Source: Oscillospiraceae bacterium
Lineage (GTDB): Bacteria > Bacillota > Clostridia > Oscillospirales > Oscillospiraceae
NCBI GenBank assembly: GCA_902778115.1
Contig: CACYWG010000008.1
Span: 1 to 64,000 of the forward strand
Length of the DNA: 64,000 nt
Direction of reading: 5' to 3'
Part shown: one piece after another, positions 1 through 64,000 of the stretch
Numbering within the stretch: the stretch's first letter is position 1
Layout: each line of letters opens with the position of its first letter
Notes under the pieces: generated by a model
Databases searched by the model: none
What the model saw: the letters and a program-made list of their open reading frames with translations, nothing else
Told to the model about the DNA's origin: nothing
Made by a program: the position numbers and the translations under genes

Positions 1-1
1 C

Positions 2-1266
2 CCTCCGGGCTGGGCCTTCGACCACCTGTTTAACGATGCGGGCGAGCAGATCATCGGCGGCTTCACGATGGAGCTCTACAACGACCTCAAGGCGATGGAT
101 TGCGCGATGGACCTGCCGAAGCCCGAAAACCGCTGTCTGAATTCCCCGGCCTTCGTGGATATCGACTGGGGCGGGCTGCTGCTGTTCGAGAAATGCCGCG
201 AGGCGGGCGTGCAGCTGATGCTGCACACGCTGGCTGTGGACGTTCTCAAAGAGGGCGACACGGTGCAGGGCGTCATCGTGGAAAACACCTCCGGCCGCAT
301 GGCCGTGATGGGCAAGGTCGTCATCGAAGCCACCGGCGAGGGCGATATCGCCGCCCGCGCGGGCGTACCCTACAGCCAGATCGACCGCACCAAGGAAGAG
401 CTGGATCCGCCCTCCATCACCTTCCACATGGACGGCGTGGACTGGGCCAAGACCACGGCCTATTTCAAGGCGCACCCCGATCAAATCATCCCCCCGCATT
501 TCAAAAACAACGACAAATACAGATTCATCAACGAAAAGCGCCTCAAGGCGCTGGAGGAGTGCGAGAGCATCCTGGATCTCGTCCGCGACGGCGTGATCGA
601 CGAGCTCGAGTACGACGACCTGACGCATCAGGCGCTGGCCAACGGGGATCTGCATCCCTACGGCGACCTGGGCCACTTCTTCACCTACCGTCAGGGCGGC
701 GTGATCCAGCCCGTCTTCCAGCATACGGCGCAGGCCGTCGACTGCGACACCACGGACATCACCGAGTATTCCAACGGCGAGATGGAGACCCGCCGCCAGG
801 TCGTGATCGCGATCCCCGCGATCCAAAAGTACCTGCCCGGCTTTGAAAACGCCTACCTGACCCGTATGACCGTCGGCATGAATTTGACGACGTGATCGCC
901 AAGTGCGCGATGAGCGCGAACGAAGGCGGCCCCTTCCACTCCGCTTCCACGCCCGGCACGGCGATGAATCTCAACCCGAACATCGTCAAGCACCGTCCGC
1001 CCGAAGGCGGCAGCTACGACATCCCGTATCGCGCCCTGGTGCCGAAGGGGATCGAGGGCATGCTGCTGACCGGCAAGCTGGTCTCCGTGACCGAGGACTT
1101 CAAGCGCGATCTGCTGCCCGACAACATCATCTGGGGTCAGGCGGCCGGCATCGCGGCCGCGATCTGCGTGCGCCGCGGCCTTACTCCGCGCGAGCTGGAG
1201 AGCGACGTGACCGAGCTGCAGGAGATCCTCCGCAAGAACGGCGCCATCCTCGACGGCGTAAAATAA
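2..1266 (+). pseudogene. FAD-dependent oxidoreductase, 5' partial, internally deleted and frameshifted
   Basis: The reading frame enters from outside the window and runs to a stop at 895. The same protein continues in the next frame from about 880 to 1266. The first part has the ending of the FAD_oxidored family: IDWGGLLLFEKCREAG, then a KVVIEATGEGDIAARAG segment matching the conserved ATGDGD turn near the flavin. The second part (FDDVIAKCAMSANEGGPFHS, then GMLLTGKLVSVTEDF) is the family's C-terminus. Between TVGM and FDDVIAK the family normally has about twenty residues around a GxRExRR motif; these are missing and the frame changes there. It is either a decayed gene or an assembly error. 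No substrate can be assigned; relatives are often paired with sugar-acid or polyol catabolism genes. Confidence 0.75.
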
Positions 1267-1280
1267 GGCGAAAAATATGA

Positions 1281-1314
1281 AAAACGCCCGGTTTCGTCTG
1301 AAACCGGGCGTTTT
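1281..1314. terminator. Bidirectional intrinsic terminator
   Basis: A perfect 15-bp stem (AAAACGCCCGGTTTC with its complement) closes a GTCT loop. The stem ends are A/T runs, so it can stop both the rightward oxidoreductase transcript and the leftward LysR transcript, which converge here. Confidence 0.85.
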
Positions 1315-1329
1315 GCTGTCTGGGAGAAT

Positions 1330-2244
1330 TTATTTTTTCCCTGTCTCGGAGGGCAGATAATATTTTTTGATATAGTCGACGAAAGCATCGCGGATGCGCC
1401 GCGGACGGCTGCACTCGGAATACATCGACATCGTGAGGACGGGCGGATTGTCCAGATGGATAAAGGCAAAGCGGTCGGTGTAAAACTTCGAGCGGGAGAT
1501 GCTTTCAAACTGCAGCGTCGAGCGCATGCCGACGGAAATATACTGCCGGATCGTGCCGAGACGGACGTCGGAGTTCGTCAGCTGGGGGATGAAGCCGTGG
1601 GATTTGCAGGCGTTCATGATGTAGGTGAACAGCTCCATATCCTCGCGAGGGAAGCAGAAGGGGACGTTTTTGGCGTCCTCGAGGCTGATGGTGTCGCCCC
1701 AGCCCATTTTCGCGGCATACTCGTGGCTGGTGATCAGGATCAGCTGGTCGCTGAAAAGCGGGGTGACCTCATAGTCCGGGATGTTGCCGAGGATCTCCGA
1801 GTAGCCGAAGCAGACCTCCGCCTGGCGCAGCGTAAGCAGCTGCTTGAGGCGGGAGTGGTCAAATTCCATGGTCTCGATGTAGAAGTTGTCCTCCGCCGCC
1901 TCAAAGCTTGTCAGTGGCTTGAGCAGACCGCTGTGGGCGACGTTCAGGAAAGTCGCAATCACCAGCTTCCGGTGATGGTTCAGCCGGTAATTATCGGACG
2001 CCGTGAGCATGACGTCATAGTCTTCCATGATGTTGTTGATGTAGTTGGACATATATTCCCCGAAGGGGGAGAGGGAAACGCTGTTGTTGTTTTTCCGGAT
2101 AAACAGCTCTCCGCCCAGGGTGTCCTCCAGCGTCTTGATCCGCTTGGAGAGGGAAGACTGGGAAATATACAGGCTGTTGGCCGCCTTGGAAAAGCTCTTG
2201 TGCTGCGAAACGGCCTGAAAGCACATCAGATACTCGAATTTCAT
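1330..2244 (-). CDS. LysR-family transcriptional regulator
   Basis: 304-residue regulator. The N-terminal winged helix-turn-helix covers about residues 1-60 (FSKAANSLYISQSSLSKRIK is the recognition segment). The rest is a LysR substrate-binding domain with the usual periplasmic-binding-like pattern. The start is placed at 2244, where GGGGTGAG lies just upstream; an in-frame ATG at 2265 would add seven residues but has a poorer ribosome binding site. It converges on the broken oxidoreductase gene. LysR proteins commonly control neighbouring catabolic genes, so that oxidoreductase is a candidate former target. The effector is unknown. Confidence 0.85.
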   Translation of the reverse strand: MKFEYLMCFQAVSQHKSFSKAANSLYISQSSLSKRIKTLEDTLGGELFIRKNNNSVSLSPFGEYMSNYINNIMEDYDVMLTASDNYRLNHHRKLVIATFLNVAHSGLLKPLTSFEAAEDNFYIETMEFDHSRLKQLLTLRQAEVCFGYSEILGNIPDYEVTPLFSDQLILITSHEYAAKMGWGDTISLEDAKNVPFCFPREDMELFTYIMNACKSHGFIPQLTNSDVRLGTIRQYISVGMRSTLQFESISRSKFYTDRFAFIHLDNPPVLTMSMYSECSRPRRIRDAFVDYIKKYYLPSETGKK

Positions 2245-2276
2245 CAACTCACCCCAATCTATCATGATTCTATTTA

Positions 2277-2305
2277 TTCATAACACAAATATCGGAACAA
2301 TTCAA
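2277..2305 (-). promoter_or_regulatory. Putative promoter of the LysR gene
   Basis: On the minus strand, TTGAAT and TATGAA are separated by 17 bp, about 30 bp upstream of the chosen start. An ATCATGAT palindrome sits between the -10 and the start codon and could be an autoregulatory site. The -10 is weak. Confidence 0.4.
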
Positions 2306-2442
2306 TTTTGAAATTATGAACATTTCTGCTCGGTAACGAAAAAAGCAGAGCAGTATTCCATACCGGCATTTGAAAAAAGCGAAGAAAACATAGAAAAGCA
2401 AAGAAAGATCAGCAGAGAAGCTTTCAAATTTTGCGGTCTGTG

Positions 2443-2526
2443 TTTCCAAAATGGAATCATACGGGCAATTTGCCCGGTTTCGGCGCCCAGCGCCTTCCAA
2501 ACGGCGCAATGATTCAATTTTGGAAA
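2443..2526. repeat. 84-bp element with 18-bp terminal inverted repeats
   Basis: TTTCCAAAATGGAATCAT at 2443-2460 is the inverted complement of ATGATTCAATTTTGGAAA at 2509-2526 with a single mismatch. Inside is a smaller hairpin, CGGGCAATTTGCCCG (2462-2476). It could be a small mobile-element remnant or a structured regulatory site. Confidence 0.6.
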
Positions 2527-2711
2527 GACTGATGAAAAGAAACGGAATTGCCATCGAAACAAGAAGAATGTTACAATAACAGCGTAAAGAGAAGCATTCC
2601 CGATCTCACCGATCAGCTTCGGCTCCCGGCTCCCGTTTTACATGCCAGCCAATGTATTCTCCTCATTCACTTTTCCATTCTTCCCTTTTCATTTGGGCGC
2701 CGCGTAGCCTT

Positions 2712-2743
2712 CCCCCATGTGTGCCGCGCATGGGGGATTTTTA
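2712..2743 (+). terminator. Terminator-like hairpin
   Basis: CCCCCATG pairs with CATGGGGG across a 9-nt loop and is followed by ATTTTTAT. It has the form of a rightward intrinsic terminator, although no rightward gene ends here. Confidence 0.45.
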
Positions 2744-2756
2744 TGCCCGCCGACAG

Positions 2757-2794
2757 ACGGAGGGAGCGGTCGAAAAACCGGCCGCTCCCTCCGT
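2757..2794 (-). terminator. Hairpin downstream of ylbJ
   Basis: ACGGAGGGAGCGG (2757-2769) pairs perfectly with CCGCTCCCTCCGT (2782-2794). It lies just past the ylbJ stop codon and probably ends that transcript, although the U-tract in the leftward direction is poor. Confidence 0.5.
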
Positions 2795-2812
2795 TTTGCT
2801 TTCGGGGATGGA

Positions 2813-3739
2813 TCACAGGAGGGGAGCAAGGGCTCCGGCAATCAGCGCCGAGAACAGCGCGCTGCAGAGTCTGCCCAGTGCGTGCCGCCGGAGGGACAGC
2901 TCGCTGTCGGCAAAGAGCGCCGCCGTCTGGCAGTGAACCGACAGCCCGCCCCAGCCGAGGACCGCCGCGGCGAGGGCGAGATGCACCGGGCTCGGGTCCA
3001 GTCCGCGCATCGCGCCGACCGCGCTTCCGATTTCGAACAGGCCGCAGACGAGCGCGCGCCGCTCCTGTGTGCGGATGCCGAGCAGGGGGAAAAGCCCCCA
3101 GCTTTCCAGCAGTCCCAGCAGCACCGAAAAGCACACCACGAAGCCGCAGACCGTCAGCACGGCGCTCACGGCCTGCCGCACCGCCGCAGGAAAGGCTGCG
3201 GCGAAGGGCTCGCCCGCCTTCGGCTCGACGGGCCGGCCGTCGCCGCCGGGCCGGGAAAACAGCAGCCCTGTCAGAACGGCCGCCGCGGCATGCGCCGCAT
3301 AGAGCAGAAAACCGGAACGCGCCGAGCCGAAAACGCCGACGCCCACCGCGCCGACCAGAAAGGCCGGACCGGAGTTGTTGACGAAAAGCAGCAGGCGCTC
3401 CGCCTCATCCCGGTCGATCTCCCGCTGCGCCAGCAGCTCCGCCACGCAGGCGGCGCCCATCGGATAGCCGCCCAGCAGGCCCACCGGCAGCGCGGTCAGT
3501 CCCGCTCCGGACACGCCGAAGAGCCGCCCGGCCAGCGGGGAGAGCCGCCGCCCGATCCTGCGGGGCACGCCGAGACGGCTGAGCAGGATCGAGAGTACGA
3601 AAAAAGGGAACAGCGAGGGCAGGATCGTCCCGGCACAGACGGCGAGCGCCGCGCGGGCCGAATCCATCACCGCAGCGCCTGAAAAGCACAGTGCGAGCAT
3701 GGCGGCGCCCACCGCTGCTGCTGTCAGTTTGTCCTTCAA
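2813..3739 (-). CDS. ylbJ: YlbJ-like sporulation integral membrane protein
   Basis: 308-residue polytopic membrane protein of the YlbJ/nucleoside-recognition (Gate) type. Visible family signatures are ILPSLFPFFVLS near residue 40, LLGGYPMGA near residue 90 and FVNNSGPAFLVGAVG near residue 120, set among about eight hydrophobic segments. It is shorter than Bacillus YlbJ (about 400 residues). In Bacillus the gene belongs to the mother-cell SigE regulon and is needed for heat-resistant spores; the transported or sensed compound is unknown. Here it is divergent from the sporulation pair yqfC-yqfD, so the 74-bp gap between them probably holds mother-cell promoters in both directions. Confidence 0.8.
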   Translation of the reverse strand: MKDKLTAAAVGAAMLALCFSGAAVMDSARAALAVCAGTILPSLFPFFVLSILLSRLGVPRRIGRRLSPLAGRLFGVSGAGLTALPVGLLGGYPMGAACVAELLAQREIDRDEAERLLLFVNNSGPAFLVGAVGVGVFGSARSGFLLYAAHAAAAVLTGLLFSRPGGDGRPVEPKAGEPFAAAFPAAVRQAVSAVLTVCGFVVCFSVLLGLLESWGLFPLLGIRTQERRALVCGLFEIGSAVGAMRGLDPSPVHLALAAAVLGWGGLSVHCQTAALFADSELSLRRHALGRLCSALFSALIAGALAPLL

Positions 3740-3813
3740 ATCCTATCCCTCCTTTGCCCGGTATCAAGTTATGGCAGGGAACATAAAAATAGACTGTGCA
3801 GGGAGGCGAGAGT

Positions 3814-4086
3814 TTGAAGAAGATCAAGGGACTGTGCGAGGATCTGGCCGAGCGGCTGGAGCTGCCGAAGGAGGCAGTCGGCGATGCGGTGCGGCTGACG
3901 GCGGTGGGCGACCGGCGGCTGCTGATCGAAAACCACTGCGGCCTGCTCGCCTACGGCACGGAGGAGATCCGCGTCAGCACCGGGCGGGGCCAGATCGTCC
4001 TGCGCGGAACAGAGCTCGGCATGCGCGCGATGAACCGCGCGGAGCTGCTGATCACCGGGCGGCTGCAGAGCCTTGCGTGGGAGTAG
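3814..4086 (+). CDS. yqfC: Sporulation protein YqfC
   Basis: 90-residue YabP/YqfC-family protein, usual length for the family. A TTG start at 3814 is chosen because GGGAGG lies 7 bp upstream and translation then begins LKKIKGLCEDLAERLELP, the typical family N-terminus. Central residues ENHCGLLAYGTEEIRVST and the C-terminal GTELGMRAMNRAELLITG match the family core. It is followed after 3 bp by yqfD. In Bacillus this pair is under SigE and needed in the mother cell; a CATAAAAAT sequence at 3782-3790 resembles a SigE -10 element, but this is weak evidence. Confidence 0.85.
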   Translation: MKKIKGLCEDLAERLELPKEAVGDAVRLTAVGDRRLLIENHCGLLAYGTEEIRVSTGRGQIVLRGTELGMRAMNRAELLITGRLQSLAWE

Positions 4087-4089
4087 AAT

Positions 4090-5256
4090 ATGGCAAGAGT
4101 GGAAGAAAACATCCGCGGCCTCGTGCGCGCGGAGCTTCGCGGGCCGGAGCCGGAAAAGCTGCTCAACGCCTGCCTGGCGGAAAACCTGCCGCTGATCCGG
4201 CCGGAGAGCATGGACCGCTGGACGCTGCGTCTTGGGGTCTACGAGGGCGATCTGCAGCGTCTGGAGGAACTGGCCGCGAAATGCGGCTGCGAACTGCGGC
4301 TGCTTTCCCGGCGCGGCGGCAGCCGCGTGGGAAAGCTGCTGCTGCGGCGTTTCGGACTGCTGCTGGCGGCCTTTGCCGCGCTGGCGCTGCTGCTCAGCGC
4401 CTCGCTCTTCGTGTGGGAGATCCGCCCGGTCGGCGCGGAGGAAATCAGCCGGGGCGAACTGCTGCGCGCGCTGGAGGAGAGCGGTCTGCGCATCGGCTGC
4501 TTCTGGCCGACGCTTGACGCGGACGCGCTGCGCGACCGGATGCTGCTGCGCGAGCCGCGCCTGGCCTGGCTTGCGGTCAATATCCACGGCTCTGTGGCCG
4601 AGGTGCGGCTGCTCCCGCGTGCGGAAAAGCCGGAGATCCCGCAGGATGGCGGGGCGGCGGATCTGCGCGCCTGCCGGGCGGGCGTTGTGCGGAATGTCTC
4701 CGCGCGCAGCGGGCAGGTGCTGGTGCAGCCCGGCCAGGCCGTGACCGCGGGGGAGCTCCTCGTCAGCGGCAGCGTGGAGAGCATCACCGCCGCGCCGCGC
4801 CGGGTGCGCGCGCAGGGCGAGGTCTGGGCCGATACCTGGTATGAGCTGACAGCCCTCTGCCCGCCGCCGCAGGGCAAGGAGAGCGGCAAGGCGGGAGCGC
4901 GGGGACGGCTGGCGCTGAAAATCGGCGGAAAACGGATCAATTTTTATCAAAACGGTGGAAAAACTATTGACGGCTGTGATAAAATCGTGCATGAATATAA
5001 TTTGGGGATCGAGGGACTTTTCCGCCTGCCGCTGAGCATTGTCCGGGAAGAACTGCGGCCCTATCGGGTGAAAGAGCTCAGCCGGGACCCCGCCGAGGAG
5101 ATCGGGCAGCGAATGCTTGCCTCGCTTGCCGAGCACATCGAGGGTGAGATCGTCTCTTCCAGCCTCTCCACAGCGCAGGTCGACGGCATGACCGTTGTCA
5201 CGCTGCGCGCGCAATGCCGGGAGGATATCGCACAAACGGTTGACATAACACCATAA
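4090..5256 (+). CDS. yqfD: Sporulation protein YqfD
   Basis: 388-residue YqfD-family membrane protein, usual length. The N-terminal cytoplasmic domain (about 1-80) contains the LRLGVYEGDLQRLEELAAKCG region typical of the family. A single transmembrane segment follows at about 88-108, then a long extracytoplasmic domain with VAEVRLL near residue 175 and a biotinyl-lipoyl-like stretch, QVLVQPGQAVTAGELLVSG, near 220. It is made with YqfC from one transcript and has a mother-cell role during spore formation in Bacillus; the biochemical activity is not known. Confidence 0.85.
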   Translation: MARVEENIRGLVRAELRGPEPEKLLNACLAENLPLIRPESMDRWTLRLGVYEGDLQRLEELAAKCGCELRLLSRRGGSRVGKLLLRRFGLLLAAFAALALLLSASLFVWEIRPVGAEEISRGELLRALEESGLRIGCFWPTLDADALRDRMLLREPRLAWLAVNIHGSVAEVRLLPRAEKPEIPQDGGAADLRACRAGVVRNVSARSGQVLVQPGQAVTAGELLVSGSVESITAAPRRVRAQGEVWADTWYELTALCPPPQGKESGKAGARGRLALKIGGKRINFYQNGGKTIDGCDKIVHEYNLGIEGLFRLPLSIVREELRPYRVKELSRDPAEEIGQRMLASLAEHIEGEIVSSSLSTAQVDGMTVVTLRAQCREDIAQTVDITP

Positions 5257-5283
5257 CGATACCAACACAAAAGAGGATTTCCT

Positions 5284-6297
5284 ATGATAGAAAAAACGAT
5301 TGAAGTGGAACGGATGGAGCATGTGATCCAGGTCTTCGGCTCCTTCGACCAGAACCTGCGCATCATCGAGCAGGAGCTGAGCGTCAAGGTGCTTGACCGG
5401 GACGACAAGATCCACATCTGCGGCGAGGCCGAAAACGTGATGCTGGCGGAGAAGGCCATCAACGGCCTGCTGACGCTGGCTGCGCGCGGCGAGGCGATCG
5501 ACGCGCAGAACGTGCGCTACATCCTCAAGCTCGTCAGCGAGGGCAAGGAGAGCAAGATCCAGGAGTTGGCGGGGGACGTGATCTGCATCACGGCCAAGGG
5601 CAAGCCCATCAAGCCCAAGACCCTCGGCCAGCGGGACTACTGCGAGGCCATCCGCGAAAACACCGTCACCCTCGGCATCGGTCCGGCCGGCACCGGCAAG
5701 ACCTATCTGGCCGTGGCGGCGGCCGTGGCGGCCTTCCGCGCCGAGGAGGTCAACCGCATCATCCTCACGCGCCCGGCCGTGGAAGCCGGCGAGCGCCTGG
5801 GCTTCCTGCCCGGCGACCTGCAGAGCAAGGTCGACCCGTACCTGCGCCCGCTGTACGACGCGCTGTTCGACATGCTCGGCGCCGACACCTATCAGAAATA
5901 CCTGGAGCGCGGCAACATCGAGGTCGCGCCGCTGGCCTACATGCGCGGCCGCACGCTCGATGACAGCTTCATCATCCTTGACGAGGCGCAGAACACCTCC
6001 CGCGAGCAGATGAAAATGTTTTTGACGCGCATCGGCTTCGGCTCCAAGGTCGTCATCACCGGCGATATCACGCAGATCGACCTGCCCGAGGACAAGGTCA
6101 GCGGTCTGAAGGTGGCCATGCGGGTGCTCGAGGGCATCGACGACATCGCGATCTGCACGCTCACCGGCGCGGACGTGGTGCGCCACCGCCTCGTGCAGAA
6201 GATCATCGAGGCCTATGAGGACTACGACAAAAAGCATCCGTCGTCCGAGGCGCCGCAGCCGAAAAAGCTGCCGCCGAAAAAATATAAAAGAGGGTGA
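5284..6297 (+). CDS. phoH: PhoH-like ATPase
   Basis: 337-residue PhoH/YbeZ-family P-loop ATPase. The N-terminal KH-like region (about 1-100) is followed by the ATPase domain with Walker A GPAGTGKT near residue 140 and Walker B FIILDEAQNTS near 230. It overlaps the start region of ybeY, which encodes its usual functional partner in 16S rRNA maturation and RNA quality control. The lysine-rich C-terminal tail, ending KKLPPKKYKRG, is typical. RBS: AGGA in AGAGGATTTCCT upstream of the ATG. Confidence 0.93.
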   Translation: MIEKTIEVERMEHVIQVFGSFDQNLRIIEQELSVKVLDRDDKIHICGEAENVMLAEKAINGLLTLAARGEAIDAQNVRYILKLVSEGKESKIQELAGDVICITAKGKPIKPKTLGQRDYCEAIRENTVTLGIGPAGTGKTYLAVAAAVAAFRAEEVNRIILTRPAVEAGERLGFLPGDLQSKVDPYLRPLYDALFDMLGADTYQKYLERGNIEVAPLAYMRGRTLDDSFIILDEAQNTSREQMKMFLTRIGFGSKVVITGDITQIDLPEDKVSGLKVAMRVLEGIDDIAICTLTGADVVRHRLVQKIIEAYEDYDKKHPSSEAPQPKKLPPKKYKRG

Positions 6298-6302
6298 GCG
6301 CC

Positions 6303-6782
6303 ATGGATTATGAGATCTACGTCAGCCGCGAGAAACGCAATCTCGGGCACAATAACTCCGCCGCGCTGATCAAAAAGGCCGCGGCCATGGCCCTGCGCGC
6401 CGAGGGCGTGGGACAGGCGATCATCAGCGTTATGTTAACCGATGATGAGGGCATCCGCAGCGTCAACCGCGAGTTTCGCGGCGTGGACCGCGCCACCGAC
6501 GTGCTGAGCTTCCCGCTCAACGAGCTGCAGCCGGGCGCCTTCGACCCCGCCGACTGCGAAACCGATCCCGAGACCGGCGCCGTGCTGCTGGGTGACATGA
6601 TGATCTCGGTGCCGCGCTGCGCCGAGCAGGGAGAGGACTTCGGCCACGGCTACGAGCGGGAGATCATGTATCTGACCGTGCATTCGGTGCTTCATCTGCT
6701 GGGTTACGACCATGTGGATGAGGGCGAAATGAAACAGCAGATGCGGCAGAGAGAAAAAGAAATCATGGGAGATAAAGACTGA
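6303..6782 (+). CDS. ybeY: Endoribonuclease YbeY
   Basis: 159-residue zinc-dependent RNase involved in 16S rRNA 3'-end processing and late ribosome quality control. The metal-binding motif HSVLHLLGYDH (three histidines) is intact near residue 125, and the RATDVLSFPL segment near residue 60 is the other family signature. The start at ATG 6303 is preferred over the GTG at 6294 because AGAGGGTGA then lies at proper spacing. It overlaps the phoH coding end by sharing its ribosome binding site, which suggests coupled translation. Confidence 0.93.
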   Translation: MDYEIYVSREKRNLGHNNSAALIKKAAAMALRAEGVGQAIISVMLTDDEGIRSVNREFRGVDRATDVLSFPLNELQPGAFDPADCETDPETGAVLLGDMMISVPRCAEQGEDFGHGYEREIMYLTVHSVLHLLGYDHVDEGEMKQQMRQREKEIMGDKD

Positions 6783-6783
6783 T

Positions 6784-7677
6784 ATGGAACAGACAAAATC
6801 GGCAATGATCACGATCTGCGGCCGCCCGAACGTGGGCAAATCCACGCTGACCAACGCCCTCGTGGGCGAGAAGATCGCCATCGTGTCCAACAAGCCGCAG
6901 ACCACTCGCAACCGCATCACCGGCATCGTCAGCCGCGGCAGCACCCAGTTCGTGCTGCTCGACACGCCGGGCTTCCACAAGCCGCGCACGAAGCTGGGCG
7001 ACTATATGGTGGGCGTCGTGCGCGAGAGCGTGGCCGACGTGGACGGCGTGCTGCTGCTGGTCGAGCCCGTGGCGGCGGTTGGGCCGCAGGAGGAGGCGCT
7101 GCTGGAGCGCCTGCGCGAGGCCGGAGCGCCGGTCATCCTGGTCATCAACAAGATCGACACCGTCGAGCGTACGCGCCTGCTGGAGGTCATCGCTGCCTAT
7201 GCGCCGCTGTATGACTTTGAGGCCGTCATCCCCGTGTCCGCCAGGACCGGCGAGGGCCTGGGTGAGCTGCTGGACGAGATGGAGAAATTCGCCGCCGAGG
7301 GGCCGCACTTCTTCCCGGACGACATGATCACCGACCAGCCGGAGCGCCAGATCTGCGCGGAGCTGCTGCGCGAAAAGCTGCTGCAGTGCCTCGACAAGGA
7401 GATCCCGCACGGCACGGCCGTGGAGCTGACCCGCTTTACCGAGCGCGAGGACGGCGTTGTGGAGCTGGAGGCGACGATCTACTGCGAAAAGGACAGCCAC
7501 AAGGGCATCATCATCGGCAAAAAAGGCGCGATGCTGAAAAAGATCGGAGAGCTGGCCCGGCAGGACATGGAGGAATTCCTCGGCACGAAGGTCTATCTGC
7601 AGACCTGGGTCAAGGTCAAGGAGAACTGGCGCGATTCCGTCGGCCTGCTGCGCAACTTCGGCTTTACGAACGACTAA
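6784..7677 (+). CDS. era: GTPase Era
   Basis: 297-residue Era GTPase, usual length. The G1 loop is GRPNVGKST near residue 11, G3 is DTPGFHKP near 58, and NKID (G4) lies near 122. A C-terminal KH domain with GMVIGKKG-like IIIGKKGAMLKKIG binds the 3' end of 16S rRNA. Era acts in 30S subunit assembly. It starts 2 bp after ybeY and is followed by yqzL and recO, the same order as in Bacillus. Confidence 0.95.
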   Translation: MEQTKSAMITICGRPNVGKSTLTNALVGEKIAIVSNKPQTTRNRITGIVSRGSTQFVLLDTPGFHKPRTKLGDYMVGVVRESVADVDGVLLLVEPVAAVGPQEEALLERLREAGAPVILVINKIDTVERTRLLEVIAAYAPLYDFEAVIPVSARTGEGLGELLDEMEKFAAEGPHFFPDDMITDQPERQICAELLREKLLQCLDKEIPHGTAVELTRFTEREDGVVELEATIYCEKDSHKGIIIGKKGAMLKKIGELARQDMEEFLGTKVYLQTWVKVKENWRDSVGLLRNFGFTND

Positions 7678-7734
7678 TTCTTTCCACTCGTAATCAACGC
7701 TGCGCTGCAAATACTAAGCCCAGAGGTGATCGCA

Positions 7735-7893
7735 ATGAACGCCGATGGGATCTGGTACAGCTTTTTCGATACCGGCGATCCGTTCTGCTATTTGCTGGCC
7801 AAGCGCCTGGAGGAACAGGAGCGGCGGGATGATGCGGAAAAGCCGAAGAAAGCGCACGAAGGGGAAGGGGACACGCCCCGCCCCTTGGATTGA
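7735..7893 (+). CDS. yqzL: YqzL-like small protein
   Basis: 52-residue small gene in the era-recO gap, the position of yqzL in Bacillus. Translation begins MNADGIWYSFFDTGDPFCYL, matching the short YqzL pattern of W-x-x-F-x-x-TG followed by YLL and a charged helix (LAKRLEEQERRDD). RBS AGAGGTGA lies at good spacing before ATG 7735. Function is unknown even in Bacillus. Confidence 0.7.
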   Translation: MNADGIWYSFFDTGDPFCYLLAKRLEEQERRDDAEKPKKAHEGEGDTPRPLD

Positions 7894-7895
7894 TA

Positions 7896-7946
7896 GTTTA
7901 CATAATTCGTTAACAACACAAGCGGAACATCTTTGGTTTACATAAT
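7896..7946. repeat. Two direct repeats of GTTTACATAAT upstream of recO
   Basis: GTTTACATAAT occurs at 7896-7906 and again at 7936-7946, exactly 40 bp apart. The second copy overlaps the leader of recO, which has no clear Shine-Dalgarno sequence. A protein-binding site is possible. Confidence 0.45.
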
Positions 7947-8681
7947 ATGTTTCAATCAACAAAAGCACTGGTCCTGCGCGAGGTGCGCTACAAGGAGGCA
8001 GACCGGATCCTGACCCTGCTGACCGACACGGACGGCAAGATCACGGCCAAGGCCCGCGGCGCGCTGCGCAAATCGAGCCGCACGGGCGCCGCGACCCAGC
8101 AGCTGACCTGGGCGGAGATGACCCTGTTCGGCAACCGCGGCAAATGGACGGTCAACGAGGCGAGCGTGATCGAGGGCTTCGACGGCCTTCGCACCGATCT
8201 GGAGGCCTTCGCGCTGGGCGCGTATTTTGCCGAGTGCCTGGAGGCGCTCGCTGTCGAGGATCAGCCGGACGCGGAGCTGCTGCAGCTCGGGCTGAACTCG
8301 CTTTACGCGCTCAGTCACCAACTATGCGCGCCGGAGAAAATCAAGGCCGCCTTTGAGCTGCGGCTGATGAGCCTGGCCGGCTACGAGCCGGATCTGACGG
8401 CCTGCGCCGCCTGCGGCAGAGAGCCGGAGCGGCCGCTTCTGAGCCTGCAGGACGGGCGCGTCTATTGCACGGCCTGCCCGCACGGCGGCGATACGCTGCC
8501 GCTCTGTCCGGATTCGCTCGCGGCGATGCGTTATATCCTCTCCGCCCCGGCCAAGAAGCTCTTTTCCTTCTCGATCGAGGGCGAGGCGGCGGACAGGCTA
8601 TCCTGGGCGGCGGAGGCTTTTCTCTTGCGCCAGACCGAGCGAAGGTTTGGGACCTTGGAGTATTATAAACAGGTACGGTAA
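7947..8681 (+). CDS. recO: DNA repair protein RecO
   Basis: 244-residue RecO, which loads RecA with RecR at gaps and breaks. The N-terminal OB fold begins FQSTKALVLREVRYKEADRI, the standard family start. The helical C-terminal part carries a four-cysteine zinc site, CAACGREPE near residue 150 and CTACP near 172. The start codon is fixed by the family N-terminus rather than a ribosome binding site, since none is visible upstream. Confidence 0.92.
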   Translation: MFQSTKALVLREVRYKEADRILTLLTDTDGKITAKARGALRKSSRTGAATQQLTWAEMTLFGNRGKWTVNEASVIEGFDGLRTDLEAFALGAYFAECLEALAVEDQPDAELLQLGLNSLYALSHQLCAPEKIKAAFELRLMSLAGYEPDLTACAACGREPERPLLSLQDGRVYCTACPHGGDTLPLCPDSLAAMRYILSAPAKKLFSFSIEGEAADRLSWAAEAFLLRQTERRFGTLEYYKQVR

Positions 8682-8690
8682 TTGCTGAAA

Positions 8691-8835
8691 GGCCCCCTTG
8701 CCTAAAGGGGGCTGTCACGGACGCGCAGCGTGCCGTGACTGGGGGATTTTATTGACGAAAACGGGAATGATTTTTTGGATGAATATCCCTCCGAACTCGC
8801 TTCGCTCGGCCACCTCCCTTTAGGCAAGGGAGGCC
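8691..8835. repeat. Miniature element with palindromic terminal inverted repeats (copy 1)
   Basis: 145-bp spacer element. The left end (8691-8712) and right end (8813-8835) are each hairpins, CCCCCTTGCCTAAAGGGGG and CCTCCCTTTAGGCAAGGGAGG, and are also inverted copies of one another. An internal hairpin GTCACGG...CCGTGAC begins at 8714. A sister element with the same architecture lies at 34291-34407. Confidence 0.65.
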
Positions 8836-8896
8836 TTCCCAGACCATCTTTTGCAGTTTGCGTCAACCGTTTCCGAAAATGGAAAAAGGAGAGAGC

Positions 8897-9511
8897 ATGA
8901 GCAAAACAGGCAAAAACATCTGGAAAATCGTCAAGATTGTGCTGATCGCGGCACTTGCTGCGGCCGTTTTGTTCATCGGACTGGTTCTCTTCCTCCTGCT
9001 CCGAGGGCTGACGCAGGACCGCGCGACGAATGATCTGGGGGAATATGGGAAAAACCTTGACGCTGTTTACCAGGCGGCGGATTATATGCCAAGCCTCGAC
9101 GACTGCAGTTCCTATACCGCAGCGGCTGTCTCTTTCAGACAGCACGAGAGCATGTTCCCTCATGAAGGTGTGATGCTCCTGCTGCGCTATGACAAGGCCG
9201 GCTTTGAAGAGCAGCTCCGGATCATCGAAGACAAGTACCGGTTTTATGACGGGGAGAATGCGTATCTGCAGGATATCGACGCGTCGGTCAACGGATATAG
9301 CTTCCGGGTGGCCGATCTTGGCTTCCCGGCAAGCTGGTGTGTGCATCAATGCCTGTTGATCGGGCTGAACAGCGATACGAACAGCATCGTGTATGCGTAT
9401 TATTACGACAGCGAAGTGGATTATATCGAAGATCTCGATCAAAACATACGGGAGTATTTCTATTTTCCCAAGGAATGGGAAGGAACGACGAAAAGGACTT
9501 ACCTATTATGA
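8897..9511 (+). CDS. Membrane-anchored protein of unknown function
   Basis: 204 residues, family not recognised. An N-terminal transmembrane helix (about 12-37, IVLIAALAAAVLFIGLVLFL) is followed by an extracytoplasmic domain rich in Asp, Glu and Tyr. RBS AAGGAGAG precedes ATG 8897. The stop codon overlaps the mutS2 start codon (ATGA at 9508-9511), so the two are probably co-translated, although a functional link is not obvious. Confidence 0.7.
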   Translation: MSKTGKNIWKIVKIVLIAALAAAVLFIGLVLFLLLRGLTQDRATNDLGEYGKNLDAVYQAADYMPSLDDCSSYTAAAVSFRQHESMFPHEGVMLLLRYDKAGFEEQLRIIEDKYRFYDGENAYLQDIDASVNGYSFRVADLGFPASWCVHQCLLIGLNSDTNSIVYAYYYDSEVDYIEDLDQNIREYFYFPKEWEGTTKRTYLL

Positions 9512-11886
9512 GTTTTTTTGAAAAATCCTTACAGACGCTCGAATTGCCCGCGGTGCTGGAGATGCTGGCGCGCGAGGCGGTGAGCGAGAGCGCCAAGGAG
9601 CTGGCGCTCGGCCTGACGCCCTCCGGCGACCTGGCCGAGGTTCGCCATCGCCTGGCCGAGACGGGCGCCGCCAAGACGATGATGATCGTGCGCGGCAGCC
9701 CCTCCTTCTCGGGCGTGAAGGACGTGCGCCCCTCGCTCTCGCGCGCGGATCTGGGCGGCTCGCTCAATACCCGGGAGCTGCTGGACATCGCCCGCGTGCT
9801 GCAGGCCGCGCGGCTGGTAAACGCCTACCTCGGCGACAAGCACGAGGACAAGACGCCCATTGACTATCTCTTTTATTCCCTGCACGCCAACAAGTTCCTG
9901 GAGGAGAAGATCAACACCTCCATCATCGGCGACGACGAGATCGCCGACGGCGCGAGCCCGGAGCTGGCGTACATCCGCCGCCAGATGCGCGCGGCCTCCG
10001 CGCGGGCGCGCGACGCGCTGCAGAAGATCCTCTCCTCGCCTTCCTATGCCAAGGCCCTGCAGGAGCCGATCATTACCATGCGCTCCGACCGCTTCGTCGT
10101 GCCCGTCAAGGCCGACCACAAGGGCGCGGTGCCGGGACTCGTGCATGACATCTCCGCCTCCGGCGCGACGCTGTTCATCGAGCCGATGGCGGCTGTGAAG
10201 GCCAACAACGAGCTGCGGGAGCTGGCCGCCAAGGAGCGGCTGGAAATCGAACGCATCCTCGCCGAGCTCTCGGCCGACTGCGCCGAGCACCGCGTGGACA
10301 TCACCTCGGACTATGAGGTGCTGGTGCGGCTCGACCTGATTTTCGCCAAGGCCAAGCTCTCCTACAAGCTCGACTGCGGCGAGGCGAGCCTCGACACCGA
10401 GGGCATCGTCCTGCGCCGCGCGCGGCACCCGCTGCTCGACCAGTCAAAGGCCGTGCCCATCGACCTTGAGCTCGGCGGCGCCTTCGATACGCTGGTCATT
10501 ACCGGCCCGAATACCGGCGGCAAGACTGTTTCGCTCAAGACGATCGGATTGCTTGCCGCGATGAACCAGTGCGGCCTGCACATCCCGGCCGCCGACGGCA
10601 GCGCCCTGCCGGTCTTCAGCCACATCCTCGCCGATATCGGCGACGAGCAGAGCATCGAGCAGAGCCTGTCCACCTTCTCGGCGCACATGACCAACATCGT
10701 GAACATATTATCCGAGTGTGACGAGCGCTCGCTGCTGCTGTTCGACGAGCTCGGCGCCGGCACCGATCCCACCGAGGGCGCGGCGCTGGCCATCGCGATC
10801 ATCGAGTACGCGCGGCAGAAGGGCGCCGTCATCGCCGCGACGACCCACTATGCGGAGCTGAAGGTCTACGCGACCAACGAGCCGGGCGTGCAGAACGCCT
10901 CCTGCGAGTTCGACGTGGAGACCCTGCGCCCGACCTATCGGCTGCTCGTCGGCATCCCCGGCAAATCCAACGCCTTTGCCATCTCCCGCCGCCTCGGGCT
11001 GGGGGAGGACATCATCGACGAGGCAAAGCGGCGCGTGAATACCGAGAGCGCCAGCTTTGAAGCGACGATCGAGAAGCTGGAGCAGACGCGTCTGCTGCTG
11101 GAAAAGGACCGCGACGAGGCGGCCAGAAAGCTGCGCGAGGCGGAGGAAAACGCCAAAAAGTCCGCTTTTATGCGCGCCGAGCTGGAGGTGCGGCTCGAAA
11201 AAGCCGACCAGAAGGCCCGCCGCGAGGCAGAGCGCGTGCTGCAGGAGGCCCGCGCCGCCGCAGAGGAGACCTTTGCCGAGCTCGACGAGATGCGCCGCCG
11301 CTCCAATGAAGAGGAGGACGCGCAGCGCATCAATGAGGCGCGAAGTGAGCTGCGCCGCCGCCTGAACCTCGCCGAGGAGAGCCTGCGTCCCGCCGCGCCC
11401 GCCGCGCCGCAGGAGCAAAAAAAGTCCTCCCGCGAGATCCGCGTCGGCGACCGGGTGGAGATCAAGGCCATGGGCGTCAAGGCCGACGTGACGGCGATCT
11501 CTCCGGATCGTGTGCTCAGCCTGCGCGCCGGCATCATGAACGTCACCGCGCGCGAGGACGAGGTGCTGCTGCTCGAGGGCGAGCAGGCGCCGGACAAAAA
11601 GGCGATCTCGACCAAAAGCAGCCAGCAGCTGCGCATGATCAGCATCGAGCCGCAGGTCGACCTGCGCGGCATGGAGGTCTCGGAGGCGCTGCTCGTCGCC
11701 GAGCGCTATCTCGACAGCGCCGTGATGGCCAAGCTCAGCCAGGTGACGATCATCCACGGCAAGGGCACCGGCGCGCTGCGCAACGCCGTGCAGCAGATGC
11801 TGCGGCGGAACAAGTCGGTCAAATCCTTCCGCCTGGGCCGCTACGGCGAGGGCGAGACCGGCGTGACCGTGGTCGAACTGAAATAA
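9508..11886 (+). CDS. mutS2: Endonuclease MutS2
   Basis: 792-residue MutS2, close to the usual 785. The MutS-type core and clamp come first, the ATPase has Walker A GPNTGGKT near residue 335 and DELGAGTDPTEG near 415, a long charged coiled coil follows at about 510-640, and a C-terminal Smr nuclease domain starts at VDLRGMEVSEA and contains IIHGKGTGALR. In Gram-positive bacteria MutS2 acts on branched DNA and on collided ribosomes rather than in mismatch repair. ATG 9508 is the family N-terminus (MSFFEKSLQTLELPAVLEML). It overlaps the preceding small membrane protein by 4 bp. Confidence 0.95.
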   Translation: MSFFEKSLQTLELPAVLEMLAREAVSESAKELALGLTPSGDLAEVRHRLAETGAAKTMMIVRGSPSFSGVKDVRPSLSRADLGGSLNTRELLDIARVLQAARLVNAYLGDKHEDKTPIDYLFYSLHANKFLEEKINTSIIGDDEIADGASPELAYIRRQMRAASARARDALQKILSSPSYAKALQEPIITMRSDRFVVPVKADHKGAVPGLVHDISASGATLFIEPMAAVKANNELRELAAKERLEIERILAELSADCAEHRVDITSDYEVLVRLDLIFAKAKLSYKLDCGEASLDTEGIVLRRARHPLLDQSKAVPIDLELGGAFDTLVITGPNTGGKTVSLKTIGLLAAMNQCGLHIPAADGSALPVFSHILADIGDEQSIEQSLSTFSAHMTNIVNILSECDERSLLLFDELGAGTDPTEGAALAIAIIEYARQKGAVIAATTHYAELKVYATNEPGVQNASCEFDVETLRPTYRLLVGIPGKSNAFAISRRLGLGEDIIDEAKRRVNTESASFEATIEKLEQTRLLLEKDRDEAARKLREAEENAKKSAFMRAELEVRLEKADQKARREAERVLQEARAAAEETFAELDEMRRRSNEEEDAQRINEARSELRRRLNLAEESLRPAAPAAPQEQKKSSREIRVGDRVEIKAMGVKADVTAISPDRVLSLRAGIMNVTAREDEVLLLEGEQAPDKKAISTKSSQQLRMISIEPQVDLRGMEVSEALLVAERYLDSAVMAKLSQVTIIHGKGTGALRNAVQQMLRRNKSVKSFRLGRYGEGETGVTVVELK

Positions 11887-11942
11887 AAAGTCAGCCGCCA
11901 ACTGGCAAATCATGTGAAAAACAACGAAACGGTCGAAATCAG

Positions 11943-11971
11943 TTGACGATTGGGCGATTCTTTGATAAATT
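11943..11971 (+). promoter_or_regulatory. Promoter of ptsH
   Basis: TTGACG at 11943 and TAAATT at 11966 are separated by 17 bp. An overlapping TATATA at 11971 is an alternative -10 with long spacing. The region is AT-rich in contrast to the flanking genes. Confidence 0.5.
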
Positions 11972-12020
11972 ATATAAGCGCAGACTGCATATCTCAGTAT
12001 AGAAGTGAGGAGTGGCGAGC

Positions 12021-12284
12021 ATGATATCTAAAGAGGTAGTCATCAACAATCAGGTAGGTCTTCACGCCAGACCCGCGACCTTCTTCATCCAGAAGGCCAA
12101 CGAGTTCAAGAGCAGCATTTGGGTCGAGAAGGAAGATCGCCGCGTCAATGCCAAGAGCCTGCTGGGCGTTCTGTCCCTGGGCATCGTGAAGGGCACGGCT
12201 GTCACCATCATTGCCGACGGCGCGGACGAGGAAGAGGCCATCAAGACCCTGAGCGATCTGATTGATTCCGATTTCTCCGAGTAA
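12021..12284 (+). CDS. ptsH: Phosphocarrier protein HPr
   Basis: 87-residue HPr. With the start at ATG 12021 (RBS AGGAG at 12008), His15 sits in GLHARPATFF and Ser46 in VNAKSLLGVLSLG. His15 is the PTS phosphorylation site and Ser46 is the site used by HPr kinase for carbon catabolite control. Both are present, so this is HPr rather than Crh, which lacks His15. It is a single gene with its own promoter and terminator; no enzyme I or sugar permease gene is nearby. Confidence 0.93.
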   Translation: MISKEVVINNQVGLHARPATFFIQKANEFKSSIWVEKEDRRVNAKSLLGVLSLGIVKGTAVTIIADGADEEEAIKTLSDLIDSDFSE

Positions 12285-12305
12285 TCCCATATAGGTTACG
12301 AATGA

Positions 12306-12332
12306 GGGGCGTGTATTGAAGATACACGCCCC
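12306..12332 (+). terminator. Terminator of ptsH
   Basis: GGGGCGTGTAT pairs with ATACACGCCCC across TGAAG, followed by TTAGGTTAT. A near-copy of the stem (GGGGCGTGTA with TACACGCCCC, 12525-12547) followed by TGTTTT lies just upstream of uvrC. Confidence 0.6.
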
Positions 12333-12377
12333 TTAGGTTATCCCCAAAAGCTGCTGTATCCGTTGAAAGAATCAGCT

Positions 12378-12525
12378 GGGGGAGCGCGAGGGGGCGACGC
12401 CCGCCTCGCAGTTCAATCAACCGCCGTCTGAAACAGACTGCCTGCGGCAGGCGGTTTCAGGTAATCGCATTTTGCGAAACAAAATGCGCGGCGGCCTTGC
12501 TTGTCAAATGTATTTGACAAGCAAG
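12378..12525. repeat. Branched structured intergenic repeat (copy 1)
   Basis: Shares with 37795-37955 the opening GGGGGAGCGCGAGGGGGC, a hairpin GCGAGG...CCTCGC, and a multibranch closed by CCGCCG (12421-12426) and CGGCGG (12489-12494). The branch holds two hairpins, CTGAAAC/GTTTCAG and GCATTTTG/CAAAATGC. A final hairpin, CTTGCTTGTCAAAT/ATTTGACAAGCAAG, ends the element. It lies 46 bp upstream of uvrC. The second copy keeps the pairing with different bases. Confidence 0.7.
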
Positions 12526-12554
12526 GGGCGTGTAGCATACACGCCCCTGTTTTC
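12525..12554 (+). terminator. Hairpin upstream of uvrC
   Basis: GGGGCGTGTA pairs with TACACGCCCC across GCA and is followed by TGTTTT. It resembles an intrinsic terminator and repeats the stem of the ptsH terminator. Confidence 0.5.
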
Positions 12555-12571
12555 ACATGAAGGAGACCTTT

Positions 12572-14428
12572 ATGCTCGAATCGCTGAGCGACAAGGCCAA
12601 CCGGCTGCCGCTGCTGCCGGGCGTGTACATCATGCTCGACGCGCACGGCGAGGTCATCTATGTCGGCAAGGCCAAAAAACTGAAAAACCGCGTCAGCAGC
12701 TACTTCCACGGCGAGCACCTGCCCAAGGTGGCCGCCATGGTGGAGAAGGTGGCGGACTTCAACGTCATCGTCGCCGGAAGCGAATTTGAGGCGCTGGTGC
12801 TGGAAAATTCGCTCATCAAGCGCCACAAGCCGCACTACAACATCCTGCTCAAGGACGACAAGGGCTATCCCTTCATCCGCCTGGACATGCGGGAGGAATA
12901 CCCGCGGATGAGCGTCGTCAGCCGCGCGGGGAAGGACGGAGCACGCTATTACGGGCCCTTCGGCGGCCGCAGCCAGAGCTTCGGCATCATCGGCGCCATC
13001 AGCAAGGCCCTGCTGCTGCCCGACTGCAGCCGCAAGTTTCCCCGCGATATCGGCAGGGAGCGGCCCTGCCTCAACTACCACATGGGCAGCTGCGCCGGCT
13101 GGTGCCTCGCGGACAGCTCCGCCGAGGACTACCGCCGCGGCATGCGTCAGGCGGCGCTGATCCTCGAGGGAAAGAGCGCTGAGCTGATCGATGATCTGAA
13201 AAAGCAGATGGAGCAGGCGGCGGAGGAGCTGCGCTTCGAGCGCGCCGCCGAGCTGCGCGACCGCCTGCGGGCCATCGAGGGGCTGTCCAACCGCCAGCGC
13301 GTCATTGCCACCGCCTTTGCCGACACCGACGCCGTCGGCTTTTGCCGCGGCGCGAAAAGCTGCTTTACCGTGCTGCACTTCGTCGACGGCAACCTCGTCG
13401 GCAAGGACGTCGAGATGATGGACGAGCCGCTCGAGGAGGACAGCGAGGCGGTGTCCGGACTCGTGCGGCAGTATTTCACCGCACACCGCGGCGGCTGGCC
13501 GAAGACGATCCTGCTGCCCTGCGAGATCGAGGACCGCGAGGATCTGGAGGAGCTGCTGAGCGAGACGGCCGGACGGCGCATTTACATCGAAACGCCGAAG
13601 CGCGGCGAGCGGATGCGCCTGATCGAGAGCGCGGCGCTCAACGCCCGCGAGGAGATCCAGCGGCGCACCACCGCCGCCCAGCGCCGCTCCAAGACCCTCG
13701 AGTGGCTGCAGAAGGCGCTGGAGCTCGAGCGCTTCCCGGAGCGGATCGAGGCCTTCGATATCTCCAACCTCGGCGACACCGGCATCGTGGCCGGCATGAC
13801 CGTGCACGTGGACGGCAAGCCGAAGAAAAAGGACTACCGGCGCTTTCGCATCCGCGATCTTGCACAGCAGGACGACTATGCGAGCATGTACCAGGCCGTC
13901 TCCCGCCGCTTTCAGCACTATCTGGACGGGGACGAGAAGTTTTCTCCGCTGCCGGACCTGCTGCTCATCGACGGCGGCGACCGGCACGCGGAAAAGGCCG
14001 TGGAGGCGCTGCGCGACCTGGGTCTGAGCCTGCCGGTGTTCGGCATGGTCAAGGACGACCGCCACCGCACCCGCGCGCTCATCACGCCCGAGGGGCGGGA
14101 GATCGGCATCCAGGGCAACCAGGCCGTCTTCGCCCTGATCGGCAATATCCAGGAGGAGACGCACCGCTATTCCATCGAATACCAGCGCTCCCTGCGGCAG
14201 GAGGCCTACGGCTCCAGCCTCGACAAGATCCCGGGCGTCGGCGCCAAGCGCCGAGACGAGCTGATCCGCGCTTTCAAATCCGTGCGCGCGATCCGGGAGG
14301 CGAGTGTGGAGCAGCTGCGCCTGGTGGTGCCGAAAAACACCGCGCAGGCGATCTATGACTATTACCACCAGGAGGGAGGCGAGGCGCCGTGCGAGTCATC
14401 ACCGGAAGCGCCCGCGGACGCAGACTGA
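12572..14428 (+). CDS. uvrC: Excinuclease ABC subunit C
   Basis: 618-residue UvrC, which makes the dual incisions in nucleotide excision repair. The GIY-YIG domain is at the N-terminus (LPGVYIMLDAHGEVIYVGKA), a UVR motif for UvrB binding is near residue 205 (LKKQMEQAAEELRFERAAEL), the RNase H-like endonuclease domain begins near ERIEAFDISNLG, and a helix-hairpin-helix tail with IPGVGAKRRDELI follows. ATG 12572 is chosen over 12557 because AAGGAG lies between them at the right distance. It overlaps rsmD by 40 bp. Confidence 0.95.
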   Translation: MLESLSDKANRLPLLPGVYIMLDAHGEVIYVGKAKKLKNRVSSYFHGEHLPKVAAMVEKVADFNVIVAGSEFEALVLENSLIKRHKPHYNILLKDDKGYPFIRLDMREEYPRMSVVSRAGKDGARYYGPFGGRSQSFGIIGAISKALLLPDCSRKFPRDIGRERPCLNYHMGSCAGWCLADSSAEDYRRGMRQAALILEGKSAELIDDLKKQMEQAAEELRFERAAELRDRLRAIEGLSNRQRVIATAFADTDAVGFCRGAKSCFTVLHFVDGNLVGKDVEMMDEPLEEDSEAVSGLVRQYFTAHRGGWPKTILLPCEIEDREDLEELLSETAGRRIYIETPKRGERMRLIESAALNAREEIQRRTTAAQRRSKTLEWLQKALELERFPERIEAFDISNLGDTGIVAGMTVHVDGKPKKKDYRRFRIRDLAQQDDYASMYQAVSRRFQHYLDGDEKFSPLPDLLLIDGGDRHAEKAVEALRDLGLSLPVFGMVKDDRHRTRALITPEGREIGIQGNQAVFALIGNIQEETHRYSIEYQRSLRQEAYGSSLDKIPGVGAKRRDELIRAFKSVRAIREASVEQLRLVVPKNTAQAIYDYYHQEGGEAPCESSPEAPADAD

Positions 14429-14934
14429 AAACGCCCGAGACCTACGATATCCGCCCGACCACCGATAACGTCAAGGAAGCGGTGTTCAATATCATCCAGT
14501 TCGACGTGGAGGGCCGCCGGGTGCTCGATCTCTTTGCCGGCACCGGGCAGCTCGGCATCGAGGCGCTCAGCCGCGGCGCCGCGGAGGCGGTGTTCGTCGA
14601 CCGCGACCGCGAGGCCGTGAAAATCGTCAAAGAAAACCTGAAAGCCTGCTCCCTGCAGGCCGTTGTGCGGCAGGAGGACGCGCTGAGCGCTCTGCGCCGC
14701 GAGGAGAAATTCGACCTCATCTTCGTCGATCCGCCCTATGACGCCGGGCTCTACGGCCCGGTGCTGGAAACGATCAAATCAGTTGACAAGCTGACGGATG
14801 GTGGTATAATAATCTGCGAAGCGCGCAGCACCGAGCCGCTTCCCGACCTCGCCGCGCCCTACGGCAAGCGGAAGGAATACCGCTACGGCAAGGTCAAAAT
14901 CGCTGTCTATTCGAAGGAGAGCGCGAGCCGATGA
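14389..14934 (+). CDS. rsmD: 16S rRNA (guanine(966)-N(2))-methyltransferase RsmD
   Basis: 181-residue Rossmann methyltransferase. It starts with GTG 14389 inside the end of uvrC, giving MRVITGSARGRRLKTP, the usual family start. SAM motif LDLFAGTGQLGIEALSRGA is near residue 47 and the catalytic motif FVDPPYD near 113 marks an N6-adenine/N2-guanine type enzyme. It overlaps coaD by an ATGA, so uvrC-rsmD-coaD are translationally linked. Confidence 0.93.
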   Translation: MRVITGSARGRRLKTPETYDIRPTTDNVKEAVFNIIQFDVEGRRVLDLFAGTGQLGIEALSRGAAEAVFVDRDREAVKIVKENLKACSLQAVVRQEDALSALRREEKFDLIFVDPPYDAGLYGPVLETIKSVDKLTDGGIIICEARSTEPLPDLAAPYGKRKEYRYGKVKIAVYSKESASR

Positions 14935-15422
14935 GTATCGCCATTTGCCCCGGCAGCTTTGACCCGATCACGCTGGGCCACCTGAATATCGTCCGCCGCA
15001 CCTCGCGCATTTTCGACCAGGTCATTGTGCTGATCGCCGTCAATGCCGGCAAAACCAAACCGATGTTCACCATCGAGGAGCGCGTCGACATGGTGCGCCG
15101 CGCCTGCGAGCGCTATCCGAACGTCATCGTCGACAGCTCGGACATTCTGCTGGCCGAGTATGCCAAGCGCTACGAGAACCCCGTGCTGGTCAAGGGCCTG
15201 CGCGCCGCCTCGGACTTTGAGTATGAGTTCCAGATGGACCTGGTCAACAAGCACATCAACCCGAAGCTGGAGACCATGTACCTCACCGCCAGCGGGAAAT
15301 ATACCTTCCTCAGCTCCTCGGTCGTCCGGGAAATGGCGGCCTACGGCGCCGACCTCACCGGCCTGGTGCCCATCGAGCTGAAGGCGGAGATCGAAGAGAA
15401 AGCCAAGACCTGGCGGAAATAA
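14931..15422 (+). CDS. coaD: Phosphopantetheine adenylyltransferase
   Basis: 163-residue CoaD, which makes dephospho-CoA from ATP and 4'-phosphopantetheine. The nucleotidyltransferase motif GSFDPITLGHLNI is at residues 8-20 with the HxGH-type TLGH, and the C-terminal YTFLSSSVVREMA carries the second ATP-binding signature (ISST-like). It starts within the rsmD stop codon. The rsmD-coaD pairing is conserved in Firmicutes. Confidence 0.95.
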   Translation: MSIAICPGSFDPITLGHLNIVRRTSRIFDQVIVLIAVNAGKTKPMFTIEERVDMVRRACERYPNVIVDSSDILLAEYAKRYENPVLVKGLRAASDFEYEFQMDLVNKHINPKLETMYLTASGKYTFLSSSVVREMAAYGADLTGLVPIELKAEIEEKAKTWRK

Positions 15423-15476
15423 AAACAGGAAACAGCTTTCCGATTCCTCAGCGAAAGATCAACAGGAGGCAGAACC

Positions 15477-15950
15477 ATGGAAAACAACAATGACATCATT
15501 GAACTGCTCGACATCCTCTACGGCATGATCACCGAGGCCTGGGGCGTGCCCCTCGGCAACGACAAGTGCATCATCGAGCGTGACAAGGCCGTTGAGATCA
15601 TCAACGATATCAAGGCCAATCTGCCGACGGAGCTGGCCGAGGCCAAGCGCCTTGTCGCCGCAAGGGACGAGTTCATCGGCAACGCCAAGCGCGAGGCCGA
15701 GGCTCTGCGCAAGAGCGCCGAGGAGAAGGCCCGCCTGATGGTGGAGGAGCAGGAGATCGTCCGTGCCGCCCGCGCCCAGAGCGCGGAAATGATCGCTTCC
15801 GCCGAGGCCAAATCCCGGGAACTCCGCCGCGTCGCCAGCGACTATGTGGACCAGATGATGAGCCAGGCCGAACAGAGCATGTCGGACGCGCTGAGCGCCA
15901 TCCGCAGCTCCCACAGCGCCTTCAGCAAGGCCGGCGGCAAAAAAGAATAA
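15477..15950 (+). CDS. Coiled-coil protein, ATP-synthase-stalk-like
   Basis: 157-residue, highly charged, mostly helical protein without membrane segment. Residues about 50-130 read as a continuous coiled coil (EAKRLVAARDEFIGNAKREA onward) that would score as ATPase subunit B/H-like by composition. A protein of this type follows coaD in many Clostridia but its role is not established. RBS AGGAGG lies just upstream of ATG 15477. It is probably the last gene of the uvrC-rsmD-coaD transcript, as a strong terminator follows. Confidence 0.75.
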   Translation: MENNNDIIELLDILYGMITEAWGVPLGNDKCIIERDKAVEIINDIKANLPTELAEAKRLVAARDEFIGNAKREAEALRKSAEEKARLMVEEQEIVRAARAQSAEMIASAEAKSRELRRVASDYVDQMMSQAEQSMSDALSAIRSSHSAFSKAGGKKE

Positions 15951-15966
15951 GCCGCGCCGTTCGATT

Positions 15967-16014
15967 GCAGCCCCCGGCAGACCAGTTTTTGTGTCTGCCG
16001 GGGGCTGCTTTTTC
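15967..16014 (+). terminator. Strong intrinsic terminator
   Basis: A perfect 16-bp stem, GCAGCCCCCGGCAGAC with its complement, encloses a 10-nt loop and is followed by TTTTTC. It separates the coaD transcript from the division cluster. Confidence 0.92.
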
Positions 16015-16073
16015 TATATCTTGTGGCGGGGAAAAGTGAGAAAATAAGACATAAAAATGACAAAAAGTTTCAC

Positions 16074-16102
16074 TTGCTTTTTGCCTGCCCGGCCCCTATA
16101 AT
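16074..16102 (+). promoter_or_regulatory. Promoter of the mraZ division/cell wall cluster
   Basis: TTGCTT (16074-16079), a 17-bp spacer and a consensus TATAAT (16097-16102). It lies directly after the terminator and 65 bp before mraZ. Confidence 0.8.
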
Positions 16103-16113
16103 TGAACTGCAAG

Positions 16114-16138
16114 TGGGTAAATGTGGAGCAAAATGGGG
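16114..16138 (+). promoter_or_regulatory. MraZ operator (three TGGxx repeats)
   Basis: TGGGT at 16114, TGGAG at 16124 and TGGGG at 16134 are spaced exactly 10 bp apart, immediately downstream of the -10. MraZ is known to bind arrays of TGGGN repeats spaced about one helical turn apart in front of its own gene, so autorepression is likely. Confidence 0.8.
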
Positions 16139-16167
16139 CACAAAGAGCGACGAATGGAGGGGCGGAC

Positions 16168-16584
16168 ATGACGGGCGAATACCAGCACTCGCTGGACAAC
16201 AAGGGGAGACTGTTCATCCCTGCCAGACTCCGGGAAGAGCTGGGCGACGTGTTTTATCTCACCCTGTCCATGGATCGCTGCCTCTGCGCCTACAGCGCGG
16301 CCAACTGGCAGGCCTTTTCCGACAAGGTCAGCGCCATGCCCTATGTCAAGCAGCGCAAAATGCGCCCGCTCTTCGCCCACGCCGCCAAATGCGAGCTGGA
16401 CAGCCAGGGCCGCGCGCTGATCCCGCAGAACCTGCGGGAATTTGCCGGCTTTGAAAAGAACGTGACGGTGGTCGGCTGCAACAACCATGCCGAGCTCTGG
16501 GACAGCGAGGCCTGGGCCGCGGTCTTTACGGAGGAAACGAAGCCCGAAAATATCGCCGCCGTCATGGAGGAGCTGGAATTCTGA
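16168..16584 (+). CDS. mraZ: Transcriptional regulator MraZ
   Basis: 138-residue MraZ with two AbrB-like swapped-hairpin repeats: the first starts GEYQHSLDNKGRLFIPARLRE and the second CELDSQGRALIPQNLRE. It forms ring oligomers and represses the division cluster in studied species. ATG 16168 is fixed by GGAGG 8 bp upstream. The stop codon overlaps the rsmH start. Confidence 0.94.
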   Translation: MTGEYQHSLDNKGRLFIPARLREELGDVFYLTLSMDRCLCAYSAANWQAFSDKVSAMPYVKQRKMRPLFAHAAKCELDSQGRALIPQNLREFAGFEKNVTVVGCNNHAELWDSEAWAAVFTEETKPENIAAVMEELEF

Positions 16585-17519
16585 TGGCACAAGCGCGCCA
16601 TGTGTCCGTGCTGCTGCACGAATGTATCGACAATCTGAATATCCGGCCGGACGGGATCTACCTGGACGGCACGCTCGGCCTGGGCGGCCACTCCTATGAA
16701 ATCGCCTCCCGGCTGACGACGGGGCGGCTCATCGGCATCGACCGGGACGAGACCGCCATCGAGCGCGCCGGCCGCCGCCTCGCCTGCTTCGGGGAGCGTG
16801 TGACCCTGGTGCACGGCAACTTTTCCGACGCGGCCGAGATCCTGACAGACCTCGGCATCGAGGCCGTGGACGGCATGCTTTTTGACCTCGGTGTGTCATC
16901 TCCTCAGCTGGATGAGACACAGCGGGGCTTTTCCTATATGGGGGATGCGCCGCTGGATATGCGCATGGACGCCGGGAGCAGCCTGACGGCCTGGGAGGTC
17001 GTCAACACCTGGCCGGAGGAGCGGCTCAACCGCATCTTGTGGGACTACGGCGAGGAGCGCTACGCCCGCCGGATCACGCATGCGATCCTGGAGGCCCGGG
17101 CGGCAAAACCCGTCGAGACCACGCTCGAGCTCGTCGAGCTCATCAAGAGCGCCATGCCCGCCGCCGCGCTGCGCGAAAAGCAGCACCCGGCCAAGCGCAC
17201 GTTTCAGGCGATCCGCATCGCCGTCAACGACGAGCTGGGCGAGGTGGAGCGGATGATGGCCACCGCGCCGGACCGGCTGAGAGTCGGCGGGAGGCTCTGC
17301 GTCATCAGCTTCCATTCCCTGGAGGACCGGATCGTAAAAAGCGGCATCGCCGCGCGGGAAAACGGCTGCACCTGCCCGCGCGAGGCGCCGATCTGCACCT
17401 GCGGCTTCGTGCGCACGCTCAAAAGCGTCACGCGCAAGCCCATTCTGCCAAGCGCGGAAGAAATAGAGACAAACCCCCGCTCGCGCAGCGCCAAGCTCCG
17501 TGTGGCGGAAAGGGTTTAA
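16584..17519 (+). CDS. rsmH: 16S rRNA (cytosine(1402)-N(4))-methyltransferase RsmH
   Basis: 311-residue RsmH (MraW). Begins HVSVLLHECIDNL with the SAM motif DGTLGLGGHS near residue 29; LFDLGVSSPQLD near 100 and ISFHSLEDRIVK near 240 are further family signatures. It methylates C1402 in the ribosomal P site. It starts one base into the mraZ stop codon (TGATG), the usual mraZ-rsmH coupling. Confidence 0.95.
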   Translation: MAQARHVSVLLHECIDNLNIRPDGIYLDGTLGLGGHSYEIASRLTTGRLIGIDRDETAIERAGRRLACFGERVTLVHGNFSDAAEILTDLGIEAVDGMLFDLGVSSPQLDETQRGFSYMGDAPLDMRMDAGSSLTAWEVVNTWPEERLNRILWDYGEERYARRITHAILEARAAKPVETTLELVELIKSAMPAAALREKQHPAKRTFQAIRIAVNDELGEVERMMATAPDRLRVGGRLCVISFHSLEDRIVKSGIAARENGCTCPREAPICTCGFVRTLKSVTRKPILPSAEEIETNPRSRSAKLRVAERV

Positions 17520-17521
17520 GA

Positions 17522-17806
17522 ATGAAAAGACAAACTGCGAATCTGATGTTTCGCCTGATCTGCCTGCTGTTTTCGGCGGTGCTCGCGGTGGCAACGCTGC
17601 TGACCGGCATCGACCTGACCGCCGAAAGCGACCGCATCACGACACGCCGCGCGGAGCTTAAGGCGCTGGAGGAGGAAAATGAAGGCCTCCGGGTCGAGGC
17701 CGCCTGCGCCGTGAGCCTGGAGGAGCTGGAGGACTACGCCCTGCATGTGCTGGGCATGCAGCCCTGCGAAAGCCGGCAGATCCAGATCATAGACATCGGG
17801 GGATAA
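17522..17806 (+). CDS. ftsL: FtsL-like division protein
   Basis: 94-residue bitopic protein: short basic N-terminus (MKRQTANLMFR), transmembrane helix at about 9-29, then a heptad-rich extracytoplasmic helix (LKALEEENEGLRVEAA). Size, topology and its place between rsmH and the transpeptidase gene identify it as FtsL, which with FtsB/DivIC and FtsQ/DivIB activates septal wall synthesis. Sequence conservation in this family is low, so the call rests largely on context. It begins 2 bp after the rsmH stop. Confidence 0.85.
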   Translation: MKRQTANLMFRLICLLFSAVLAVATLLTGIDLTAESDRITTRRAELKALEEENEGLRVEAACAVSLEELEDYALHVLGMQPCESRQIQIIDIGG

Positions 17807-17868
17807 AGAGGCTAATCCGATAAGCCGTGGAATATACATAGAACGAATGGTATTCTGCGGAGGGACTT

Positions 17869-20181
17869 ATGCCTGAACAAACTGCCCACAGCGCGCCGAA
17901 CCGCCGGATGCTGCGCCGCATCCTGGCGCTGATGGCGATTTTCGGCGTGGCGGCCTTTGTGCTGCTGATCCTGCGGCTCTACCGGCTGCAGATCACCGAC
18001 CATGAGTATTACGAGGAGCTGGCGCTCGGCCAGCAGCTGCGCGAGGCGCCCACGGTGATCGCGCGCGGCGGGATCTATGACCGGAAGGGGGAGCCCCTGG
18101 CGCTCAGCGCTTCGGTGGAAAACGTCTTCCTCAGTCCGGCGGAAATCGACCAGAACGGCGAGGACCGGGCGCTGATCGCCCATGGCCTTGCGGAGATCCT
18201 GGACATCGACGAGGAGACGGTGCTCGAAAAGAGCAGGCAGACCGGCTCCTGGTATGTGACGGTCAAGCGGCGCGTGGAGCGCGAGGAGGCCGACGCGGTG
18301 CGCGCCTTCAAGCTGGAGCACGGCCTGCACGGCGTGCATCTCGAGCCGGACAGCCGCCGCTATTACCCGAATTCATCGCTTGCCTGCCATGTGATCGGCT
18401 TTGTCGGCACCGACAACACCGGTCTCGAGGGCATCGAGGCCATGTACGACCAGGCGCTGTCCGGCACCAGCGGCCGCACGCTGCGCCTGACGAACGCCTA
18501 CGGCGCGGAGCTGCTGCTGAGCCGCTACGAGGATTTTGAGTCCGGCGAGGACGGCTGCGACCTGATGCTGACGCTCGATACGACGATCCAGTACTATGTC
18601 GAAAAGCATCTGAAGCAGGCCGTCGCGGACTACGACATTCAAAACGGCGCCGGCGCCATCGCCATGGATGTGAACACCGGCGCGATCCTCGCCATGGCCT
18701 CGCTCGACGGCTATGATCTGAACAATTTTCTTGCCGTCAGCCCCGAGGCGCAGGCCGTGATCGACGCGGCCGCCACGCCCGAGGAGGCCGAGGAGCTGCT
18801 GCGGCAGGCGCAGGCGCGCCAGTGGCGCAACAAGGCTCTGTCCGACACCTACGAGCCCGGCTCCACCTTCAAAATCATCACGCTGTCGATGGCGCTGGAC
18901 TCCGGCGCCGTGACGATGAATGACAGCTTCTACTGCGGCGGCAGCGTGCGCGTCACCGGCCGCACCAGCCCGATCCGCTGCTGGAAGGACGGGGGCCACG
19001 GCTCCCAGACCCTGACCCAGGCGGTGCAGCACTCCTGCAACGCGGCCTTCGTCAACATCGGCCTGCGCGTCGGCGCGGAGACTTTTTACAAGTACTGCGA
19101 CGCCTTCGGCTTTCTGAAGCTGACCGGCAACCCGGACGAGAACCTGACGGCCAAGACCGGCATCGACCTCGCGGGGGAGAGCGGCAGCATCTGGTGGAGC
19201 GAGAATACCTTTTATTCGAAGAAAAACCTGTCGCAGCTGGCGGCGGCCTCCTTCGGCCAGACCTTTACGATCACGCCACTGCAGCTTGTCACGGCGGTCA
19301 GCGCCTGCGTCAACGGAGGCACACTGATGCAGCCTTACGTCGTACAGCGCATCGTCGCTCCGGACGGCAGCACGCGCTTTGAGCACGAGCCGACCGCCGT
19401 GCGCCGGGTCATCAGCGAGGAGACCTCGGCCAAGGTTCGCGGCATCCTGGAGCAGGTGGTGGGCGACCCAAAGGACGGCACCGGGCGCAACGCCGCCGTC
19501 GCAGGCTACCGCATCGGCGGCAAGACCGGTACCAGCGAGAAGGTCAGTCTCGAGGCACAGACCGGACAAAAGCAGTACATCGTCTCCTTCATCGGCGTGG
19601 CCCCGGCGGATGCGCCGCAGATCGCGATCCTGGTCTTCCTGGACACCCCGTCCAACGAGTCCGGCATCTATATCAGCGGCGGCCAGATGGCGGCTCCCGT
19701 GGTGGGTCACATGATGGCGGATATCCTGCCCTATCTCGGCGTGGAGCCGGAGCGGGAGGACGCAGCCGCAGCGGACGTCGCGGTGCCCGACCTGAGCGGC
19801 ATGACGCCCGCAGAGGCCGCGGCGGAGCTCCGAAAAGCGGGACTCGACAGCCGCCGCATCGGCGAGGGCGAACGCGTGACGGCGCAGCTGCCGCGCAGCG
19901 GCGTGACGATCGCCGCGGGCACGCAGATCATTTTGTATTATGACGCCTCTCCCTCGGAAGAGAGCGAGGAAATGCCCGATCTTTCCGGCCTGAGCTACAG
20001 CGAGGCGCGGGAACTCCTGTCCCGGCGCGGTCTGTATCTGCAGAGCTGGAGCCCGGTCAGCGACGCAGGCAGGCAGATCGTGGGCGGACAGAGTATCCCC
20101 GCGGGAACAAAGGTGGAACACGGCAGCATCGTTTCGGTCGCGCTTCTGAGCGCGGACGAGAGCATGCTGGGAAGGTATTAA
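17869..20181 (+). CDS. spoVD: SpoVD/FtsI-type class B penicillin-binding protein
   Basis: 770-residue peptidoglycan transpeptidase. An N-terminal transmembrane helix (about 20-43) and dimerisation domain precede the catalytic domain with SxxK as STFK near residue 331, SCN near 388 and KTGT near 551. Two C-terminal PASTA domains begin at VPDLSGMTPAEAA (near 641) and MPDLSGLSYSEA (near 703). In Bacillus the cluster has both pbpB (division) and spoVD (spore cortex); here only one copy exists, so it may serve division, cortex synthesis or both. RBS GGAGGGAC before ATG 17869. Confidence 0.92.
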   Translation: MPEQTAHSAPNRRMLRRILALMAIFGVAAFVLLILRLYRLQITDHEYYEELALGQQLREAPTVIARGGIYDRKGEPLALSASVENVFLSPAEIDQNGEDRALIAHGLAEILDIDEETVLEKSRQTGSWYVTVKRRVEREEADAVRAFKLEHGLHGVHLEPDSRRYYPNSSLACHVIGFVGTDNTGLEGIEAMYDQALSGTSGRTLRLTNAYGAELLLSRYEDFESGEDGCDLMLTLDTTIQYYVEKHLKQAVADYDIQNGAGAIAMDVNTGAILAMASLDGYDLNNFLAVSPEAQAVIDAAATPEEAEELLRQAQARQWRNKALSDTYEPGSTFKIITLSMALDSGAVTMNDSFYCGGSVRVTGRTSPIRCWKDGGHGSQTLTQAVQHSCNAAFVNIGLRVGAETFYKYCDAFGFLKLTGNPDENLTAKTGIDLAGESGSIWWSENTFYSKKNLSQLAAASFGQTFTITPLQLVTAVSACVNGGTLMQPYVVQRIVAPDGSTRFEHEPTAVRRVISEETSAKVRGILEQVVGDPKDGTGRNAAVAGYRIGGKTGTSEKVSLEAQTGQKQYIVSFIGVAPADAPQIAILVFLDTPSNESGIYISGGQMAAPVVGHMMADILPYLGVEPEREDAAAADVAVPDLSGMTPAEAAAELRKAGLDSRRIGEGERVTAQLPRSGVTIAAGTQIILYYDASPSEESEEMPDLSGLSYSEARELLSRRGLYLQSWSPVSDAGRQIVGGQSIPAGTKVEHGSIVSVALLSADESMLGRY

Positions 20182-20195
20182 CAAGGTAACAATTG

Positions 20196-21650
20196 ATGAA
20201 ACTGAGAGAACTTGTCAGGGACCTGGAGCTGCTCGGCGGCACGGCCGATCTGGATACCGAGATCGGCGGCGTGAGCTACGATTCCCGCCAGACGCAGCCG
20301 GGCGACCTGTTTGTCGCGGTGCGCGGCTTTGAAACCGACGGCCACCGCTATATCCCCGCCGCCATGGCGAAGGGCGCGGCAGCGGTGCTGTGCGAGGAAG
20401 CGCCCGCCGACGGCACGCCCTATCTGCTGATCCGCGACTGCCGTCTCGGTCTTGCGCTCACGAGCCGCGCCTGGTTCGGCGATCCCGCCTCGGAAATGAC
20501 CGTCGTCGGCTTTACCGGCACCAGCGGAAAGACCAGCTCCACCACCATCCTCAAGCATCTGCTGGAGGAGACGCTCGGCGCGAAGGTCGGCCTCATCGGC
20601 ACCAACGGCAACATGATCGGCGAGGAGCTGCTGCACACCGAGCACACCACGCCCGAAAGCTATGAGCTGCACAAGCTCTTTCGCCGCATGAGGGACGAGG
20701 GCTGCACCCACGTGGTGATGGAGGTCTCCTCCCATTCGCTCGCGCTCGAGCGCGTCGCCGGCATCACCTTTGACGTGGCGCTGTTCACCAATCTCTCGCA
20801 GGATCATCTCGACCTGCACGGAACGATGGAGGACTACGCCGCGGCCAAGAAAAAGATCTTTTCCCAGTGCCGCATCGGCTGCGTCAACCTCGATGACGAA
20901 CGCGCAGGCTACATGATGCAGGGCGCGCCCTGCCCGGTCTTTACCTACTCCGCCGTGCGCAACGACGCCGACCTCACCGCCAAGGACATCCGCCTGACGG
21001 CCTCCGGCGTGCGCTTTGCGGCGGTGAGCGGGGGAGAGCTGGCGCTCACAAAGCTTGCCATCCCCGGTATGTTCTCGGTCTATAACGCGCTGAGCGTGCT
21101 GGCGGCGGGCCTCTGCCTCGGCATCCCGCTGGAATCCTGCGCCGCGGCGCTCGCCACGGCCAAAGGCGTCAAGGGACGCATGGAATCCGTGCCGACCGAC
21201 GGGGACTACAGCATCATCATCGACTATTCCCACAAGCCCGACGCGCTGGAAAAGGCGCTCAAGACCCTGCGGCCCGTGACGAAGGGGCGGCTGATCGTCC
21301 TCTTCGGCTGCGGCGGCGACCGCGACCGCAAAAAGCGCCCGCTGATGGGCGCGATCGCGGAGCAGAACGCCGATCTGACCATCGTCACCAGCGACAATCC
21401 TCGCACCGAGGATCCGCAGGCCATCATCGACGAGATCCTCACCGGCATGAAGGCCCGCCGCGGCAGCGTCAAGGTCATCTGCGACCGCGGTGACGCCATC
21501 CGCTGGGCCATCGACCAGGCCCGCGAGGGCGACGTGATCCTGCTGGCCGGCAAGGGCCATGAGGACTATCAGATCGTCGGCAAAGAGAAACACCACATGG
21601 ACGAGAGAGAAATCGTTGCGGAGTATATAGAGAGAAGGACGCAAAAATGA
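20196..21650 (+). CDS. murE: UDP-MurNAc-tripeptide synthetase (meso-DAP type)
   Basis: 484-residue Mur ligase. The ATP loop GFTGTSGKTSSTTIL is near residue 105, and SDNPRTEDPQ near 395 contains the DNPR motif that selects meso-diaminopimelate over lysine, so the wall peptide is predicted to be of the m-DAP type, as expected for a sporeformer. ATG 20196 is preferred to the adjacent TTG. Its stop codon overlaps the mraY start (ATGA). Confidence 0.94.
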   Translation: MKLRELVRDLELLGGTADLDTEIGGVSYDSRQTQPGDLFVAVRGFETDGHRYIPAAMAKGAAAVLCEEAPADGTPYLLIRDCRLGLALTSRAWFGDPASEMTVVGFTGTSGKTSSTTILKHLLEETLGAKVGLIGTNGNMIGEELLHTEHTTPESYELHKLFRRMRDEGCTHVVMEVSSHSLALERVAGITFDVALFTNLSQDHLDLHGTMEDYAAAKKKIFSQCRIGCVNLDDERAGYMMQGAPCPVFTYSAVRNDADLTAKDIRLTASGVRFAAVSGGELALTKLAIPGMFSVYNALSVLAAGLCLGIPLESCAAALATAKGVKGRMESVPTDGDYSIIIDYSHKPDALEKALKTLRPVTKGRLIVLFGCGGDRDRKKRPLMGAIAEQNADLTIVTSDNPRTEDPQAIIDEILTGMKARRGSVKVICDRGDAIRWAIDQAREGDVILLAGKGHEDYQIVGKEKHHMDEREIVAEYIERRTQK

Positions 21651-22675
21651 ATATGACCATGAAGCTGATCGCGTCTCTGATCATCGGCTTTTTGATTTCG
21701 AGCGCATTCGGCAAATACTATATTCCCTGGCTGCATAAGCAGAAGGCGGGCCAAAGCATCAAGGAAAACGGCCCCACCTGGCACGCCGCCAAGAGCGGCA
21801 CGCCCACGATGGGCGGCGTGATGTTCATCCTCGCCGTGGCCGTCGTCGTGCTGACCGTCGGCTTTTCCAGCATGCTGGAAGGAAACTTCGCCCATCTGTT
21901 CGTGCTGGTCTTCGCGCTGGTCTTCGGTGCGATCGGCATGCTCGACGACTGGGAAAAGATCAAAAACAAGCAAAACACCGGCCTGTCGGCGCGGGCGAAA
22001 TTCCTGCTGCAATTGGCGGCGGCGCTGGCCTTTGTCATCCTGATGCGAAACCTCGGCCTCGTCAACACCGTGCTCTATGTGCCCTTTACCGGCGGCACGA
22101 TCCGCATGCCCGAGTGGCTCTACTTTGTCTTCGCCGCCTTCGTCATCGTCGGTACGGTCAACGCCGTCAACATCACCGACGGCGTGGACGGGCTGGCCAC
22201 CGGCACCAGCCTGCCGGTCTGCCTCTTCTTCGTCTGCGTCACCTATGCCTGGGGCGAGCGCTTCCTGCCGCAGGGCATCTTCGCCTCGGCGCTGCTGGGC
22301 GGCCTGCTGGGCTTCCTCGTGTATAACTTCAACCCCGCCAAGGTCTTCATGGGCGACACCGGCTCGCTCTTCCTCGGCGGCGCGATTGCCGCGCTGGCCT
22401 TTGCCTACGACATGCCGCTGATCCTGATCTCCGTCGGCATCGTCTACATCCTGGAGACCCTGTCCGACATCATCCAGGTCGGCTATTTCAAGCTGACCAA
22501 GAAGCTCAAGGGCGAGGGCAGGCGCATCTTCCGCATGGCCCCGCTCCATCACCACCTCGAAATGGGCGGATGGACGGGAAAAAAGTGGAAAGAAAAAGAA
22601 CTTTTCTGCCTCTATACCGGCATATCTCTGGCTGCTGCGATCATATCCTTTTTGTGGGTCTATCGGCGCTTCTGA
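21647..22675 (+). CDS. mraY: Phospho-MurNAc-pentapeptide translocase MraY
   Basis: 342-residue polytopic enzyme that makes lipid I from UDP-MurNAc-pentapeptide and undecaprenyl phosphate. Family motifs are GTPTMGGVMFI near residue 45, the aspartate-rich LDDWEK near 105, NITDGVDGLATG near 175, and the C-terminal histidine loop APLHHHLEMGGW. About ten transmembrane segments. It directly follows murE; the murF gene that often sits between them is absent. Confidence 0.95.
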   Translation: MNMTMKLIASLIIGFLISSAFGKYYIPWLHKQKAGQSIKENGPTWHAAKSGTPTMGGVMFILAVAVVVLTVGFSSMLEGNFAHLFVLVFALVFGAIGMLDDWEKIKNKQNTGLSARAKFLLQLAAALAFVILMRNLGLVNTVLYVPFTGGTIRMPEWLYFVFAAFVIVGTVNAVNITDGVDGLATGTSLPVCLFFVCVTYAWGERFLPQGIFASALLGGLLGFLVYNFNPAKVFMGDTGSLFLGGAIAALAFAYDMPLILISVGIVYILETLSDIIQVGYFKLTKKLKGEGRRIFRMAPLHHHLEMGGWTGKKWKEKELFCLYTGISLAAAIISFLWVYRRF

Positions 22676-22704
22676 TCGCTGCATGAAATCGGGGAGGTGG
22701 GAGC

Positions 22705-23859
22705 TTGCGAACCGACGGTGCCCGCCTCGCCGATTTTTCGTCTGCACCCGAAAACAATCGGCGCCGGGGCTTTGACTGGCCCTTTTTCCTGCTGGTGCTG
22801 CTGCTGCTCACGGTCGGCGTGGTGATGGTGCTCTCGGCGAGCTACCCCCGCGCCTACTACGACCCCGGACATGTGACCGGCGGCCGCCCGGCCTACTATT
22901 TCGTGCGGCAGCTGCTGTTCGCCGCGCTGGGACTCGGCGCGCTGTGGCTGGCCTCGCGCTTACCGATGGGCTTTTACCGGCGCTATGCCTTTCCCTTCCT
23001 GGGATTGACGGTGCTGCTCCTGCTGCTGGTGCCCTTTGTGGGCGTGCGTGCCAACGGCGCCAGGCGCTGGCTCGGGATCGGCGGACTGACGCTGCAGCCT
23101 TCGGAGCTGGCCAAGCTCGCCGTGATCCTCAGCTTTGCGGTGTTGATCTGCCGCTTTCGCGGCCGGATGCGGAGCTTTCGCTGGGGCGTGCTGCCCTTTG
23201 CGGGCATCCTCGCGGTGCTGATCGGTCTGCTGGTGCTCGAGCCGCATTTTTCCGCTTCGATCATCCTCATCGCCATCGCCGGAGCAATGCTCTTTCTCGG
23301 CGGGCTGGGCCTCGGCTGGTTTATCGCGGCCTTCACGGCGGCGGGCACCGGTATCGGCGTGCTGCTGGCCTTTTTCCCCTATGCCTCCTCGCGCATCGTC
23401 ACCTGGCGCGATCCCTTTTCCACGGCCTCCGATGAGGGCTATCAGATCGTTCAGTCCCTGTACACCATCGGCTCCGGCGGCCTGAGCGGGCTTGGACTCG
23501 GCGGCAGCCGCCAGAAATTCCTGTATCTGCCGGAGGAGCACAACGACTTTATCTTCTCCGTAGTCTGCGAGGAGCTCGGTTTTCTCGGCGCTGCGCTGAT
23601 CCTGCTGCTTTTTGCGCTGCTCATCCTGCGCGGCTACTGGATCGCCCTGCACTGCCGCGACCGCTTCAGCTGCCTCGTCTGCGCGGGCATCACGACGCTG
23701 CTGGCCATCCAGACCTTCCTGAACGTGGCGGTGGTGACGAATCTGCTGCCCTGCACCGGCATCTCCCTGCCCTTCTTCAGCTACGGGGGCACGGCGCTGC
23801 TGATCCAGCTGGGCGAGATGGGCATCGTGCTCTCCGCCTCGCGCGATATCCTCGTATAG
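22705..23859 (+). CDS. ftsW: FtsW/SpoVE-type lipid II polymerase
   Basis: 384-residue SEDS-family protein with about ten transmembrane helices. Typical signatures are NGARRWLGIGGLTLQPSELAK near residue 115, YQIVQSLYTIGSGGLSG near 245, LPEEHNDFIFSVV near 270 and the C-terminal LPFFSYGGTALL. The start is TTG 22705, supported by GGGGAGG 7 bp upstream. It is the glycosyltransferase partner of the class B PBP encoded upstream. As with that PBP, division and spore roles (FtsW versus SpoVE) cannot be separated by sequence. Confidence 0.93.
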   Translation: MRTDGARLADFSSAPENNRRRGFDWPFFLLVLLLLTVGVVMVLSASYPRAYYDPGHVTGGRPAYYFVRQLLFAALGLGALWLASRLPMGFYRRYAFPFLGLTVLLLLLVPFVGVRANGARRWLGIGGLTLQPSELAKLAVILSFAVLICRFRGRMRSFRWGVLPFAGILAVLIGLLVLEPHFSASIILIAIAGAMLFLGGLGLGWFIAAFTAAGTGIGVLLAFFPYASSRIVTWRDPFSTASDEGYQIVQSLYTIGSGGLSGLGLGGSRQKFLYLPEEHNDFIFSVVCEELGFLGAALILLLFALLILRGYWIALHCRDRFSCLVCAGITTLLAIQTFLNVAVVTNLLPCTGISLPFFSYGGTALLIQLGEMGIVLSASRDILV

Positions 23860-23877
23860 AGAGAAAGGATCTTTTCC

Positions 23878-24999
23878 ATGAAATTTGTATTGACCTGCGG
23901 CGGTACCGCCGGACATATCAACCCCGCCCTGGCTGTGGCCGGACGCCTGAAAGAGCTGATGCCCGAGAGCGAATTCCTGTTTCTCGGCGCGGAGGGCAAG
24001 ATGGAGATGGAGCTCGTGCCCCGCGCGGGCTATGAGATCCGCGCCCTGCCCGTGACGAACGTCAGCCGCGGCAAAAGCCCGGCGGACGTGGCCCATAATC
24101 TGCAGACGCTGCACAATGTGAACCGCTCCGTGCGCATGACGCGGCAGATCCTGAAGGACTTTCAGCCTGACGCCGTGATCGGCACCGGCGGCTACGTCTG
24201 CTTCCCGGTGCTGATGGAGGCGGCGCATCTGCATATCCCGACGGCCGTGCACGAGAGCAACGCCGTCCCCGGCCTCACCACGAAGATGCTTGCCGGTACG
24301 GTGGACAGGATCATGGTGGGCTTCGAGGAAAGCCGCGCGCAGTATCATGATCCCGAGCGCGTCGTCGTCACCGGCACGCCGGTGCGCGGGGAATTCGACC
24401 GCTATACCCGCGAGGCTGCGCGAGCCCAGCTCGGCATCCCGGAGGGAAAGCCGCTGGTGGTGTCGGTCTGGGGTTCGCTCGGCTCCGGGCACATGAACGG
24501 GAAACTGCTCGAGCTGCTGCCGCTGCTGCGCGGACAGAAGGACTTTCATCTGATCCATGCCGTCGGCAGCCGCGACTATACCGAGTTCCGGGAAAAGCTC
24601 GCTGCGCTTGCGCTGGATCCCGCCGACTGCGGCGTGGAGATCCGCGAGTACATCTATGACATGCCCCGCGTCATGGCGGCTGCGGATCTGATCCTCTGCC
24701 GCGCGGGCGCCTCGACGCTGTCGGAGCTGAGCTATATGGGCAAGCCCGCCATCCTGGTGCCTTCGCCCAACGTCACCAACCATCACCAGGAGCGAAACGC
24801 CCGCGTGCTCGAGCGCGCCGGCGGCGCGAAGGTATTGCTGGAGGGCGAATTTGACGCTGAGTCCCTGCTTGAGCTGATCCGTGCGCTGCTGGACGATCCG
24901 GCGCAGCTGCGGGAGATGTCCGCGGCGATGCGCTCGCTGGCCGTACCCGGCGCGACGGACAGGATCTGCTCCGAGATTTTGAGCCTGCTGCAGGCCTGA
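23878..24999 (+). CDS. murG: UDP-GlcNAc transferase MurG
   Basis: 373-residue GT28 glycosyltransferase that converts lipid I to lipid II at the inner face of the membrane. The N-terminal glycine-rich loop TCGGTAGHINPALA, GTGGYVCFPVLMEA near residue 103, and the donor site CRAGASTLSELSYMGKPAILVP near residue 275 are all intact. RBS AGAAAGGA precedes the ATG. It follows ftsW after 18 bp. Confidence 0.95.
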   Translation: MKFVLTCGGTAGHINPALAVAGRLKELMPESEFLFLGAEGKMEMELVPRAGYEIRALPVTNVSRGKSPADVAHNLQTLHNVNRSVRMTRQILKDFQPDAVIGTGGYVCFPVLMEAAHLHIPTAVHESNAVPGLTTKMLAGTVDRIMVGFEESRAQYHDPERVVVTGTPVRGEFDRYTREAARAQLGIPEGKPLVVSVWGSLGSGHMNGKLLELLPLLRGQKDFHLIHAVGSRDYTEFREKLAALALDPADCGVEIREYIYDMPRVMAAADLILCRAGASTLSELSYMGKPAILVPSPNVTNHHQERNARVLERAGGAKVLLEGEFDAESLLELIRALLDDPAQLREMSAAMRSLAVPGATDRICSEILSLLQA

Positions 25000-25017
25000 T
25001 CCCTTATCACACAAAAT

Positions 25018-25066
25018 CCCCTCTGCGCATAGGATAGCCTGAATTCGATGCGCAGGGGGTATTTTT
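25018..25066 (+). terminator. Terminator-like hairpin covering the murA ribosome binding site
   Basis: CCCC-T-CTGCGCAT (25018-25030) pairs with ATGCGCAGGGGG (25048-25059) and is followed by TATTTTT, then the murA ATG. The GGGGG that serves as the murA Shine-Dalgarno sequence is in the 3' arm, so the stem could act as a partial terminator or hide the start site. Confidence 0.6.
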
Positions 25067-26320
25067 ATGGAGTTCTGGCATATCCGCGGAGGAAAACGGC
25101 TGACAGGCGCCTGCCCGATCCAGGGCTCGAAGAACGCGTCGCTGCCGATCCTGGCGGCTTCGATCGTCTGCCCGGCCCGGACAGAACTGACGGAGGTGCC
25201 CCGGCTGCGGGACGTGGACGCGGCCCTGCGCATCCTGCGTCATCTGGGCTGCCGAGCCGAGCAGCAGGGGAACGCGGTCTACATAGACTCCGGCCTGTGC
25301 TCGCGCAGCACGATCCCGCACGCGCTGATGGAGGAGATGCGCTCCTCGGTGATCTTCCTCGGCGCGCTGATCGCCCGCTGCGGCGAGGCGCGCATGAGCC
25401 TTCCGGGCGGCTGTCAGCTCGGCAAGCGGCCCATCGACCTGCATCTGGCGGCGCTGCGCCAGCTCGGCGCGGAGATCGAACAGAACGGAGACGAGATCGT
25501 CTGCCGCGGCGGAAGACTGCGCGGCACGCGCATCGCCCTGCCTTTCCCCAGCGTCGGCGCGACGGAGAACGTGATGCTCGCGGCCTGCGCGGCGGAGGGA
25601 GAGACGACGCTCTGCGGGGCGGCGAGGGAGCCGGAGATCACGGCGCTGCAGGATTACCTGCGCGCGATGGGCGCGCACATCCGCGGTGCGGGCACGGAAC
25701 GCATTGTGATCGAGGGCATGGAGCCGACCGGGCGCGTCTGCGCCCGGATCCCGCCGGACCGCATCGTCGCGGCGACCATGGCCTGCGCCGCGGCCGCCAC
25801 CGGCGGCGACGTGGAGCTGCGCGGCGTGGATGTGCAGCAATTTTCTGCCGTTGTCCACTTCCTAAATCGCGCAGGCTGTGATATAATATCAAGAAAGCGT
25901 TCGCTGCGCATCCTGGCGCCCAGCCGTCTGCGGGCGGTGGGGGAGATCCTCACGGCGCCCTTCCCCGGCTTTCCGACGGACGCGCAGCCTGTATTGATGG
26001 CGGCGCTGCTGCGCTCCCGCGGCAAAACGCGCATCACCGAGACCATCTTTGAAAACCGCTTCCGCCAGGTCCCGGAGCTGTGCCGCCTCGGGGCGGATAT
26101 TCGGGTCATCGACCGCGTGGCAGAGATCCGGGGCGTGGAGCGCCTGCACGGCGCGACGCTGACCGCCGGCGATCTGCGCGGAGGAGCCGCGATGATCCTG
26201 GCCGGTCTTGCGGCGGAGGGGGAGACTCTCGTCCGGGACAAGGGACATATCACCCGGGGCTATGAGGCGCTGGATCAGCGTCTGCGCGAGCTCGGCGCGG
26301 ACGTGGAAATGAAAAACTGA
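25067..26320 (+). CDS. murA: UDP-GlcNAc 1-carboxyvinyltransferase MurA
   Basis: 417-residue EPSP-synthase-fold enzyme for the first committed step of peptidoglycan synthesis. The substrate-binding loop GSKNASLPILAA is near residue 20, and the catalytic cysteine is Cys116 in GGCQLGKRPIDLHL, so fosfomycin sensitivity is expected. FPTDAQPVLMAAL and ITETIFENRF near residues 305-330 are further signatures. Its location inside the division cluster, between murG and ftsQ, is common in Clostridia. Its ribosome binding site is part of a hairpin. Confidence 0.94.
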   Translation: MEFWHIRGGKRLTGACPIQGSKNASLPILAASIVCPARTELTEVPRLRDVDAALRILRHLGCRAEQQGNAVYIDSGLCSRSTIPHALMEEMRSSVIFLGALIARCGEARMSLPGGCQLGKRPIDLHLAALRQLGAEIEQNGDEIVCRGGRLRGTRIALPFPSVGATENVMLAACAAEGETTLCGAAREPEITALQDYLRAMGAHIRGAGTERIVIEGMEPTGRVCARIPPDRIVAATMACAAAATGGDVELRGVDVQQFSAVVHFLNRAGCDIISRKRSLRILAPSRLRAVGEILTAPFPGFPTDAQPVLMAALLRSRGKTRITETIFENRFRQVPELCRLGADIRVIDRVAEIRGVERLHGATLTAGDLRGGAAMILAGLAAEGETLVRDKGHITRGYEALDQRLRELGADVEMKN

Positions 26321-26345
26321 AGCTAAGCAGGCAAGGAGAATACGT

Positions 26346-27125
26346 ATGGCGACGATCAACGCGGGCCTTCCGCCCGAGAGCAAGCACGGCGAATATATGC
26401 AGGCCCGCAGACGCAGCGGCATCGGCGGCCTGGTCAGCTTTCTGGCCGTGGTGCTCGGCATCATCTTCCTGATGAGCGTGCTGCTGCGCGTGAGCGAGAT
26501 CCGCGTGGAGGGCAACGAGCATTATACCGACCAGGAGATCATCAACGCCACCGGTCTGGAGACCGGCGACAACATCTTCTTCTTTGACAAGTTCTCCACC
26601 ATCGGCCGGGCCTACACCAAGCTGCCCTATCTGGAAGAGGTCACCGTGGAGCGCCATCTGCCCGGCACGCTGACGATCCGGGTGGTGGAGAGCAAGGCGC
26701 TGGCCTACCTCTATGTGGACGGCGAGGAGTGGACCATCGACCGGACCTGCAAGATCCTCGGCAAGGCGGTCGAGGGCGAGTCCGAGGCGCTGATCCCGAT
26801 CTACGGCATCCAGCCCGGCACGCTGATGATCGGCGAAAAGCTGCAGCGGGCCGACGGCAACGAGGAGCGCGTGGACTATCTGGCGGCGCTGCTGGATCAG
26901 CTGGTGGAGCGCGGCCTCGCCTCCGAGACCAAATGGATCGACTTTACCGACAGCAACAAGGTCTTCTTCAAATACGGCGAAAAATACCAGGTCGTCATCG
27001 GCAAGGGCGAGAACGTGGAGCACAAGTTTGCCATGGTCATGAGCGTGCTCTCCCAGCTCCAGGAGGGCGACGTGGGCACGATCGATGTCTCCCGCGGTGA
27101 AAAAGCACATTTTATCCCCAACTAA
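26346..27125 (+). CDS. ftsQ: FtsQ/DivIB-type division protein
   Basis: 259-residue bitopic protein: a cytoplasmic basic segment, one transmembrane helix at about 33-55 (FLAVVLGIIFLMSVLL), then a POTRA domain (VSEIRVEGNEHYTDQEIINA) and a beta domain (LPGTLTIRVVESKALAYL). It belongs to the FtsQ-FtsL-FtsB complex that activates septal synthesis. RBS AAGGAG lies upstream of ATG 26346. Confidence 0.9.
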   Translation: MATINAGLPPESKHGEYMQARRRSGIGGLVSFLAVVLGIIFLMSVLLRVSEIRVEGNEHYTDQEIINATGLETGDNIFFFDKFSTIGRAYTKLPYLEEVTVERHLPGTLTIRVVESKALAYLYVDGEEWTIDRTCKILGKAVEGESEALIPIYGIQPGTLMIGEKLQRADGNEERVDYLAALLDQLVERGLASETKWIDFTDSNKVFFKYGEKYQVVIGKGENVEHKFAMVMSVLSQLQEGDVGTIDVSRGEKAHFIPN

Positions 27126-27144
27126 TTTACAAAATCATTACAAA

Positions 27145-27160
27145 AGTTTTCGCGAAAACT
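27145..27160. promoter_or_regulatory. 16-bp perfect palindrome upstream of ftsZ
   Basis: AGTTTTCGCGAAAACT is a perfect inverted repeat without loop, 10 bp upstream of the ftsZ -35. It is followed by AAAAAA. This is the geometry of a dimeric repressor or activator site. It could instead be part of a weak terminator for ftsQ. Confidence 0.5.
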
Positions 27161-27170
27161 AAAAAATCTA

Positions 27171-27199
27171 TTGACCGCAGGGGAAAAATGTAATAAGAT
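27171..27199 (+). promoter_or_regulatory. Promoter of ftsZ
   Basis: TTGACC (27171-27176), 17-bp spacer, TAAGAT (27194-27199), in an AT-rich stretch about 80 bp before the start codon. Confidence 0.75.
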
Positions 27200-27278
27200 A
27201 TGCAATAGTCAATCCATAGCGTTTGAAGAAATATAATTCGTATCCATTGTGGGGATAATATAACAGGGAGGCAAAAAC

Positions 27279-28454
27279 ATGGATTTCAAAGCCGAAGCAG
27301 GCCCGGATAATGTCGTAACGATCAAAGTCGTCGGCGTCGGCGGCGCGGGCAATAACGTCGTCAACCGCATGGTGAAGTCCGGCACCCAGGGTGTCGAGTT
27401 CATCGCGATCAATACCGATAAGCAGGCGCTGGCCGTCTCCAATGCCGATCAGAAGATCCAGATCGGCGAGAAGCAGACGCACGGCCAGGGCGCCGGTTCC
27501 GACCCCGAGGTCGGCAAGCGCTCCGCCGAGGAGAGCCGCAACAATATCGCCAAGGCCATTGAGAACGCCGACATGGTGTTCATCACCGCCGGCATGGGCG
27601 GCGGCACCGGCACGGGCGCTGCTCCCACCGTGGCCGATATCGCCCGCGAGGCGGGCGTGCTGACCGTCGGCGTGGTGACCAAGCCCTTCAAGTTCGAGGG
27701 CAAGCGCCGCATGGATCAGGCCAACGAGGGCATCAAGGAGCTGCTGGGCAAGGTCGACTCCCTGCTCATCATCCCCAATGACCGCCTGAAATACGCCACC
27801 GACCAGAAGGTCACGCTGGCCAACGCCTTTGAGATCGCGGACGACGTGCTGCGCCAGGCTGTCACCAGCATCTCCGACCTGATCAAGAACACCGGCTTCA
27901 TCAACCTTGACTTTGCGGACGTGACCTGCATCATGAAGGACGCAGGCTTCGCCCACATGGGCGTTGGACATGCCGCCGGCAAGGGCAAGGCGGAGGACGC
28001 CGCCCGCATGGCTGTTGCCAGCCCTCTGATGGAGACCTCCATCAACGGCGCGCACGGCGTGCTGATCAACATCACCGGCTCCGAGGACATGGGCCTGGAG
28101 GACGTCGAGGCTGCCGCCAACCTCGTCCAGGAGGCTGCGCATCCCGACGCCAACATCATCTTCGGCGCCACCTTCGACGATACGCTGCAGGATGAGATCC
28201 GCGTCACCGTCATCGCCACCGGCTTTGAAGAAGGGGCCAATGCGCCCGCTGTCGCCGCTCCCGCTCCCGGCGTGACCCTGCGTCCCGCCGCTCCGGCGGA
28301 GAGAACGGCCGGCCTGTTCACCGGCGCTGCCGAGAAGGCTGCCGCCGCAGCTCCGGCTCCCGCGGCTCCCGCCGCTTCGGCCGAGCCCGCCGCGGCCGGC
28401 ACGGATGAGGAAGATCCCTTCGACAAGATCTTCAGCATCTTCAACCACAAGTAA
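27279..28454 (+). CDS. ftsZ: Cell division protein FtsZ
   Basis: 391-residue tubulin-like GTPase that forms the division ring. [13 protein letters not shown] is at the N-terminus and the tubulin signature [10 protein letters not shown] near residue 107; the synergy-loop region [15 protein letters not shown] is near 210. Residues about 320-378 are an Ala/Pro-rich linker, followed by an acidic-hydrophobic tail ([13 protein letters not shown]) in place of the usual C-terminal peptide that docks FtsA and other anchors. No ftsA is present in the cluster. It has its own promoter, strong RBS (GGGAGG) and terminator. Confidence 0.96.
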
Positions 28455-28472
28455 GCCTGACATAAACTGAAA

Positions 28473-28506
28473 AACGCCCACATCTACTGGATGTGGGCGT
28501 TGTTTT
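28473..28506 (+). terminator. Terminator of ftsZ
   Basis: AACGCCCACATC pairs with GATGTGGGCGTT across TACTG and is followed by GTTTTG. Confidence 0.85.
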
Positions 28507-28534
28507 GACCGTGAGAAAGGGAGGAAACAAGGAT

Positions 28535-29380
28535 TTGAAACGAGTTTGGCCGCTGCTGCGGCGCTGGGCAGGGCTCTATACCGAAAAACGCCTGACGCGC
28601 GCCTCGGCGGCGCTGTCGTTCTTTTTGACTTCCACGCTCTTTCCGCTGCTGATCATCCTGTACACGCTGCTGGGCAGCAGCCAGGAGCGCATTGAGCGCA
28701 TCATGGCCTTCGCCCGCCAGCTGATGGCGGCCGAGACGGCCAATACCATCGGGGAATTTCTGGGCTATGTGGCGCGCAACAACAGCCAGTCGATGATGAT
28801 GGCGGCGCTGATCCTGCTGCTCACCTCGGCCTCGGCGGCGATGCGCACGCTGCAGGCCACCATCGGCGAGCTGCAGGGGGAGCCGCGCTTTCGCGGACTG
28901 ACGGACTTTCTGTTCAGCCTGATCTTTTCGCTGCTGTTTACCGCGGCGCTGTATTTTGCCATTCTCGTCATGCTGACCGGGCGGGAATTTCTGGCCTGGT
29001 TCAACGGCATCTTTCCGATCTTTGACAGCACCGGAGTCTGGCAGGTGCTGCGCTATCCGCTGCTGGCGGCGATCGAATACGCCATCATCTGCGGGCTGTA
29101 TCTGGTGTCGCTGCCGCGCAGGCGGCGCTATCCGATCGGACCCGGCGCGCTGCTCGCGACGGCGGCGCTGGTGGGCGTGAGCGTGGCCTTTTCGGCCTTT
29201 ATCGGCGCCTCGGCCCGCTATCCGCTGGTCTACGGCTCGCTGGCCTCGGTCATCCTGCTGATGCTGTGGCTCTATACCTGCTGCATGATGATCTTCTGCG
29301 GCGCTGCGCTGAACGTGGCGCTGCGCGACCAGCACCGGGAGGAGATGCAGCGGCGATTCGCGCCGCAGGACGGACAATAA
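28535..29380 (+). CDS. YihY/BrkB-family membrane protein
   Basis: 281-residue polytopic protein of the YihY family (formerly and wrongly called ribonuclease BN). About six transmembrane segments; signatures are the N-terminal RASAALSFFLTSTLFPLLIIL and the C-terminal YGSLASVILLMLWLYTCCMMIFCGAALN. TTG 28535 is chosen with GGGAGG 10 bp upstream; a GTG at 28511 is the alternative. It lies between two terminators with no obvious strong promoter. The physiological role of the family is unknown. Confidence 0.87.
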   Translation: MKRVWPLLRRWAGLYTEKRLTRASAALSFFLTSTLFPLLIILYTLLGSSQERIERIMAFARQLMAAETANTIGEFLGYVARNNSQSMMMAALILLLTSASAAMRTLQATIGELQGEPRFRGLTDFLFSLIFSLLFTAALYFAILVMLTGREFLAWFNGIFPIFDSTGVWQVLRYPLLAAIEYAIICGLYLVSLPRRRRYPIGPGALLATAALVGVSVAFSAFIGASARYPLVYGSLASVILLMLWLYTCCMMIFCGAALNVALRDQHREEMQRRFAPQDGQ

Positions 29381-29414
29381 AAACAACCACCCGGCTGCGG
29401 GTGGTTGTTTTTTT
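29381..29414. terminator. Bidirectional terminator
   Basis: AAACAACCACCC pairs with GGGTGGTTGTTT across GGCTGC, with T-runs available on both strands. It ends the YihY gene and the convergent metal-sensor gene. Confidence 0.9.
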
Positions 29415-29419
29415 ATATC

Positions 29420-29782
29420 TCAGGTCATGAACTTGTCGATGGCCTCGTTCAGGGCCGTGAGCTGGTCGGAATCCCCGGCGCTCACGTCGTCGAGACAGTG
29501 CTCAAGATGGTCTTTCAAAATGACTTTTGCCGTGCTGTTGAGCGCCGAGCGCACCGCGGCCAGCTGCACCAGCACCTCCGTACAGTCGCGCCCGTCCTCC
29601 ACCATGCGCTTGACGGACTCCAGATGCCCGATCGCGCGGGAGAGGCGGTTCAGAACCGCCTTGGTCTGCGTATGCGTGTGGCTGTGCCCGTGGTCATGCT
29701 CCTGCCCGTGCTCGTGGACGTGGGCGTGCACGATTCCGTCGCCGTGGTCGTGATAATATACTTCTTCGTCTTCGATATGCAT
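29420..29782 (-). CDS. CsoR/RcnR-family metal-sensing repressor with His-rich extension
   Basis: 120 residues. The core (about 41-120) is the all-helical DUF156 fold; Cys67 (GRDCTEV), His92 and Cys96 (DHLEHC) reproduce the C-H-C copper(I) triad of CsoR. The first 40 residues are an extension with twelve histidines, mostly alternating with other residues (HGHSHTHT and HEHGQEHDHG). Such a tail suggests binding of nickel, zinc, cobalt or copper in addition to the triad. No metal exporter gene is adjacent. RBS GGAGGCAC lies upstream on the minus strand. Confidence 0.85.
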   Translation of the reverse strand: MHIEDEEVYYHDHGDGIVHAHVHEHGQEHDHGHSHTHTQTKAVLNRLSRAIGHLESVKRMVEDGRDCTEVLVQLAAVRSALNSTAKVILKDHLEHCLDDVSAGDSDQLTALNEAIDKFMT

Positions 29783-29844
29783 GTCTGTGCCTCCGGGACT
29801 GTGCTTTTCAACAAAATATACCGCAGATCCCGTTTTTTTGCAAG

Positions 29845-29897
29845 CCCCCCGGGGGGATGGGGAGCAATTCGGAATTCGGAATGAGGAATTCGGAATT
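29845..29897. repeat. GC palindrome and GGAATTC microrepeats
   Basis: CCCCCCGGGGGG (29845-29856) is followed by a series of AATTCGGAATTCGGAATGAGG-type repeats up to the stop of the next gene. Such short-period runs often mark intergenic decay or slippage. Confidence 0.5.
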
Positions 29898-30477
29898 AAG
29901 TATAAGCGGCGGCCCAGGCACAGAGAATGGCGAGGGCTTCGTCCTCTGCCGTTCGGTTCAGGTCGAGCATGCGCGTGTCGGGGTCGGAGGCAAGGCTCGC
30001 GCGCAGCCGCTCAGTCTGCTGCGTCATGCGCTCGCCCAGGCCGAAAAGCTGCCGCCAGCCCTCTGCCTCCTCCGGGGTCTTGATCGCGCCGATCAGCGGC
30101 AGGCCGCTGCGCAGCAGCGCCTCCAGCGCCTCACGAAACTGGGGGATCAGCGTTTCAAAGCCGCCGATCTCGTCAAGTACGGCGAAGGGATAGAGCGCCG
30201 CCTCCTGCAGCAGCTGCACGCCGTAAACGCGAAACACCTCATTGTCCCGCTCCGGCGGCCAGGACCGGCAGTCAAGAAAGCGGCGCGAGGGCAGACCCTC
30301 CACGCCAGAGACAGCGGCGGCCGGGCGCAGCGCGTAGCCCTCGGCATAGCCCGCTTCGCCCGCCTCGGCGGCCATGACAAATCCGCCCGCCCAGGCGAGT
30401 TTTTCGCCCAGCGCCTCGCGGATCAGCCGGGAGCGGGTCTCCGTCTCGCCTCCGGTGAGAAAGATGCGTTTTTCCAC
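29896..30477 (-). CDS. NTPase_1 (THEP1)-like protein with degenerate P-loop
   Basis: 193 residues. Starts with GTG behind AAGAGGTGA. The N-terminus KRIFLTGGETETRSRLI aligns with the Walker A region of THEP1-type nucleotide phosphatases but lacks the Gly-Lys-Ser/Thr of a working P-loop. AGGFVM near residue 30 and FAVLDEIGGFETLIPQF near 110 match the family's GGF and DEIGxME (Walker B) segments. The hydrolysis site therefore looks lost while the fold is kept. It is leftward and isolated, divergent from sigK. A distant, unrelated P-loop fold cannot be excluded. Confidence 0.6.
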   Translation of the reverse strand: MEKRIFLTGGETETRSRLIREALGEKLAWAGGFVMAAEAGEAGYAEGYALRPAAAVSGVEGLPSRRFLDCRSWPPERDNEVFRVYGVQLLQEAALYPFAVLDEIGGFETLIPQFREALEALLRSGLPLIGAIKTPEEAEGWRQLFGLGERMTQQTERLRASLASDPDTRMLDLNRTAEDEALAILCAWAAAYT

Positions 30478-30582
30478 AGCGATCACCTCTTGCGCTTTCA
30501 GTATACACCGAAGGATGTGAAATAAGCAAGCGGCGGAATTTGGACAGAGGGTCTCGGAATATGCTGTTTCGAGGTGACGAAT

Positions 30583-31266
30583 ATGATCGAAGCGGCACTC
30601 TATCTGCTGATGCATTCTCTCTGGCTGTTCCTGCGCATCGCCCCGGGCGGCAGCTTTCCCCGGCCGCTCAGCCGTGCGGAGGAGCAGGACTGCCTCGAGC
30701 GCTGGGCGGCGGGGGATGTGGACGCGCGCAACACCCTCATCGAGCACAACCTGCGCCTTGTGTCCCATATTCTGAAGAAATACTATGCGCAGGCAGACGA
30801 CATGGAGGATCTGCTCTCCATCGGCACGATCGGGCTGATCAAGGGCGTCGACAGCTACCGCCCGGACAAAGGCGTGCGCCTGTCGAGCTACTGCAGCCGC
30901 TGTGTGGAAAACGAGGTGCTGATGTATTTCCGCTCCCGGCGCAAAAGCCAGGGGGATCTGAGCCTGTCCGATGCGCTGGAGGGCGACGGAGACGGCGGCC
31001 TCTCGATCCTCGATGTGCTGGCCGACGAGGACGATATGGCCGAGCGCATCGGTGAGCGCGAGCTGTGTACGCAGCTGCGCGCGCTGATCGGCCGCGTGCT
31101 CACGGAACGGGAGGCGCGGGTCATCCGTCTGCGCTACGGACTGGAGGGGCGCGCGGCGCTGACGCAGAAGCAGACCGCCGAACAGATCGGCGTCAGCCGC
31201 AGCTATGTCTCGCGCATCGAAAAGCGCGCGCTGGAAAAGCTGCGGGAGGCGCTGGAGGGAGAATGA
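30583..31266 (+). CDS. sigK: Sporulation sigma factor SigK (pro-form)
   Basis: 227-residue sigma-70-family factor of the late mother cell. Residues 1-20 (MIEAALYLLMHSLWLFLRIA) are a hydrophobic pro-sequence like that removed from Bacillus pro-SigK by SpoIVFB. Region 2 has NTLIEHNLRLVSHILKKYY and DLLSIGTIGLIKGVDSYRP; region 4 has LTQKQTAEQIGVSRSYVSRI. The gene is continuous, with no skin-type insertion. ATG 30583 with GAGGTGA upstream is preferred over GTG 30574. Confidence 0.92.
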   Translation: MIEAALYLLMHSLWLFLRIAPGGSFPRPLSRAEEQDCLERWAAGDVDARNTLIEHNLRLVSHILKKYYAQADDMEDLLSIGTIGLIKGVDSYRPDKGVRLSSYCSRCVENEVLMYFRSRRKSQGDLSLSDALEGDGDGGLSILDVLADEDDMAERIGERELCTQLRALIGRVLTEREARVIRLRYGLEGRAALTQKQTAEQIGVSRSYVSRIEKRALEKLREALEGE

Positions 31267-31270
31267 AAGA

Positions 31271-31300
31271 TCAGGAGTGAGGAGTGAGGAGTTGAGAGTG
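31271..31300. repeat. GGAGTGA microrepeats
   Basis: Short tandem run AGGAGTGAGGAGTGAGGAGT and a degenerate continuation just after sigK. It resembles the microrepeat at 29866-29897 in period. Confidence 0.5.
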
Positions 31301-31306
31301 GGGGAA

Positions 31307-31336
31307 TTGACAGGCTTTTCATTCAGATGATATAGT
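31307..31336 (+). promoter_or_regulatory. Promoter of the chorismate mutase gene
   Basis: Consensus TTGACA (31307-31312), 18-bp spacer, TATAGT (31331-31336), 30 bp upstream of the ATG. Confidence 0.75.
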
Positions 31337-31366
31337 GAAAAAAAGACAAGATCGGGGGGCGAGAAC

Positions 31367-31645
31367 ATGGAGGACAGGGAACTGGCGCGCCTGCGCGGGG
31401 AGATCGACCGGATCGACGGACAGCTGCTTGCACTGTTTCTCGAGCGGATGCGCGTGGCCGACGAGATCGGCGCACAGAAAGGCAGGCACAGGATCGCCGT
31501 ATATGACGGACAGCGCGAGGCAGAGATCCTCTCCCGCATGCGGGAAAAGGCCGGTCAGGAGCATGCCGACGAGGCGGAGACCTTGTTCAAGACGCTGATG
31601 GCGATCAGCCGCGCGAGGCAGGAGCGGGAGCGCGGGGATACTTGA
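31367..31645 (+). CDS. Chorismate mutase, AroQ type
   Basis: 92-residue all-helical chorismate mutase converting chorismate to prephenate. The pattern LRGEIDRIDGQLLALFLERMRVADEIGAQK is the AroQ N-terminal helix with its active-site arginine and lysine, and YDGQREAEILSRM the second helix with its conserved arginine and glutamate. It is monofunctional here, without fused prephenate dehydratase or DAHP synthase. No other aromatic amino acid gene is near. RBS GGGGGCG is modest. Confidence 0.87.
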   Translation: MEDRELARLRGEIDRIDGQLLALFLERMRVADEIGAQKGRHRIAVYDGQREAEILSRMREKAGQEHADEAETLFKTLMAISRARQERERGDT

Positions 31646-31670
31646 ATTTGATCGAAAAGCGTGATATAAT
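31642..31670 (+). promoter_or_regulatory. Promoter of the VanY-type gene
   Basis: TTGAAT (31642-31647), 17-bp spacer, consensus TATAAT (31665-31670). The -35 overlaps the stop codon of the chorismate mutase gene. Confidence 0.75.
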
Positions 31671-31740
31671 CAAAAAACGCTGATCAGGCGGCATGTGCCC
31701 GCCGAAAACAATTCCGAATGGATCGAAAGGAGGGCGTTGT

Positions 31741-32583
31741 GTGAATTTCAGAAAACTGGGGCTTGTGTTTCTCACGATCGCTCTCTGCGTGGGCATCGTG
31801 ATTCTGCTGCAGGTGCGTACCGAGCGCAGCGAAGAGATCATCATGCCCGGCGCGAAGGACGGGAAGACCACGATCGTCAAGCGCGAAACGCTGCCCGATC
31901 CGAATGCCACCGAGGCGCCGGTCGACGATGGGGTCGTCTGGCCGGATCTGACGCTCAACGAGATGCTGGAGGCCGAAAACCGCCAGTACGCCATTGTCAA
32001 CGACAAAAACCTGCTCTCCGCCGCCTTTCAGCCGGAGTGCGACAAGATCTCCGGCACCAGGAACCAGCTCTTTGAGAAAAGCGCGCTGCCCTATCTGGAG
32101 GCCATGCTGCAGGACCTGCGCGACCACGGCTTCAATCCCTATGTGGCCTCCGGCTTCCGCACCTATTCCTTCCAGGAGATCCTCTTCAACGGCAAGGCCA
32201 GCCAGATCGCCGCAGGCATGGACCCTCCGGTGACCGACTTCCTTGATCCGCGCTATCAGGAGGCCGTCGCCGTCGCGCGCACCATCACGGCCTATCCCGG
32301 CAGCAGCGAGCATCAGCTCGGCCTGGGCGTCGATATCCTTGACCGGGAGCGCAGCTGGCTCGATTACAACACGATGGATCAGGACTTTTTCGCGTATCTG
32401 GACTCCATCTGCGCCAGCTACGGCTTCATCAAGCGCTATCCCAGCAACAAGCTGCCGCTGACCGGCTGGGATGAGCCATACCATTACCGCTACGTCGGCG
32501 AGGAGGCCGCGACCTTCATCATGGAGCACGGCATCTGCTACGAGGAGTTTTACGCGCACTACGATCCCGAATTCAGCTTCTGA
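31741..32583 (+). CDS. D-Ala-D-Ala carboxypeptidase, VanY family
   Basis: 280 residues with an N-terminal signal anchor (about 6-24) and a zinc peptidase domain of the VanY/LAS type. VASGFRTYSFQEILFNG near residue 135, the zinc ligands in SSEHQLGLGVDIL near 195 (His and Asp) and DEPYHYRYVG near 245 (His) are all present. It trims the terminal D-alanine from peptidoglycan stem peptides. Without VanRS/VanHAX nearby this is a housekeeping enzyme, not glycopeptide resistance. GTG start with AAGGAGGG upstream. Confidence 0.88.
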   Translation: MNFRKLGLVFLTIALCVGIVILLQVRTERSEEIIMPGAKDGKTTIVKRETLPDPNATEAPVDDGVVWPDLTLNEMLEAENRQYAIVNDKNLLSAAFQPECDKISGTRNQLFEKSALPYLEAMLQDLRDHGFNPYVASGFRTYSFQEILFNGKASQIAAGMDPPVTDFLDPRYQEAVAVARTITAYPGSSEHQLGLGVDILDRERSWLDYNTMDQDFFAYLDSICASYGFIKRYPSNKLPLTGWDEPYHYRYVGEEAATFIMEHGICYEEFYAHYDPEFSF

Positions 32584-32587
32584 TCCC

Positions 32588-32617
32588 TTCGGCAGGATTC
32601 CCCGGAATCCTGCCGAA
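32588..32617. terminator. Hairpin after the VanY-type gene
   Basis: TTCGGCAGGATTCC pairs with GGAATCCTGCCGAA. It is strong but followed by A's rather than T's, so termination is less certain than the stem suggests. Confidence 0.45.
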
Positions 32618-32625
32618 AAAAATGC

Positions 32626-32654
32626 TTGCAATGACCGGTAAACGGTGGTATAGT
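32626..32654 (+). promoter_or_regulatory. Promoter of the rimP-nusA-infB operon
   Basis: TTGCAA (32626-32631), 17-bp spacer, TATAGT (32649-32654). Confidence 0.7.
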
Positions 32655-32680
32655 TACACAGTAAGGATTATGGTATTGTC

Positions 32681-32707
32681 AGAGTGGGTCTTGGCCCACT
32701 CTTTTTT
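32681..32707 (+). terminator. Leader terminator/attenuator before rimP
   Basis: AGAGTGGG pairs with CCCACTCT across TCTTGG and runs into TTTTTT. It lies between the promoter and rimP, only about 20 bp into the transcript, so it must be read through for the operon to be expressed. This is the position of NusA-responsive attenuation reported for the Bacillus nusA operon. Confidence 0.75.
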
Positions 32708-32748
32708 ACGAACTGTTTGACCGAGACAAAATATGGAAGTGAGAACCT

Positions 32749-33207
32749 ATGAGTAAACTGACCGACCGCATCGCGGAGCTGGCCCGGCCCCATGTCGAGG
32801 CCGAGGGCTGCAGCCTCTGGGATGTGGAATATGTCCGCGAGGCGGGCACCTGGTACCTGCGCATTTTTATCGATAAAGAAGGCGGCCTGTCCATCGACGA
32901 CTGCGAGCGCATCAGCCGCCGGCTCGATCCGGTGCTGGATGAGGAGGATCCCATCCCCGACAGTTATGTGTTCGAGGTGGGCTCCGCCGGCGCCGACCGG
33001 GAGCTCAAGCGCCCGGGTGACTTTGAGCAGTTCATGGGCAGCGAGGTGGACGTCAGGCTCTACCAGCCCGTGGACGGCAGCAAGCTCTACACCGGCACGC
33101 TCTGCGGCTATGACAACGGCCGCGTGAGCATCGATTGCGGCGGAAAGAGCCGCAGCTTTGACAAATCACAGCTCGCGCAGGTTCGACTGCACGTGAAGAT
33201 CAGCTAA
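32749..33207 (+). CDS. rimP: Ribosome maturation factor RimP
   Basis: 152-residue RimP, needed for 30S maturation. The N-terminal domain contains LRIFIDKEGGLSIDDCERISRRL and the next segment YVFEVGSAGADRELKRPGDF, both family signatures (in most relatives SPGLDRPL; here SAGADREL). First gene of the nusA operon, as in most bacteria. Confidence 0.94.
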   Translation: MSKLTDRIAELARPHVEAEGCSLWDVEYVREAGTWYLRIFIDKEGGLSIDDCERISRRLDPVLDEEDPIPDSYVFEVGSAGADRELKRPGDFEQFMGSEVDVRLYQPVDGSKLYTGTLCGYDNGRVSIDCGGKSRSFDKSQLAQVRLHVKIS

Positions 33208-33227
33208 GAGATAAGGGGTAAGAGACA

Positions 33228-34280
33228 ATGAACGCAGATTTTTTCCAGGCCATTGAGGATATCGAAAGAGAAAAGGGCATCCCCCGCGGCTATATGTACG
33301 ACAAGATCCGCCAGGCCATGCTGGCCGCCTTCCGCCGCGACAATCCCGAGTGCGAGGATAACGTCGAGGTGCTGATGGACGAGGACAAGAAGAACATCGA
33401 GATGGTCGTGTACAAGACTGTGACCGACGAGGTCGCGGACCCGAGCCACGAGATCAACCTCGAGGCCGCCAAGAAGGTCAGCCGCCGTGCCAAGCTCGGC
33501 GATCTGCTGCCCATCCCCGTGGACACCAAGAAATTCGGCCGCATCGCCGCCCAGGCTGCCAAGCAGATCGTCACCCAGGGCATCCGCGAGGCTGAGCGCG
33601 GCATCGTCTATGAGCAGTTCACCTCCAAGGAGCACGAGATTCTGACCGGCGTCGTGTCCCGCATCGAGCCGCGCAGCGGCGCCGTTTCCATCCGCATCAG
33701 CTCCAACAGCGAGTTCACCGAGGCCATGCTCTCGGCCAACGAGCGCATCAAGAACGAGGAACTGAAAGAGGGCGACCGCATCAAGGTCTATGTGGTCGAG
33801 GTGCGCAATTCCACCCGCGGTCCCCAGGTGCTCATCAGCCGCACCCATCCGGGCCTTGTCAAGCGCCTGTTCGAGCTCGAAGTGCCCGAAATCTATGACG
33901 GCACCGTGGAGATCAAGTCCATCGCCCGCGAAGCCGGCAGCCGCACGAAGATGGCCGTGTGGTCGGCCGATCCGAACGTCGATCCGATCGGCGCCTGCGT
34001 CGGCCCCAAGGGCGGGCGCGTGGCCAGCATCGTCGACGAGCTCGGCGGCGAGAAGATCGATATCGTGAAGTACAGCGAGCAGCCCGAGGAGTACATCGCC
34101 GCCTCTCTGTCTCCCTCCGAGGTGCTCAGCGTCACCATGCTCGAGGACGGCAAGAGCTGCCGCGTCATCGTGCCGGACAACCAGCTGTCCCTGGCCATCG
34201 GCAAGGAGGGCCAGAACGCCCGCCTGGCCGCCAAGCTCACCGGCTACAAAATCGATATCAAGCCCCAGAGCGAGGCCTGA
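33228..34280 (+). CDS. nusA: Transcription factor NusA
   Basis: 350-residue NusA of Gram-positive length, lacking the acidic C-terminal repeats of E. coli. RNA polymerase-binding N-terminal domain (about 1-130), S1 domain starting at LTGVVSRIEPRSGAVSI, then two KH domains (EAGSRTKMAVWSADPNVDPI, IGKEGQNARLAAKLTG). It promotes pausing and termination. Together with the leader terminator it suggests autoregulation. Confidence 0.95.
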   Translation: MNADFFQAIEDIEREKGIPRGYMYDKIRQAMLAAFRRDNPECEDNVEVLMDEDKKNIEMVVYKTVTDEVADPSHEINLEAAKKVSRRAKLGDLLPIPVDTKKFGRIAAQAAKQIVTQGIREAERGIVYEQFTSKEHEILTGVVSRIEPRSGAVSIRISSNSEFTEAMLSANERIKNEELKEGDRIKVYVVEVRNSTRGPQVLISRTHPGLVKRLFELEVPEIYDGTVEIKSIAREAGSRTKMAVWSADPNVDPIGACVGPKGGRVASIVDELGGEKIDIVKYSEQPEEYIAASLSPSEVLSVTMLEDGKSCRVIVPDNQLSLAIGKEGQNARLAAKLTGYKIDIKPQSEA

Positions 34281-34290
34281 GCCGCAAAAA

Positions 34291-34407
34291 GCCTCCCTTC
34301 CGCAGAAGGGAGGAGGACCGCGCTTGCGCGGTGGAGGGTTTCCTGATTCGCTTTGCGGGCTAACCCTCCGTCGACTTCGTCGACAGCTCCCTTTTGCGAA
34401 AGGGAGC
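34291..34407. repeat. Miniature element with palindromic terminal inverted repeats (copy 2)
   Basis: 117-bp chain of hairpins: CCTCCCTTC/GAAGGGAGG, CCGCGC/GCGCGG, GGAGGGTT/AACCCTCC, GTCGAC/GTCGAC and GCTCCCTTT/AAAGGGAGC. The two end hairpins are also inverted copies of one another, as in 8691-8835. It sits between nusA and rnpM inside the operon. Confidence 0.65.
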
Positions 34408-34435
34408 CAATTCCAACGGAAAGGTGGTCGAGACA

Positions 34436-34705
34436 ATGGTGCAAAAGAAAATACCGATGCGGCAGTGCCTCGGCTGCCGGGAACAGAAAGCGAAGAAGGA
34501 CCTGATCCGGGTCGTGAGATCTCCGGAGGGAGAAATCAGCCTGGACTTTCGGGGCAAGGCCTCCGGCCGCGGCGCTTACGTCTGCCCGCAGGCGGACTGC
34601 CTGAAAAAGGCGATCCGCGCCCGGGCGATCGAGCGCGCTCTCGGCTGCCCGATCCCGGCGGAGGTCTATGAAGAATTACAGAAACAGATGGAGGCCGGGG
34701 AATGA
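34436..34705 (+). CDS. rnpM: RNase P modulator RnpM (YlxR)
   Basis: 89-residue YlxR/DUF448 protein. IPMRQCLGCREQKAKKDLIR at the N-terminus and GRGAYVCPQADCLKKA in the middle are the family signatures. It has been described as an RNase P-binding regulator in Bacillus. ATG 34436 has GAAAGGTGG upstream. It overlaps ylxQ by an ATGA. Confidence 0.92.
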   Translation: MVQKKIPMRQCLGCREQKAKKDLIRVVRSPEGEISLDFRGKASGRGAYVCPQADCLKKAIRARAIERALGCPIPAEVYEELQKQMEAGE

Positions 34706-35121
34706 AGGAAAAAGCCCTGAAGCTGCTCGGCCTCATGCGCAGGGCCAACGCCATCCAGCCCGGGGAAGACCGGGCGGGCGACACGGTGCAGGCGGGCAGG
34801 GCCAAGCTCCTGCTGCTGGCATCCGACACCGCGGACAACGCCCGCCGCCGGGCCGAGCATCTGGTCAACGGACGGCGCGCGCAGCTGGTCGAGCTGCCCT
34901 TTGACCGGACGGAACTCGGCGAGGCGCTGGGACTCGGCGGCTGCTCGATGGCAGCCGTGACCGACCTCGGCTTTGCCGGCGCGCTGACGGAGCTGCTTGC
35001 GGCCATCGATCCGGAGCGTTACGCGGAGCTTGCGGCGGAGACCGACCGGCGCCGCAGCAAGGCGCAGCGGCGGAAAAAAGAGACAGAGGCCCTGAAAAGG
35101 AAAAAGAAAAATAATTGTTGA
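34702..35121 (+). CDS. ylxQ: L7Ae-family RNA-binding protein YlxQ
   Basis: 139 residues. The L7Ae/L30e/S12e fold occupies about 1-100 (KLLGLMRRANAIQPGEDRAG, AKLLLLASDTADNA), followed by a long, very basic tail (RRRSKAQRRKKETEALKRKK) that is longer than in Bacillus YlxQ. Expected to bind kink-turn RNA. Between rnpM and infB, the conserved position. Confidence 0.9.
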   Translation: MKEKALKLLGLMRRANAIQPGEDRAGDTVQAGRAKLLLLASDTADNARRRAEHLVNGRRAQLVELPFDRTELGEALGLGGCSMAAVTDLGFAGALTELLAAIDPERYAELAAETDRRRSKAQRRKKETEALKRKKKNNC

Positions 35122-35161
35122 TTGGGAAAAACATGGATCTTCGCCGGAAGGGAATGTCAAT

Positions 35162-35302
35162 CGTTTTTGAAGCAGCTCTGCCGCTTCGAAAACACCCTGA
35201 GGCGAGCCAAGCGAGCCCTCGCGCCGACCAAATGCGGCGGATACGCATCGCCGCATGCGATGAGCGCGAGAACCTCAATTGCAAAACAGGGTTTTGCAAT
35301 TG
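35162..35302 (+). promoter_or_regulatory. Heavily structured infB leader
   Basis: In the 204-bp gap before infB: hairpin GTTTTTGAAGC/GCTTCGAAAAC, an outer pair CTCGCGC/GCGCGAG enclosing ATGCGGCG/CGCCGCAT (35232-35256), and a perfect 12-bp hairpin CAATTGCAAAAC/GTTTTGCAATTG (35276-35302). The last stem ends 9 bp before the infB Shine-Dalgarno sequence. It may be related in design to the repeats at 12378 and 37795. Confidence 0.5.
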
Positions 35303-35325
35303 ACTAAAATAAGGAGGACGAACGG

Positions 35326-37707
35326 ATGAGTATGATCAAATATCGCGTGCATGAGGTGGCCAAGGATTTCGGCGTGGGATCGAAAGTGATCTCCCAGATC
35401 CTGACCGACTATATCGCGCCTCCTAAGAATCATATGCAGGTGCTGGAGACCCCGGAGCTGGACGTGATCTTTGAGTACATGACCCAGCACAACCAGGTGG
35501 AGAGCCTGGAAGAGGTCTTCAAGGTCACGCCGAAGGCGGAAGCCGCGCCGAAGAAGGAAGAGCCCAAGGCGGAGACCGCTTCCGCACAGGGCAAGGCCGC
35601 GCCCGCGAAGGGCGACAGCAAGGCCAAGGCGCCCGCCGCCCCGGCACAGAGCGCGCCGCAGCCCCAGGCCCAGCAGCCGAAGGCCGAGAAGAAGGAGAAG
35701 CCCCACACGCCGCGCCAGGTCGCGGAGAAGCGCGTGGTGGACACCCGCGGCGGCGCGGCCGTGAATATCGAGAAATATAACGAGAAGTTTGAGGACCTGG
35801 CGGGCCAGAAGGCCGCCAAGCCCGGCATGCAGCGCGGCAACAAGGAGAAGTTCACCAACAAGAACAAGCAGCGCCAGGCGGCGCAGCCCTCCAACAAGCG
35901 CCGCCAGGAGGAGCGCGACAAGATGCAGAAGCTGCATCTGGAGATCGCCAAGAAGCAGCCCGTCAAGGTGGAGATCCCCGACGAGATCTCCGTGGGCGAG
36001 CTGGCCTCCCGCATGAAAAAGACGGCCGCCGAGGTCATCAAGCAGCTGTTCAAGCTGGGCGTGTTCGCCTCTGTGTCCGAGGTTATCGACTATGATACCG
36101 CCGCGCTGGTAGCCATGGAAATGGGCTGCAAGGTCGAGCGTGAGGTCATCGTCACAGTGGAGGAGCGCCTCATCGACGACCACGAGGACGCCGAAGAGGA
36201 TCTGCAGCCGCGCGCCCCGGTCGTGGTGGTCATGGGCCACGTCGACCACGGCAAAACGTCTCTGCTGGACTACATCCGCCACGCCAAGGTCGCCGCAGGC
36301 GAGGCCGGCGGCATCACCCAGCACATCGGCGCCTACACCGTGGACATCAACGGCAGCCCCATCACCTTCCTCGACACCCCGGGCCACGAGGCCTTCACCT
36401 CCATGCGCGCCCGCGGCGCCATGGTCACCGATATCGCCATCCTGGTGGTCGCCGCGGACGACGGCATCATGCCGCAGACCGTGGAGAGCATCAACCACGC
36501 CAAGGCCGCGAACATCCCCGTGGTCGTGGCCATCAACAAGATGGATACCGTCGGCGCCAACCCCGAGCGCATCAAGCAGCAGCTGACCGAATACGACCTC
36601 GTCAGCGAGGAATGGGGCGGCGACACGATCGTCTGCCCGATCTCCGCCAAGACCGGCATGGGCATTGAGAACCTGCTGGAAAACCTGGTCGTTCTGGCCG
36701 AGGTGCAGGAGCTGCGCGCCAACCCCAACCGTGCCGCCAAGGGCACCGTCATCGAGGCACGCCTTGACAAGGGCCGCGGCCCGATCATGACCGTCCTCGT
36801 GCAAAACGGCACCCTCAAGCTCGGCGATATCATCATCGCCGGCACCGCTGTCGGCCGCGTGCGCACGATGATCAACGACAAGGGACAGCGCGTCACCGAG
36901 GCCGGTCCCTCCACCCCGGTGGAGATCTCCGGCATGAGCGAGGTGCCCAGCGCCGGCGATACCTTCAACGCCGTCAATGACGAGCGCATGGCCCGCGAAC
37001 TCGCGGAGGAGCGCCGTGTCGCCGCGCAGAACCAGACCCTCGGCACCGCCAAGAAGGTCAGCCTGGAGGATCTGTTCAGCCAGATCCAGGCCGGCGAGAT
37101 GAAGACCCTGAACCTCATCGTCAAGGCGGACGTGCAGGGCTCGGCCGAGGCGGTCAAGAGCTCGCTGGAGAAGATCTCCAACGACGAGGTCCGCGTCAAG
37201 GTCATCCACAGCGCTGTCGGCGCGATCAACGAGAGCGACGTCATGCTGGCAGCCACCTCCGGCGCCATCATCGTGGGCTTCAACGTCCGCCCGGACAACG
37301 CCGCCCGCGACAGCGCCGCCCGCAGCAAGGTGGATATGCGCATGTACCGCGTCATCTACGACTGCATCGAGGAGATCGAGTCTGCCATGAAGGGCATGCT
37401 CGCCCCGAAGTTCAAGGAGGTCGTCATCGGCCACGCCGAGGTGCGCGAGACCTACAAGGTCTCCAAGGTCGGCACGGTCTGCGGCTGCTACTGCACGGAC
37501 GGCAAGATCCAGCGCGGCTGCGAGGTGCGCGTGCTGCGCGACAACATCGTCATCCACGAGGGCGACCTGGCTTCGCTGCGCCGCTTCAAGGACGACATGA
37601 AGGAAGTCGCTGCCGGCTATGAGTGCGGCATGCAGGTCGAAAAGTTCAACGACATCAAGGTCGGCGACGTGATCGAGTGCTTCGTCATGGAGCAGATCAA
37701 GGAATAA
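35326..37707 (+). CDS. infB: Translation initiation factor IF-2
   Basis: 793-residue IF-2. IF2_N domain at the start ([20 protein letters not shown]), then an Ala/Lys/Pro-rich linker to about 210, a second IF2_N-like module ([20 protein letters not shown]), the G domain with [12 protein letters not shown] near 305, DTPGHEAF near 350 and NKMD near 405, and the C-terminal domains that bind fMet-tRNA. It delivers initiator tRNA to the 30S subunit using GTP. RBS GGAGG before ATG 35326. Confidence 0.96.
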
Positions 37708-37725
37708 CAGTTTATAGATTTTATA

Positions 37726-37748
37726 CGGGCGCGGGATTCCCGCGCCCG
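37726..37748 (+). terminator. Hairpin after infB
   Basis: CGGGCGCGGG pairs with CCCGCGCCCG across ATT. There is no T-run, so it may stabilise or pause rather than terminate. Confidence 0.4.
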
Positions 37749-37794
37749 AAGCACAGAATTTGTTATTGAAAGAATTCAATCAAAACGGTGTCGC

Positions 37795-37955
37795 GGGGGA
37801 GCGCGAGGGGGCAAGGCCCGCCTCGCGTTTCGGTCATCCGCCGTCCGAAAAAGGCCGTGTCCCGGGCTTTTTCGGGTAAAGGCATTTTGACGGGTCAAAA
37901 TGCCCGGCGGCAGCAGCGCCGTCAAACAGTTCGTAAGAACTGATTGACAAGCTGC
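37795..37955. repeat. Branched structured intergenic repeat (copy 2)
   Basis: Same opening and fold as 12378-12525: GCGAGG/CCTCGC hairpin; CCGCCG (37838-37843) closing on CGGCGG (37905-37910); inside it CCGAAAAAG/CTTTTTCGG (37845-37875) and GGCATTTTGAC/GTCAAAATGCC (37881-37904); then CAGTTC/GAACTG flanked by GTCA and TGAC. Stem sequences differ from copy 1 but pairing is kept. It ends about 40 bp before rbfA. Confidence 0.7.
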
Positions 37956-37994
37956 GCGGGAGAGCCGCGCCCGGTTTTAATAGGAGGAATCGAA

Positions 37995-38366
37995 ATGCCT
38001 TCCAACAAACTGGCAAGGACCAACGACGATATCCAGCGCGTGCTGGCCGCCAAGCTCCGGGAGATCAAGGATCCCCGCGTGCAGCAGGGCATGATCAGCG
38101 TCACCCGCGTGGAGACCACCGGCGACCTGCGCTATGCCAAGGTCTGGCTGAGCGTGCTGGGATTGGAAAATGAAAAAGAGTTCCGCCGCGGGCTCAAATC
38201 CGCCGCCGGCTGGCTGCGGCATGAGCTGGGGCAGAGCCTCGAGCTGCGCTATACGCCCGAACTCGTGTTCGAGGTCGACCACAGCATCGAGTACGGCGCC
38301 CACATCAGCCAGGTGATCCAGTCGCTGGACATCCGGCCCGACGAGGACGAGAACCATGAAGGCTGA
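37995..38366 (+). CDS. rbfA: Ribosome-binding factor A
   Basis: 123-residue RbfA with a type-II KH fold. KLARTNDDIQRVLAAKLREIKDPRV at the start and RYTPELVFEVDHSIEYGAHI near the end are family signatures. It assists 16S 5'-end maturation. ATG 37995 follows TAGGAGGA. It overlaps nrnA by 11 bp. Confidence 0.94.
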   Translation: MPSNKLARTNDDIQRVLAAKLREIKDPRVQQGMISVTRVETTGDLRYAKVWLSVLGLENEKEFRRGLKSAAGWLRHELGQSLELRYTPELVFEVDHSIEYGAHISQVIQSLDIRPDEDENHEG

Positions 38367-39288
38367 GCAGTGCGCAAAGCTTCTGCTGAAGCAGGACCGC
38401 ATCCTGCTCGTCACGCACAATAACCCCGACGGAGACACCGCGGCCAGCGCCTCCGCGCTGTGCTCGGCGCTGCGGCGGCAGGGGAAGACCGCCTTCCTCT
38501 ATCCCAATCCGCAGCTCGGCGCGCGCCTGCGCGCCTATGCGGAGCAATTTTTTGCCCCGGCGGATTTCACGCCCGCGTATACCGTGACGGTGGACGTGGC
38601 GACGGAAAAGATGTTCGCCCGCGGCTTTGAGGGAAAGGTCGATCTCGCGATCGACCACCACCCGACCAACTCCCACTATGCGAAGGCCGAGTGCATCGAC
38701 GATCGGCGCGCCGCCTGCGGCGAGATCGTGCTGCAGATCATCAAGGCCATGGGCGGCGTGACGAAGGAAGAGGCGGACATGCTCTACATCGCCCTCTCCA
38801 CCGACTGCGGCTGCTTCCAGTACGCCAACACCGACGCCCACGCCTTCCGCTCGGCGGCAGAGCTGCTGGAGCTCGGCGCGGACAATGCGGACATCAACCA
38901 GGTCTTCTTCCGCCAGGTCTCTCCGGCGCGGCTGAAGCTCGAGGGCATGATCTACAGCGGCATGCGCTTTTATCACGACGGGAAGATCGCCGTGAATTTC
39001 ATCACGCAGCAGATGCTGCGCGAGACCGGCGTGACGGAAGAGGAGCTCGACGATGTCGCGGGGCTGGTTGGCCGCGCCCGGGGTCACCGGGTCGGCCTCA
39101 CGATCCGCGAGAATCCGGACGGGACGAGCAAAATCTCCGCCCGCTGCGGCCCGGACTTTGACGTGAGCGCGCTGTGCGCCGTGTTCGGCGGCGGCGGACA
39201 CAAGATGGCCGCCGGCTGCAACATCCATGAAAAGCCCGAGCGGGCCTGCGAGCTGCTGCTGCAGGTGATCGAGGAGCTGTGGGCGTGA
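38356..39288 (+). CDS. nrnA: DHH-family nanoRNase/pAp phosphatase NrnA
   Basis: 310-residue DHH/DHHA1 phosphoesterase. THNNPDGDTAAS near residue 20, the DHH triad in AIDHHPTNSHYA near 97, and the RNA-binding GGGGHKMAAG near 285 are intact. It degrades short oligoribonucleotides and pAp. The rbfA-nrnA-truB-ribF order is conserved in Clostridia. It overlaps truB slightly. Confidence 0.92.
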   Translation: MKAEQCAKLLLKQDRILLVTHNNPDGDTAASASALCSALRRQGKTAFLYPNPQLGARLRAYAEQFFAPADFTPAYTVTVDVATEKMFARGFEGKVDLAIDHHPTNSHYAKAECIDDRRAACGEIVLQIIKAMGGVTKEEADMLYIALSTDCGCFQYANTDAHAFRSAAELLELGADNADINQVFFRQVSPARLKLEGMIYSGMRFYHDGKIAVNFITQQMLRETGVTEEELDDVAGLVGRARGHRVGLTIRENPDGTSKISARCGPDFDVSALCAVFGGGGHKMAAGCNIHEKPERACELLLQVIEELWA

Positions 39289-40160
39289 ACGGCATCCTGC
39301 TCATCGACAAGCCTTCCGGCTGGACCAGCAGTGATGTCGTGGCCAAGCTCCGCGGCGTGCTGCACGAAAAGCGCATCGGCCACGCCGGCACGCTCGACCC
39401 GATGGCGACGGGCCTGCTGGTGCTCTTTGTCGGGCGGGCGACCCGCGCCTGCTCCTTCGCGGAGGCGGACGATAAGGAATACCATGCCGGGCTGCGCCTG
39501 GGCCTCACGACCGATACCCAGGACGTGACCGGCCGTACGCTGCGCGAAAGCGATGCATCTTTCGTTACGGAGGAAACGCTGCGCGAGGCCCTGGCAGGTT
39601 TCGAGGGCGAGATCGGGCAGATCCCGCCGATGTATTCGGCCATCAAGCAAAACGGGAAAAAGCTCTACGAGATCGCCCGGCGCGGCGGGGAAGTGGAGCG
39701 AAAGCCCCGCCCCATCACCGTATACCGCCTGGCGCTGACCGGGCGCGACGGGGAGGACTGGCTGCTCGACATCGAATGCTCCAAGGGCACCTATGTGCGC
39801 ACGCTCTGCCACGATATCGGCGAGAGCCTGGGCTGCGGCGGCTGCATGAGCGCGCTGCGGCGCGTGCGCGCGGGCGCCTTTTCCGTGCAGGAGGCGCACA
39901 CGCTGCCGGCGGTGATCGCCGCGGCGGCAGAGGGCCGCGCCGAAGAGCTGCTGCTGCCGCTCGACGGCCTCTTTGCCGCGCACCCGGCGCTGAGCGTCGG
40001 CGCGGAGGCCGAGCGCCGCATTCGCTGCGGAAACGACGCGGCGCTGCCCGACACGCCGGATGGCGTCTGGCGCGTCTATGGCGAGAGCGGCAACTTTCTC
40101 GCGCTCTGCCGCACGGAGGCGGGCGCATTGAAAACGATCAAAAGCTTTTTCGAGGTATAA
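39285..40160 (+). CDS. truB: tRNA pseudouridine(55) synthase
   Basis: 291-residue TruB. NGILLIDKPSGWTSSDVV at the start and the catalytic-aspartate motif GHAGTLDPMATGLL near residue 35. GTG 39285 is chosen over GTG 39279 since GAGGAG then lies 8 bp upstream; it overlaps the nrnA stop codon (GTGA). It makes the T-loop pseudouridine in tRNA. Confidence 0.94.
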   Translation: MNGILLIDKPSGWTSSDVVAKLRGVLHEKRIGHAGTLDPMATGLLVLFVGRATRACSFAEADDKEYHAGLRLGLTTDTQDVTGRTLRESDASFVTEETLREALAGFEGEIGQIPPMYSAIKQNGKKLYEIARRGGEVERKPRPITVYRLALTGRDGEDWLLDIECSKGTYVRTLCHDIGESLGCGGCMSALRRVRAGAFSVQEAHTLPAVIAAAAEGRAEELLLPLDGLFAAHPALSVGAEAERRIRCGNDAALPDTPDGVWRVYGESGNFLALCRTEAGALKTIKSFFEV

Positions 40161-40164
40161 AACG

Positions 40165-41073
40165 ATGCCAAACAGCAAACGGGCCATCGCGCTCGGCTTT
40201 TTCGACGGAGTACATATCGGGCATGCGGCGCTGCTGAACAAAACGAAGCAGCGCGCAGCCGAGATCGGCGCCATGCCCTCGGTGCTCTCCTTTGACGTGC
40301 ACCCGGACACGCTGGTGTTCGGCAAAGAGGTGCCGCTCATCAACAGCGCCATCGGGCGCGAGGAGATCATCCGCCGCTGCTTCGGCATCGACAATGTGGT
40401 GTTCATCCACTTCAACCAGCATGTGATGCGCATGCCCTGGCGGGACTTTGCCGACTCGGTGATCGACGAGCTGCAGGCTGCCTGGATCGTCGTCGGCCAT
40501 GATTTCAGCTTTGGCTACCGCGGCGAAGGCACGCCGGCGAAGCTGCGCGATTACTGCGCCGGACGCGGCGTCGGCTGCGATGTGATCGAGGCCGTGACGC
40601 TCGACGGGCGCGTGGTGAGCTCCACCTATATCCGCACCCTGATTGAGCGCGGTGACATGGAGGATGCCGCGCGATTTCTCGGCCACCCGCACACCCTGGC
40701 CGATACCGTGCACTCCGGCTACCACCTCGGCTCCAAGCTCGGCGCGCCGACCATCAACATGTTCTTCCCGGACGGCGTACTGGTGCCGCGCCACGGGGTT
40801 TACGCCGCGCGGGTCTTCCTGGAAAACGGCGAGAACTACATGGCCGTCACCAATGTCGGCGTGCGCCCGACGGTGAGCGAGGGCAACCGCGTGAGTGTGG
40901 AGAGCCACCTCCTGGACTACGAGGGCAACCTCTACGGCCGGCAGGCGCGCGTAGAATTTCACGCCTTCCTGCGTGAGGAGACGAGGTTCCCGGATATCGA
41001 AACCCTTTCGGCGCAGATCCGGCGCGACGCGGATGCGGCCAGAGCCTGGTTTGCCGCGCATCCGGAGGCGTAA
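40165..41073 (+). CDS. ribF: Bifunctional riboflavin kinase/FAD synthetase
   Basis: 302-residue RibF. N-terminal FAD synthetase domain with LGFFDGVHIGHAALL and a VGHDFSFGYRGEGT loop; C-terminal flavokinase domain with TINMFFPDGVLVPRHGVYA and NVGVRPTV. It makes FMN and FAD. It is the last gene of the translation block and lies next to the flavin-dependent Rnf-like operon, an arrangement that makes biochemical sense although they have separate transcripts. Confidence 0.94.
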   Translation: MPNSKRAIALGFFDGVHIGHAALLNKTKQRAAEIGAMPSVLSFDVHPDTLVFGKEVPLINSAIGREEIIRRCFGIDNVVFIHFNQHVMRMPWRDFADSVIDELQAAWIVVGHDFSFGYRGEGTPAKLRDYCAGRGVGCDVIEAVTLDGRVVSSTYIRTLIERGDMEDAARFLGHPHTLADTVHSGYHLGSKLGAPTINMFFPDGVLVPRHGVYAARVFLENGENYMAVTNVGVRPTVSEGNRVSVESHLLDYEGNLYGRQARVEFHAFLREETRFPDIETLSAQIRRDADAARAWFAAHPEA

Positions 41074-41114
41074 AGCACAAAAACACCAGGGAAAAACAGG
41101 AAAAATCGACAGGA

Positions 41115-41157
41115 AACGCACCGTTTTGTACAAATTGCAAAACGGTGCGTTAATTTC
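41115..41157 (+). terminator. Terminator of the infB-ribF transcript
   Basis: AACGCACCGTTTTG pairs with CAAAACGGTGCGTT across a 9-nt loop and is followed by AATTTCTT. Confidence 0.8.
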
Positions 41158-41186
41158 TTGACAGATTGAATGGAACGTGATACATT
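41158..41186 (+). promoter_or_regulatory. Promoter of the Rnf-like operon
   Basis: Consensus TTGACA (41158-41163), 17-bp spacer, TACATT (41181-41186), immediately after the terminator. No operator palindrome is visible. Confidence 0.75.
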
Positions 41187-41244
41187 GAGCATGGTTTGAT
41201 GCGAGAGCATGAAACCGAAAACTTTGTATTTGGGAGAATGAAAA

Positions 41245-42246
41245 ATGAAAAAGATTTTTGCACTGATCCTTGCACTGTGCATGGTTCTGGCGCTGGCTGC
41301 CTGCGGCGCGCCGAAGACTGCCGAGTACAAGCTGGGCATGGGCATCAGCCTGAACATGGACAGCTCCAAGGAAGGCAACGCGCAGGTCGACGCCTGCTGC
41401 GCCGCCGTCGTGCTTGACGCCGAAGGCAAGATCGTCGCCGCCAAGATCGACGTTGCGCAGAACAAGATGGACATCACCGACGGCCAGGTTGCCACTGACG
41501 CTGAGTTCAAGACCAAGCTCGAGCTGGGCGACGACTACAACATGGTCAAGTTCTCCGATGCTACCCATGAATGGTACGAGCAGGCTGCCGCTTTCGAGCA
41601 GTATGTGATCGGCAAGACCGCCGACGAGGTCTCCGGCATGCCCACCACCACCCTCGATAACGGCCATGTCGTCACCACCGACGAGGCCCTCTACGCCACC
41701 TGCTCCATCTCCATCAGCGATTTCCAGGAAGCCATCGTGAAGGCCTGCAACGACGAGCAGGGCAAGAGCTTCACCTCCGACGGCAACTTCAAGCTCGGTC
41801 TCGCCATCAACTCCACCGCTGACGAGTCCAAGGCTGCCACCGCCGAGGAAGACGGCGTTGTGAAGATGTACAGCGAGTTCGGCGCTGTCGTTCTCGGTGC
41901 CGACGGCAAGATCCTTGCCGCTGTGACCGACGCCACCCAGCCGCAGATCACCATCAACGCTGCCGGCGAGATCGTCGAGACCAAGTTCGGCGGCACCAAG
42001 CGTGAGCTGAAGGAAGGCTACAACATGGTCGCTTACTCCAACGCCACCCTCGAGTGGTACGAGCAGGCCAAGAACTTCACCGACTTTGCCACCGGCAAGA
42101 CCCCCGCTGAGCTGCAGGGCGTCGAGACCAAGGTCAATGACGAAGGCCACACCGTTTTCGCCGACGAGGCGCTGTACGCCAGCGTTTCCATCAGCATCGA
42201 CGGCATGACCGCCGTCCTGGTCAAGGCTGCGAATAACGCCGCCTGA
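41245..42246 (+). CDS. Lipoprotein with two tandem homologous domains, Rnf-associated
   Basis: 333 residues. Lipoprotein signal with lipobox LAAC (Cys20). The mature protein is an internal duplication: domain 1 starts YKLGMGISLNMDSS and domain 2 FKLGLAINSTADES. Both contain A-x-V-L-x-A-x-GKI-A-A, a GYNMV-like (DYNMV/GYNMV) element, EWYEQA and D-EALYA-SISI segments. The strand pattern (VLDAEGKIVAAKID) resembles FMN-binding RnfG/NosR-type domains, but no S/T-G-A-T flavinylation motif is present. It is first in the operon, so it is likely an extracytoplasmic partner of the complex. The family name is not known to me. Confidence 0.75.
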   Translation: MKKIFALILALCMVLALAACGAPKTAEYKLGMGISLNMDSSKEGNAQVDACCAAVVLDAEGKIVAAKIDVAQNKMDITDGQVATDAEFKTKLELGDDYNMVKFSDATHEWYEQAAAFEQYVIGKTADEVSGMPTTTLDNGHVVTTDEALYATCSISISDFQEAIVKACNDEQGKSFTSDGNFKLGLAINSTADESKAATAEEDGVVKMYSEFGAVVLGADGKILAAVTDATQPQITINAAGEIVETKFGGTKRELKEGYNMVAYSNATLEWYEQAKNFTDFATGKTPAELQGVETKVNDEGHTVFADEALYASVSISIDGMTAVLVKAANNAA

Positions 42247-42268
42247 TTCGGGGCAAAAAACATAGGGG

Positions 42269-43354
42269 ATGAACGCGTTGCACTTTGCAAAACGAATCTG
42301 CGCGCTCCTGCTGCTTCTGGCACTGCTGTCGGCTCTGGCCGGCTGCGGGCAGAGCGGTGATGAGAGCGCCGCGCCGGAGGCGATCGAGCCGAAGGGCAAG
42401 GTGTACTACAGCTATTTCGACACCGTCTCCTATGTATATGACTACGCAGGAGATTCGGCAGAACGGTTTGACGACCGTTCTGCCGAAGTTTCGCTTATTC
42501 TGCAGGAATATCACCAGCTTTTCGACATCTATCACGAGTATGCGGGCGTGGTGAATCTCTGCACGCTCAACAAGGCTGCGGGTGGCGAGGCGCTTTCGCT
42601 CGACCCGCGGCTGATCGACTTTCTGCTGACGGCGCGGGATATGTATGACCTGACCGGCGGGGAAATGAACGTGATGCTCGGCGCGGTGCTGCGCCTCTGG
42701 CACGACTGCCGGGAGGCGGCCTCGACCGACCCGGAACACGCTTCGATCCCGACGGAGGAGCAGTTGAAGGAAGCCGAGGGGCATACCGGCATCGAACTGC
42801 TGGAGATCGACGCCGAGAAGGGCACGGCCCGCATTACGGATCCGCTGGCCTCCATCGACGTCGGCGCGCTCGGCAAGGGCTACGCCGTCGAGCGGGCGGC
42901 GGAGTATCTGGAGAGCGTGGGCGCCGAGGGCTATGTGCTCAACGTCGGCGGCAACATCCGCTGCATCGGCGCAAGGCCGGACGGCAGCGGCTGGGTTACG
43001 GCGATCCGCAATCCGGACCGCGCCGCGGAGGATTTTGCGCTGCGCATCCGCATCAGCGACACGGCCTGCGTGACCTCCGGCATCTATGAGCGCTATTTTA
43101 CGGTGGACGGTGTACGCTACCACCACATCATCGATAAAGATACCCTGAACCCGGCGGCATACTACGAATCGCTGACGGTGATCACCCGGGACAGCGGTCT
43201 GGCAGACGCGCTGTCGACGGCGCTGTTCTGCATGCCCTGGGAGGAGAGCGTCCGCCTGGCGGAGAGCCTGGAGGGCGTGGAGGCGCTGTGGATCTTCCCG
43301 GACGGGGAGCAGCGCAGCACTTCCGGCTTCGCCGCCTACGCGGCAGAAGCCTGA
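42269..43354 (+). CDS. apbE: FAD:protein FMN transferase ApbE (lipoprotein)
   Basis: 361 residues with a lipobox LAGC near residue 26, so the enzyme acts on the outer face. ApbE signatures: YFDTVSYVYDY, the flavin-site TGGEMNVMLGAVLRLWHD near 130, and SIDVGALGKGYAVERAAEYL near 195, plus DTACVTSGIYERYF near 270. It attaches FMN through a phosphoester bond to threonine or serine in S/T-G-A-T/S motifs. The RnfD and RnfG proteins encoded downstream both carry such motifs. Confidence 0.93.
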   Translation: MNALHFAKRICALLLLLALLSALAGCGQSGDESAAPEAIEPKGKVYYSYFDTVSYVYDYAGDSAERFDDRSAEVSLILQEYHQLFDIYHEYAGVVNLCTLNKAAGGEALSLDPRLIDFLLTARDMYDLTGGEMNVMLGAVLRLWHDCREAASTDPEHASIPTEEQLKEAEGHTGIELLEIDAEKGTARITDPLASIDVGALGKGYAVERAAEYLESVGAEGYVLNVGGNIRCIGARPDGSGWVTAIRNPDRAAEDFALRIRISDTACVTSGIYERYFTVDGVRYHHIIDKDTLNPAAYYESLTVITRDSGLADALSTALFCMPWEESVRLAESLEGVEALWIFPDGEQRSTSGFAAYAAEA

Positions 43355-43424
43355 CAAGGGGCGATGCGTCCCCAATGCGAAACTTCATTTGAAAAGCGAA
43401 ATCAATAGAATTGAGGTGGGAAAC

Positions 43425-44762
43425 TTGAGAAAAAATATCTCGACCCTGAAACTGCCCCACTATAAAAGCACGGCCGGCTGCGCCGCCGTGCGCATCCCGG
43501 TACCCAAAGAGGTGCTGCTTCCCGTATCGCCGATGAACTCCCACTCGGCCACGGCGGCCGAGCCCGTGGTGCAGGTCGGCGACCACGTCCGCGTCGGACA
43601 GCTGATCGCCAAGGAAAAGGACCGCGGCAGCTCGGACATCCATGCCTCGATCTCCGGCACGGTCAAGGCCATCGAGCCCTGTGCCCAGGGCGGGCGCAAG
43701 TCCATCGCGATCCGCATCGAGAGCGACGGGAAAATGGAAAAGTACCCCGATCTGCCGATCCCGCAGCCCACGAACCTGGACGAGTTCCTGGAATGTGTGC
43801 GCCTGAGCGGCACGGTCGGCCTGGGCGGCGCGGCCTATCCCGTGTGGGCCAAGCTCTCCGCCGCGCAGAAAAACCACATCGGCACCGTGCTCATCAATGG
43901 CGCCGAGTGCGAGCCCTTCATCACCAGCGACCACCGCGCTATGCTCGAGTGCGGGGATCTGGTCAAGAAGGGCGTGGAGCTTCTCAAGCAGTTCCTCGGC
44001 AGCGAGGAATTCATCTTTGGCATCGAGAAGAACAAGCCGGACGCCATCGAGGCGATGAAGAAGCTCTTTGCCGACGATCCGGCCGTGAAGGTGCTGGAGC
44101 TGAGCAGCGTGTATCCGCAGGGCGCCAAGCAGGTGCTGCTCTATAATGCCACCGGCAAGGTGGTGAAAAAGGGCGAGCGTCTGGCCAGCCTCGGCGTGAT
44201 CATCATCAACGTCTCCTCGCTGATCAAGATGGCGGAGTATTTCGTCACCGGCATGCCGATGGTCGAGCGCATCATCACCGTGGACGGCAGCGCCGTCAAG
44301 GAGCCGAAGAACCTGATCGTGCCGATCGGCGTCTCCGTGCGCGACATCGTGGAGGCCTGCGGCGGACTGAAGGAAGAGCCGGGCAAGATCCTCTTCGGCG
44401 GCGCGATGATGGGCAAGACCCAGGAGTCGCTGGACGCGCACATCCTCAAGGCGACCAACGCGGTCGTCATCATGAATCAGAAGGACGCCGCACAGACGGA
44501 GCCCTCTCCCTGCATCCACTGCGGACGCTGCGTCGCGGTCTGCCCGCTCGGCCTGAACCCGACGGCCTTTGACCGGGCCATGCAGGTCGAGGACGAGGAG
44601 AAGCGCGCCGAGATCCTGACCAAAGAGCAGGTCAAGGTGTGCATGGAGTGCGGCTGCTGCAGCTATGTCTGCCCGTCCCACCGCCCGCTGGCCGCAAACA
44701 ACAACGCCGCCATCGGCTTCATCCGCAGCTGGGAGCGCGCGCACAAGGAAGGAGGGAAGTAA
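43425..44762 (+). CDS. rnfC: RnfC-like NADH-binding subunit
   Basis: 445-residue peripheral subunit. N-terminal barrel-sandwich segment (VQVGDHVRVGQLIAKEK), then the flavin/NADH domain of the complex I 51-kDa type with GTVGLGGAAYPVWAKL near residue 130 and INGAECEPFITSDHR, the SLBB region, and two C-terminal 4Fe-4S motifs, CIHCGRCVAVCP and CMECGCCSYVCP. TTG 43425 has GAGGTGGG upstream. It is expected to take electrons from, or give them to, NADH on the cytoplasmic side. Confidence 0.9.
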   Translation: MRKNISTLKLPHYKSTAGCAAVRIPVPKEVLLPVSPMNSHSATAAEPVVQVGDHVRVGQLIAKEKDRGSSDIHASISGTVKAIEPCAQGGRKSIAIRIESDGKMEKYPDLPIPQPTNLDEFLECVRLSGTVGLGGAAYPVWAKLSAAQKNHIGTVLINGAECEPFITSDHRAMLECGDLVKKGVELLKQFLGSEEFIFGIEKNKPDAIEAMKKLFADDPAVKVLELSSVYPQGAKQVLLYNATGKVVKKGERLASLGVIIINVSSLIKMAEYFVTGMPMVERIITVDGSAVKEPKNLIVPIGVSVRDIVEACGGLKEEPGKILFGGAMMGKTQESLDAHILKATNAVVIMNQKDAAQTEPSPCIHCGRCVAVCPLGLNPTAFDRAMQVEDEEKRAEILTKEQVKVCMECGCCSYVCPSHRPLAANNNAAIGFIRSWERAHKEGGK

Positions 44763-44765
44763 GGC

Positions 44766-45692
44766 ATGAATTCACCCGTTATGGCCACCGGCCCGCACAT
44801 CCACAGCAAGGATAACAGCCGCCGGATCATGCTGGACGTGATCATCGCGCTGCTTCCCGCCGCCGTCGCCGCTGTCGTCCTCTACGGCCTGCCGGCCCTG
44901 TGGATGATCCTCGTCTGCGTCGTCAGCGCGGTCGCTTCCGAGATCCTTTTTAATCTCTGCACCGGCAAGGCGCAGTCCGTCGGCGATCTGAGCGCCGTCG
45001 TGACCGGCCTGCTGCTTGCGCTGAACCTGAGCACCAGGGTGCCGCTCTGGCAGTGCGTGCTCGGCAGCGTGTTCGCCATCGTGCTCGTCAAGTGCGCGTT
45101 CGGCGGCATCGGCCGCAACTTCGCCAACCCCGCCATCACCGCCCGCGTCTTCCTGCTGGCGGCTTTCAGCTCCACCGTCGCCGGCGGCGCCTTCCCGAAG
45201 GCGGTCGACGCGGTGTCCTCCGCCACGCCCCTGGAGCTCATCGGCGTGGAAGGCGCGGAGCTTCCGAGCCTTCTGGACATGTTCCTGGGCCTGCGCGGCG
45301 GCGCCATCGGCGAGGGCTGCATCCTGGCCCTGCTGCTCGGCTTTGCTTACCTGCTCGTCCGCCGCGTGATCCGCTGGCAGACCCCGGTGATCTTCGTCGG
45401 CACCGTGTTCGTGCTGTCTCTGATCGCCACCGGCAGCCTGACGGCCGCTACATATGAGATCCTCGCCGGCGGCCTGGTGCTCGGCGCCGTGTTTATGGCC
45501 ACCGACTACAGCACCACGCCCCTCACCCTCGAGGGCAAGGCCCTCTTCGCGCTCGGCTGCGGCGTCATCACCTTTGTGATCCGCTTCTTCTGCGCCTATC
45601 CCGAGGGCGTGTCCTTCTCCATTCTGTGCATGAACATTCTCGCGCCCTGGCTCGAGAAATGGACGCGCAGAAAGCCGCTGGGAGGTGAATGA
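44766..45692 (+). CDS. rnfD: RnfD-like flavinylated membrane subunit
   Basis: 308 residues, about ten hydrophobic segments, usual RnfD/NqrB-type fold. GIGRNFANPAITARVFLLAAF near residue 115 is conserved, and VSSATPLELIG near 155 contains the threonine to which FMN is covalently attached in the family (usually SGATP). FMATDYSTTPLT near residue 240 is another signature. Starts 3 bp after rnfC. It probably carries an electron across or along the membrane. Confidence 0.9.
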   Translation: MNSPVMATGPHIHSKDNSRRIMLDVIIALLPAAVAAVVLYGLPALWMILVCVVSAVASEILFNLCTGKAQSVGDLSAVVTGLLLALNLSTRVPLWQCVLGSVFAIVLVKCAFGGIGRNFANPAITARVFLLAAFSSTVAGGAFPKAVDAVSSATPLELIGVEGAELPSLLDMFLGLRGGAIGEGCILALLLGFAYLLVRRVIRWQTPVIFVGTVFVLSLIATGSLTAATYEILAGGLVLGAVFMATDYSTTPLTLEGKALFALGCGVITFVIRFFCAYPEGVSFSILCMNILAPWLEKWTRRKPLGGE

Positions 45693-45693
45693 G

Positions 45694-46926
45694 ATGAATA
45701 AATCGATTCGTTCCGTCCTCTGCCTCGTGCTGCTGCTGGCTGTGATGCTGGGCGCCACCTGGGGCGTGAACGCTCTGACCGCTCCGATCGTCGAGGCCAA
45801 CGCCAAGGCTTTGCTGGGCGATGCGGTGCTGATCTATGACAGTGCCGATCCCTCCGCCTCCGCGCTCGCCGTCACGGCCGACACCGTGCAGCGCGTCTAC
45901 AAAGACGATACCAAGCAGCTTTTCACCGTCGATCTCAGCACCAGCGAGGGCTATTCCCACGGCCCGATCGACCTGAAGCTGACGGTCGACTTTGAGGGCA
46001 GGATCGCCGGCCTGGAGCTGGTTCAGAATTCCGACGACAAGGACCTCGGCGAGGCCTTCCTCCCGAGCTTTGCCGGCCAGGACTCCGCCCTCGGCGGCGT
46101 GGAGCTGGTCGCGGGCGTGACCTACTCCTCCTCCGCCATCCGCAACGCCGTCTCCGACGGCATGAATACCCTGATCGACAACGGCCTCATCACCGCCGGC
46201 CAGAAGAGCGCCGAGCAGCTGCTGGCCGAGCTGATCCCGAGCGTCTATCCGGGCCTTGTCAACAAGGCCGGCGCCATCCAGGGTGAGGAGCTTGAGGGCA
46301 GCGGCGTTGTGACCAAGGGCTACAAGGCCGCCAACGGAAGCGGCTCCGCCTGGTTCATCCAGGACGGCGAGAACGCATACCTCGGCGTGGCTGATTTTGT
46401 CGGCGGCGTGCTGATCTTTGATCTGGAGGGCAATCTTGTCGAGGACTCCGCGCTGCTGAGCGCGGTGGCCGAGCTGGCCGCTCCTGTCAACGACGACCTG
46501 CACGAGGCGCAGCAGAAGGCGCTGGCCAGGCTCCTGCCCGAGGGCGCGGAGCTCCAGCCGATGCAGCTCACCGGCCTTGCCAACTCCGTCACCGGCGCCT
46601 ATTATGTCCCGACGGGAGACGGCGTGCTCTATGCCTTCGTCGCGCGGCCCTACGGCTACGCCAACGAGGTGATGGAGCTCTACTATGTGCTCGACGAGAA
46701 CGGCGCGATCGTTGCGATGCGCGCCAAGGAGCTCATCCTGCACAGCGAATACTTCACCAGCTACACGCTGGACGAGAGCTCCTACAGAGATAACTTCCTG
46801 GGCCTGACGGCGGACGAATACGCCGGTGAGGAGGCGCTGATCACCGGCGCCACGATGAGCAGCGACGCGGTCGATACCGCGACGCGGGACGTGTTTGAGG
46901 CCTTTCGCCTCGCCACCGCGAACTGA
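45694..46926 (+). CDS. rnfG: RnfG-like protein with two FMN-binding modules
   Basis: 410 residues, about twice the usual RnfG length. N-terminal transmembrane anchor (about 7-27), then an FMN_bind module ending in AGVTYSSSAIRNAV (near 140) and a second ending in ITGATMSSDAVDTATRDV (near 390). The second carries a standard T-G-A-T flavinylation motif; in the first the acceptor threonine and following serines remain, but the preceding S/T-G-A has become A-G-V. It therefore may hold one or two covalent FMNs. ATG 45694 follows GGAGGTGA within the rnfD end. Confidence 0.85.
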   Translation: MNKSIRSVLCLVLLLAVMLGATWGVNALTAPIVEANAKALLGDAVLIYDSADPSASALAVTADTVQRVYKDDTKQLFTVDLSTSEGYSHGPIDLKLTVDFEGRIAGLELVQNSDDKDLGEAFLPSFAGQDSALGGVELVAGVTYSSSAIRNAVSDGMNTLIDNGLITAGQKSAEQLLAELIPSVYPGLVNKAGAIQGEELEGSGVVTKGYKAANGSGSAWFIQDGENAYLGVADFVGGVLIFDLEGNLVEDSALLSAVAELAAPVNDDLHEAQQKALARLLPEGAELQPMQLTGLANSVTGAYYVPTGDGVLYAFVARPYGYANEVMELYYVLDENGAIVAMRAKELILHSEYFTSYTLDESSYRDNFLGLTADEYAGEEALITGATMSSDAVDTATRDVFEAFRLATAN

Positions 46927-46938
46927 GGAGGTGCGCAC

Positions 46939-47556
46939 ATGAAGAAAATCCATCCTGTGACGCTTCTGTTCCTTGGCGCCGTGCCCGCGCTGGCGGCCTC
47001 CGCCGACGTGCGCGCTGCGCTCGGCATGAGCCTGGCGGTGCTGCTGGTGCTGCTGTGCTCCACCCTGCTGCTGGGTCTGCTGCGCAAGCTGATCCCTTCC
47101 GAAGCCAAACTTCCGGCCGCCGTGCTGACGGTGGCGGGCTTTGCCTCGATGGCGCAGCTGCTGCTGAACGCTTTCCTGCCCACGGCAACCTCCATGCTGG
47201 GCCTTTACCTTGCAGTCCTGGCGGTCGATCTGATGATCTTCTCCGCTGCGGAGACCGCACTTGACGAGGGCCTCGGCGCTGCGCTGGGCCGCGCCGTGCT
47301 CACCGCCGTCTGCTTTGCGGTCTTTGCTCTGATCCTCGCCGCGCTGCGCGAGATCTTCGGCGCGGCCAGCTTTGCCGGCCATGAGATCGCCGCGCTCAAG
47401 GCGTACCGCATCCCGCTGCTGCTCCAGAGCTCCGGCGGACTGATCCTCTACAGCATCCTGCTGGCCGTGGTCAACCGCATCTTCCCCGCCGGCCAAGCGC
47501 AGGGCAAGCTGACCCGCGCCGCCGTCGGCCTTGCGCCGGAGAATAAGGAGGCCTGA
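46939..47556 (+). CDS. rnfE: RnfE-like membrane subunit lacking the cluster cysteines
   Basis: 205 residues, six hydrophobic segments. Residues LLFLGAVPALAA (near 9-20) align with the canonical LGLCPLLA, with the cluster-binding cysteine replaced by Val15. The second canonical site, TNC-x4-GRAEAFA, aligns with AVDLMIFSAAETAL, with Leu98 at the cysteine position. Two other cysteines (40 and about 128) are not at ligand positions. ALREIFG near residue 135 and overall topology support the RnfE assignment. Confidence 0.8.
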   Translation: MKKIHPVTLLFLGAVPALAASADVRAALGMSLAVLLVLLCSTLLLGLLRKLIPSEAKLPAAVLTVAGFASMAQLLLNAFLPTATSMLGLYLAVLAVDLMIFSAAETALDEGLGAALGRAVLTAVCFAVFALILAALREIFGAASFAGHEIAALKAYRIPLLLQSSGGLILYSILLAVVNRIFPAGQAQGKLTRAAVGLAPENKEA

Positions 47557-47558
47557 GC

Positions 47559-48089
47559 ATGAAAGAACTGATTTTGCTGGTGCTGGGCTTTGTCCTGGTC
47601 AACAACTACGCGCTGACGGCCTATTTCGGCCTCACGCCGCTGATGGGCTTTGCCTCGCGGCGTGAAAAGATCCTCGTGCTGGGCCTCTCGGTCACGGGCG
47701 TGATGCTCGTCGCCTCCGCGATCCTCTGGCTGCTGCGCGGCCTGATCCCTGCCTGGGCGCAGATCCTCTGCGGCGTGGTCGTGGTGCTGGTGCTGGTGTA
47801 CCTGCTACAGCTGCTGCTGGGCAAGCGCCTCGGCCTGTACTTCCCGGTCATCGCGCTCAACAGTGCGGTGCTCGCCATCGCCCTGCAGCTCACCGCCGCC
47901 GACAGCATCGTCACGGTGCTCTTAAGCGCGCTGGGCGCCGGTCTCGGCTTCCTCTTCGGCCTGTTCCTGCTGGACGGTCTGGAGGCGCGTATCGAGGACG
48001 ATCAGCTGCCCAAGGCCTTCCGCGGGCTGCCGATCCGCGTGCTCGCCGCCGCGATCATCGCCCTGGCGATCTCCGCGTTCAAGTTCTGA
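47559..48089 (+). CDS. rnfA: RnfA-like membrane subunit lacking the cluster cysteines
   Basis: 176 residues, six hydrophobic segments. VNNYALTAYFGLTPLMG matches canonical VNN-x7-GLCPFMG with cysteine replaced by Thr26. FPVIALNSAVLAIAL matches FLPLITTNCAVLGVAL with cysteine replaced by Ser102. The inverted-topology partner RnfE shows the same losses. ILCG at Cys71 is elsewhere. C-terminal FRGLPIRVLAAAIIALAI matches the RnfA end. The stop codon overlaps the next start (TGATG). Confidence 0.85.
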   Translation: MKELILLVLGFVLVNNYALTAYFGLTPLMGFASRREKILVLGLSVTGVMLVASAILWLLRGLIPAWAQILCGVVVVLVLVYLLQLLLGKRLGLYFPVIALNSAVLAIALQLTAADSIVTVLLSALGAGLGFLFGLFLLDGLEARIEDDQLPKAFRGLPIRVLAAAIIALAISAFKF

Positions 48090-48469
48090 TGAAGCGGCTT
48101 TTCGCCAACAAAAAGCTGCTGGCCGATCTGTGCGTCATCCTCGCGCTGCTGCTTCTGGCAGGCGGCCTCGCCCTCGCGCTCCGTCTGGGGCGCGAGGCGG
48201 GCGGCCAGGCCGTCGTGCGCGTGGACGGACGGGTGACCGAGCGTCACTCCCTCGCGGAAAACGGCGTCTATCCCCTCAACGGCGGGAGCAATATCCTCGT
48301 CATCGAAAACGGTGAAGCTTTTCTCCGCGAGGCAAACTGCCCGGACCTTCTGTGCGTCAAGCAGGGGAGGATCCGCTATAACGGCCAGACCATCACCTGC
48401 CTGCCGAACCGCCTGACCGTGACGGTCGAGGGCGGGGAATCCAACGGCGTGGACTTTACCGTGGGGTGA
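48089..48469 (+). CDS. NusG domain II-family membrane-anchored protein
   Basis: 126 residues: one N-terminal transmembrane helix (about 10-32) and an extracytoplasmic NusG_II beta domain with two conserved cysteines in NCPDLLCVKQG and a third in ITCLPNRLTVTVEG. The family name is historical; this is not the transcription factor NusG. Proteins of this type travel with Rnf operons and Gx-transporter genes in Firmicutes. Translation is coupled to rnfA. The cysteine pair may be redox-active or bind a cofactor. Confidence 0.87.
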   Translation: MKRLFANKKLLADLCVILALLLLAGGLALALRLGREAGGQAVVRVDGRVTERHSLAENGVYPLNGGSNILVIENGEAFLREANCPDLLCVKQGRIRYNGQTITCLPNRLTVTVEGGESNGVDFTVG

Positions 48470-48473
48470 CGCG

Positions 48474-48953
48474 ATGAAAGCAAAACGAGTCACCGTGATG
48501 GCCATGTGCATCGCACTGGCCATGATCCTCTCCTATGTGGAGAGCCAGATCCCCTCGCCGGGCATCCCGGGCGTGAAGCTGGGCCTTGCCAACCTTGTCG
48601 TGGTCTTTGCGCTCTACCGCCTGGGCTGGAAGGAGGCCGCCGGCATTTCGCTGCTGCGCGTGTTCCTGGTCTCGCTCCTCTTCGGCCACGCCGCGAGCCT
48701 TGCCTACAGCGCTTCCGGCGCGGCGCTCAGCCTCGTCGGCATGATCCTGCTGAAGAAGTGGGACAAGCTCAGCTGCGTCGCGGTCAGCGTGATCGGCGGC
48801 GTGCTGCATAACGCCGGTCAGATCCTGATGGCCTGGGCGCTGATGGGCGCCAACGTCGTCTGGTACCTCCCGGTGCTGATCCTCAGCGGCACGATAGCGG
48901 GCGTCGCGATCGGCGTCGTCTCCGCAATCCTTGTCAAGCGCATCAAACTGTGA
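48474..48953 (+). CDS. Gx transporter-family membrane protein
   Basis: 159 residues, about five transmembrane segments with the glycine-x pattern of the family (SPGIPGVKLGLANLVVVFAL, ISLLRVFLVSLLFGHAASL). It is often mislabelled heptaprenyl diphosphate synthase component I, but it has no prenyltransferase aspartate motifs. The fold is related to ECF-type substrate-binding subunits. With the NusG_II protein it resembles the EetA/EetB pair of the Listeria extracellular electron transfer locus (from memory). Last gene of the operon. Confidence 0.85.
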   Translation: MKAKRVTVMAMCIALAMILSYVESQIPSPGIPGVKLGLANLVVVFALYRLGWKEAAGISLLRVFLVSLLFGHAASLAYSASGAALSLVGMILLKKWDKLSCVAVSVIGGVLHNAGQILMAWALMGANVVWYLPVLILSGTIAGVAIGVVSAILVKRIKL

Positions 48954-48959
48954 TATAAT
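48931..48959 (+). promoter_or_regulatory. Promoter-like sequence at the end of the Gx gene
   Basis: TTGTCA (48931-48936), 17-bp spacer, consensus TATAAT (48954-48959). Its start point would fall inside the following terminator stem, so a transcript would begin with a truncated hairpin. Confidence 0.45.
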
Positions 48960-48992
48960 GCGTCTCAACCAATGGTTGAGATGCATTTTTTT
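48960..48992 (+). terminator. Terminator of the Rnf-like operon
   Basis: GCGTCTCAACC pairs with GGTTGAGATGC across AAT and is followed by ATTTTTTT. Confidence 0.88.
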
Positions 48993-49013
48993 GCTGATTC
49001 AACGGATAGTTTA

Positions 49014-49041
49014 TTGATTTTTCGCCCCTTTCTGCTACGAT
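49014..49041 (+). promoter_or_regulatory. Putative promoter of the XRE region
   Basis: TTGATT (49014-49019), 16-bp spacer, TACGAT (49036-49041). The TACGAT and the following ribosome binding site are duplicated 145 bp downstream. Confidence 0.45.
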
Positions 49042-49318
49042 TTGTGCCAGAAGCAGAAAGGAGGTTCTCCGATGAGCGAAGGCGTGAACGAGAGCACAGG
49101 CGCGATCATCGCCCGGAAGCGCAGGGAACACGGCCTGACCCGGGAACTGCTGGCCGGGGAACTTGGCATCGGCTTTCTGTTACGATTTATGCCAGAAACT
49201 GAAAGGAGCTTCACCGATGAACGAGAACGTGAACGAGAGCATGGGCGCGATCATCGCCCGTAAACGCAAGGAACATGGCCTGACCCAGGAGCAGCTGGCC
49301 GGGGAACTGGGCATCAGC
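49029..49318 (+). repeat. Tandem duplication of a 145-bp unit (XRE gene 5' end)
   Basis: 49029-49173 and 49174-49318 align without gaps with about 21 differences. Each unit contains TACGATTT, a Shine-Dalgarno sequence, an ATG and the first 34 codons of an XRE-type helix-turn-helix. Only the second unit continues into a full gene. Confidence 0.85.
49072..49263 (+). pseudogene. Truncated XRE helix-turn-helix remnant
   Basis: ATG 49072 behind AAAGGAGG opens a frame beginning MSEGVNESTGAIIARKRREH, homologous to the start of the following regulator. After the first DNA-binding helices (LTRELLAGELGIG) it runs into the second unit in a wrong frame and stops at 49263. It has good translation signals, so a short peptide may be made, but the helix-turn-helix is incomplete. 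It overlaps the start of the intact gene and may affect its translation. Confidence 0.7.
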
Positions 49319-50056
49319 TATCAGGCGGTCAGCAAATGGGAAAACGAGCTTTCGAGTCCCGATATCTCCACGCTGCCGCTGCTGGCGGATCTGTTCGACA
49401 TCACGATCGACGAGCTCTTCGGGCGCGTGCCGACAAAGGCGGAGCCGGAGCAGGCGCTGATCCCTGCGGCGGAGCCTGTGCGCAGCGCGGGCGTGGAGCT
49501 TCCCTGGGAGGACGACGATACGCTGCGCGCGGTACTCTTTAAAGGGCAGCGCCTGGTCGGACACGAGGACGCATCCTTCTGCCCCGTCGCGGAAAAGATC
49601 GTTCTGCGCTATACAGGCGACGCCCTGGATGTGCAGAGCTGCTTTGACGTGAACGTGGAGGGCAGCGTGCGCGGCAGCGCCAGCGCCCAGGGCGACGTGA
49701 ACTGCGGTGCGGTGGGCGGCCCGGTCTCGGCCGGCGGCGACGTGAACTGCGGCGACGTGGGCGGCCCGGTCTCTGCCGGCGGCGACGTGGACTGCGGCAG
49801 CGTGTCCGGCAACCTCAACGCCGGCGGCGACGTGGACTGCGATAACGTCGAGGGCAACGTCAACGCGGGCTGTGACGTCGACTGCGACAGCGTCAGAGGC
49901 TCCGTCAGCGCGGGCGGAGACGTGGACTGCGACAGCGTCGGCGGCGACGTGCGCGCTGATGGCGACGTGAACTGCGACGGCATTGCGGACGACGGCGAAT
50001 TCCATTCCAATCTCAAGGACAAAAAGCGCGGCTTCAGCTTTGAACTGAAGCTTTGA
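49217..50056 (+). CDS. XRE regulator with C-terminal 15-residue Cys repeat
   Basis: 279 residues. XRE-type helix-turn-helix at about 10-65 (LTQEQLAGELGISYQAVSKW). A linker domain to about 145 is followed by seven 15-residue repeats with consensus GDVDCxxVxGxVxAG (158-260). Cysteines fall at 163, 178, 193, 208, 223, 238 and 253, exactly 15 apart, plus Cys219. Such regular glycine- and valine-rich repeats suggest a beta-solenoid like bactofilins, on which these cysteines would stack in a line. The C-terminal end is a basic segment. Target genes and ligand are unknown; its only close neighbours are the Rnf-like operon upstream and the partner-switching genes downstream. Confidence 0.8.
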   Translation: MNENVNESMGAIIARKRKEHGLTQEQLAGELGISYQAVSKWENELSSPDISTLPLLADLFDITIDELFGRVPTKAEPEQALIPAAEPVRSAGVELPWEDDDTLRAVLFKGQRLVGHEDASFCPVAEKIVLRYTGDALDVQSCFDVNVEGSVRGSASAQGDVNCGAVGGPVSAGGDVNCGDVGGPVSAGGDVDCGSVSGNLNAGGDVDCDNVEGNVNAGCDVDCDSVRGSVSAGGDVDCDSVGGDVRADGDVNCDGIADDGEFHSNLKDKKRGFSFELKL

Positions 50057-50075
50057 GCGCGCAAGATCCTGTCAT

Positions 50076-50108
50076 TCTGCCTGGCCGAAACGGCCAGGCA
50101 GATTTTTT
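50076..50108 (+). terminator. Terminator of the XRE gene
   Basis: TCTGCCTGGCCG pairs with CGGCCAGGCAGA across AAA and is followed by TTTTTT. Confidence 0.93.
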
Positions 50109-50150
50109 GCCGAATCGCGCAAGTTCATGGCTAAGCACAGGGACTTTGAA

Positions 50151-50179
50151 TTGAAAAACAGGCAGAGGTCTGATATAAT
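50151..50179 (+). promoter_or_regulatory. Promoter of the partner-switching operon
   Basis: TTGAAA (50151-50156), 17-bp spacer, consensus TATAAT (50174-50179), 49 bp before the first gene. Confidence 0.8.
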
Positions 50180-50227
50180 CATTGAATAAGCAAATCAACA
50201 TGCATTTTAGGTAAAGGAGAGATCCTC

Positions 50228-50527
50228 ATGCTCAATATCATCAAAAACATGGAGAAAGATACCGCGTGCTTCGCACTGGAGGGACGGCTGGACACCGTGA
50301 CGGCGCCGTTGCTGGAGAGCGAGCTGAAGGAGGCGCTGCCCTCCCTCAGTGTGCTGACGCTGGATTTTGCCAAGCTTGAGTATATCTCCTCCGCCGGACT
50401 GCGCGTGCTGTTGTCCGCGCACAAGGCCATGGCCGGACACGGCAGCATGAAGCTGATCCACGTCAACGAGACCGTCATGGAAATCTTTGAGGTAACCGGC
50501 TTTTCCGAGATCCTGACCATTGAATGA
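50228..50527 (+). CDS. STAS-domain anti-anti-sigma factor
   Basis: 99-residue single STAS domain. The phosphorylatable serine lies in LEYISSAGLRVLLSAHKAM near residue 57, as in SpoIIAA and RsbV. RBS AAAGGAGAG lies before ATG 50228. Expected cycle: phosphorylation by an RsbW-type kinase and dephosphorylation by the PP2C phosphatase encoded next. First gene of a probable four- to seven-gene operon. Confidence 0.9.
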   Translation: MLNIIKNMEKDTACFALEGRLDTVTAPLLESELKEALPSLSVLTLDFAKLEYISSAGLRVLLSAHKAMAGHGSMKLIHVNETVMEIFEVTGFSEILTIE

Positions 50528-50586
50528 GGGACGGATCCCACGCAATCCGAGGCCCCTTCAGCGGGGCATCTGAAAGGTTTCGCTCT

Positions 50587-52374
50587 ATGAATGCAAACAA
50601 AGAGAAAAGAAAAGGCGGCATTATCCTGCAGGTCGCAACGCTGTTCGCCATCGGGATCCTTGCCACCGGTCTGATCACTTTTATCTCACAGCATGCCCGC
50701 TCGGATGCCAACGTCAGGCTGCAGGCCGAAGTCCGCTCGGCGGAGATCGCCAACGAGGTGGATCTGGCCGTGCGCGAGTATCCGGCCTATCGCTGGCTGC
50801 TGAACTACTGGTATGAGCACAGCGGCGAAATGAAGATCGAGTACGATGTCGACTACAGCACCGGGACCCTGACGGAGGACAGGTATCAGACCTTCATCGG
50901 CCGCAATCCGGGCGTCCAGCTGAAGTACCTCGGCGTGAACGAACTCGCCAAGCTCTCGGAGGAGGATCGGGAGCTGTATGCCGAGATCTGCTATACCTGG
51001 CTGCTCTCGCGCATCAATCAGATCAAGCAGATCTATCACATCGACTACCTCTTCTGCGTGCTGACCGACGAGCCCTACGACAGCCAGTTCTTCCTCTTCA
51101 GCGGCGCCGATCCAGGCTCTGTCCGGGGGACGAATTATGAAGAGGTCTATCCGCTGGGCGTGGTTGTACAGGTTTCGGAGAGCCAGCAGGAGGCGATGAA
51201 AAGCGCCTGCGAGCATGAAAGCCACCTGGCCAGCGCCGGCGGCTATGTGGATTACTACTCGTTTCTGTGCAGCATTGGAGAACACAGGATCCTGATCGGG
51301 CTGACCTATTCCCTGGCGGGCCTGTCGGCGGATATCGACGCGGAGACCTGGCGCGGGACTTCTTTCGCCATCATCTATCAGGTCACCCTGTCGCTGCTGT
51401 GCCTGGTGATGATCTATCTGTTCGTGCTCAGCCCGCTCCGGAAGGTCCAGAAGAACATCCGGCTGTACAAGAATACAAAGGACAGCGAACAGATCGAAAA
51501 AAACCTGGCGGACGTCGATCCGCACAATGAGATCGGCCAGCTGTCGGAAGATGTGATCGATCTGGCGAAGGAGCTCGACCAGCACATCGAGCGGATCGGC
51601 GCGATCACGGCGGAGAAGGAGAGGATCGGGGCGGAGCTCACCCTGGCAAGCCAGATCCAGGCCTCCATGATCCCGCATGTTTTCCCGCCCTTCCCGGACC
51701 GGCACGAGTTTGAGCTCTTTGCCGTGATGGATCCGGCCAAGGAGGTCGGCGGCGATTTCTATGACTTCTTCCTGATCGACGACGACCACCTGTGCCTGGT
51801 GATCGCGGACGTATCGGGCAAGGGGATCCCCGGCGCGCTCTTCATGATGATCTCTGCGGTCATTTTAAGAAGCTGCGCCATGCTGGGCAGAGGCGCGGCC
51901 GAGATCCTGACCAAGACCAACGAGGGCATCTGCTCCAATAACCAGGCGGAGATGTTCGTGACGGCCTGGGTCGGCATCCTGGAACTGTCCACCGGGAAAC
52001 TCACGGCGGCCAATGCGGGCCACGAGTATCCGGCGCTCAAGCGCGCGGACGGCAGCTTTGCGCTGTTCAAGGACAAGCACGGGCTGGTGATCGGCGCGAT
52101 GCCCGACATCCGCTACCGGGAATACGAGCTGCAGCTGGAGCCCGGGGACAAGCTGTTCGTCTATACCGACGGCGTGCCCGAGGCCAGCGACGCGGAAAAC
52201 AAGATGTTCGGTACGCAGCGCATGCTGGACGCGCTGAACGGCGCGCCGGAGGCGTCCCCGGAGCAGCTGCTCCGGCAGGTGCACCGCGCGGTGGACGAAT
52301 TCGTCAAGGACGCGCAGCAGTTCGACGATCTGACGATGCTGTGCGTGGAATACAAGGGGAGGAAACAAGCATGA
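50587..52374 (+). CDS. Membrane sensor PP2C (SpoIIE/RsbU-type) phosphatase
   Basis: 595 residues. Transmembrane helix at about 13-33, an extracytoplasmic sensor region to about 255, second transmembrane helix at about 258-280, a HAMP-like linker with LADVDPHNEIGQLSEDVIDL and a coiled coil, then the SpoIIE phosphatase domain from about 355 with metal-binding aspartates in KEVGGDFYDFF, LVIADVSGKGIPGALFM and FDDLTMLCVEY. It likely dephosphorylates the STAS protein(s) in response to an external cue. ATG 50587 is preferred; an ATG at 50524 overlapping the STAS stop codon is the alternative. Confidence 0.88.
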   Translation: MNANKEKRKGGIILQVATLFAIGILATGLITFISQHARSDANVRLQAEVRSAEIANEVDLAVREYPAYRWLLNYWYEHSGEMKIEYDVDYSTGTLTEDRYQTFIGRNPGVQLKYLGVNELAKLSEEDRELYAEICYTWLLSRINQIKQIYHIDYLFCVLTDEPYDSQFFLFSGADPGSVRGTNYEEVYPLGVVVQVSESQQEAMKSACEHESHLASAGGYVDYYSFLCSIGEHRILIGLTYSLAGLSADIDAETWRGTSFAIIYQVTLSLLCLVMIYLFVLSPLRKVQKNIRLYKNTKDSEQIEKNLADVDPHNEIGQLSEDVIDLAKELDQHIERIGAITAEKERIGAELTLASQIQASMIPHVFPPFPDRHEFELFAVMDPAKEVGGDFYDFFLIDDDHLCLVIADVSGKGIPGALFMMISAVILRSCAMLGRGAAEILTKTNEGICSNNQAEMFVTAWVGILELSTGKLTAANAGHEYPALKRADGSFALFKDKHGLVIGAMPDIRYREYELQLEPGDKLFVYTDGVPEASDAENKMFGTQRMLDALNGAPEASPEQLLRQVHRAVDEFVKDAQQFDDLTMLCVEYKGRKQA

Positions 52375-52937
52375 ATCTGAAAAAAGGATTGTCTCTGGTC
52401 GCTTTCGGTTTCCTGTTTACTCTGGTCAATCTGAATCTGACGTTCAACGGCAGCGCGGTGAATATCATGCCCGACTTCGTCGGCTGGATTCTGTTCTTCC
52501 TGGCCATTGATCCGCTGGGGGACTATGCGGCCGACAAGAAGGTTCTGAAGTGGGCAGCGCTCGTGTTGGCCGTCTTCACCGCCGCCTTCTGGCTGCTGGA
52601 GATCGCCATGCCGGAGCTGGATCCCGGACTGCTGAAAACGCTCGTTTCCGTCGCGGAAGCGGGTTATATGTTCCTTCTGTTCGGCGTGCTGGAGAAGATC
52701 GCGCACGATTACGGCTCTCAGCGCGAAGGCAGCATCCGCACGCTGAAGATCCTGAACCTGGCACTGTTCGCCGGTTTTGTCGTGATCGGCCTTCTGGCTG
52801 CCGCTCAAGGCAGCATGGCGCTGACCGGCACAGCGGCGGTACTGGGCGTCGCCGCCCTGGTCGCCGCCATCGTAACCATGGTCACACTCTTTAAACTGAA
52901 GCGGGAGATCGCTGAAAAGACGGAAAGGATGGACTGA
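52371..52937 (+). CDS. Multi-pass membrane protein in the partner-switching operon
   Basis: 188 residues with about five hydrophobic segments and no recognised family. It starts LKKGLSLVAFGFLFTLVNLNL, has NIMPDFVGWILFFLAIDPLG at the second helix, and ends in a charged tail (KLKREIAEKTERMD). It overlaps the phosphatase stop codon by ATGA and is 3 bp from the fusion gene, so tight co-translation suggests a common job, perhaps as membrane sensor or partner. Confidence 0.7.
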   Translation: MNLKKGLSLVAFGFLFTLVNLNLTFNGSAVNIMPDFVGWILFFLAIDPLGDYAADKKVLKWAALVLAVFTAAFWLLEIAMPELDPGLLKTLVSVAEAGYMFLLFGVLEKIAHDYGSQREGSIRTLKILNLALFAGFVVIGLLAAAQGSMALTGTAAVLGVAALVAAIVTMVTLFKLKREIAEKTERMD

Positions 52938-52940
52938 CCG

Positions 52941-54494
52941 ATGAAGATTGAATTAAGAGGCCGCATCGATTCCAACAATGCCGCCGCGGTGGAACAGGAC
53001 ATCCTGACCCAGCTCGCCGGCGGAAATGCGCAGGAGATCATTCTGGACGCGGCAGACCTGGAGTATATCTCCAGCGCCGGTCTCCGCGTGATCCTGCGGC
53101 TGAAAAAAAGCTGCCCGGCGCTGAAGATCGTCAACGTCAATTCCGAGGTCTATGAGATCCTCGATATGACCGGCTTTACCGAGATGATGACGGTGGAAAA
53201 GGCCTACCGTGTGGTTTCGGTGGAGGGCTGCGAGGAGATCGGCCGCGGCGCCAACGGCAAGATCTACCGCATCGACCAGGATAACGTCGTCAAGGTCTAT
53301 AAAAACGCCGACGCGCTGGCCGATATCCAGCATGAGCGCGAGATGGCCAAGCTGGCGCTGATCCTCGGCATCCCAACCGCCATTTCCTACGACGTGGTGA
53401 AGGTGGGGGACAGCTACGGCTCCGTGTTCGAGCTGCTCAACGCCAGCTCCTTCTCCAAGATCCTGGCCACCGAGCCGGAGAAGATGGACTGGTGCGTGAA
53501 AGAGTATGTGGACATACTCAAAAAGATCCATTCCACCGTCGTCCCCGCCGGAAAGCTGCCGGATATGAAGGAGACGGTGCTGGGCTGGGCGCGCTTTGTG
53601 AAGGACTACCTGCCGGAGGAAGCGGGAAAGAAGCTGGTCGCCCTCGTTGAGGCTGTGCCGCATGACGACCACATGCTCCATGGCGACTACCACACCAAAA
53701 ATCTCGAACTGCAGAACGACGAGGTGCTGCTGATCGACATGGACACCCTCGCGGTCGGCCATCCCATCTTTGAGCTTGGCAGCATGTTCAACGCCTTCGT
53801 CGGCTTTTCGGAGCAAAATCACGAGATCATTCAGCGCTTCCAGGGCTTTGACTTTGACACGGCGCAGATTTTCTGGCACAAGTCCCTGGCCGCTTATCTG
53901 GGCACGAGCAGCGAGCGCAAGCTGCGCGAGGTGGAGGACAAGGCGCGCATCATCGGCTACACCCGCCTGATCCGCCGCAAGATCCGCCGCCAGGGCCTGG
54001 AGACGGAGGAAGGGCGCGCCCAGATCGCCTTCTGGAAGGAGCGCCTGCTGAAGCTGCTCGACACGACGGACACGCTGCTCTTCACCCGCAGCGAGCTGGA
54101 GATCGAGGCGGTGACGGAAAACCTGCCGGCGGTGCAGGCCTTCGTGGAGGAGCATCTGGAGGCCGCCGGCTGCCCGATGAAGGCCAAGATGCAGATCGGC
54201 GTCGCCGTGGAGGAGATCTTTGTCAACATCGCAAACTACGCCTATGCCCCGGAGAAGGGCACAGCCACCGTGCGCGTGGAATTATCCGAGCAGCCCGTCA
54301 CCGTGACGATCACCTTCGTGGATCACGGCGTGCCCTATGATCCGCTGGCCAAGCAGGATCCCGACGTGAAGCTCTCCGCCGAGGAACGCGAGATCGGCGG
54401 CCTGGGGATCTTCATGACGAAGAAGATGATGGACGACGTGAGCTACTGCTACCGCGACGGCCACAACATCCTGACGCTGAAAAAGAACCTGTAA
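52941..54494 (+). CDS. STAS - APH-like kinase - RsbW-like ATPase triple fusion
   Basis: 517 residues. STAS domain at about 1-95 with the phospho-acceptor region LEYISSAGLRVILRLKK; an aminoglycoside-phosphotransferase-like kinase at about 100-340 with IGRGANGKIYRI (ATP loop), VVKVYK lysine, HGDYHTKNLEL (catalytic) and LLIDMDTLAVG (metal); and a GHKL anti-sigma-type ATPase at about 385-517 with VAVEEIFVNIANYAY and VDHGVPYDPLAK...GGLGIFM. One chain thus holds an anti-anti-sigma domain, a small-molecule- or protein-type kinase, and a serine-kinase-like ATPase. No sigma factor gene is adjacent. Confidence 0.88.
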   Translation: MKIELRGRIDSNNAAAVEQDILTQLAGGNAQEIILDAADLEYISSAGLRVILRLKKSCPALKIVNVNSEVYEILDMTGFTEMMTVEKAYRVVSVEGCEEIGRGANGKIYRIDQDNVVKVYKNADALADIQHEREMAKLALILGIPTAISYDVVKVGDSYGSVFELLNASSFSKILATEPEKMDWCVKEYVDILKKIHSTVVPAGKLPDMKETVLGWARFVKDYLPEEAGKKLVALVEAVPHDDHMLHGDYHTKNLELQNDEVLLIDMDTLAVGHPIFELGSMFNAFVGFSEQNHEIIQRFQGFDFDTAQIFWHKSLAAYLGTSSERKLREVEDKARIIGYTRLIRRKIRRQGLETEEGRAQIAFWKERLLKLLDTTDTLLFTRSELEIEAVTENLPAVQAFVEEHLEAAGCPMKAKMQIGVAVEEIFVNIANYAYAPEKGTATVRVELSEQPVTVTITFVDHGVPYDPLAKQDPDVKLSAEEREIGGLGIFMTKKMMDDVSYCYRDGHNILTLKKNL

Positions 54495-54590
54495 GCACCG
54501 GCGAGGGCTTTACGAGCCGGAAACGCCGGATCTGAGGAGCGGGAATGCTGAAATTCGACACAAGAAATAAAAAAACCGAAGCTCTGGAAC

Positions 54591-55757
54591 ATGCTGATCC
54601 AGGGGGGCTTCGTGTGCGCGATTCTTCTTTTGCTGGTCCACCGCGGCGCGGAGAGGCATGCCTTGCCGATCTGCGCGCTGATCGCCGTTTTCCTGCTGGC
54701 GGCGCTGATCCAGCTGATCGTGGCTTTCTTCAAGCAGATCCAGTACAATCCCTATTCCTACAATACGATCTATTACATGGGCTTTTCGCTGTTTCTGCTG
54801 TCGGTGCTGGTGATCCATATTATCATCGCCGTGCGGCTGCTCCGCGAGCCGGAGGTCTACCAGATCGGCGAAGTCCTGTCGACGCTGCTCAATTCGGCCA
54901 AGACCTATATGCTGCTGTCCGCGCCGTTTATCTTTTGCTTCTCGGCGGCGCTGTGCGTGTCCAATATCTCGCTGATCCGCCACGAGGGGCGGCGGCTCGT
55001 GAATGTGCTGGGGATCATCCTGTCCTTCCTGCTGGTGGCGGGGGAAGTTTTCCTGTTTCGCTTTGACTATTACGTCAGCGGCAGCGAGCGGGAGATCATG
55101 ATCCATGATCTGATCGGCAATCTCTTCGCCGCGGTGTACCTGTATTTCGAGTGTATGCTGATCGGCGCGATCGTGGCCGACAGTCTGGCCGCGCGCTATG
55201 AGCCCGAGCCGGACAAGGATTTCCTGATCATCCTGGGCTGCGGCATCCGGAAGGACGGTACGCCCTCCCCGTTGCTGCGCGGCAGGATCGACCGGGCGCT
55301 GCGCTTTGCCGAAAAGCAGAAGGCGCAGACGGGCCAGGACCTGATCTTTGTCACCTCCGGCGGCCAGGGGCCGGACGAGCCGATTTCGGAGAGCGCGTCC
55401 ATGAAGCGCTATCTGCTCGAGCAGGGCGTTCCGGAGGAGCGGATCATTGAGGAGGACCGCTCCACCAGCACCTTTGAAAACATGAAGTTTTCCAAGGAAA
55501 AGATCTGGGCGGTCAATCCGCAGGGAAAAGTCGCGTTTGCCACCACCAATTACCATGTGTTCCGCAGCGGCCTCTGCGCCCGGCGCGTAAAGATGCGGGC
55601 GGTCGGCATGGGGGCGAAGACCAAATGGTATTTCTGGCCGAACGCCTCCGTGCGGGAGTTTGTGGGCCTGCTGACCGAGCACCGGCTCAAGCAGGCGCTG
55701 ATCTTCAGCGGGTTGATCGCGACCTATGTGGTGCTGACGCTGTTATACTATCGCTGA
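54591..55757 (+). CDS. DUF218/YdcF-family membrane protein, likely frameshifted at the 5' end
   Basis: 388 residues from ATG 54591. About six transmembrane helices occupy the first 200 residues, then a DUF218 domain (FLIILGCGIRKDGTPSPLLRGR, TSGGQGPDEPISESASMKRYL, STSTFENMKFSK, TTNYHVFRSGLCARR), and a last helix. DUF218 proteins act in envelope metabolism in some bacteria. ATG 54591 lacks an RBS. A better start with GGAGCGGG exists at 54545 (MLKFDTRNKK) but in another frame; removing one A from the seven-A run at 54569-54575 would join them as KKPKLWNMLIQGG. It is a sequencing slip, a slippage site, or a late start. Confidence 0.8.
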   Translation: MLIQGGFVCAILLLLVHRGAERHALPICALIAVFLLAALIQLIVAFFKQIQYNPYSYNTIYYMGFSLFLLSVLVIHIIIAVRLLREPEVYQIGEVLSTLLNSAKTYMLLSAPFIFCFSAALCVSNISLIRHEGRRLVNVLGIILSFLLVAGEVFLFRFDYYVSGSEREIMIHDLIGNLFAAVYLYFECMLIGAIVADSLAARYEPEPDKDFLIILGCGIRKDGTPSPLLRGRIDRALRFAEKQKAQTGQDLIFVTSGGQGPDEPISESASMKRYLLEQGVPEERIIEEDRSTSTFENMKFSKEKIWAVNPQGKVAFATTNYHVFRSGLCARRVKMRAVGMGAKTKWYFWPNASVREFVGLLTEHRLKQALIFSGLIATYVVLTLLYYR

Positions 55758-55774
55758 TTTTCGGAGGATAAACA

Positions 55775-56665
55775 TTGGAAAAGAAATCTTGGTTTCACCG
55801 GTTGACCGACAGGCTGTACGGCGGCCTTCCCATGAGCTGGCCGGCAGTGATCCTGTTTGCGGTCGGCACGGCGGTTCTGACGGCGGTTTTCCTGATCGTG
55901 CCGGTTTTTAAAGACACGTCCTTTGAACGGATGGGCGTGACCTTTGAGGCCTGGATCTTTTTCGCCGTGCTCATTATGGCCAACTGCAAAAAGCCGCTGG
56001 AATCGGCGCTGAAGACCTTTGTGTTCTTCCTTGTCAGCCAGCCGCTGATCTATCTGTTCCAGGTCCCGTTTTCCTATATGGGCTGGGGCCTGTTCGGCTA
56101 TTACAGGACCTGGTTTATCTGGACGCTGCTGACCTTCCCGATGGCCTGGGTCGGCTGGTATATCACCAAAAGAAACTGGTGGAGCCTGCTGATCCTGGCA
56201 CCGGTGCTCCTGCTGTTGAGTATCGAAGCTGTTGGCGGATTCCGCTTCGCGGCGGCGCATTTCCCGCGCCAGCTCGTGATGGCGATCTTCTGCCTGGGGC
56301 AGGTGCTGCTGTACCTGACGGTTTTCACGCAAACCCGTCTGCAGAAGCTGACAGGACTCCTGCTGCCGCTGGCGGCGGCGCTTGTCATTCTGCTGGCGCG
56401 GCCGCAGGTGGACCTGACCAGCACCATGTTCCTCCCGGACGATCCCATCCTCACGGAGGAGGCCGTCGTCACGGTCGAGGATGCGGAGCTGGCAGAGATC
56501 TCCGTGGCCTCCACGGGCAAAGACAGCATGGTCTGCATCCGGGCAGGACGATTTGGAAGCACGGGCTTCGTGATCCGGGACGGGGAGAACGAGTACCGCT
56601 ACACGCTCACGATCTATGAGGACGAGGGCGGCCACAGCCAGATCCTGATTGAACCGGCAAACTGA
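55775..56665 (+). CDS. Multi-pass membrane protein of unknown function
   Basis: 296 residues, family not recognised. About six hydrophobic segments up to residue 215 (MSWPAVILFAVGTAVLTAVF is the first), then a hydrophilic C-terminal domain of about 80 residues (ILTEEAVVTVEDAELAEISV onward) predicted on the outside. TTG 55775 has GGAGG 7 bp upstream. It is sandwiched between two DUF218 genes and overlaps the open frame of the second, suggesting a shared envelope function. Confidence 0.75.
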   Translation: MEKKSWFHRLTDRLYGGLPMSWPAVILFAVGTAVLTAVFLIVPVFKDTSFERMGVTFEAWIFFAVLIMANCKKPLESALKTFVFFLVSQPLIYLFQVPFSYMGWGLFGYYRTWFIWTLLTFPMAWVGWYITKRNWWSLLILAPVLLLLSIEAVGGFRFAAAHFPRQLVMAIFCLGQVLLYLTVFTQTRLQKLTGLLLPLAAALVILLARPQVDLTSTMFLPDDPILTEEAVVTVEDAELAEISVASTGKDSMVCIRAGRFGSTGFVIRDGENEYRYTLTIYEDEGGHSQILIEPAN

Positions 56666-56687
56666 GAATAATCATAACCGGACGTGG

Positions 56688-57509
56688 ATGCAGACGATGA
56701 AAACGAAAAAAACCGGCAGAATCAGACCGGCGCGCAGGATTCTCGGGGATCTGGCGCTCGCGTTGGCCGTGCTGCTGACGGCGGACGTGACGGTGGTCAT
56801 GCTGCGGCGCATCGCCTCGGTCGTATTGAAGGCGGACTATCAGAACATCTTCCGCCATGAGCTGATCCTCTGCGCAGTGCTGCTGATCGGCGCGCTGGAC
56901 CTCCGCTTCGGTATTTTTACGGCGCGGAAGGGGAAGGTCCTCAAGGGGATCGGCTGGGCGCTGCGGAGCGCGATCCTGCTCGGAACGGCCGTGATCCTGT
57001 TTTTCTTCGGCAAAGTCACAGTCGGCGGCCTGATCCATACGGCGCAGCCGGCGGAGCACGCGATCGTGCTCGGCATGGCGCTGCAAAACGGAAAGCCGAC
57101 GGAGGATCTGCTCTCCCGTCTGGATACCGCGCAGCGCTATCTGGAGCAAAATCCGGACGCGACCCTGATCCTGACCGGCGGCAACGCCGGGGAGGACGGG
57201 CGCACCGAGGCCGCTGTGATGCGCGACCTTCTGCTGGAGCGCGGCGTTTCGGAAGAAAGCCTGCGCCTGGAAGACCAGGCGAAGACCACAAAGGAGAATT
57301 TCCGCAACACGGCGCGGATGATCGACCCGACCGCGCCCGTGGTGCTCATCAGCAGCAATTATCACATGGACCGCGCGGTCCGGACGGCGAAAAGCGCCGG
57401 CTTTGCCCGCATTCTGCGGCTTCCCGCACCCTCTGATCCGCTGAGCTTCGGCGCGAACGTGATGTGGGAAGTCATCCTCGATCTGAACGAACTGAAATTA
57501 GGAGTATAA
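56688..57509 (+). CDS. DUF218/YdcF-family membrane protein (second copy)
   Basis: 273 residues from ATG 56688 (56697 is equally possible; ribosome binding sites are weak). Three to four N-terminal transmembrane helices, then the DUF218 domain: AIVLGMALQNGKPTEDLLSR, LILTGGNAGEDGRTEAAVMR, DQAKTTKENFRNTARM, VLISSNYHMDRAVRTAKSAG. Shares domain but not close sequence with the 54591 protein. Four bp before tctC. Confidence 0.82.
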   Translation: MQTMKTKKTGRIRPARRILGDLALALAVLLTADVTVVMLRRIASVVLKADYQNIFRHELILCAVLLIGALDLRFGIFTARKGKVLKGIGWALRSAILLGTAVILFFFGKVTVGGLIHTAQPAEHAIVLGMALQNGKPTEDLLSRLDTAQRYLEQNPDATLILTGGNAGEDGRTEAAVMRDLLLERGVSEESLRLEDQAKTTKENFRNTARMIDPTAPVVLISSNYHMDRAVRTAKSAGFARILRLPAPSDPLSFGANVMWEVILDLNELKLGV

Positions 57510-57512
57510 ACC

Positions 57513-58538
57513 ATGAAGAAGATTGCCGCGATGCTGCTGGCAGCCTGCCTGCTGCTGACGCTCGCCGCCTGCGCTCTGCCGGGGAGGGCAGCGGAAAGCG
57601 GATATCCCGTCAAAACCGTTACCATGATCGTCCCGTACAAGGCCGGCGGCACCACCGATCTGGTCGGCCGCAAGCTGGCCGCCGCATTGGGAAAGGCGCT
57701 GGACGTAGACATCGTTGTGGATAATCAGCCCGGCGCATCCGGCTCCCTCGGCTGCCGCGCCGCGCTGGACGCGCCGAAGGACGGCTCCGTGCTGCTCTTT
57801 GCCGCCGACAGCCTCGGCACCCAGCGGGTCATGGGCATCAGCGACATGAGCTATGCCGATTTCAGCCCCATCTATGCCGTCGCCGACGACCCGAAGGTCA
57901 TCGTCGTGGCCAAGGATTCGCCCTATCAGACGATCGGAGAGCTGCTGGACGCCATCGAGGCAAAGCCGAACGGCATCCAGATGGCCTATACCGGCCCGGG
58001 GGGCTCGGGCCACGTGCAGGCGCTGATCATGAACCGCTACGGCTATTATCCCGCGCTGACCGCCTATTCCTCCGGCTCCGACGGCATCGTGGCCGTGATG
58101 GGCGGACAGGTGGTCTTTACCAATGCCAATTATTCCAGCGTTGCCAGTTACATCAAAGCCGGGGAGCTGAAGCTCCTGGCGGTGTGCGCGGTGGAGCGGA
58201 TGGCGGAGTATCCGGATGTGCCCGCGCTCGGCGAGCTGATGGAGGGCGGCGAGGAGCTGCTGAGCATCCCTTATACGCCGCTGAGCCTGCTGGTCGCGGC
58301 CGAGGTGCCCGAGGATGTGCAGGCCCTGCTGCGCGCCGGCTGTGAGCAGGCCTTCCGGGATCCGGATTTTGTCTCTTTTCTGGAGAGCAACAACATCGAC
58401 AAGCTCTATGAAAAATACCGCAGCGTCGAGGAGATCCGAGCCTTTTACGCCGACTGGGAATCCACGGTCTGCTGGCTGATGGATGATGCCGGCGCTACCG
58501 TTTACAGCCCGGAACAGTTCGGTATCGTCCGGCCATAG
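57513..58538 (+). CDS. tctC: Tripartite tricarboxylate transporter substrate-binding lipoprotein
   Basis: 341-residue TctC/Bug-family solute-binding protein. Lipobox LAAC at about 18-21. The family core TMIVPYKAGGTTDLVGRKLA near residue 35 and VVDNQPGASGSLGCRAAL near 70 form the carboxylate-binding site. Bug proteins bind citrate, other di- and tricarboxylates, amino acids or aromatic acids; the ligand cannot be read from sequence. It is followed by a stem-loop and then by the membrane subunit genes. Confidence 0.9.
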   Translation: MKKIAAMLLAACLLLTLAACALPGRAAESGYPVKTVTMIVPYKAGGTTDLVGRKLAAALGKALDVDIVVDNQPGASGSLGCRAALDAPKDGSVLLFAADSLGTQRVMGISDMSYADFSPIYAVADDPKVIVVAKDSPYQTIGELLDAIEAKPNGIQMAYTGPGGSGHVQALIMNRYGYYPALTAYSSGSDGIVAVMGGQVVFTNANYSSVASYIKAGELKLLAVCAVERMAEYPDVPALGELMEGGEELLSIPYTPLSLLVAAEVPEDVQALLRAGCEQAFRDPDFVSFLESNNIDKLYEKYRSVEEIRAFYADWESTVCWLMDDAGATVYSPEQFGIVRP

Positions 58539-58555
58539 CCGTATCCCAAAATAGA

Positions 58556-58589
58556 GCAGGGGTTCGGGACGGATGCCCCGGACCCCTGC
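58556..58589 (+). other. Stem-loop between tctC and tctB
   Basis: GCAGGGGTTCGGG pairs with CCCGGACCCCTGC (13 bp, one G-U) across an 8-nt loop, without a T-run. It is placed to protect the tctC message and raise binding protein over membrane subunits, as in other transporter operons. Confidence 0.55.
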
Positions 58590-58623
58590 TGCATGATGAA
58601 AACGACAGAAAGGAGGCGGATGG

Positions 58624-59091
58624 ATGCGCCATGCGATGAAAAACAAAACCGTGCAGGACGGCATTGCCGTGCTGCTGCTGGCGCTGGCGCTCGGTGTTCG
58701 GAGCCTGATCGGCTTCCTTTCGACCGGCCAGCGGACCGCGTGGATCCTGTCTCCCTGGCTGTTTCCGCTGCTGCTGGCGCTGATAGGACTGCCGCTGGCC
58801 GCCGCGCTGCTGCGGCGGGCTTGGCGCGAGAGCGGCCTCGAAGCAGACGAAGCAGTGCCGGCCGTCTCCGCCCCGGGGCAGCGCCGGATGGCCGCCCTCG
58901 TGCTGCTGACCGCCGCTTACCTCGTCCTGATGGGGCCCATCCGCTTCGTCCCGGCCACGATGCTGTACCTGGCGGCGCTGATCCGGCTGCTGGGCGAGCG
59001 CCGCCGGGGGATGATCGCCGCCGTTGCCGTCCTGACGCCGCTGGCCCTGTACGCGCTCTTTGTGCTCGCACTGAGCGTGCGCCTGCCTTAG
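58624..59091 (+). CDS. tctB: Tripartite tricarboxylate transporter small membrane subunit
   Basis: 155-residue TctB with four transmembrane helices (AVLLLALALGVRSLIGFL, WLFPLLLALIGLPLAAALL and two C-terminal helices). Typical position between the binding protein and the large subunit. RBS AAAGGAGG before ATG 58624. Sequence conservation in TctB is low, so context carries much of the call. Confidence 0.88.
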   Translation: MRHAMKNKTVQDGIAVLLLALALGVRSLIGFLSTGQRTAWILSPWLFPLLLALIGLPLAAALLRRAWRESGLEADEAVPAVSAPGQRRMAALVLLTAAYLVLMGPIRFVPATMLYLAALIRLLGERRRGMIAAVAVLTPLALYALFVLALSVRLP

Positions 59092-59101
59092 GAGGTTCGC
59101 C

Positions 59102-60598
59102 ATGGAGCTGATACAGGGAATGCTTCCTTATCTGAGCAGCCCGCGATTTATCCTGCTGTGCCTGGCCGGCGCGGTGGCGGGCCTCTTTGTCGGGGCCATC
59201 CCGGGCCTGTCCGTCTCGATGGCAACGGCGCTGCTCGTCTCCATCACCTATACCTGGAGCGCCACCGATGCGATGGCGGCCATTATGGGAGTCTATGTGG
59301 TGGGCGTGTTTTCCGGCGCGGTATCCGCCATTTTGCTCAACATCCCCGGCGCGCCCTCCAGCGTGGTCACCACGCTCGACGGTTATCCGATGGCCCGGCG
59401 GGGCGAAGCCTACCGGGCGCTGCTGTACGCGACGGTCTATTCCTTCGTCGGCAGCCTGTTCGGCCTGCTGGCGCTCGGCCTGCTCGCCAGACCGATGACG
59501 GCGCTGGCGCTGCGCTTTCAGCCGATGGATTACTTCCTGCTTGCCCTGTTCGGACTGAGCACCGTCGGCGGGCTCAGCGCAAAAAGCTATGCCAAGGGGC
59601 TCGTCAGCGCGCTGCTGGGCGTATTCCTCGCGCTCATCGGCCTCGACAGCGTGCTCGGCACGCCGCGGCTGACCTTCGGCATCCAGAACCTGAAGGCCGG
59701 CATCCCGACAGTGCCCGCACTGGTCGGCCTGTTCGGCTTCGCTGAGGTGCTCACCGCCGTGGCGGAGGGAGAAGCGGAGCATCAGCCCGGCCGCCTCCAG
59801 AAAGAACGCGTTCCTCTCAGAACGCTGCTGCGCGAATTCTGGCGCTCGCTGGTTTACTGCACGATCGGCACCGTCGTCGGCGCTCTGCCCGGTGCGGGTA
59901 CGCCCGTCGCCTCCGTCCTCGCCTACGGGGAAGCCCGACGCATCGTGAAAAAGCCCGGCCGTCCCTTCGGCGAGGGCGCGGTGGAGGGCATCGTCGCCAC
60001 CGAGAGCGCCAACAACGCCTGCATCGGCGGCGCGCTGATCCCGATGCTGACCCTCGGCATCCCGGGGGACGCGGTCACGGCGATCCTGCTGTCCGTGTTT
60101 CTCATCCACGGGCTGCAGCCCGGCCCGACCTTCCTGATGACGGGCGCGGAGAGCTTTTCCGCGATCATGGCCGGAGGCATCCTCGGAAGCCTCTTTCTGC
60201 TGCTGCTCGGACTGCTGCTCGCTCCGCGCATCGGCAGGCTCATTCAGGTCCCCCGGCGGATCCTGCTCCCGATCGTCACGGTGCTCTGTGTGATCGGCGC
60301 CTATGCCTGCCAAACGCGGCTGTTCGACGTCGGCCTCATGCTTTTCTTCGGTCTGCTGGGCTTCCTGCTGCGCAGGCGCGGCTACAGCGTCGCTCCGCTG
60401 ACGCTCGGCCTCGTGCTCGGCGGCATGATGGACGCAAACTTCCGCCGCGCCGTGTCCCTGGCCTCTACGGCGGACAACACGCTGGCGGCGCTTTTCGGCC
60501 GCCCGATCACGCTGATCCTGCTTGCGCTGACGCTCGTCACGCTCGTCGGTAATCTCCCGGCCGTCCGGCGGCGCCTGTCCGGACGCAAGAAGGAATAA
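59102..60598 (+). CDS. tctA: Tripartite tricarboxylate transporter large membrane subunit
   Basis: 498-residue TctA with about eleven transmembrane helices. Signatures are GAIPGLSVSMATALLVSITY near the start, NIPGAPSSVVTTLDGYPMARRG near residue 80, and GALPGAGTPVASVLAYGEARR plus ATESANNACIGGALIPMLTLGIPGD-type motif near 270-320. It uses the ion gradient to import the substrate delivered by TctC. RBS AGGAGG before ATG 59102. Confidence 0.94.
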   Translation: MELIQGMLPYLSSPRFILLCLAGAVAGLFVGAIPGLSVSMATALLVSITYTWSATDAMAAIMGVYVVGVFSGAVSAILLNIPGAPSSVVTTLDGYPMARRGEAYRALLYATVYSFVGSLFGLLALGLLARPMTALALRFQPMDYFLLALFGLSTVGGLSAKSYAKGLVSALLGVFLALIGLDSVLGTPRLTFGIQNLKAGIPTVPALVGLFGFAEVLTAVAEGEAEHQPGRLQKERVPLRTLLREFWRSLVYCTIGTVVGALPGAGTPVASVLAYGEARRIVKKPGRPFGEGAVEGIVATESANNACIGGALIPMLTLGIPGDAVTAILLSVFLIHGLQPGPTFLMTGAESFSAIMAGGILGSLFLLLLGLLLAPRIGRLIQVPRRILLPIVTVLCVIGAYACQTRLFDVGLMLFFGLLGFLLRRRGYSVAPLTLGLVLGGMMDANFRRAVSLASTADNTLAALFGRPITLILLALTLVTLVGNLPAVRRRLSGRKKE

Positions 60599-60600
60599 CA

Positions 60601-60635
60601 AAAAAAGAGCTGTTCGGTTTGAACAGCTCTTTTTT
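60601..60635. terminator. Bidirectional terminator
   Basis: AAAAAAGAGCTGTTC pairs with GAACAGCTCTTTTTT across GGTTT, with T-runs on both strands. It ends tctA and the convergent rubrerythrin gene. Confidence 0.95.
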
Positions 60636-60652
60636 GATTCGCTTTGATGATG

Positions 60653-61222
60653 TTACTTGCCGAAGTAGCGGTCCAGCAGACCCTTAAATGCCTTGCCGTG
60701 GCGGGCCTCGTCGCGGGCCATCTCATGGACGGTGTCGTGGATGGCGTCGAGGTTGTACTTCTTGGCAAGCTTTGCCAGCTCGAACTTGCCGGCGGTGGCG
60801 CCGTTCTCGGCGTCGACGCGCATCTGCAGGTTCTTCTTGGTGCTGTCGGTCAGCACTTCGCCCAGAAGCTCGGCAAACTTGGCGGCGTGCTCGGCCTCTT
60901 CCAGACCGGCCTTTTTCCAGTACTCGCCGATCTCGGGATAGCCCTCGCGCTCGGCCACGCGGGCCATGGCCAGGTACATGCCGACCTCGCTGCACTCGCC
61001 CTCAAAGTTGGAGCGCAGACCGGCGATGATGGTCTCCTTGACGTCCTCGGGCACGTCGGCGCCGAAGACCTTGCCGACGCCCAGCACATGCTCGGCGGCC
61101 CAGCTCAGCTCCTCGGCCTGCAGTGTGAAACGCTCGCCGGGAACCTTGCAGACGGGGCACTTCTCGGGGGGCGTATCGCCCTCATGGACATAACCGCAAA
61201 CGGGGCAAACCCATTTCTTCAT
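60653..61222 (-). CDS. Reverse rubrerythrin
   Basis: 189 residues. N-terminal rubredoxin-like site with Cys6, Cys9, Cys22 and Cys25 (VCPVCG, KCPVCK), then a ferritin-like diiron domain with two ExxH motifs (EEAEHAA and DEARHGK). The rubredoxin domain is at the N-terminus instead of the C-terminus, the reverse order described in Clostridium, where such proteins reduce hydrogen peroxide and oxygen using NADH through partner proteins. RBS AGGAGGG precedes the ATG. Confidence 0.92.
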
Positions 61223-61321
61223 CTCAAAACCCTCCTGAAAATATGATAGATAAGGAACTTTTGCGTATCTTTACTTTACCATGACGGAGGGTTTTTGTAA
61301 AGAGAAATCGGCGCGGCGGAC

Positions 61322-62416
61322 TCAGGACTCCGGCACATCGACCAGGTCCAGCAGAGCGGGCGCGGTGGCCTCTCCGAACAGCCGTATCGCGGCCAGCGCC
61401 TCCTGCAGGGTGTTGCCGCTGCTGCCCACCTCGAGGATCAGCGAGCCTGCGCTCAGGTGCTGATTATAGCGCTGCGGCACCAGCTCGACCGGACGCATCA
61501 GCGAGGGATACTTCTGATTGACGGCGTTTTGCAGATACAGCGCCAGCGAGAGGTTGCCGCGCCAGTTCGGGTGCTCCAGACCGCTGGCGTCGCTGCCGCA
61601 GAGGAGCATCACCTGGCTGGCGACCGCGCCGCTCTCCTCGGCCATGATCTTGTAGACCACGCCCTCGCTGCCCAGCGCGTCGCGGTGCATGTCGATGACG
61701 ACGGCGATGTCCGGATGCTCGGCGAGATAGGCTTCGATCGCCGCGCCCGAACGGCCGTAGGAGCCGGTGTAGCTCGGATAGTCGTATACGCCGCGGTCGT
61801 GGAGCACCTGCAGACCGGCCGCCTCATAGATGCCGCACAGCTCGTCGCCGACGCGGATGATGTTGAAGCGCTCGTCCTCGGTGCGGTTGGAGTCGCTGGC
61901 CTCGTAGCGGTCGAGTCCGGCGGGCGTGTAGGCCTCGCTGGAGTGGGTGTGGATGATGAGGATCTGCGGCCCGTCCGCCGGGAGCCGCTGCGGCGGCCCT
62001 TCGGCCAGAATGGCGCCGACGTCCAGCTCATAGCCGGTGCCGTTTCGCACGGTCAGGCCGCCGGTGATGGTGGTGGCGCGGATCTCACTGCCATCGGGCA
62101 GGGGCGTGGGCTCCGGGGGCGGCTCCTCTGCAGGCGTCGGCTCCGGGGCAGGCTCCTCCGCCGGCGTAGGCGTCGGGACGGCGACGGCCTCCGGCGTCTC
62201 CTCCGGCAACGGGGGAAAGGTATGCCGCGGCGCGGGCAGATGCAGCGCGGGGACCGACGATGGCGCAGGAGATGCGCTCGGCTCCGCCAGCTCCACGTTT
62301 TTCATCCGCTCCGCCGCCGAAATCGGCACGGGCGGCAGAGCGCGCTGCGCAGCCCACAGCAGGGCGAGACTCATCGTCGCAAGCAGCAATCCGGCCAGAC
62401 CCTTTCCCCGCCTCAT
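61322..62416 (-). CDS. spoIIP: Stage II sporulation protein P (SpoIIP)
   Basis: 364-residue peptidoglycan hydrolase (amidase and endopeptidase) that drives engulfment with SpoIID and SpoIIM. N-terminal transmembrane helix (about 6-24), a Pro/Glu/Ala-rich spacer to about 115 (PTPTPAEEPAPEPTPAEEP), then the catalytic domain with LIIHTHSSEAYTP near 155, IAVVIDMHRDALGSE near 235 and LILEVGSSGNTLQEAL near 330. ATG 62416 with GGAAAGGCGG upstream; ATG 62452 is an alternative. Confidence 0.92.
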   Translation of the reverse strand: MRRGKGLAGLLLATMSLALLWAAQRALPPVPISAAERMKNVELAEPSASPAPSSVPALHLPAPRHTFPPLPEETPEAVAVPTPTPAEEPAPEPTPAEEPPPEPTPLPDGSEIRATTITGGLTVRNGTGYELDVGAILAEGPPQRLPADGPQILIIHTHSSEAYTPAGLDRYEASDSNRTEDERFNIIRVGDELCGIYEAAGLQVLHDRGVYDYPSYTGSYGRSGAAIEAYLAEHPDIAVVIDMHRDALGSEGVVYKIMAEESGAVASQVMLLCGSDASGLEHPNWRGNLSLALYLQNAVNQKYPSLMRPVELVPQRYNQHLSAGSLILEVGSSGNTLQEALAAIRLFGEATAPALLDLVDVPES

Positions 62417-62507
62417 CACAACACCGCCTTTCCTGCCTTCCATTATCCCCACTGCGGCAAGAAAAAGCGGCGGTATCCTGTCGAGCGCGGCGCTGCGGCT
62501 CCGGCCC

Positions 62508-62536
62508 TTGCATCCGGGGCGGGAATCGGATATAAT
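62508..62536 (+). promoter_or_regulatory. Promoter of the SleB-like gene
   Basis: TTGCAT (62508-62513), 17-bp spacer, consensus TATAAT (62531-62536), 40 bp before the ATG. Confidence 0.75.
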
Positions 62537-62576
62537 ATTGCCGTGCGGCCATCAATGCCGCCGGAGAGGATCTGCG

Positions 62577-63434
62577 ATGAAAACGATCGGGAAACGCGCC
62601 TTGACGCTGCTGCTGGCCGCGGCGCTGCTGCTGGCCTTCGGCGCGGCTTCGGCTTCGGCCAAATCAAGTGAATACCCCTCGGTGCGCGTATACGCGGACG
62701 GCCTGCTGACCGGGCGCGCTTATCGTTACGGAGAGGACGTCTATCTCTCCGTCGGGGACGTCTGCGGCTTTCTCGGGCTTGCCGCTGAGGAAAACTATGA
62801 CCGAACGAGCCACGACCTGAGCCTGACGGCCCCGGGCCTGACGCTGGAGGCGCAGGTCGGGCGCATGTACGTGCAGGTCAACGGGCGCTGGCTGCTCAAT
62901 CCCCGCGGCATCCTGGTAACGGAGGGCAGGGCCTATTTCCCCGTGAATCTGATCGAAAAGATCTTCAATCTGCGCGCCGAGATCTCGGAAGGGAAGGACC
63001 GGCTGGAGCTGAATCTGCGGGAGGCGGTGCTGCTCGAGGGCGGCGAGCACTACTATGAGGAGCGCTTCGGCAGCGAAAACCTGCTCTGGCTCAGCCGGCT
63101 CATCGAGGCGGAGGCCAGCGATCAGCCCTTCGCGGGCAAGGTCGCCGTGGGCAACGTGGTGCTCAACCGCGTGGCCAGCGACAAATTCCCGAACACGATC
63201 TTCGATGTGATCTTTGACACGCAAAACGGCGTGCAGTTTGCGCCGGTCTACGACGGCCGCATCTATAAGGACGCGGGCAGGCTGTCCGTGATCGCCGCCT
63301 GCATCTGCCTGGAGGGCTACCGCATGGCGGGCGACAGCCTGTTTTTCGTCGCACCGGCCCAGACGGACGACAGCTGGCTGAGGGATCATTACGTCTTCGT
63401 CACCTCCATCGGCCAGCACGACTTCTATATGTGA
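62577..63434 (+). CDS. SleB/CwlJ-type cell wall hydrolase with copper-amine-oxidase-like N domain
   Basis: 285 residues. Cleavable signal peptide ending near ASASAKS (residue 28). Residues about 32-140 match the Cu_amine_oxidN1 beta-strand module common in clostridial secreted proteins. The hydrolase_2 domain is C-terminal: LWLSRLIEAEASDQPFAGKV, VAVGNVVLNRVASDKFPNTI, GVQFAPVYDGRI and DDSWLRDHYVFV. The catalytic glutamate is in EAEA. The family includes spore cortex-lytic enzymes, but the vegetative-looking promoter suggests a general role. RBS GAGAGGA. Confidence 0.87.
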   Translation: MKTIGKRALTLLLAAALLLAFGAASASAKSSEYPSVRVYADGLLTGRAYRYGEDVYLSVGDVCGFLGLAAEENYDRTSHDLSLTAPGLTLEAQVGRMYVQVNGRWLLNPRGILVTEGRAYFPVNLIEKIFNLRAEISEGKDRLELNLREAVLLEGGEHYYEERFGSENLLWLSRLIEAEASDQPFAGKVAVGNVVLNRVASDKFPNTIFDVIFDTQNGVQFAPVYDGRIYKDAGRLSVIAACICLEGYRMAGDSLFFVAPAQTDDSWLRDHYVFVTSIGQHDFYM

Positions 63435-63453
63435 GCATCAACAGGAGAAGAGT

Positions 63454-64000
63454 ATGACACTGGAAACATTGCTGCAGGAGGGCTTTGCGGCGCTCGGCCT
63501 GCCGCTGGACGAGACGGCGCTCCGGCGCTACCGGATCTACGCGGACACGCTGGCGGAAAAAAACGCCGTCATGAACCTGACGGCCATCGAGGGCGAGGAG
63601 GACGTCGCCCGTCTGCATTTTCTGGACTGCGCGGCGCTGCTGCAGGGCTTTGATCTGTCCGGCAAAAGCCTGATCGACGTGGGTACCGGCGCGGGCTTTC
63701 CGGGCCTTGCGCTGAAGATCGCCTGCCCTGACCTCCGGCTGACGCTGCTTGACAGCCTGGACAAGCGCATCGGCTTCCTGCGCGAGTGCTGCGAGAAGCT
63801 GGAACTTGCAGATGCGAACTGCGTGCACGCCCGGGCCGAGGAAGCGCCCGCCGAATTCCGCGCGGCCTTTGACGTGGCGACCTCGCGCGCGGTGGCGCGG
63901 CTGCGCGTGCTGTGTGAGCTCTGCCTGCCGCTGGTGAAGAAGGGCGGGCTGTTTCTGGCCATGAAGGGCCCGGACGTCGCCGAGGAGCTGGAGGAGGCGA
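63454..64000 (+). CDS. rsmG: 16S rRNA (guanine(527)-N(7))-methyltransferase RsmG, 3' partial
   Basis: The frame opens at ATG 63454 (RBS CAGGAGAAG) and runs off the window after about 182 codons. KNAVMNLTAIEGEEDVARLHFLD near residue 35 and the SAM-binding loop DVGTGAGFPGLALKIA near 75 are the RsmG (GidB) signatures; SRAVARL near 150 is another. It methylates G527 of 16S rRNA. Confidence 0.93.
   Translation, partial: MTLETLLQEGFAALGLPLDETALRRYRIYADTLAEKNAVMNLTAIEGEEDVARLHFLDCAALLQGFDLSGKSLIDVGTGAGFPGLALKIACPDLRLTLLDSLDKRIGFLRECCEKLELADANCVHARAEEAPAEFRAAFDVATSRAVARLRVLCELCLPLVKKGGLFLAMKGPDVAEELEEA

Follow-up and report, generated by a model that had tools for sequence, protein, structure and literature searches.

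A structured repeat present twice in the 64,000-nt window (the whole stretch of DNA analysed, positions 1 to 64,000 of contig CACYWG010000008.1 of an Oscillospiraceae bacterium) is an element inserted at intrinsic-terminator hairpins, with the whole hairpin now standing on both sides; this hairpin, 20–42 bp long, is the target-site duplication. Since sister genomes carry a single hairpin, the state before insertion, the repeat is a mobile element that duplicates the hairpin. Considering all data jointly, we regard it as very probable that the repeat is a non-autonomous MITE residing at terminator hairpins, with ends of the IS1182 type and, least certainly, an interior kept for the sake of the element itself.

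Copies of the element and their insertion sites

A preliminary description of this DNA placed two copies at positions 12378-12525 and 37795-37955; both are present there with the shared segments claimed, and the stem substitutions it named between copies 1 and 2 are correct on re-reading. Its boundaries were wrong: the element is longer at both ends, the left end starting at ~12334 in copy 1 and at ~37749 in copy 2, and the duplicated terminator hairpins bracketing each copy had been overlooked. This correction changes the interpretation of the repeat. The 2.16-Mb genome contains three copies, two in the window and a third at contig 2:94939. The 18-mer GGGGGAGCGCGAGGGGGC has exactly three genome occurrences, the third being the one on contig 2, and a pattern search with the P1 core (see below) found the same three copies. 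Within the window, the 18-mer with up to 3 mismatches gave 3 matches versus 0.48 expected, a number reached in 0 of 100 shuffles.

From the outside in, the full element consists of a terminator copy, the left end TGAGACTGTCAAAAAACT, an AT-rich linker of ~30 bases, the hairpin P1, a three-way junction, a hairpin with the right end TTTTTTGACAAGCTGA, the other terminator copy and a T-tract. The P1 consensus is GGGGGAGCNCGAGGGGGC-NN-GCCCGCCTCGN and includes an invariant bulged G; the three-way junction is closed by CCGCCG/CGGCGG and carries stems A and B. The hairpin copies are separated by ~190-240 bp, too short a distance for a transposase gene, and no such gene is located inside.

Copy 1 (~190 bp, 12334..12523; all features are on the + strand) is situated between the HPr gene and uvrC. 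The left copy of the HPr gene terminator hairpin (12305..12333, inverted repeat AGGGGCGTGTAT/ATACACGCCCCT) is single in sister genome G272; the right copy, with GTTTT following, is at 12524..12548, and the right junction ACACGCCCCTGTTTTC is identical in G272. The sequence TAGGTTATCCCCAAAAGCT at 12334..12352 probably is a decayed left end, as it weakly matches the left-end consensus. P1 (12378..12413, GGGGGAGCGCGAGGGGGC-GAC-GCCCGCCTCGC with the bulged G) and the three-way junction (12421..12494; closing stem CCGCCG/CGGCGG, stem A 12428-12460, stem B 12466-12488) were delineated by fold and covariation. The right-end hairpin (12495..12526), compared with the IS-type right end, terminates in TTTGACAAGCA, and its last bases are also the first of the right terminator copy.

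Copy 2 (~205 bp, 37749..37953) lies upstream of rbfA, downstream of a gene that by context encodes IF-2. The terminator hairpin of the latter, an inverted repeat, is located at 37726..37748, and its right copy, then GTTTT, at 37954..37973; the flanking hairpins have the form CGGGCGCGGG-CCCGCGCCCG. Fold and covariation place P1 at 37795..37832 and the three-way junction at 37838..37910 (closing stem, stem A 37845-37875, stem B 37881-37904), while the right-end hairpin GTCAAACAGTTC/GAACTGATTGAC, ending in TTGACAAGCTG, occupies 37911..37953 by sequence reading and flank alignment. Copy 3 is flanked by two identical GAGGAAAGTCTTCGGACTTTCCTC hairpins.

Empty counterparts of these sites were found in related genomes. 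At the uvrC site of G272 (L200) the element is absent: the HPr gene is followed by one hairpin, GAGGGGCGTGTATTCTATATACACGCCCCTGTTTTC, and then by uvrC, with both junctions matching those of the genome under study; other genus members have one hairpin here too. Upstream of uvrC in G268 (L279, contig C19) one hairpin is followed by TTAGGTTATCCCC and uvrC, the rest of copy 1 being gone; this site is a deletion remnant that keeps the element's left end only. At the copy 3 locus G268 has one hairpin AAAAAGAGGAAAGTCAAATGACTTTCCTCTTTTTC, in place of the two identical copies around the element, and its alignment with our genome breaks with a 30-bp overlap exactly at the hairpin. The rbfA copy is common to three species (the genome under study, G268 at L219 and G272 at L220) and is missing in other relatives, e.g. 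at L231 and L237. The loops of its left and right flanking hairpins read ATT/ATT in G268, TAT/TAT in G272 and ATT/AGAG in our genome; as the loops are identical within G268 and within G272 and different between these species, concerted evolution of the two hairpins is suggested.

The nearness of copies 1 and 2 to uvrC and rbfA, pointed out earlier, is real, but it reflects insertion into the terminator of the preceding gene, and copies occur at many unrelated genes. A covariance-model search, recommended in the preliminary description, found copies in 27 of the 251 genomes of the bacterial family, with a maximum of 14 candidates scored per genome. The element is thus multi-copy at unrelated loci, with three copies in the genome under study and at least 14, 13, 11 and 7 in G120, G154, G209 and G104, respectively. 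In 10 of 40 copies local alignment of the left flank with the right one exceeded all 120 mismatched-flank controls; perfect hairpin duplications of 42, 37, 34, 29, 24 and 20 bp were observed. We relied on this test of duplication, as a stricter automated pairing of hairpins overlooked evident pairs, including the one around copy 3. Many of the distant model matches (below ~45 bits) had no clear duplication. Tandem arrays were observed at four loci (L174, L169, L180 and L286); at L174 and L286 the units are separated by one and the same terminator hairpin, as would be expected of repeated insertion into a duplicated hairpin. The element apparently uses terminators in both orientations, as visual inspection of T-runs and A-runs suggests.

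Several further observations concern the diversity of the repeat. Apparent nested insertions are located within the element's stems at L038 and L089. The same architecture with different stem sequences was seen at L061, L062 and L193-L198, a group that includes the P1 variant GTGAAGGGGGGC/GCCCGCCCTTCGC, with the linker CGAGCGAAGCGAG or a similar one at L061 and L062; these variants suggest a wider superfamily. Among 394 genomes searched outside the bacterial family, the exact P1 core was found only in two genomes from other families of the order, as single hits; it also appears in one contig of a viral collection (L293, position 5536). The 17-mer GGGGGAGCGCGAGGGGG was rejected as proof of homology, being present in GC-rich hairpins of many phyla, probably by convergence. 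With CCCCCTCGC after it, it recurs in hairpins from Rhodobacteraceae, Desulfovibrio, Lachnospiraceae and other groups, where the remainder of the element is lacking (L010-L128).

Terminal repeats and the candidate mobiliser

Young copies, e.g. those at L280, L285 and L287, have degenerate terminal inverted repeats TGAGACTGTCAAAAAAC / TTTTTTGACAAGCTGA, which are decayed in copies 1 and 2 of our genome. Comparison of sequences strongly supports the view that these repeats are of the kind on which DDE transposases of the IS1182 family act in the same bacterial family; the match between MITE and IS1182 ends extends over only ~15 degenerate bases. Transposases of the IS1182 family (NF033551) are encoded in 63 of 301 genomes of the bacterial family, and at 7 of the 30 loci fetched the IS1182 ends CAGNNTGTC[AG]AAAAA abut a hairpin. 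The IS1182 elements at L248 of G118, L243 and L242 are 1496-1571 bp long, with palindromic duplications of 31, 29 and 30 bp, and their proteins contain DDE_Tnp_1_6 and DUF772. That IS1182 elements of this bacterial family make the same hairpin duplications as the MITE is likewise strongly supported by their flanks.

Because its ends match those of IS1182 elements in the same bacterial family, the MITE was most likely cross-mobilised by an IS1182-type transposase. The ends and the choice of target are the basis of this assignment, since searches for an IS1182 transposase (NF033551) found none in the genome under study and none in ten carriers, the nearly complete G104 among them.

In five loci (L165, L190, L283, L062 and the IS1182 locus L247) the two terminator copies are loop-inverted (e.g. 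ACA/TGT, TTTCGCAA/TTGCGAAA, AAGATT/AATCTT); most other insertions are direct. Loop-inverted hairpin copies are not given by a plain staggered cut.

Fold of the interior and competing explanations

The folds of both copies in the window are much more stable than those of dinucleotide-shuffled sequences (z = -7.6 and -6.1). The covariation noted earlier between the two copies extends beyond them, and in an alignment of 44 distinct relatives it far exceeds both controls: 91.5% of the cells pair, and both-sided changes occur in 23 of 38 pairs (115 cells), counts that lean towards structure since the alignment was fitted to the model, the effect being large nonetheless. The covariation score was 0.205 versus 0.075 for shuffled and 0.030-0.046 for slid alignments, and all five covariation measures were above all 500 shuffles and the slid controls. 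Pairing is maintained in the interior of the element. To that extent the earlier proposal that pairing is selected for, in an RNA or in a DNA cruciform, finds partial support, selection being less certain than the pairing itself and selection at the RNA level less certain still; the same description had taken DNA-level mobility as evidence against its claim, and such mobility is evident from the empty sites, the hairpin target-site duplications and the IS-type ends. Covariation may come from RNA function, from DNA-hairpin function or from palindrome-correcting mutation; fold conservation need not mean RNA, as DNA hairpins related to transposition and palindrome-correcting mutation could produce it as well.

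One could suppose that the repeat is a structured cis-regulatory or small RNA between neighbouring genes, repeated only incidentally. Strong covariation and a stable fold would agree with such an RNA, as would the comparison of the rbfA site with G272, where the three structured segments have 5 differences in 155 positions versus 13/48 in the left linker and 52/400 at third codon positions (the structured parts change little; loops and linker drift). The comparison with G268, however, gives 11/155 versus 38/400 at third codon positions, i.e. no overall constraint, with changes mostly in loops. The sense strand folds slightly better than the antisense strand in 29 of 44 copies. G-U cells outnumber A-C cells by 49 to 21 over all pairs counted, but 20 of the G-U cells derive from one doubtful junction pair; excluding stem A gives 17 to 11, which favours neither strand clearly. 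Against such an RNA, the genes next to the copies are unrelated, most relatives lack the copy at the corresponding locus, and G268 has lost the greater part of one of them. No Rfam family matched at the gathering threshold, and no promoter-like sites were found in the elements. A known RNA family was also sought at a relaxed threshold and rejected, as the only matches were of 23-24 bits (E ~0.15) to unrelated sRNAs. Overall, we find the RNA explanation quite unlikely.

Covariation could also arise in the absence of selection if palindrome-correcting template switching keeps the arms complementary, as it would in any element rich in hairpins; this explanation applies to nothing but the interior and does not conflict with the MITE reading. 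The flanking terminator loops, which change in concert at rbfA or are inverted elsewhere, point to template switching or conversion at hairpins. In many copies P1 is conserved not only in its pairing but also in its sequence, which is more than arm correction alone would provide, and we treat this origin of the covariation as possible, if doubtful. As for a REP element mobilised by a RAYT (TnpA-REP) transposase, a short palindromic intergenic repeat with several copies per genome fits; long target-site duplications, however, are not expected of Y1 HUH chemistry, the ends match those of DDE IS1182 elements and the size is 190-240 bp, which makes this origin extremely improbable.

Proposed mechanism and relation to known elements

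The MITE reading leads to the following model. The transposase would recognise the palindromic target as a structure; each foot of the hairpin would receive one of its two strand transfers, and the hairpin would then be copied during gap repair. Insertion should be nearly harmless to the neighbours, because both adjacent genes keep an intact terminator, and the duplicated hairpin could be targeted again, giving rise to tandem arrays. The least certain step is that the interior (P1 and the three-way junction) would be kept because it matters to the element, possibly by folding as DNA during transposition or by insulating, as RNA, one terminator from the other. We hold it unlikely that selection acts on the interior as a functional structured RNA, or as a signal of folded DNA, which an IS1182-type transposase spreads to gene ends; if true, the element would represent a mobile module for regulation or insulation that enters terminators and leaves the host's own terminator intact on either side.

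The IS1182-family elements IS1272 and TnSha1 of staphylococci insert into terminator hairpins, deleting the hairpin without target duplication (PMC4923244, PMC5678879); a pathway duplicating the whole stem-loop was modelled in PMC5678879, and the hairpin duplications described here fit it. Like the transposase type indicated by the ends of the MITE, those of IS1272/TnSha1 are IS1182-family DDE enzymes, and the targets are stem-loops, mostly terminators, chosen by structure rather than sequence (PMC5678879, PMC4923244). In contrast to IS1272/TnSha1, which delete the hairpin and encode a transposase, the MITE duplicates the whole hairpin and encodes none. The IS1182 elements at L242, L243 and L248 resemble the MITE in their terminal repeats (CAGNNTGTC[AG]AAAAA) and duplicated hairpins of 29-31 bp; they differ in length (~1.5-1.57 kb), in having a transposase gene and in that the P1/three-way-junction interior was unseen at the ends read. 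With bacterial MITEs in general (e.g. MITEAba12) the element shares short length, lack of coding capacity, IS-derived ends and multiple copies, to which it adds hairpin-specific targeting, duplication of the whole hairpin and a conserved multi-stem interior. REP/BIME sequences are likewise short intergenic palindromic repeats, but differ in ends, size, flanking duplications and presumed transposase. No description of terminator-targeting MITEs or of the present element was found in the literature searched, most subscription journals being outside it; within these bounds, MITEs that duplicate hairpins and have a conserved interior of four stems appear to be new.

Terminator targeting by the IS1182 family was previously documented as hairpin replacement, whereas here elements of the same family, along with a MITE with matching ends, duplicate the hairpin. 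With these insertions, nature provides material for examining how a cruciform or hairpin is recognised by a DDE transposase and at which positions the enzyme cuts. They also call for caution, as covariation in repeated intergenic sequences can stem from transposons rather than from regulatory RNAs. For the element and its hosts, duplication of the terminator illustrates a nearly harmless landing strategy.

Follow-up and report, generated by a model that had tools for sequence, protein, structure and literature searches.

An Rnf operon without RnfB and without any of the four RnfA/RnfE cluster cysteines, in a genome that keeps a canonical Rnf elsewhere, is the new element of the locus described here. 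Its first gene encodes an internally duplicated lipoprotein (LIPO), which is probably a surface lipoprotein built of two FMN-bind-fold domains of an FMN-bind2-like kind, and the outermost carrier of an electron-export operon.

The window (the whole 64,000-nucleotide stretch of DNA that was analysed) carries an operon of nine forward-strand genes in the order LIPO, apbE, rnfC, rnfD, rnfG-type, rnfE, rnfA, eetA and eetB. The lipoprotein gene (41245-42246) is followed by a gene for an ApbE flavin transferase with its own lipoprotein-type start (42269..43354; PF02424, E 1.4e-62), and then by genes for RnfC (43389..44762; Pfam domains and TIGR01945 at 385.7 bits, over the cut-off), with an FMN/NADH domain, an SLBB domain and two CxxCxxCxxxC clusters, and RnfD with a flavinylation-type motif, DAVSSATPL (44766..45692; PF03116 and TIGR01946 at 275.3 bits, over the cut-off). 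The protein in the RnfG position has 413 residues and two FMN_bind stretches (45685..46926; PF04205, E 6.3e-12); homologues of RnfE (46939..47556) and RnfA (47559..48089) come next, followed by an EetA-like NusG domain II protein (48089..48469; PF07009, E 6.6e-25) and an EetB-like protein (48474..48953; PF07456, E 1.3e-38). PF07456 is the family to which the S subunit for FAD export belongs, the function given for EetB in PMC9973259. Consensus scans placed a terminator-like hairpin of 16 pairs between ribF and the operon (41115..41151) and another of 14 pairs after eetB (48957..48987), and a sigma-70-like promoter, TTGACA-17-TACATT, with 10/12 matches and a TG before the second hexamer, lies at 41158..41186. 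Because of the hairpin and promoter-like site between ribF and position 41245 and the hairpin that closes the operon, LIPO is taken to open a single unit, in keeping with the original prediction that it heads an Rnf-like operon. High expression had also been proposed from codon use; the codon index of LIPO is the highest of the nine genes (0.668, against 0.47-0.66 for the other eight, with the single gene infB as reference) and ACC makes up 93% of its threonine codons, which is mild support and nothing beyond.

The LIPO product (P0001, 333 residues) has the lipobox LAAC, in agreement with the proposed lipid anchor at Cys20. Its duplication is real: residues 25-176 align with 177-333 at a BLOSUM62 local score of 278, whereas 1000 shuffles of the second half gave a mean of 33.7 (sd 6.0) and a maximum of 62, and the segments said to be common to both halves (DYNMV/GYNMV, EWYEQA and EALYA-SISI) were all found. 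The repeat unit is about 153 residues long, and the two FMN-bind-type repeats cover residues about 27-172 and 180-331. P0001 is the only full-length member of its family found in its own genome, three other matches there being signal peptides and not family members. Across the family two repeats are the rule (142 proteins), with one protein each at four and at six, and five open reading frames carry a single repeat; of these five, L038 accounts for two, the pieces of a split gene, L196 and L198 are at the ends of contigs, and L187 is unexplained. Within the six-repeat protein (L044:7866-10850) and the four-repeat protein (L054:8871-10961) pairs of repeats are nearly identical. In an Oscillospiraceae MAG from goat cecum (L096:4204-9933) the double repeat forms the C-terminal part of a 1910-residue protein that also has BspA-type leucine-rich repeats and a dockerin domain, suggesting that the flavin module may be displayed on a surface scaffold.

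No known family had come to mind for the repeats, and Pfam and NCBIfam models indeed leave them uncovered. PF04205 is not in the match table of P0001 at E up to 1, nor is it among the families listed for the 22 members of set A1 (the best 25 of 54, down to a single-member E of 0.056); weak matches to lipoprotein families (LptM, LytA and others) covered mainly the signal peptide and were set aside. The relation emerges from comparison with the PDB, where 2kzx was reached twice, by the 22-member A1 profile (E 8.4e-7) and by a 64-member profile of first repeats (E 9.8e-7). In both alignments the T/S of the family falls on the Thr of the 2kzx sequence DAISGAT, and the aligned 74-residue piece of 2kzx itself matches PF04205 FMN_bind at E 2e-5. 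AlphaFold2 models of the whole protein (pLDDT 95.3, pTM 0.89) and of a single repeat (pLDDT 95.2, pTM 0.89) scored alike. Foldseek returned nothing below E 1e-3 with the two-domain or the single-repeat model, and VIA-align of the full two-domain model had 2kzx as its best row at a Z of 6.2; one repeat folded alone gave clearer VIA-align rows, headed by 2kzx (Z 8.7; 3.4 A over 112 aligned residues) and 3o6u (Z 8.3; 3.2 A over 108). The IscU-like and CO-dehydrogenase-like rows that came next (Z up to 6.5) were taken as common arrangements, and a profile comparison of LIPO with the RnfG-type protein of the window gave nothing. In the predicted models, then, the repeat has the FMN-bind fold, and the likeness to FMN-binding modules that had been suggested holds both in the fold rows (2kzx, 3o6u) and in the profile matches to 2kzx, profile search and single-repeat structure prediction leading alike to FMN-bind proteins.

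Two published groups of proteins invite comparison. FMN-bind2, as described in part of PMC11334425 (mSystems 2024), is a longer type of about 160 residues that often occurs in two or four copies, 3o6u being the example structure given there for FMN-bind1. The LIPO repeat shares with FMN-bind2 its length (153 residues), even copy number, co-location with apbE and an FMN-bind core with extensions, and LIPO likely belongs to it, a match by published size and copy number. For the sheet-to-sheet packing of two domains with two flavin sites that marks FMN-bind2, the comparison extends to the confidence score of the two-domain LIPO model (pTM 0.89). Unlike the proteins in those descriptions of PMC11334425, LIPO heads an Rnf operon. 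The second group is PplA/Cad, from the EET loci of Listeria and Enterococcus whose composition is outlined in PMC7074142 and PMC9973259. Set against description only, LIPO resembles these proteins in being a lipoprotein of about 310-330 residues with two homologous domains, found beside apbE, ndh2 and prenyl genes. Cad/PplA orthologues have one or two SGAT motifs and resemble CPE2226 (3O6U) according to the relevant part of PMC7074142; the LIPO family, unlike them, mostly reads [DE]-L-x-[S/A]-x-[V/C]-[T/S] with no SGAT motif, and is not found by PF04205. The same source places cad-apbE only where rnf is missing, whereas the LIPO-apbE pair of the window heads an rnf operon. A search of plasmid records for PplA yielded solely an Acetoanaerobium replicon.

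If LIPO carries flavin covalently, one would look for the acceptor near the end of each repeat, where Ser154 and Ser315 are the predicted candidate sites. The substrate motif of ApbE is given in the portion of PMC12052999 that deals with it as D-x-x-[S/T]-G-A-[S/T], and the tests described there found that a Ser acceptor cuts flavinylation (10-55%), as do changes of the G and A (about half). This exact motif is in no listed 7-mer of A1, of a second, overlapping set (A2) or of the phylum set. Among the variants seen in the family are DLTSSVT, ELTSSVT, DLAASVT and DITTGCT, and the window clade has motifs among the most degenerate of all, those of the window itself (ALYATCS and ALYASVS) having neither the Asp nor the Gly-Ala, and Ser for Thr. 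The acceptor column, however, is Ser or Thr in all 64 first and all 64 second repeats of A2 and in 22/22 first and 21/22 second repeats of A1 (171/172 repeats for the two sets together, which share sequences), as well as in 79/79 scorable repeats phylum-wide, a count that includes the two window repeats and to which contig ends denied two more. Window residues 41 and 104 mark two further columns that are likewise always Ser or Thr phylum-wide, so that a conserved hydroxyl is by itself no proof of attachment. The sole exception in A1 is an Ala at the acceptor of repeat 2 in L049:9513-10586(-), a gene that lies beside a UbiA-like gene and has no adjoining apbE.

The second line of evidence is the neighbourhood of the gene. 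ApbE is so common (178/200 genomes of the same bacterial family) that adjacency is informative and co-presence is not, and apbE lies directly downstream of LIPO in 24 of the 26 loci from that family. The same is true of 73/80 loci on named contigs (71 by a strict rule, plus L131 and L139, where apbE ORF calls overlap); these are the best 80 of 473 relatives, a choice in which close relatives carry too much weight, and some contigs of the 26-locus set recur among them. Phylum-wide the pair is found at 34/40 loci; in half of the six misses (L188, L196, L210) the contig ends, which leaves 34/37 evaluable loci. L048, L049 and seven of the best 80 loci have LIPO without an adjoining apbE. Many LIPO-apbE pairs have no rnf genes nearby, and the nine such loci that were read mostly have no other adjacent FMN_bind-like gene, a small SGAT protein lying two genes away in one (L191) and a possible one further on in another (L190).

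That the lipoprotein has no flavinylation motif and binds flavin non-covalently, as originally suggested, is unsupported for the family, given the nearly invariant acceptor column and the regular presence of apbE downstream. A reading along these lines would have the FMN-bind-fold protein bind free flavin reversibly, scavenging it or holding it as a shuttle, with ApbE modifying only the RnfG-type protein and RnfD. The degenerate motif, strongly so in the window clade, favors it, as does the presence in the same operon of two ready ApbE substrates (ITGATMSS in the RnfG-type protein and DAVSSATPL in RnfD), but it accounts poorly for the conserved hydroxyl and for apbE pairs away from rnf with mostly no other adjacent FMN_bind-like gene, and we regard it as rather unlikely. 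Because of this conservation and these pairs, exclusively non-covalent binding was put second, and a covalent flavin on the window lipoprotein is what we infer. It is very improbable, in our estimate, that LIPO is a non-redox accessory, namely a scaffold or assembly factor that keeps ApbE or the RnfG-type protein in place at the membrane, or a sensor of the acceptor. Such a role would suit a protein whose only redox motif is degenerate and which regularly adjoins apbE; it fits less well with the FMN-bind fold in two domains per protein, with copies that rise in a carrier-like manner to four and six repeats, and with the place of LIPO in EET-type loci, which is that of the flavoprotein PplA.

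Full LIPO proteins were found in 26/200 genomes of the same bacterial family, after 15 of 41 matching genomes had been removed ahead of counting as signal-peptide-only, and LIPO matches in 40/398 genomes of a phylum sample. An NDH2 gene and a prenyl synthase gene, usually with UbiA, lie beside LIPO at 17/80 loci (again the best 80 of 473 relatives), often also with eetA and eetB, and at 8/40 loci phylum-wide; the window locus itself has no NDH2/prenyl slot beside LIPO. RnfC is near LIPO at 21 of these 80 loci, and an rnf operon adjoins LIPO at none of the 40 phylum loci. The frequent occurrence away from rnf that had been named as counting against a redox role is therefore seen, but many of the loci concerned are themselves of redox type (NDH2/EET).

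Compared with the Rnf complex (RnfCDGEAB), the window operon has homologues of RnfC, RnfD, RnfG, RnfE and RnfA in the same order, differing from it in the absence of RnfB, which was recognised neither among the ORFs nor by Pfam, in the absence of the RnfA/RnfE cysteines, and in the addition of LIPO, ApbE, EetA and EetB. Where canonical homologues align four cysteines, which we take to be the ligands of an intramembrane [2Fe-2S] cluster, RnfA has T and S and RnfE has V and L. The two losses go together across 25 distinct operons. RnfB-less operons with rnfA and rnfE (17 recovered, 15 distinct, since L040 duplicates the contig of L063, and L041 that of L070) have at most one of the four cysteines, while all four are kept in 7/7 LIPO-associated operons with RnfB and in three canonical rnf sets (L140, L141, L142). 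An apparent RnfB beside L040, L063 and L065 proved to be a long two-cluster protein on the opposite strand. The role of the cluster and the electron path in Rnf are treated in the corresponding part of PMC12174285.

One of the canonical sets, a complete rnfCDGEAB, is in the same genome as the window (L140, G000:C26:13000-26000), with no lipoprotein or apbE recognised in the surrounding 13 kb. One might thus regard the window Rnf part as a paralogue of the canonical Rnf that is in decay or has turned regulatory, and not as a working export complex, a notion that draws on this second copy and on the loss of RnfB and four cysteines. We consider it improbable, as all subunit frames are open, RnfC and RnfD exceed NCBIfam cut-offs, and 15 distinct operons share the stripped form and retain LIPO-ApbE.

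Nine more loci have LIPO-apbE with only rnfC and rnfD recognised, without rnfE, rnfA or rnfB; an FMN_bind gene follows where readable, L047 and L054 being cut by contig ends. At two rnfCDG-only loci (L035:4877-5311(-) and L058:16423-16866) the rnfG-type gene is followed by a gene for a small hydrophobic protein with no Pfam match, which is probably a membrane protein and may stand in for RnfA/RnfE. In L058 (14018-16402) the RnfG-slot protein itself, of 794 residues, combines three FMN_bind domains with two LIPO-repeat-like domains, each with DVTSSATMS, near the canonical motif, a fusion that functionally ties the RnfG-type protein to LIPO. In a LIPO tree of 98 sequences, from which split, multi-repeat, fused or duplicate loci (L036, L038, L040, L041, L044, L054, L059, L096) and ORF calls outside 290-480 residues (at least L105, 580 residues) were omitted, 15 RnfB-less-operon rows lie within a set of 20, together with four unclassified rows and L091. 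The latter has the order LIPO-apbE-rnfCDGEAB and all cysteines, an arrangement such as an ancestral form would be expected to have. The tree needs five label changes, so several events are possible.

With respect to mechanism, we propose that FAD is brought outside with the help of EetB, and that the adjacent ApbE would place FMN onto a Ser/Thr close to where each LIPO repeat ends (Ser154, Ser315), the same enzyme also flavinylating the RnfG-type protein and RnfD. NADH would be oxidised at RnfC, from where electrons would pass through RnfD across the membrane to the two-domain protein in the RnfG position, then to the two flavins of LIPO, and finally to an external acceptor such as Fe(III), soluble flavin or a reductase. 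The shuttling of electrons by the lipoprotein, one of the roles first suggested, is rated likely; its redox activity, like the direction of flow and the acceptor, we infer. Three parts remain in the operon: RnfC on the NADH side, RnfD as the flavoprotein of the membrane, and an outer flavin subunit. With the ferredoxin-side entry gone, which means both RnfB and the [2Fe-2S] cluster of RnfA/RnfE, the operon would work in one direction, NADH-outward, in parallel with the complete canonical Rnf of the same genome. A point against this scheme is that the window apbE could serve only the RnfG-type protein and RnfD. Moreover, L. plantarum does not need PplA for anode current according to part of PMC8837199, and a PplA-like role thus need not be essential.

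Tentatively, and with slightly less than even confidence, we see here a distinct Rnf-derived class that keeps RnfC-D-G, has shed RnfB and the RnfA/RnfE cluster (or RnfA/RnfE altogether), and would act as a one-way NADH-driven exporter ending in a double-flavin lipoprotein. The same tentative proposal would make a ferredoxin:NAD+ energy converter its ancestral function, with a terminal module plugged onto different inner-membrane donors; that module (LIPO, ApbE, EetA, EetB) is common to the NDH2/quinone route, which suggests one outer module with several donors. As an idea, one-way flow to an extracytosolic FMN domain has a parallel in the NQR/RNF-like systems, in which RnfD/NqrB is fused to an NqrF-type NAD domain (PF00175), as set out in part of PMC8238504 (eLife 2021). 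The window RnfD, unlike theirs, is unfused (PF03116 only), and RnfC would be the NADH entry.

The large survey of flavin-based extracytosolic electron transfer in PMC8238504, in the part that gives its markers, relied on FMN-binding and ApbE genes and called Rnf by RnfB. Since the LIPO family escapes PF04205 and the operon escapes the RnfB rule, a two-flavin carrier and a stripped Rnf could go unnoticed or be classed with ordinary Rnf, and no description of an RnfB-less or lipoprotein-headed Rnf was found in the open-licence literature. If the proposal is true, the usual rules miss an NADH-driven electron outlet in a set of gut-type Clostridia, and the way in which RnfB and the RnfA/RnfE cluster are lost together would be a natural test of the roles of the two halves of Rnf.

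Two further features of the window may be recorded. An Rfam scan of all 64 kb gave no match; inside the start of apbE there is a perfect 15-pair hairpin (42454-42487) followed by GTTTCGCTTA, identical in a near relative (L060), which could yield more lipoprotein than downstream message. Beyond the operon, the interval 49163-50056 has a helix-turn-helix-like start, followed by many repeats of the type G-G-D-V-[D/N]-C with regularly spaced cysteines.
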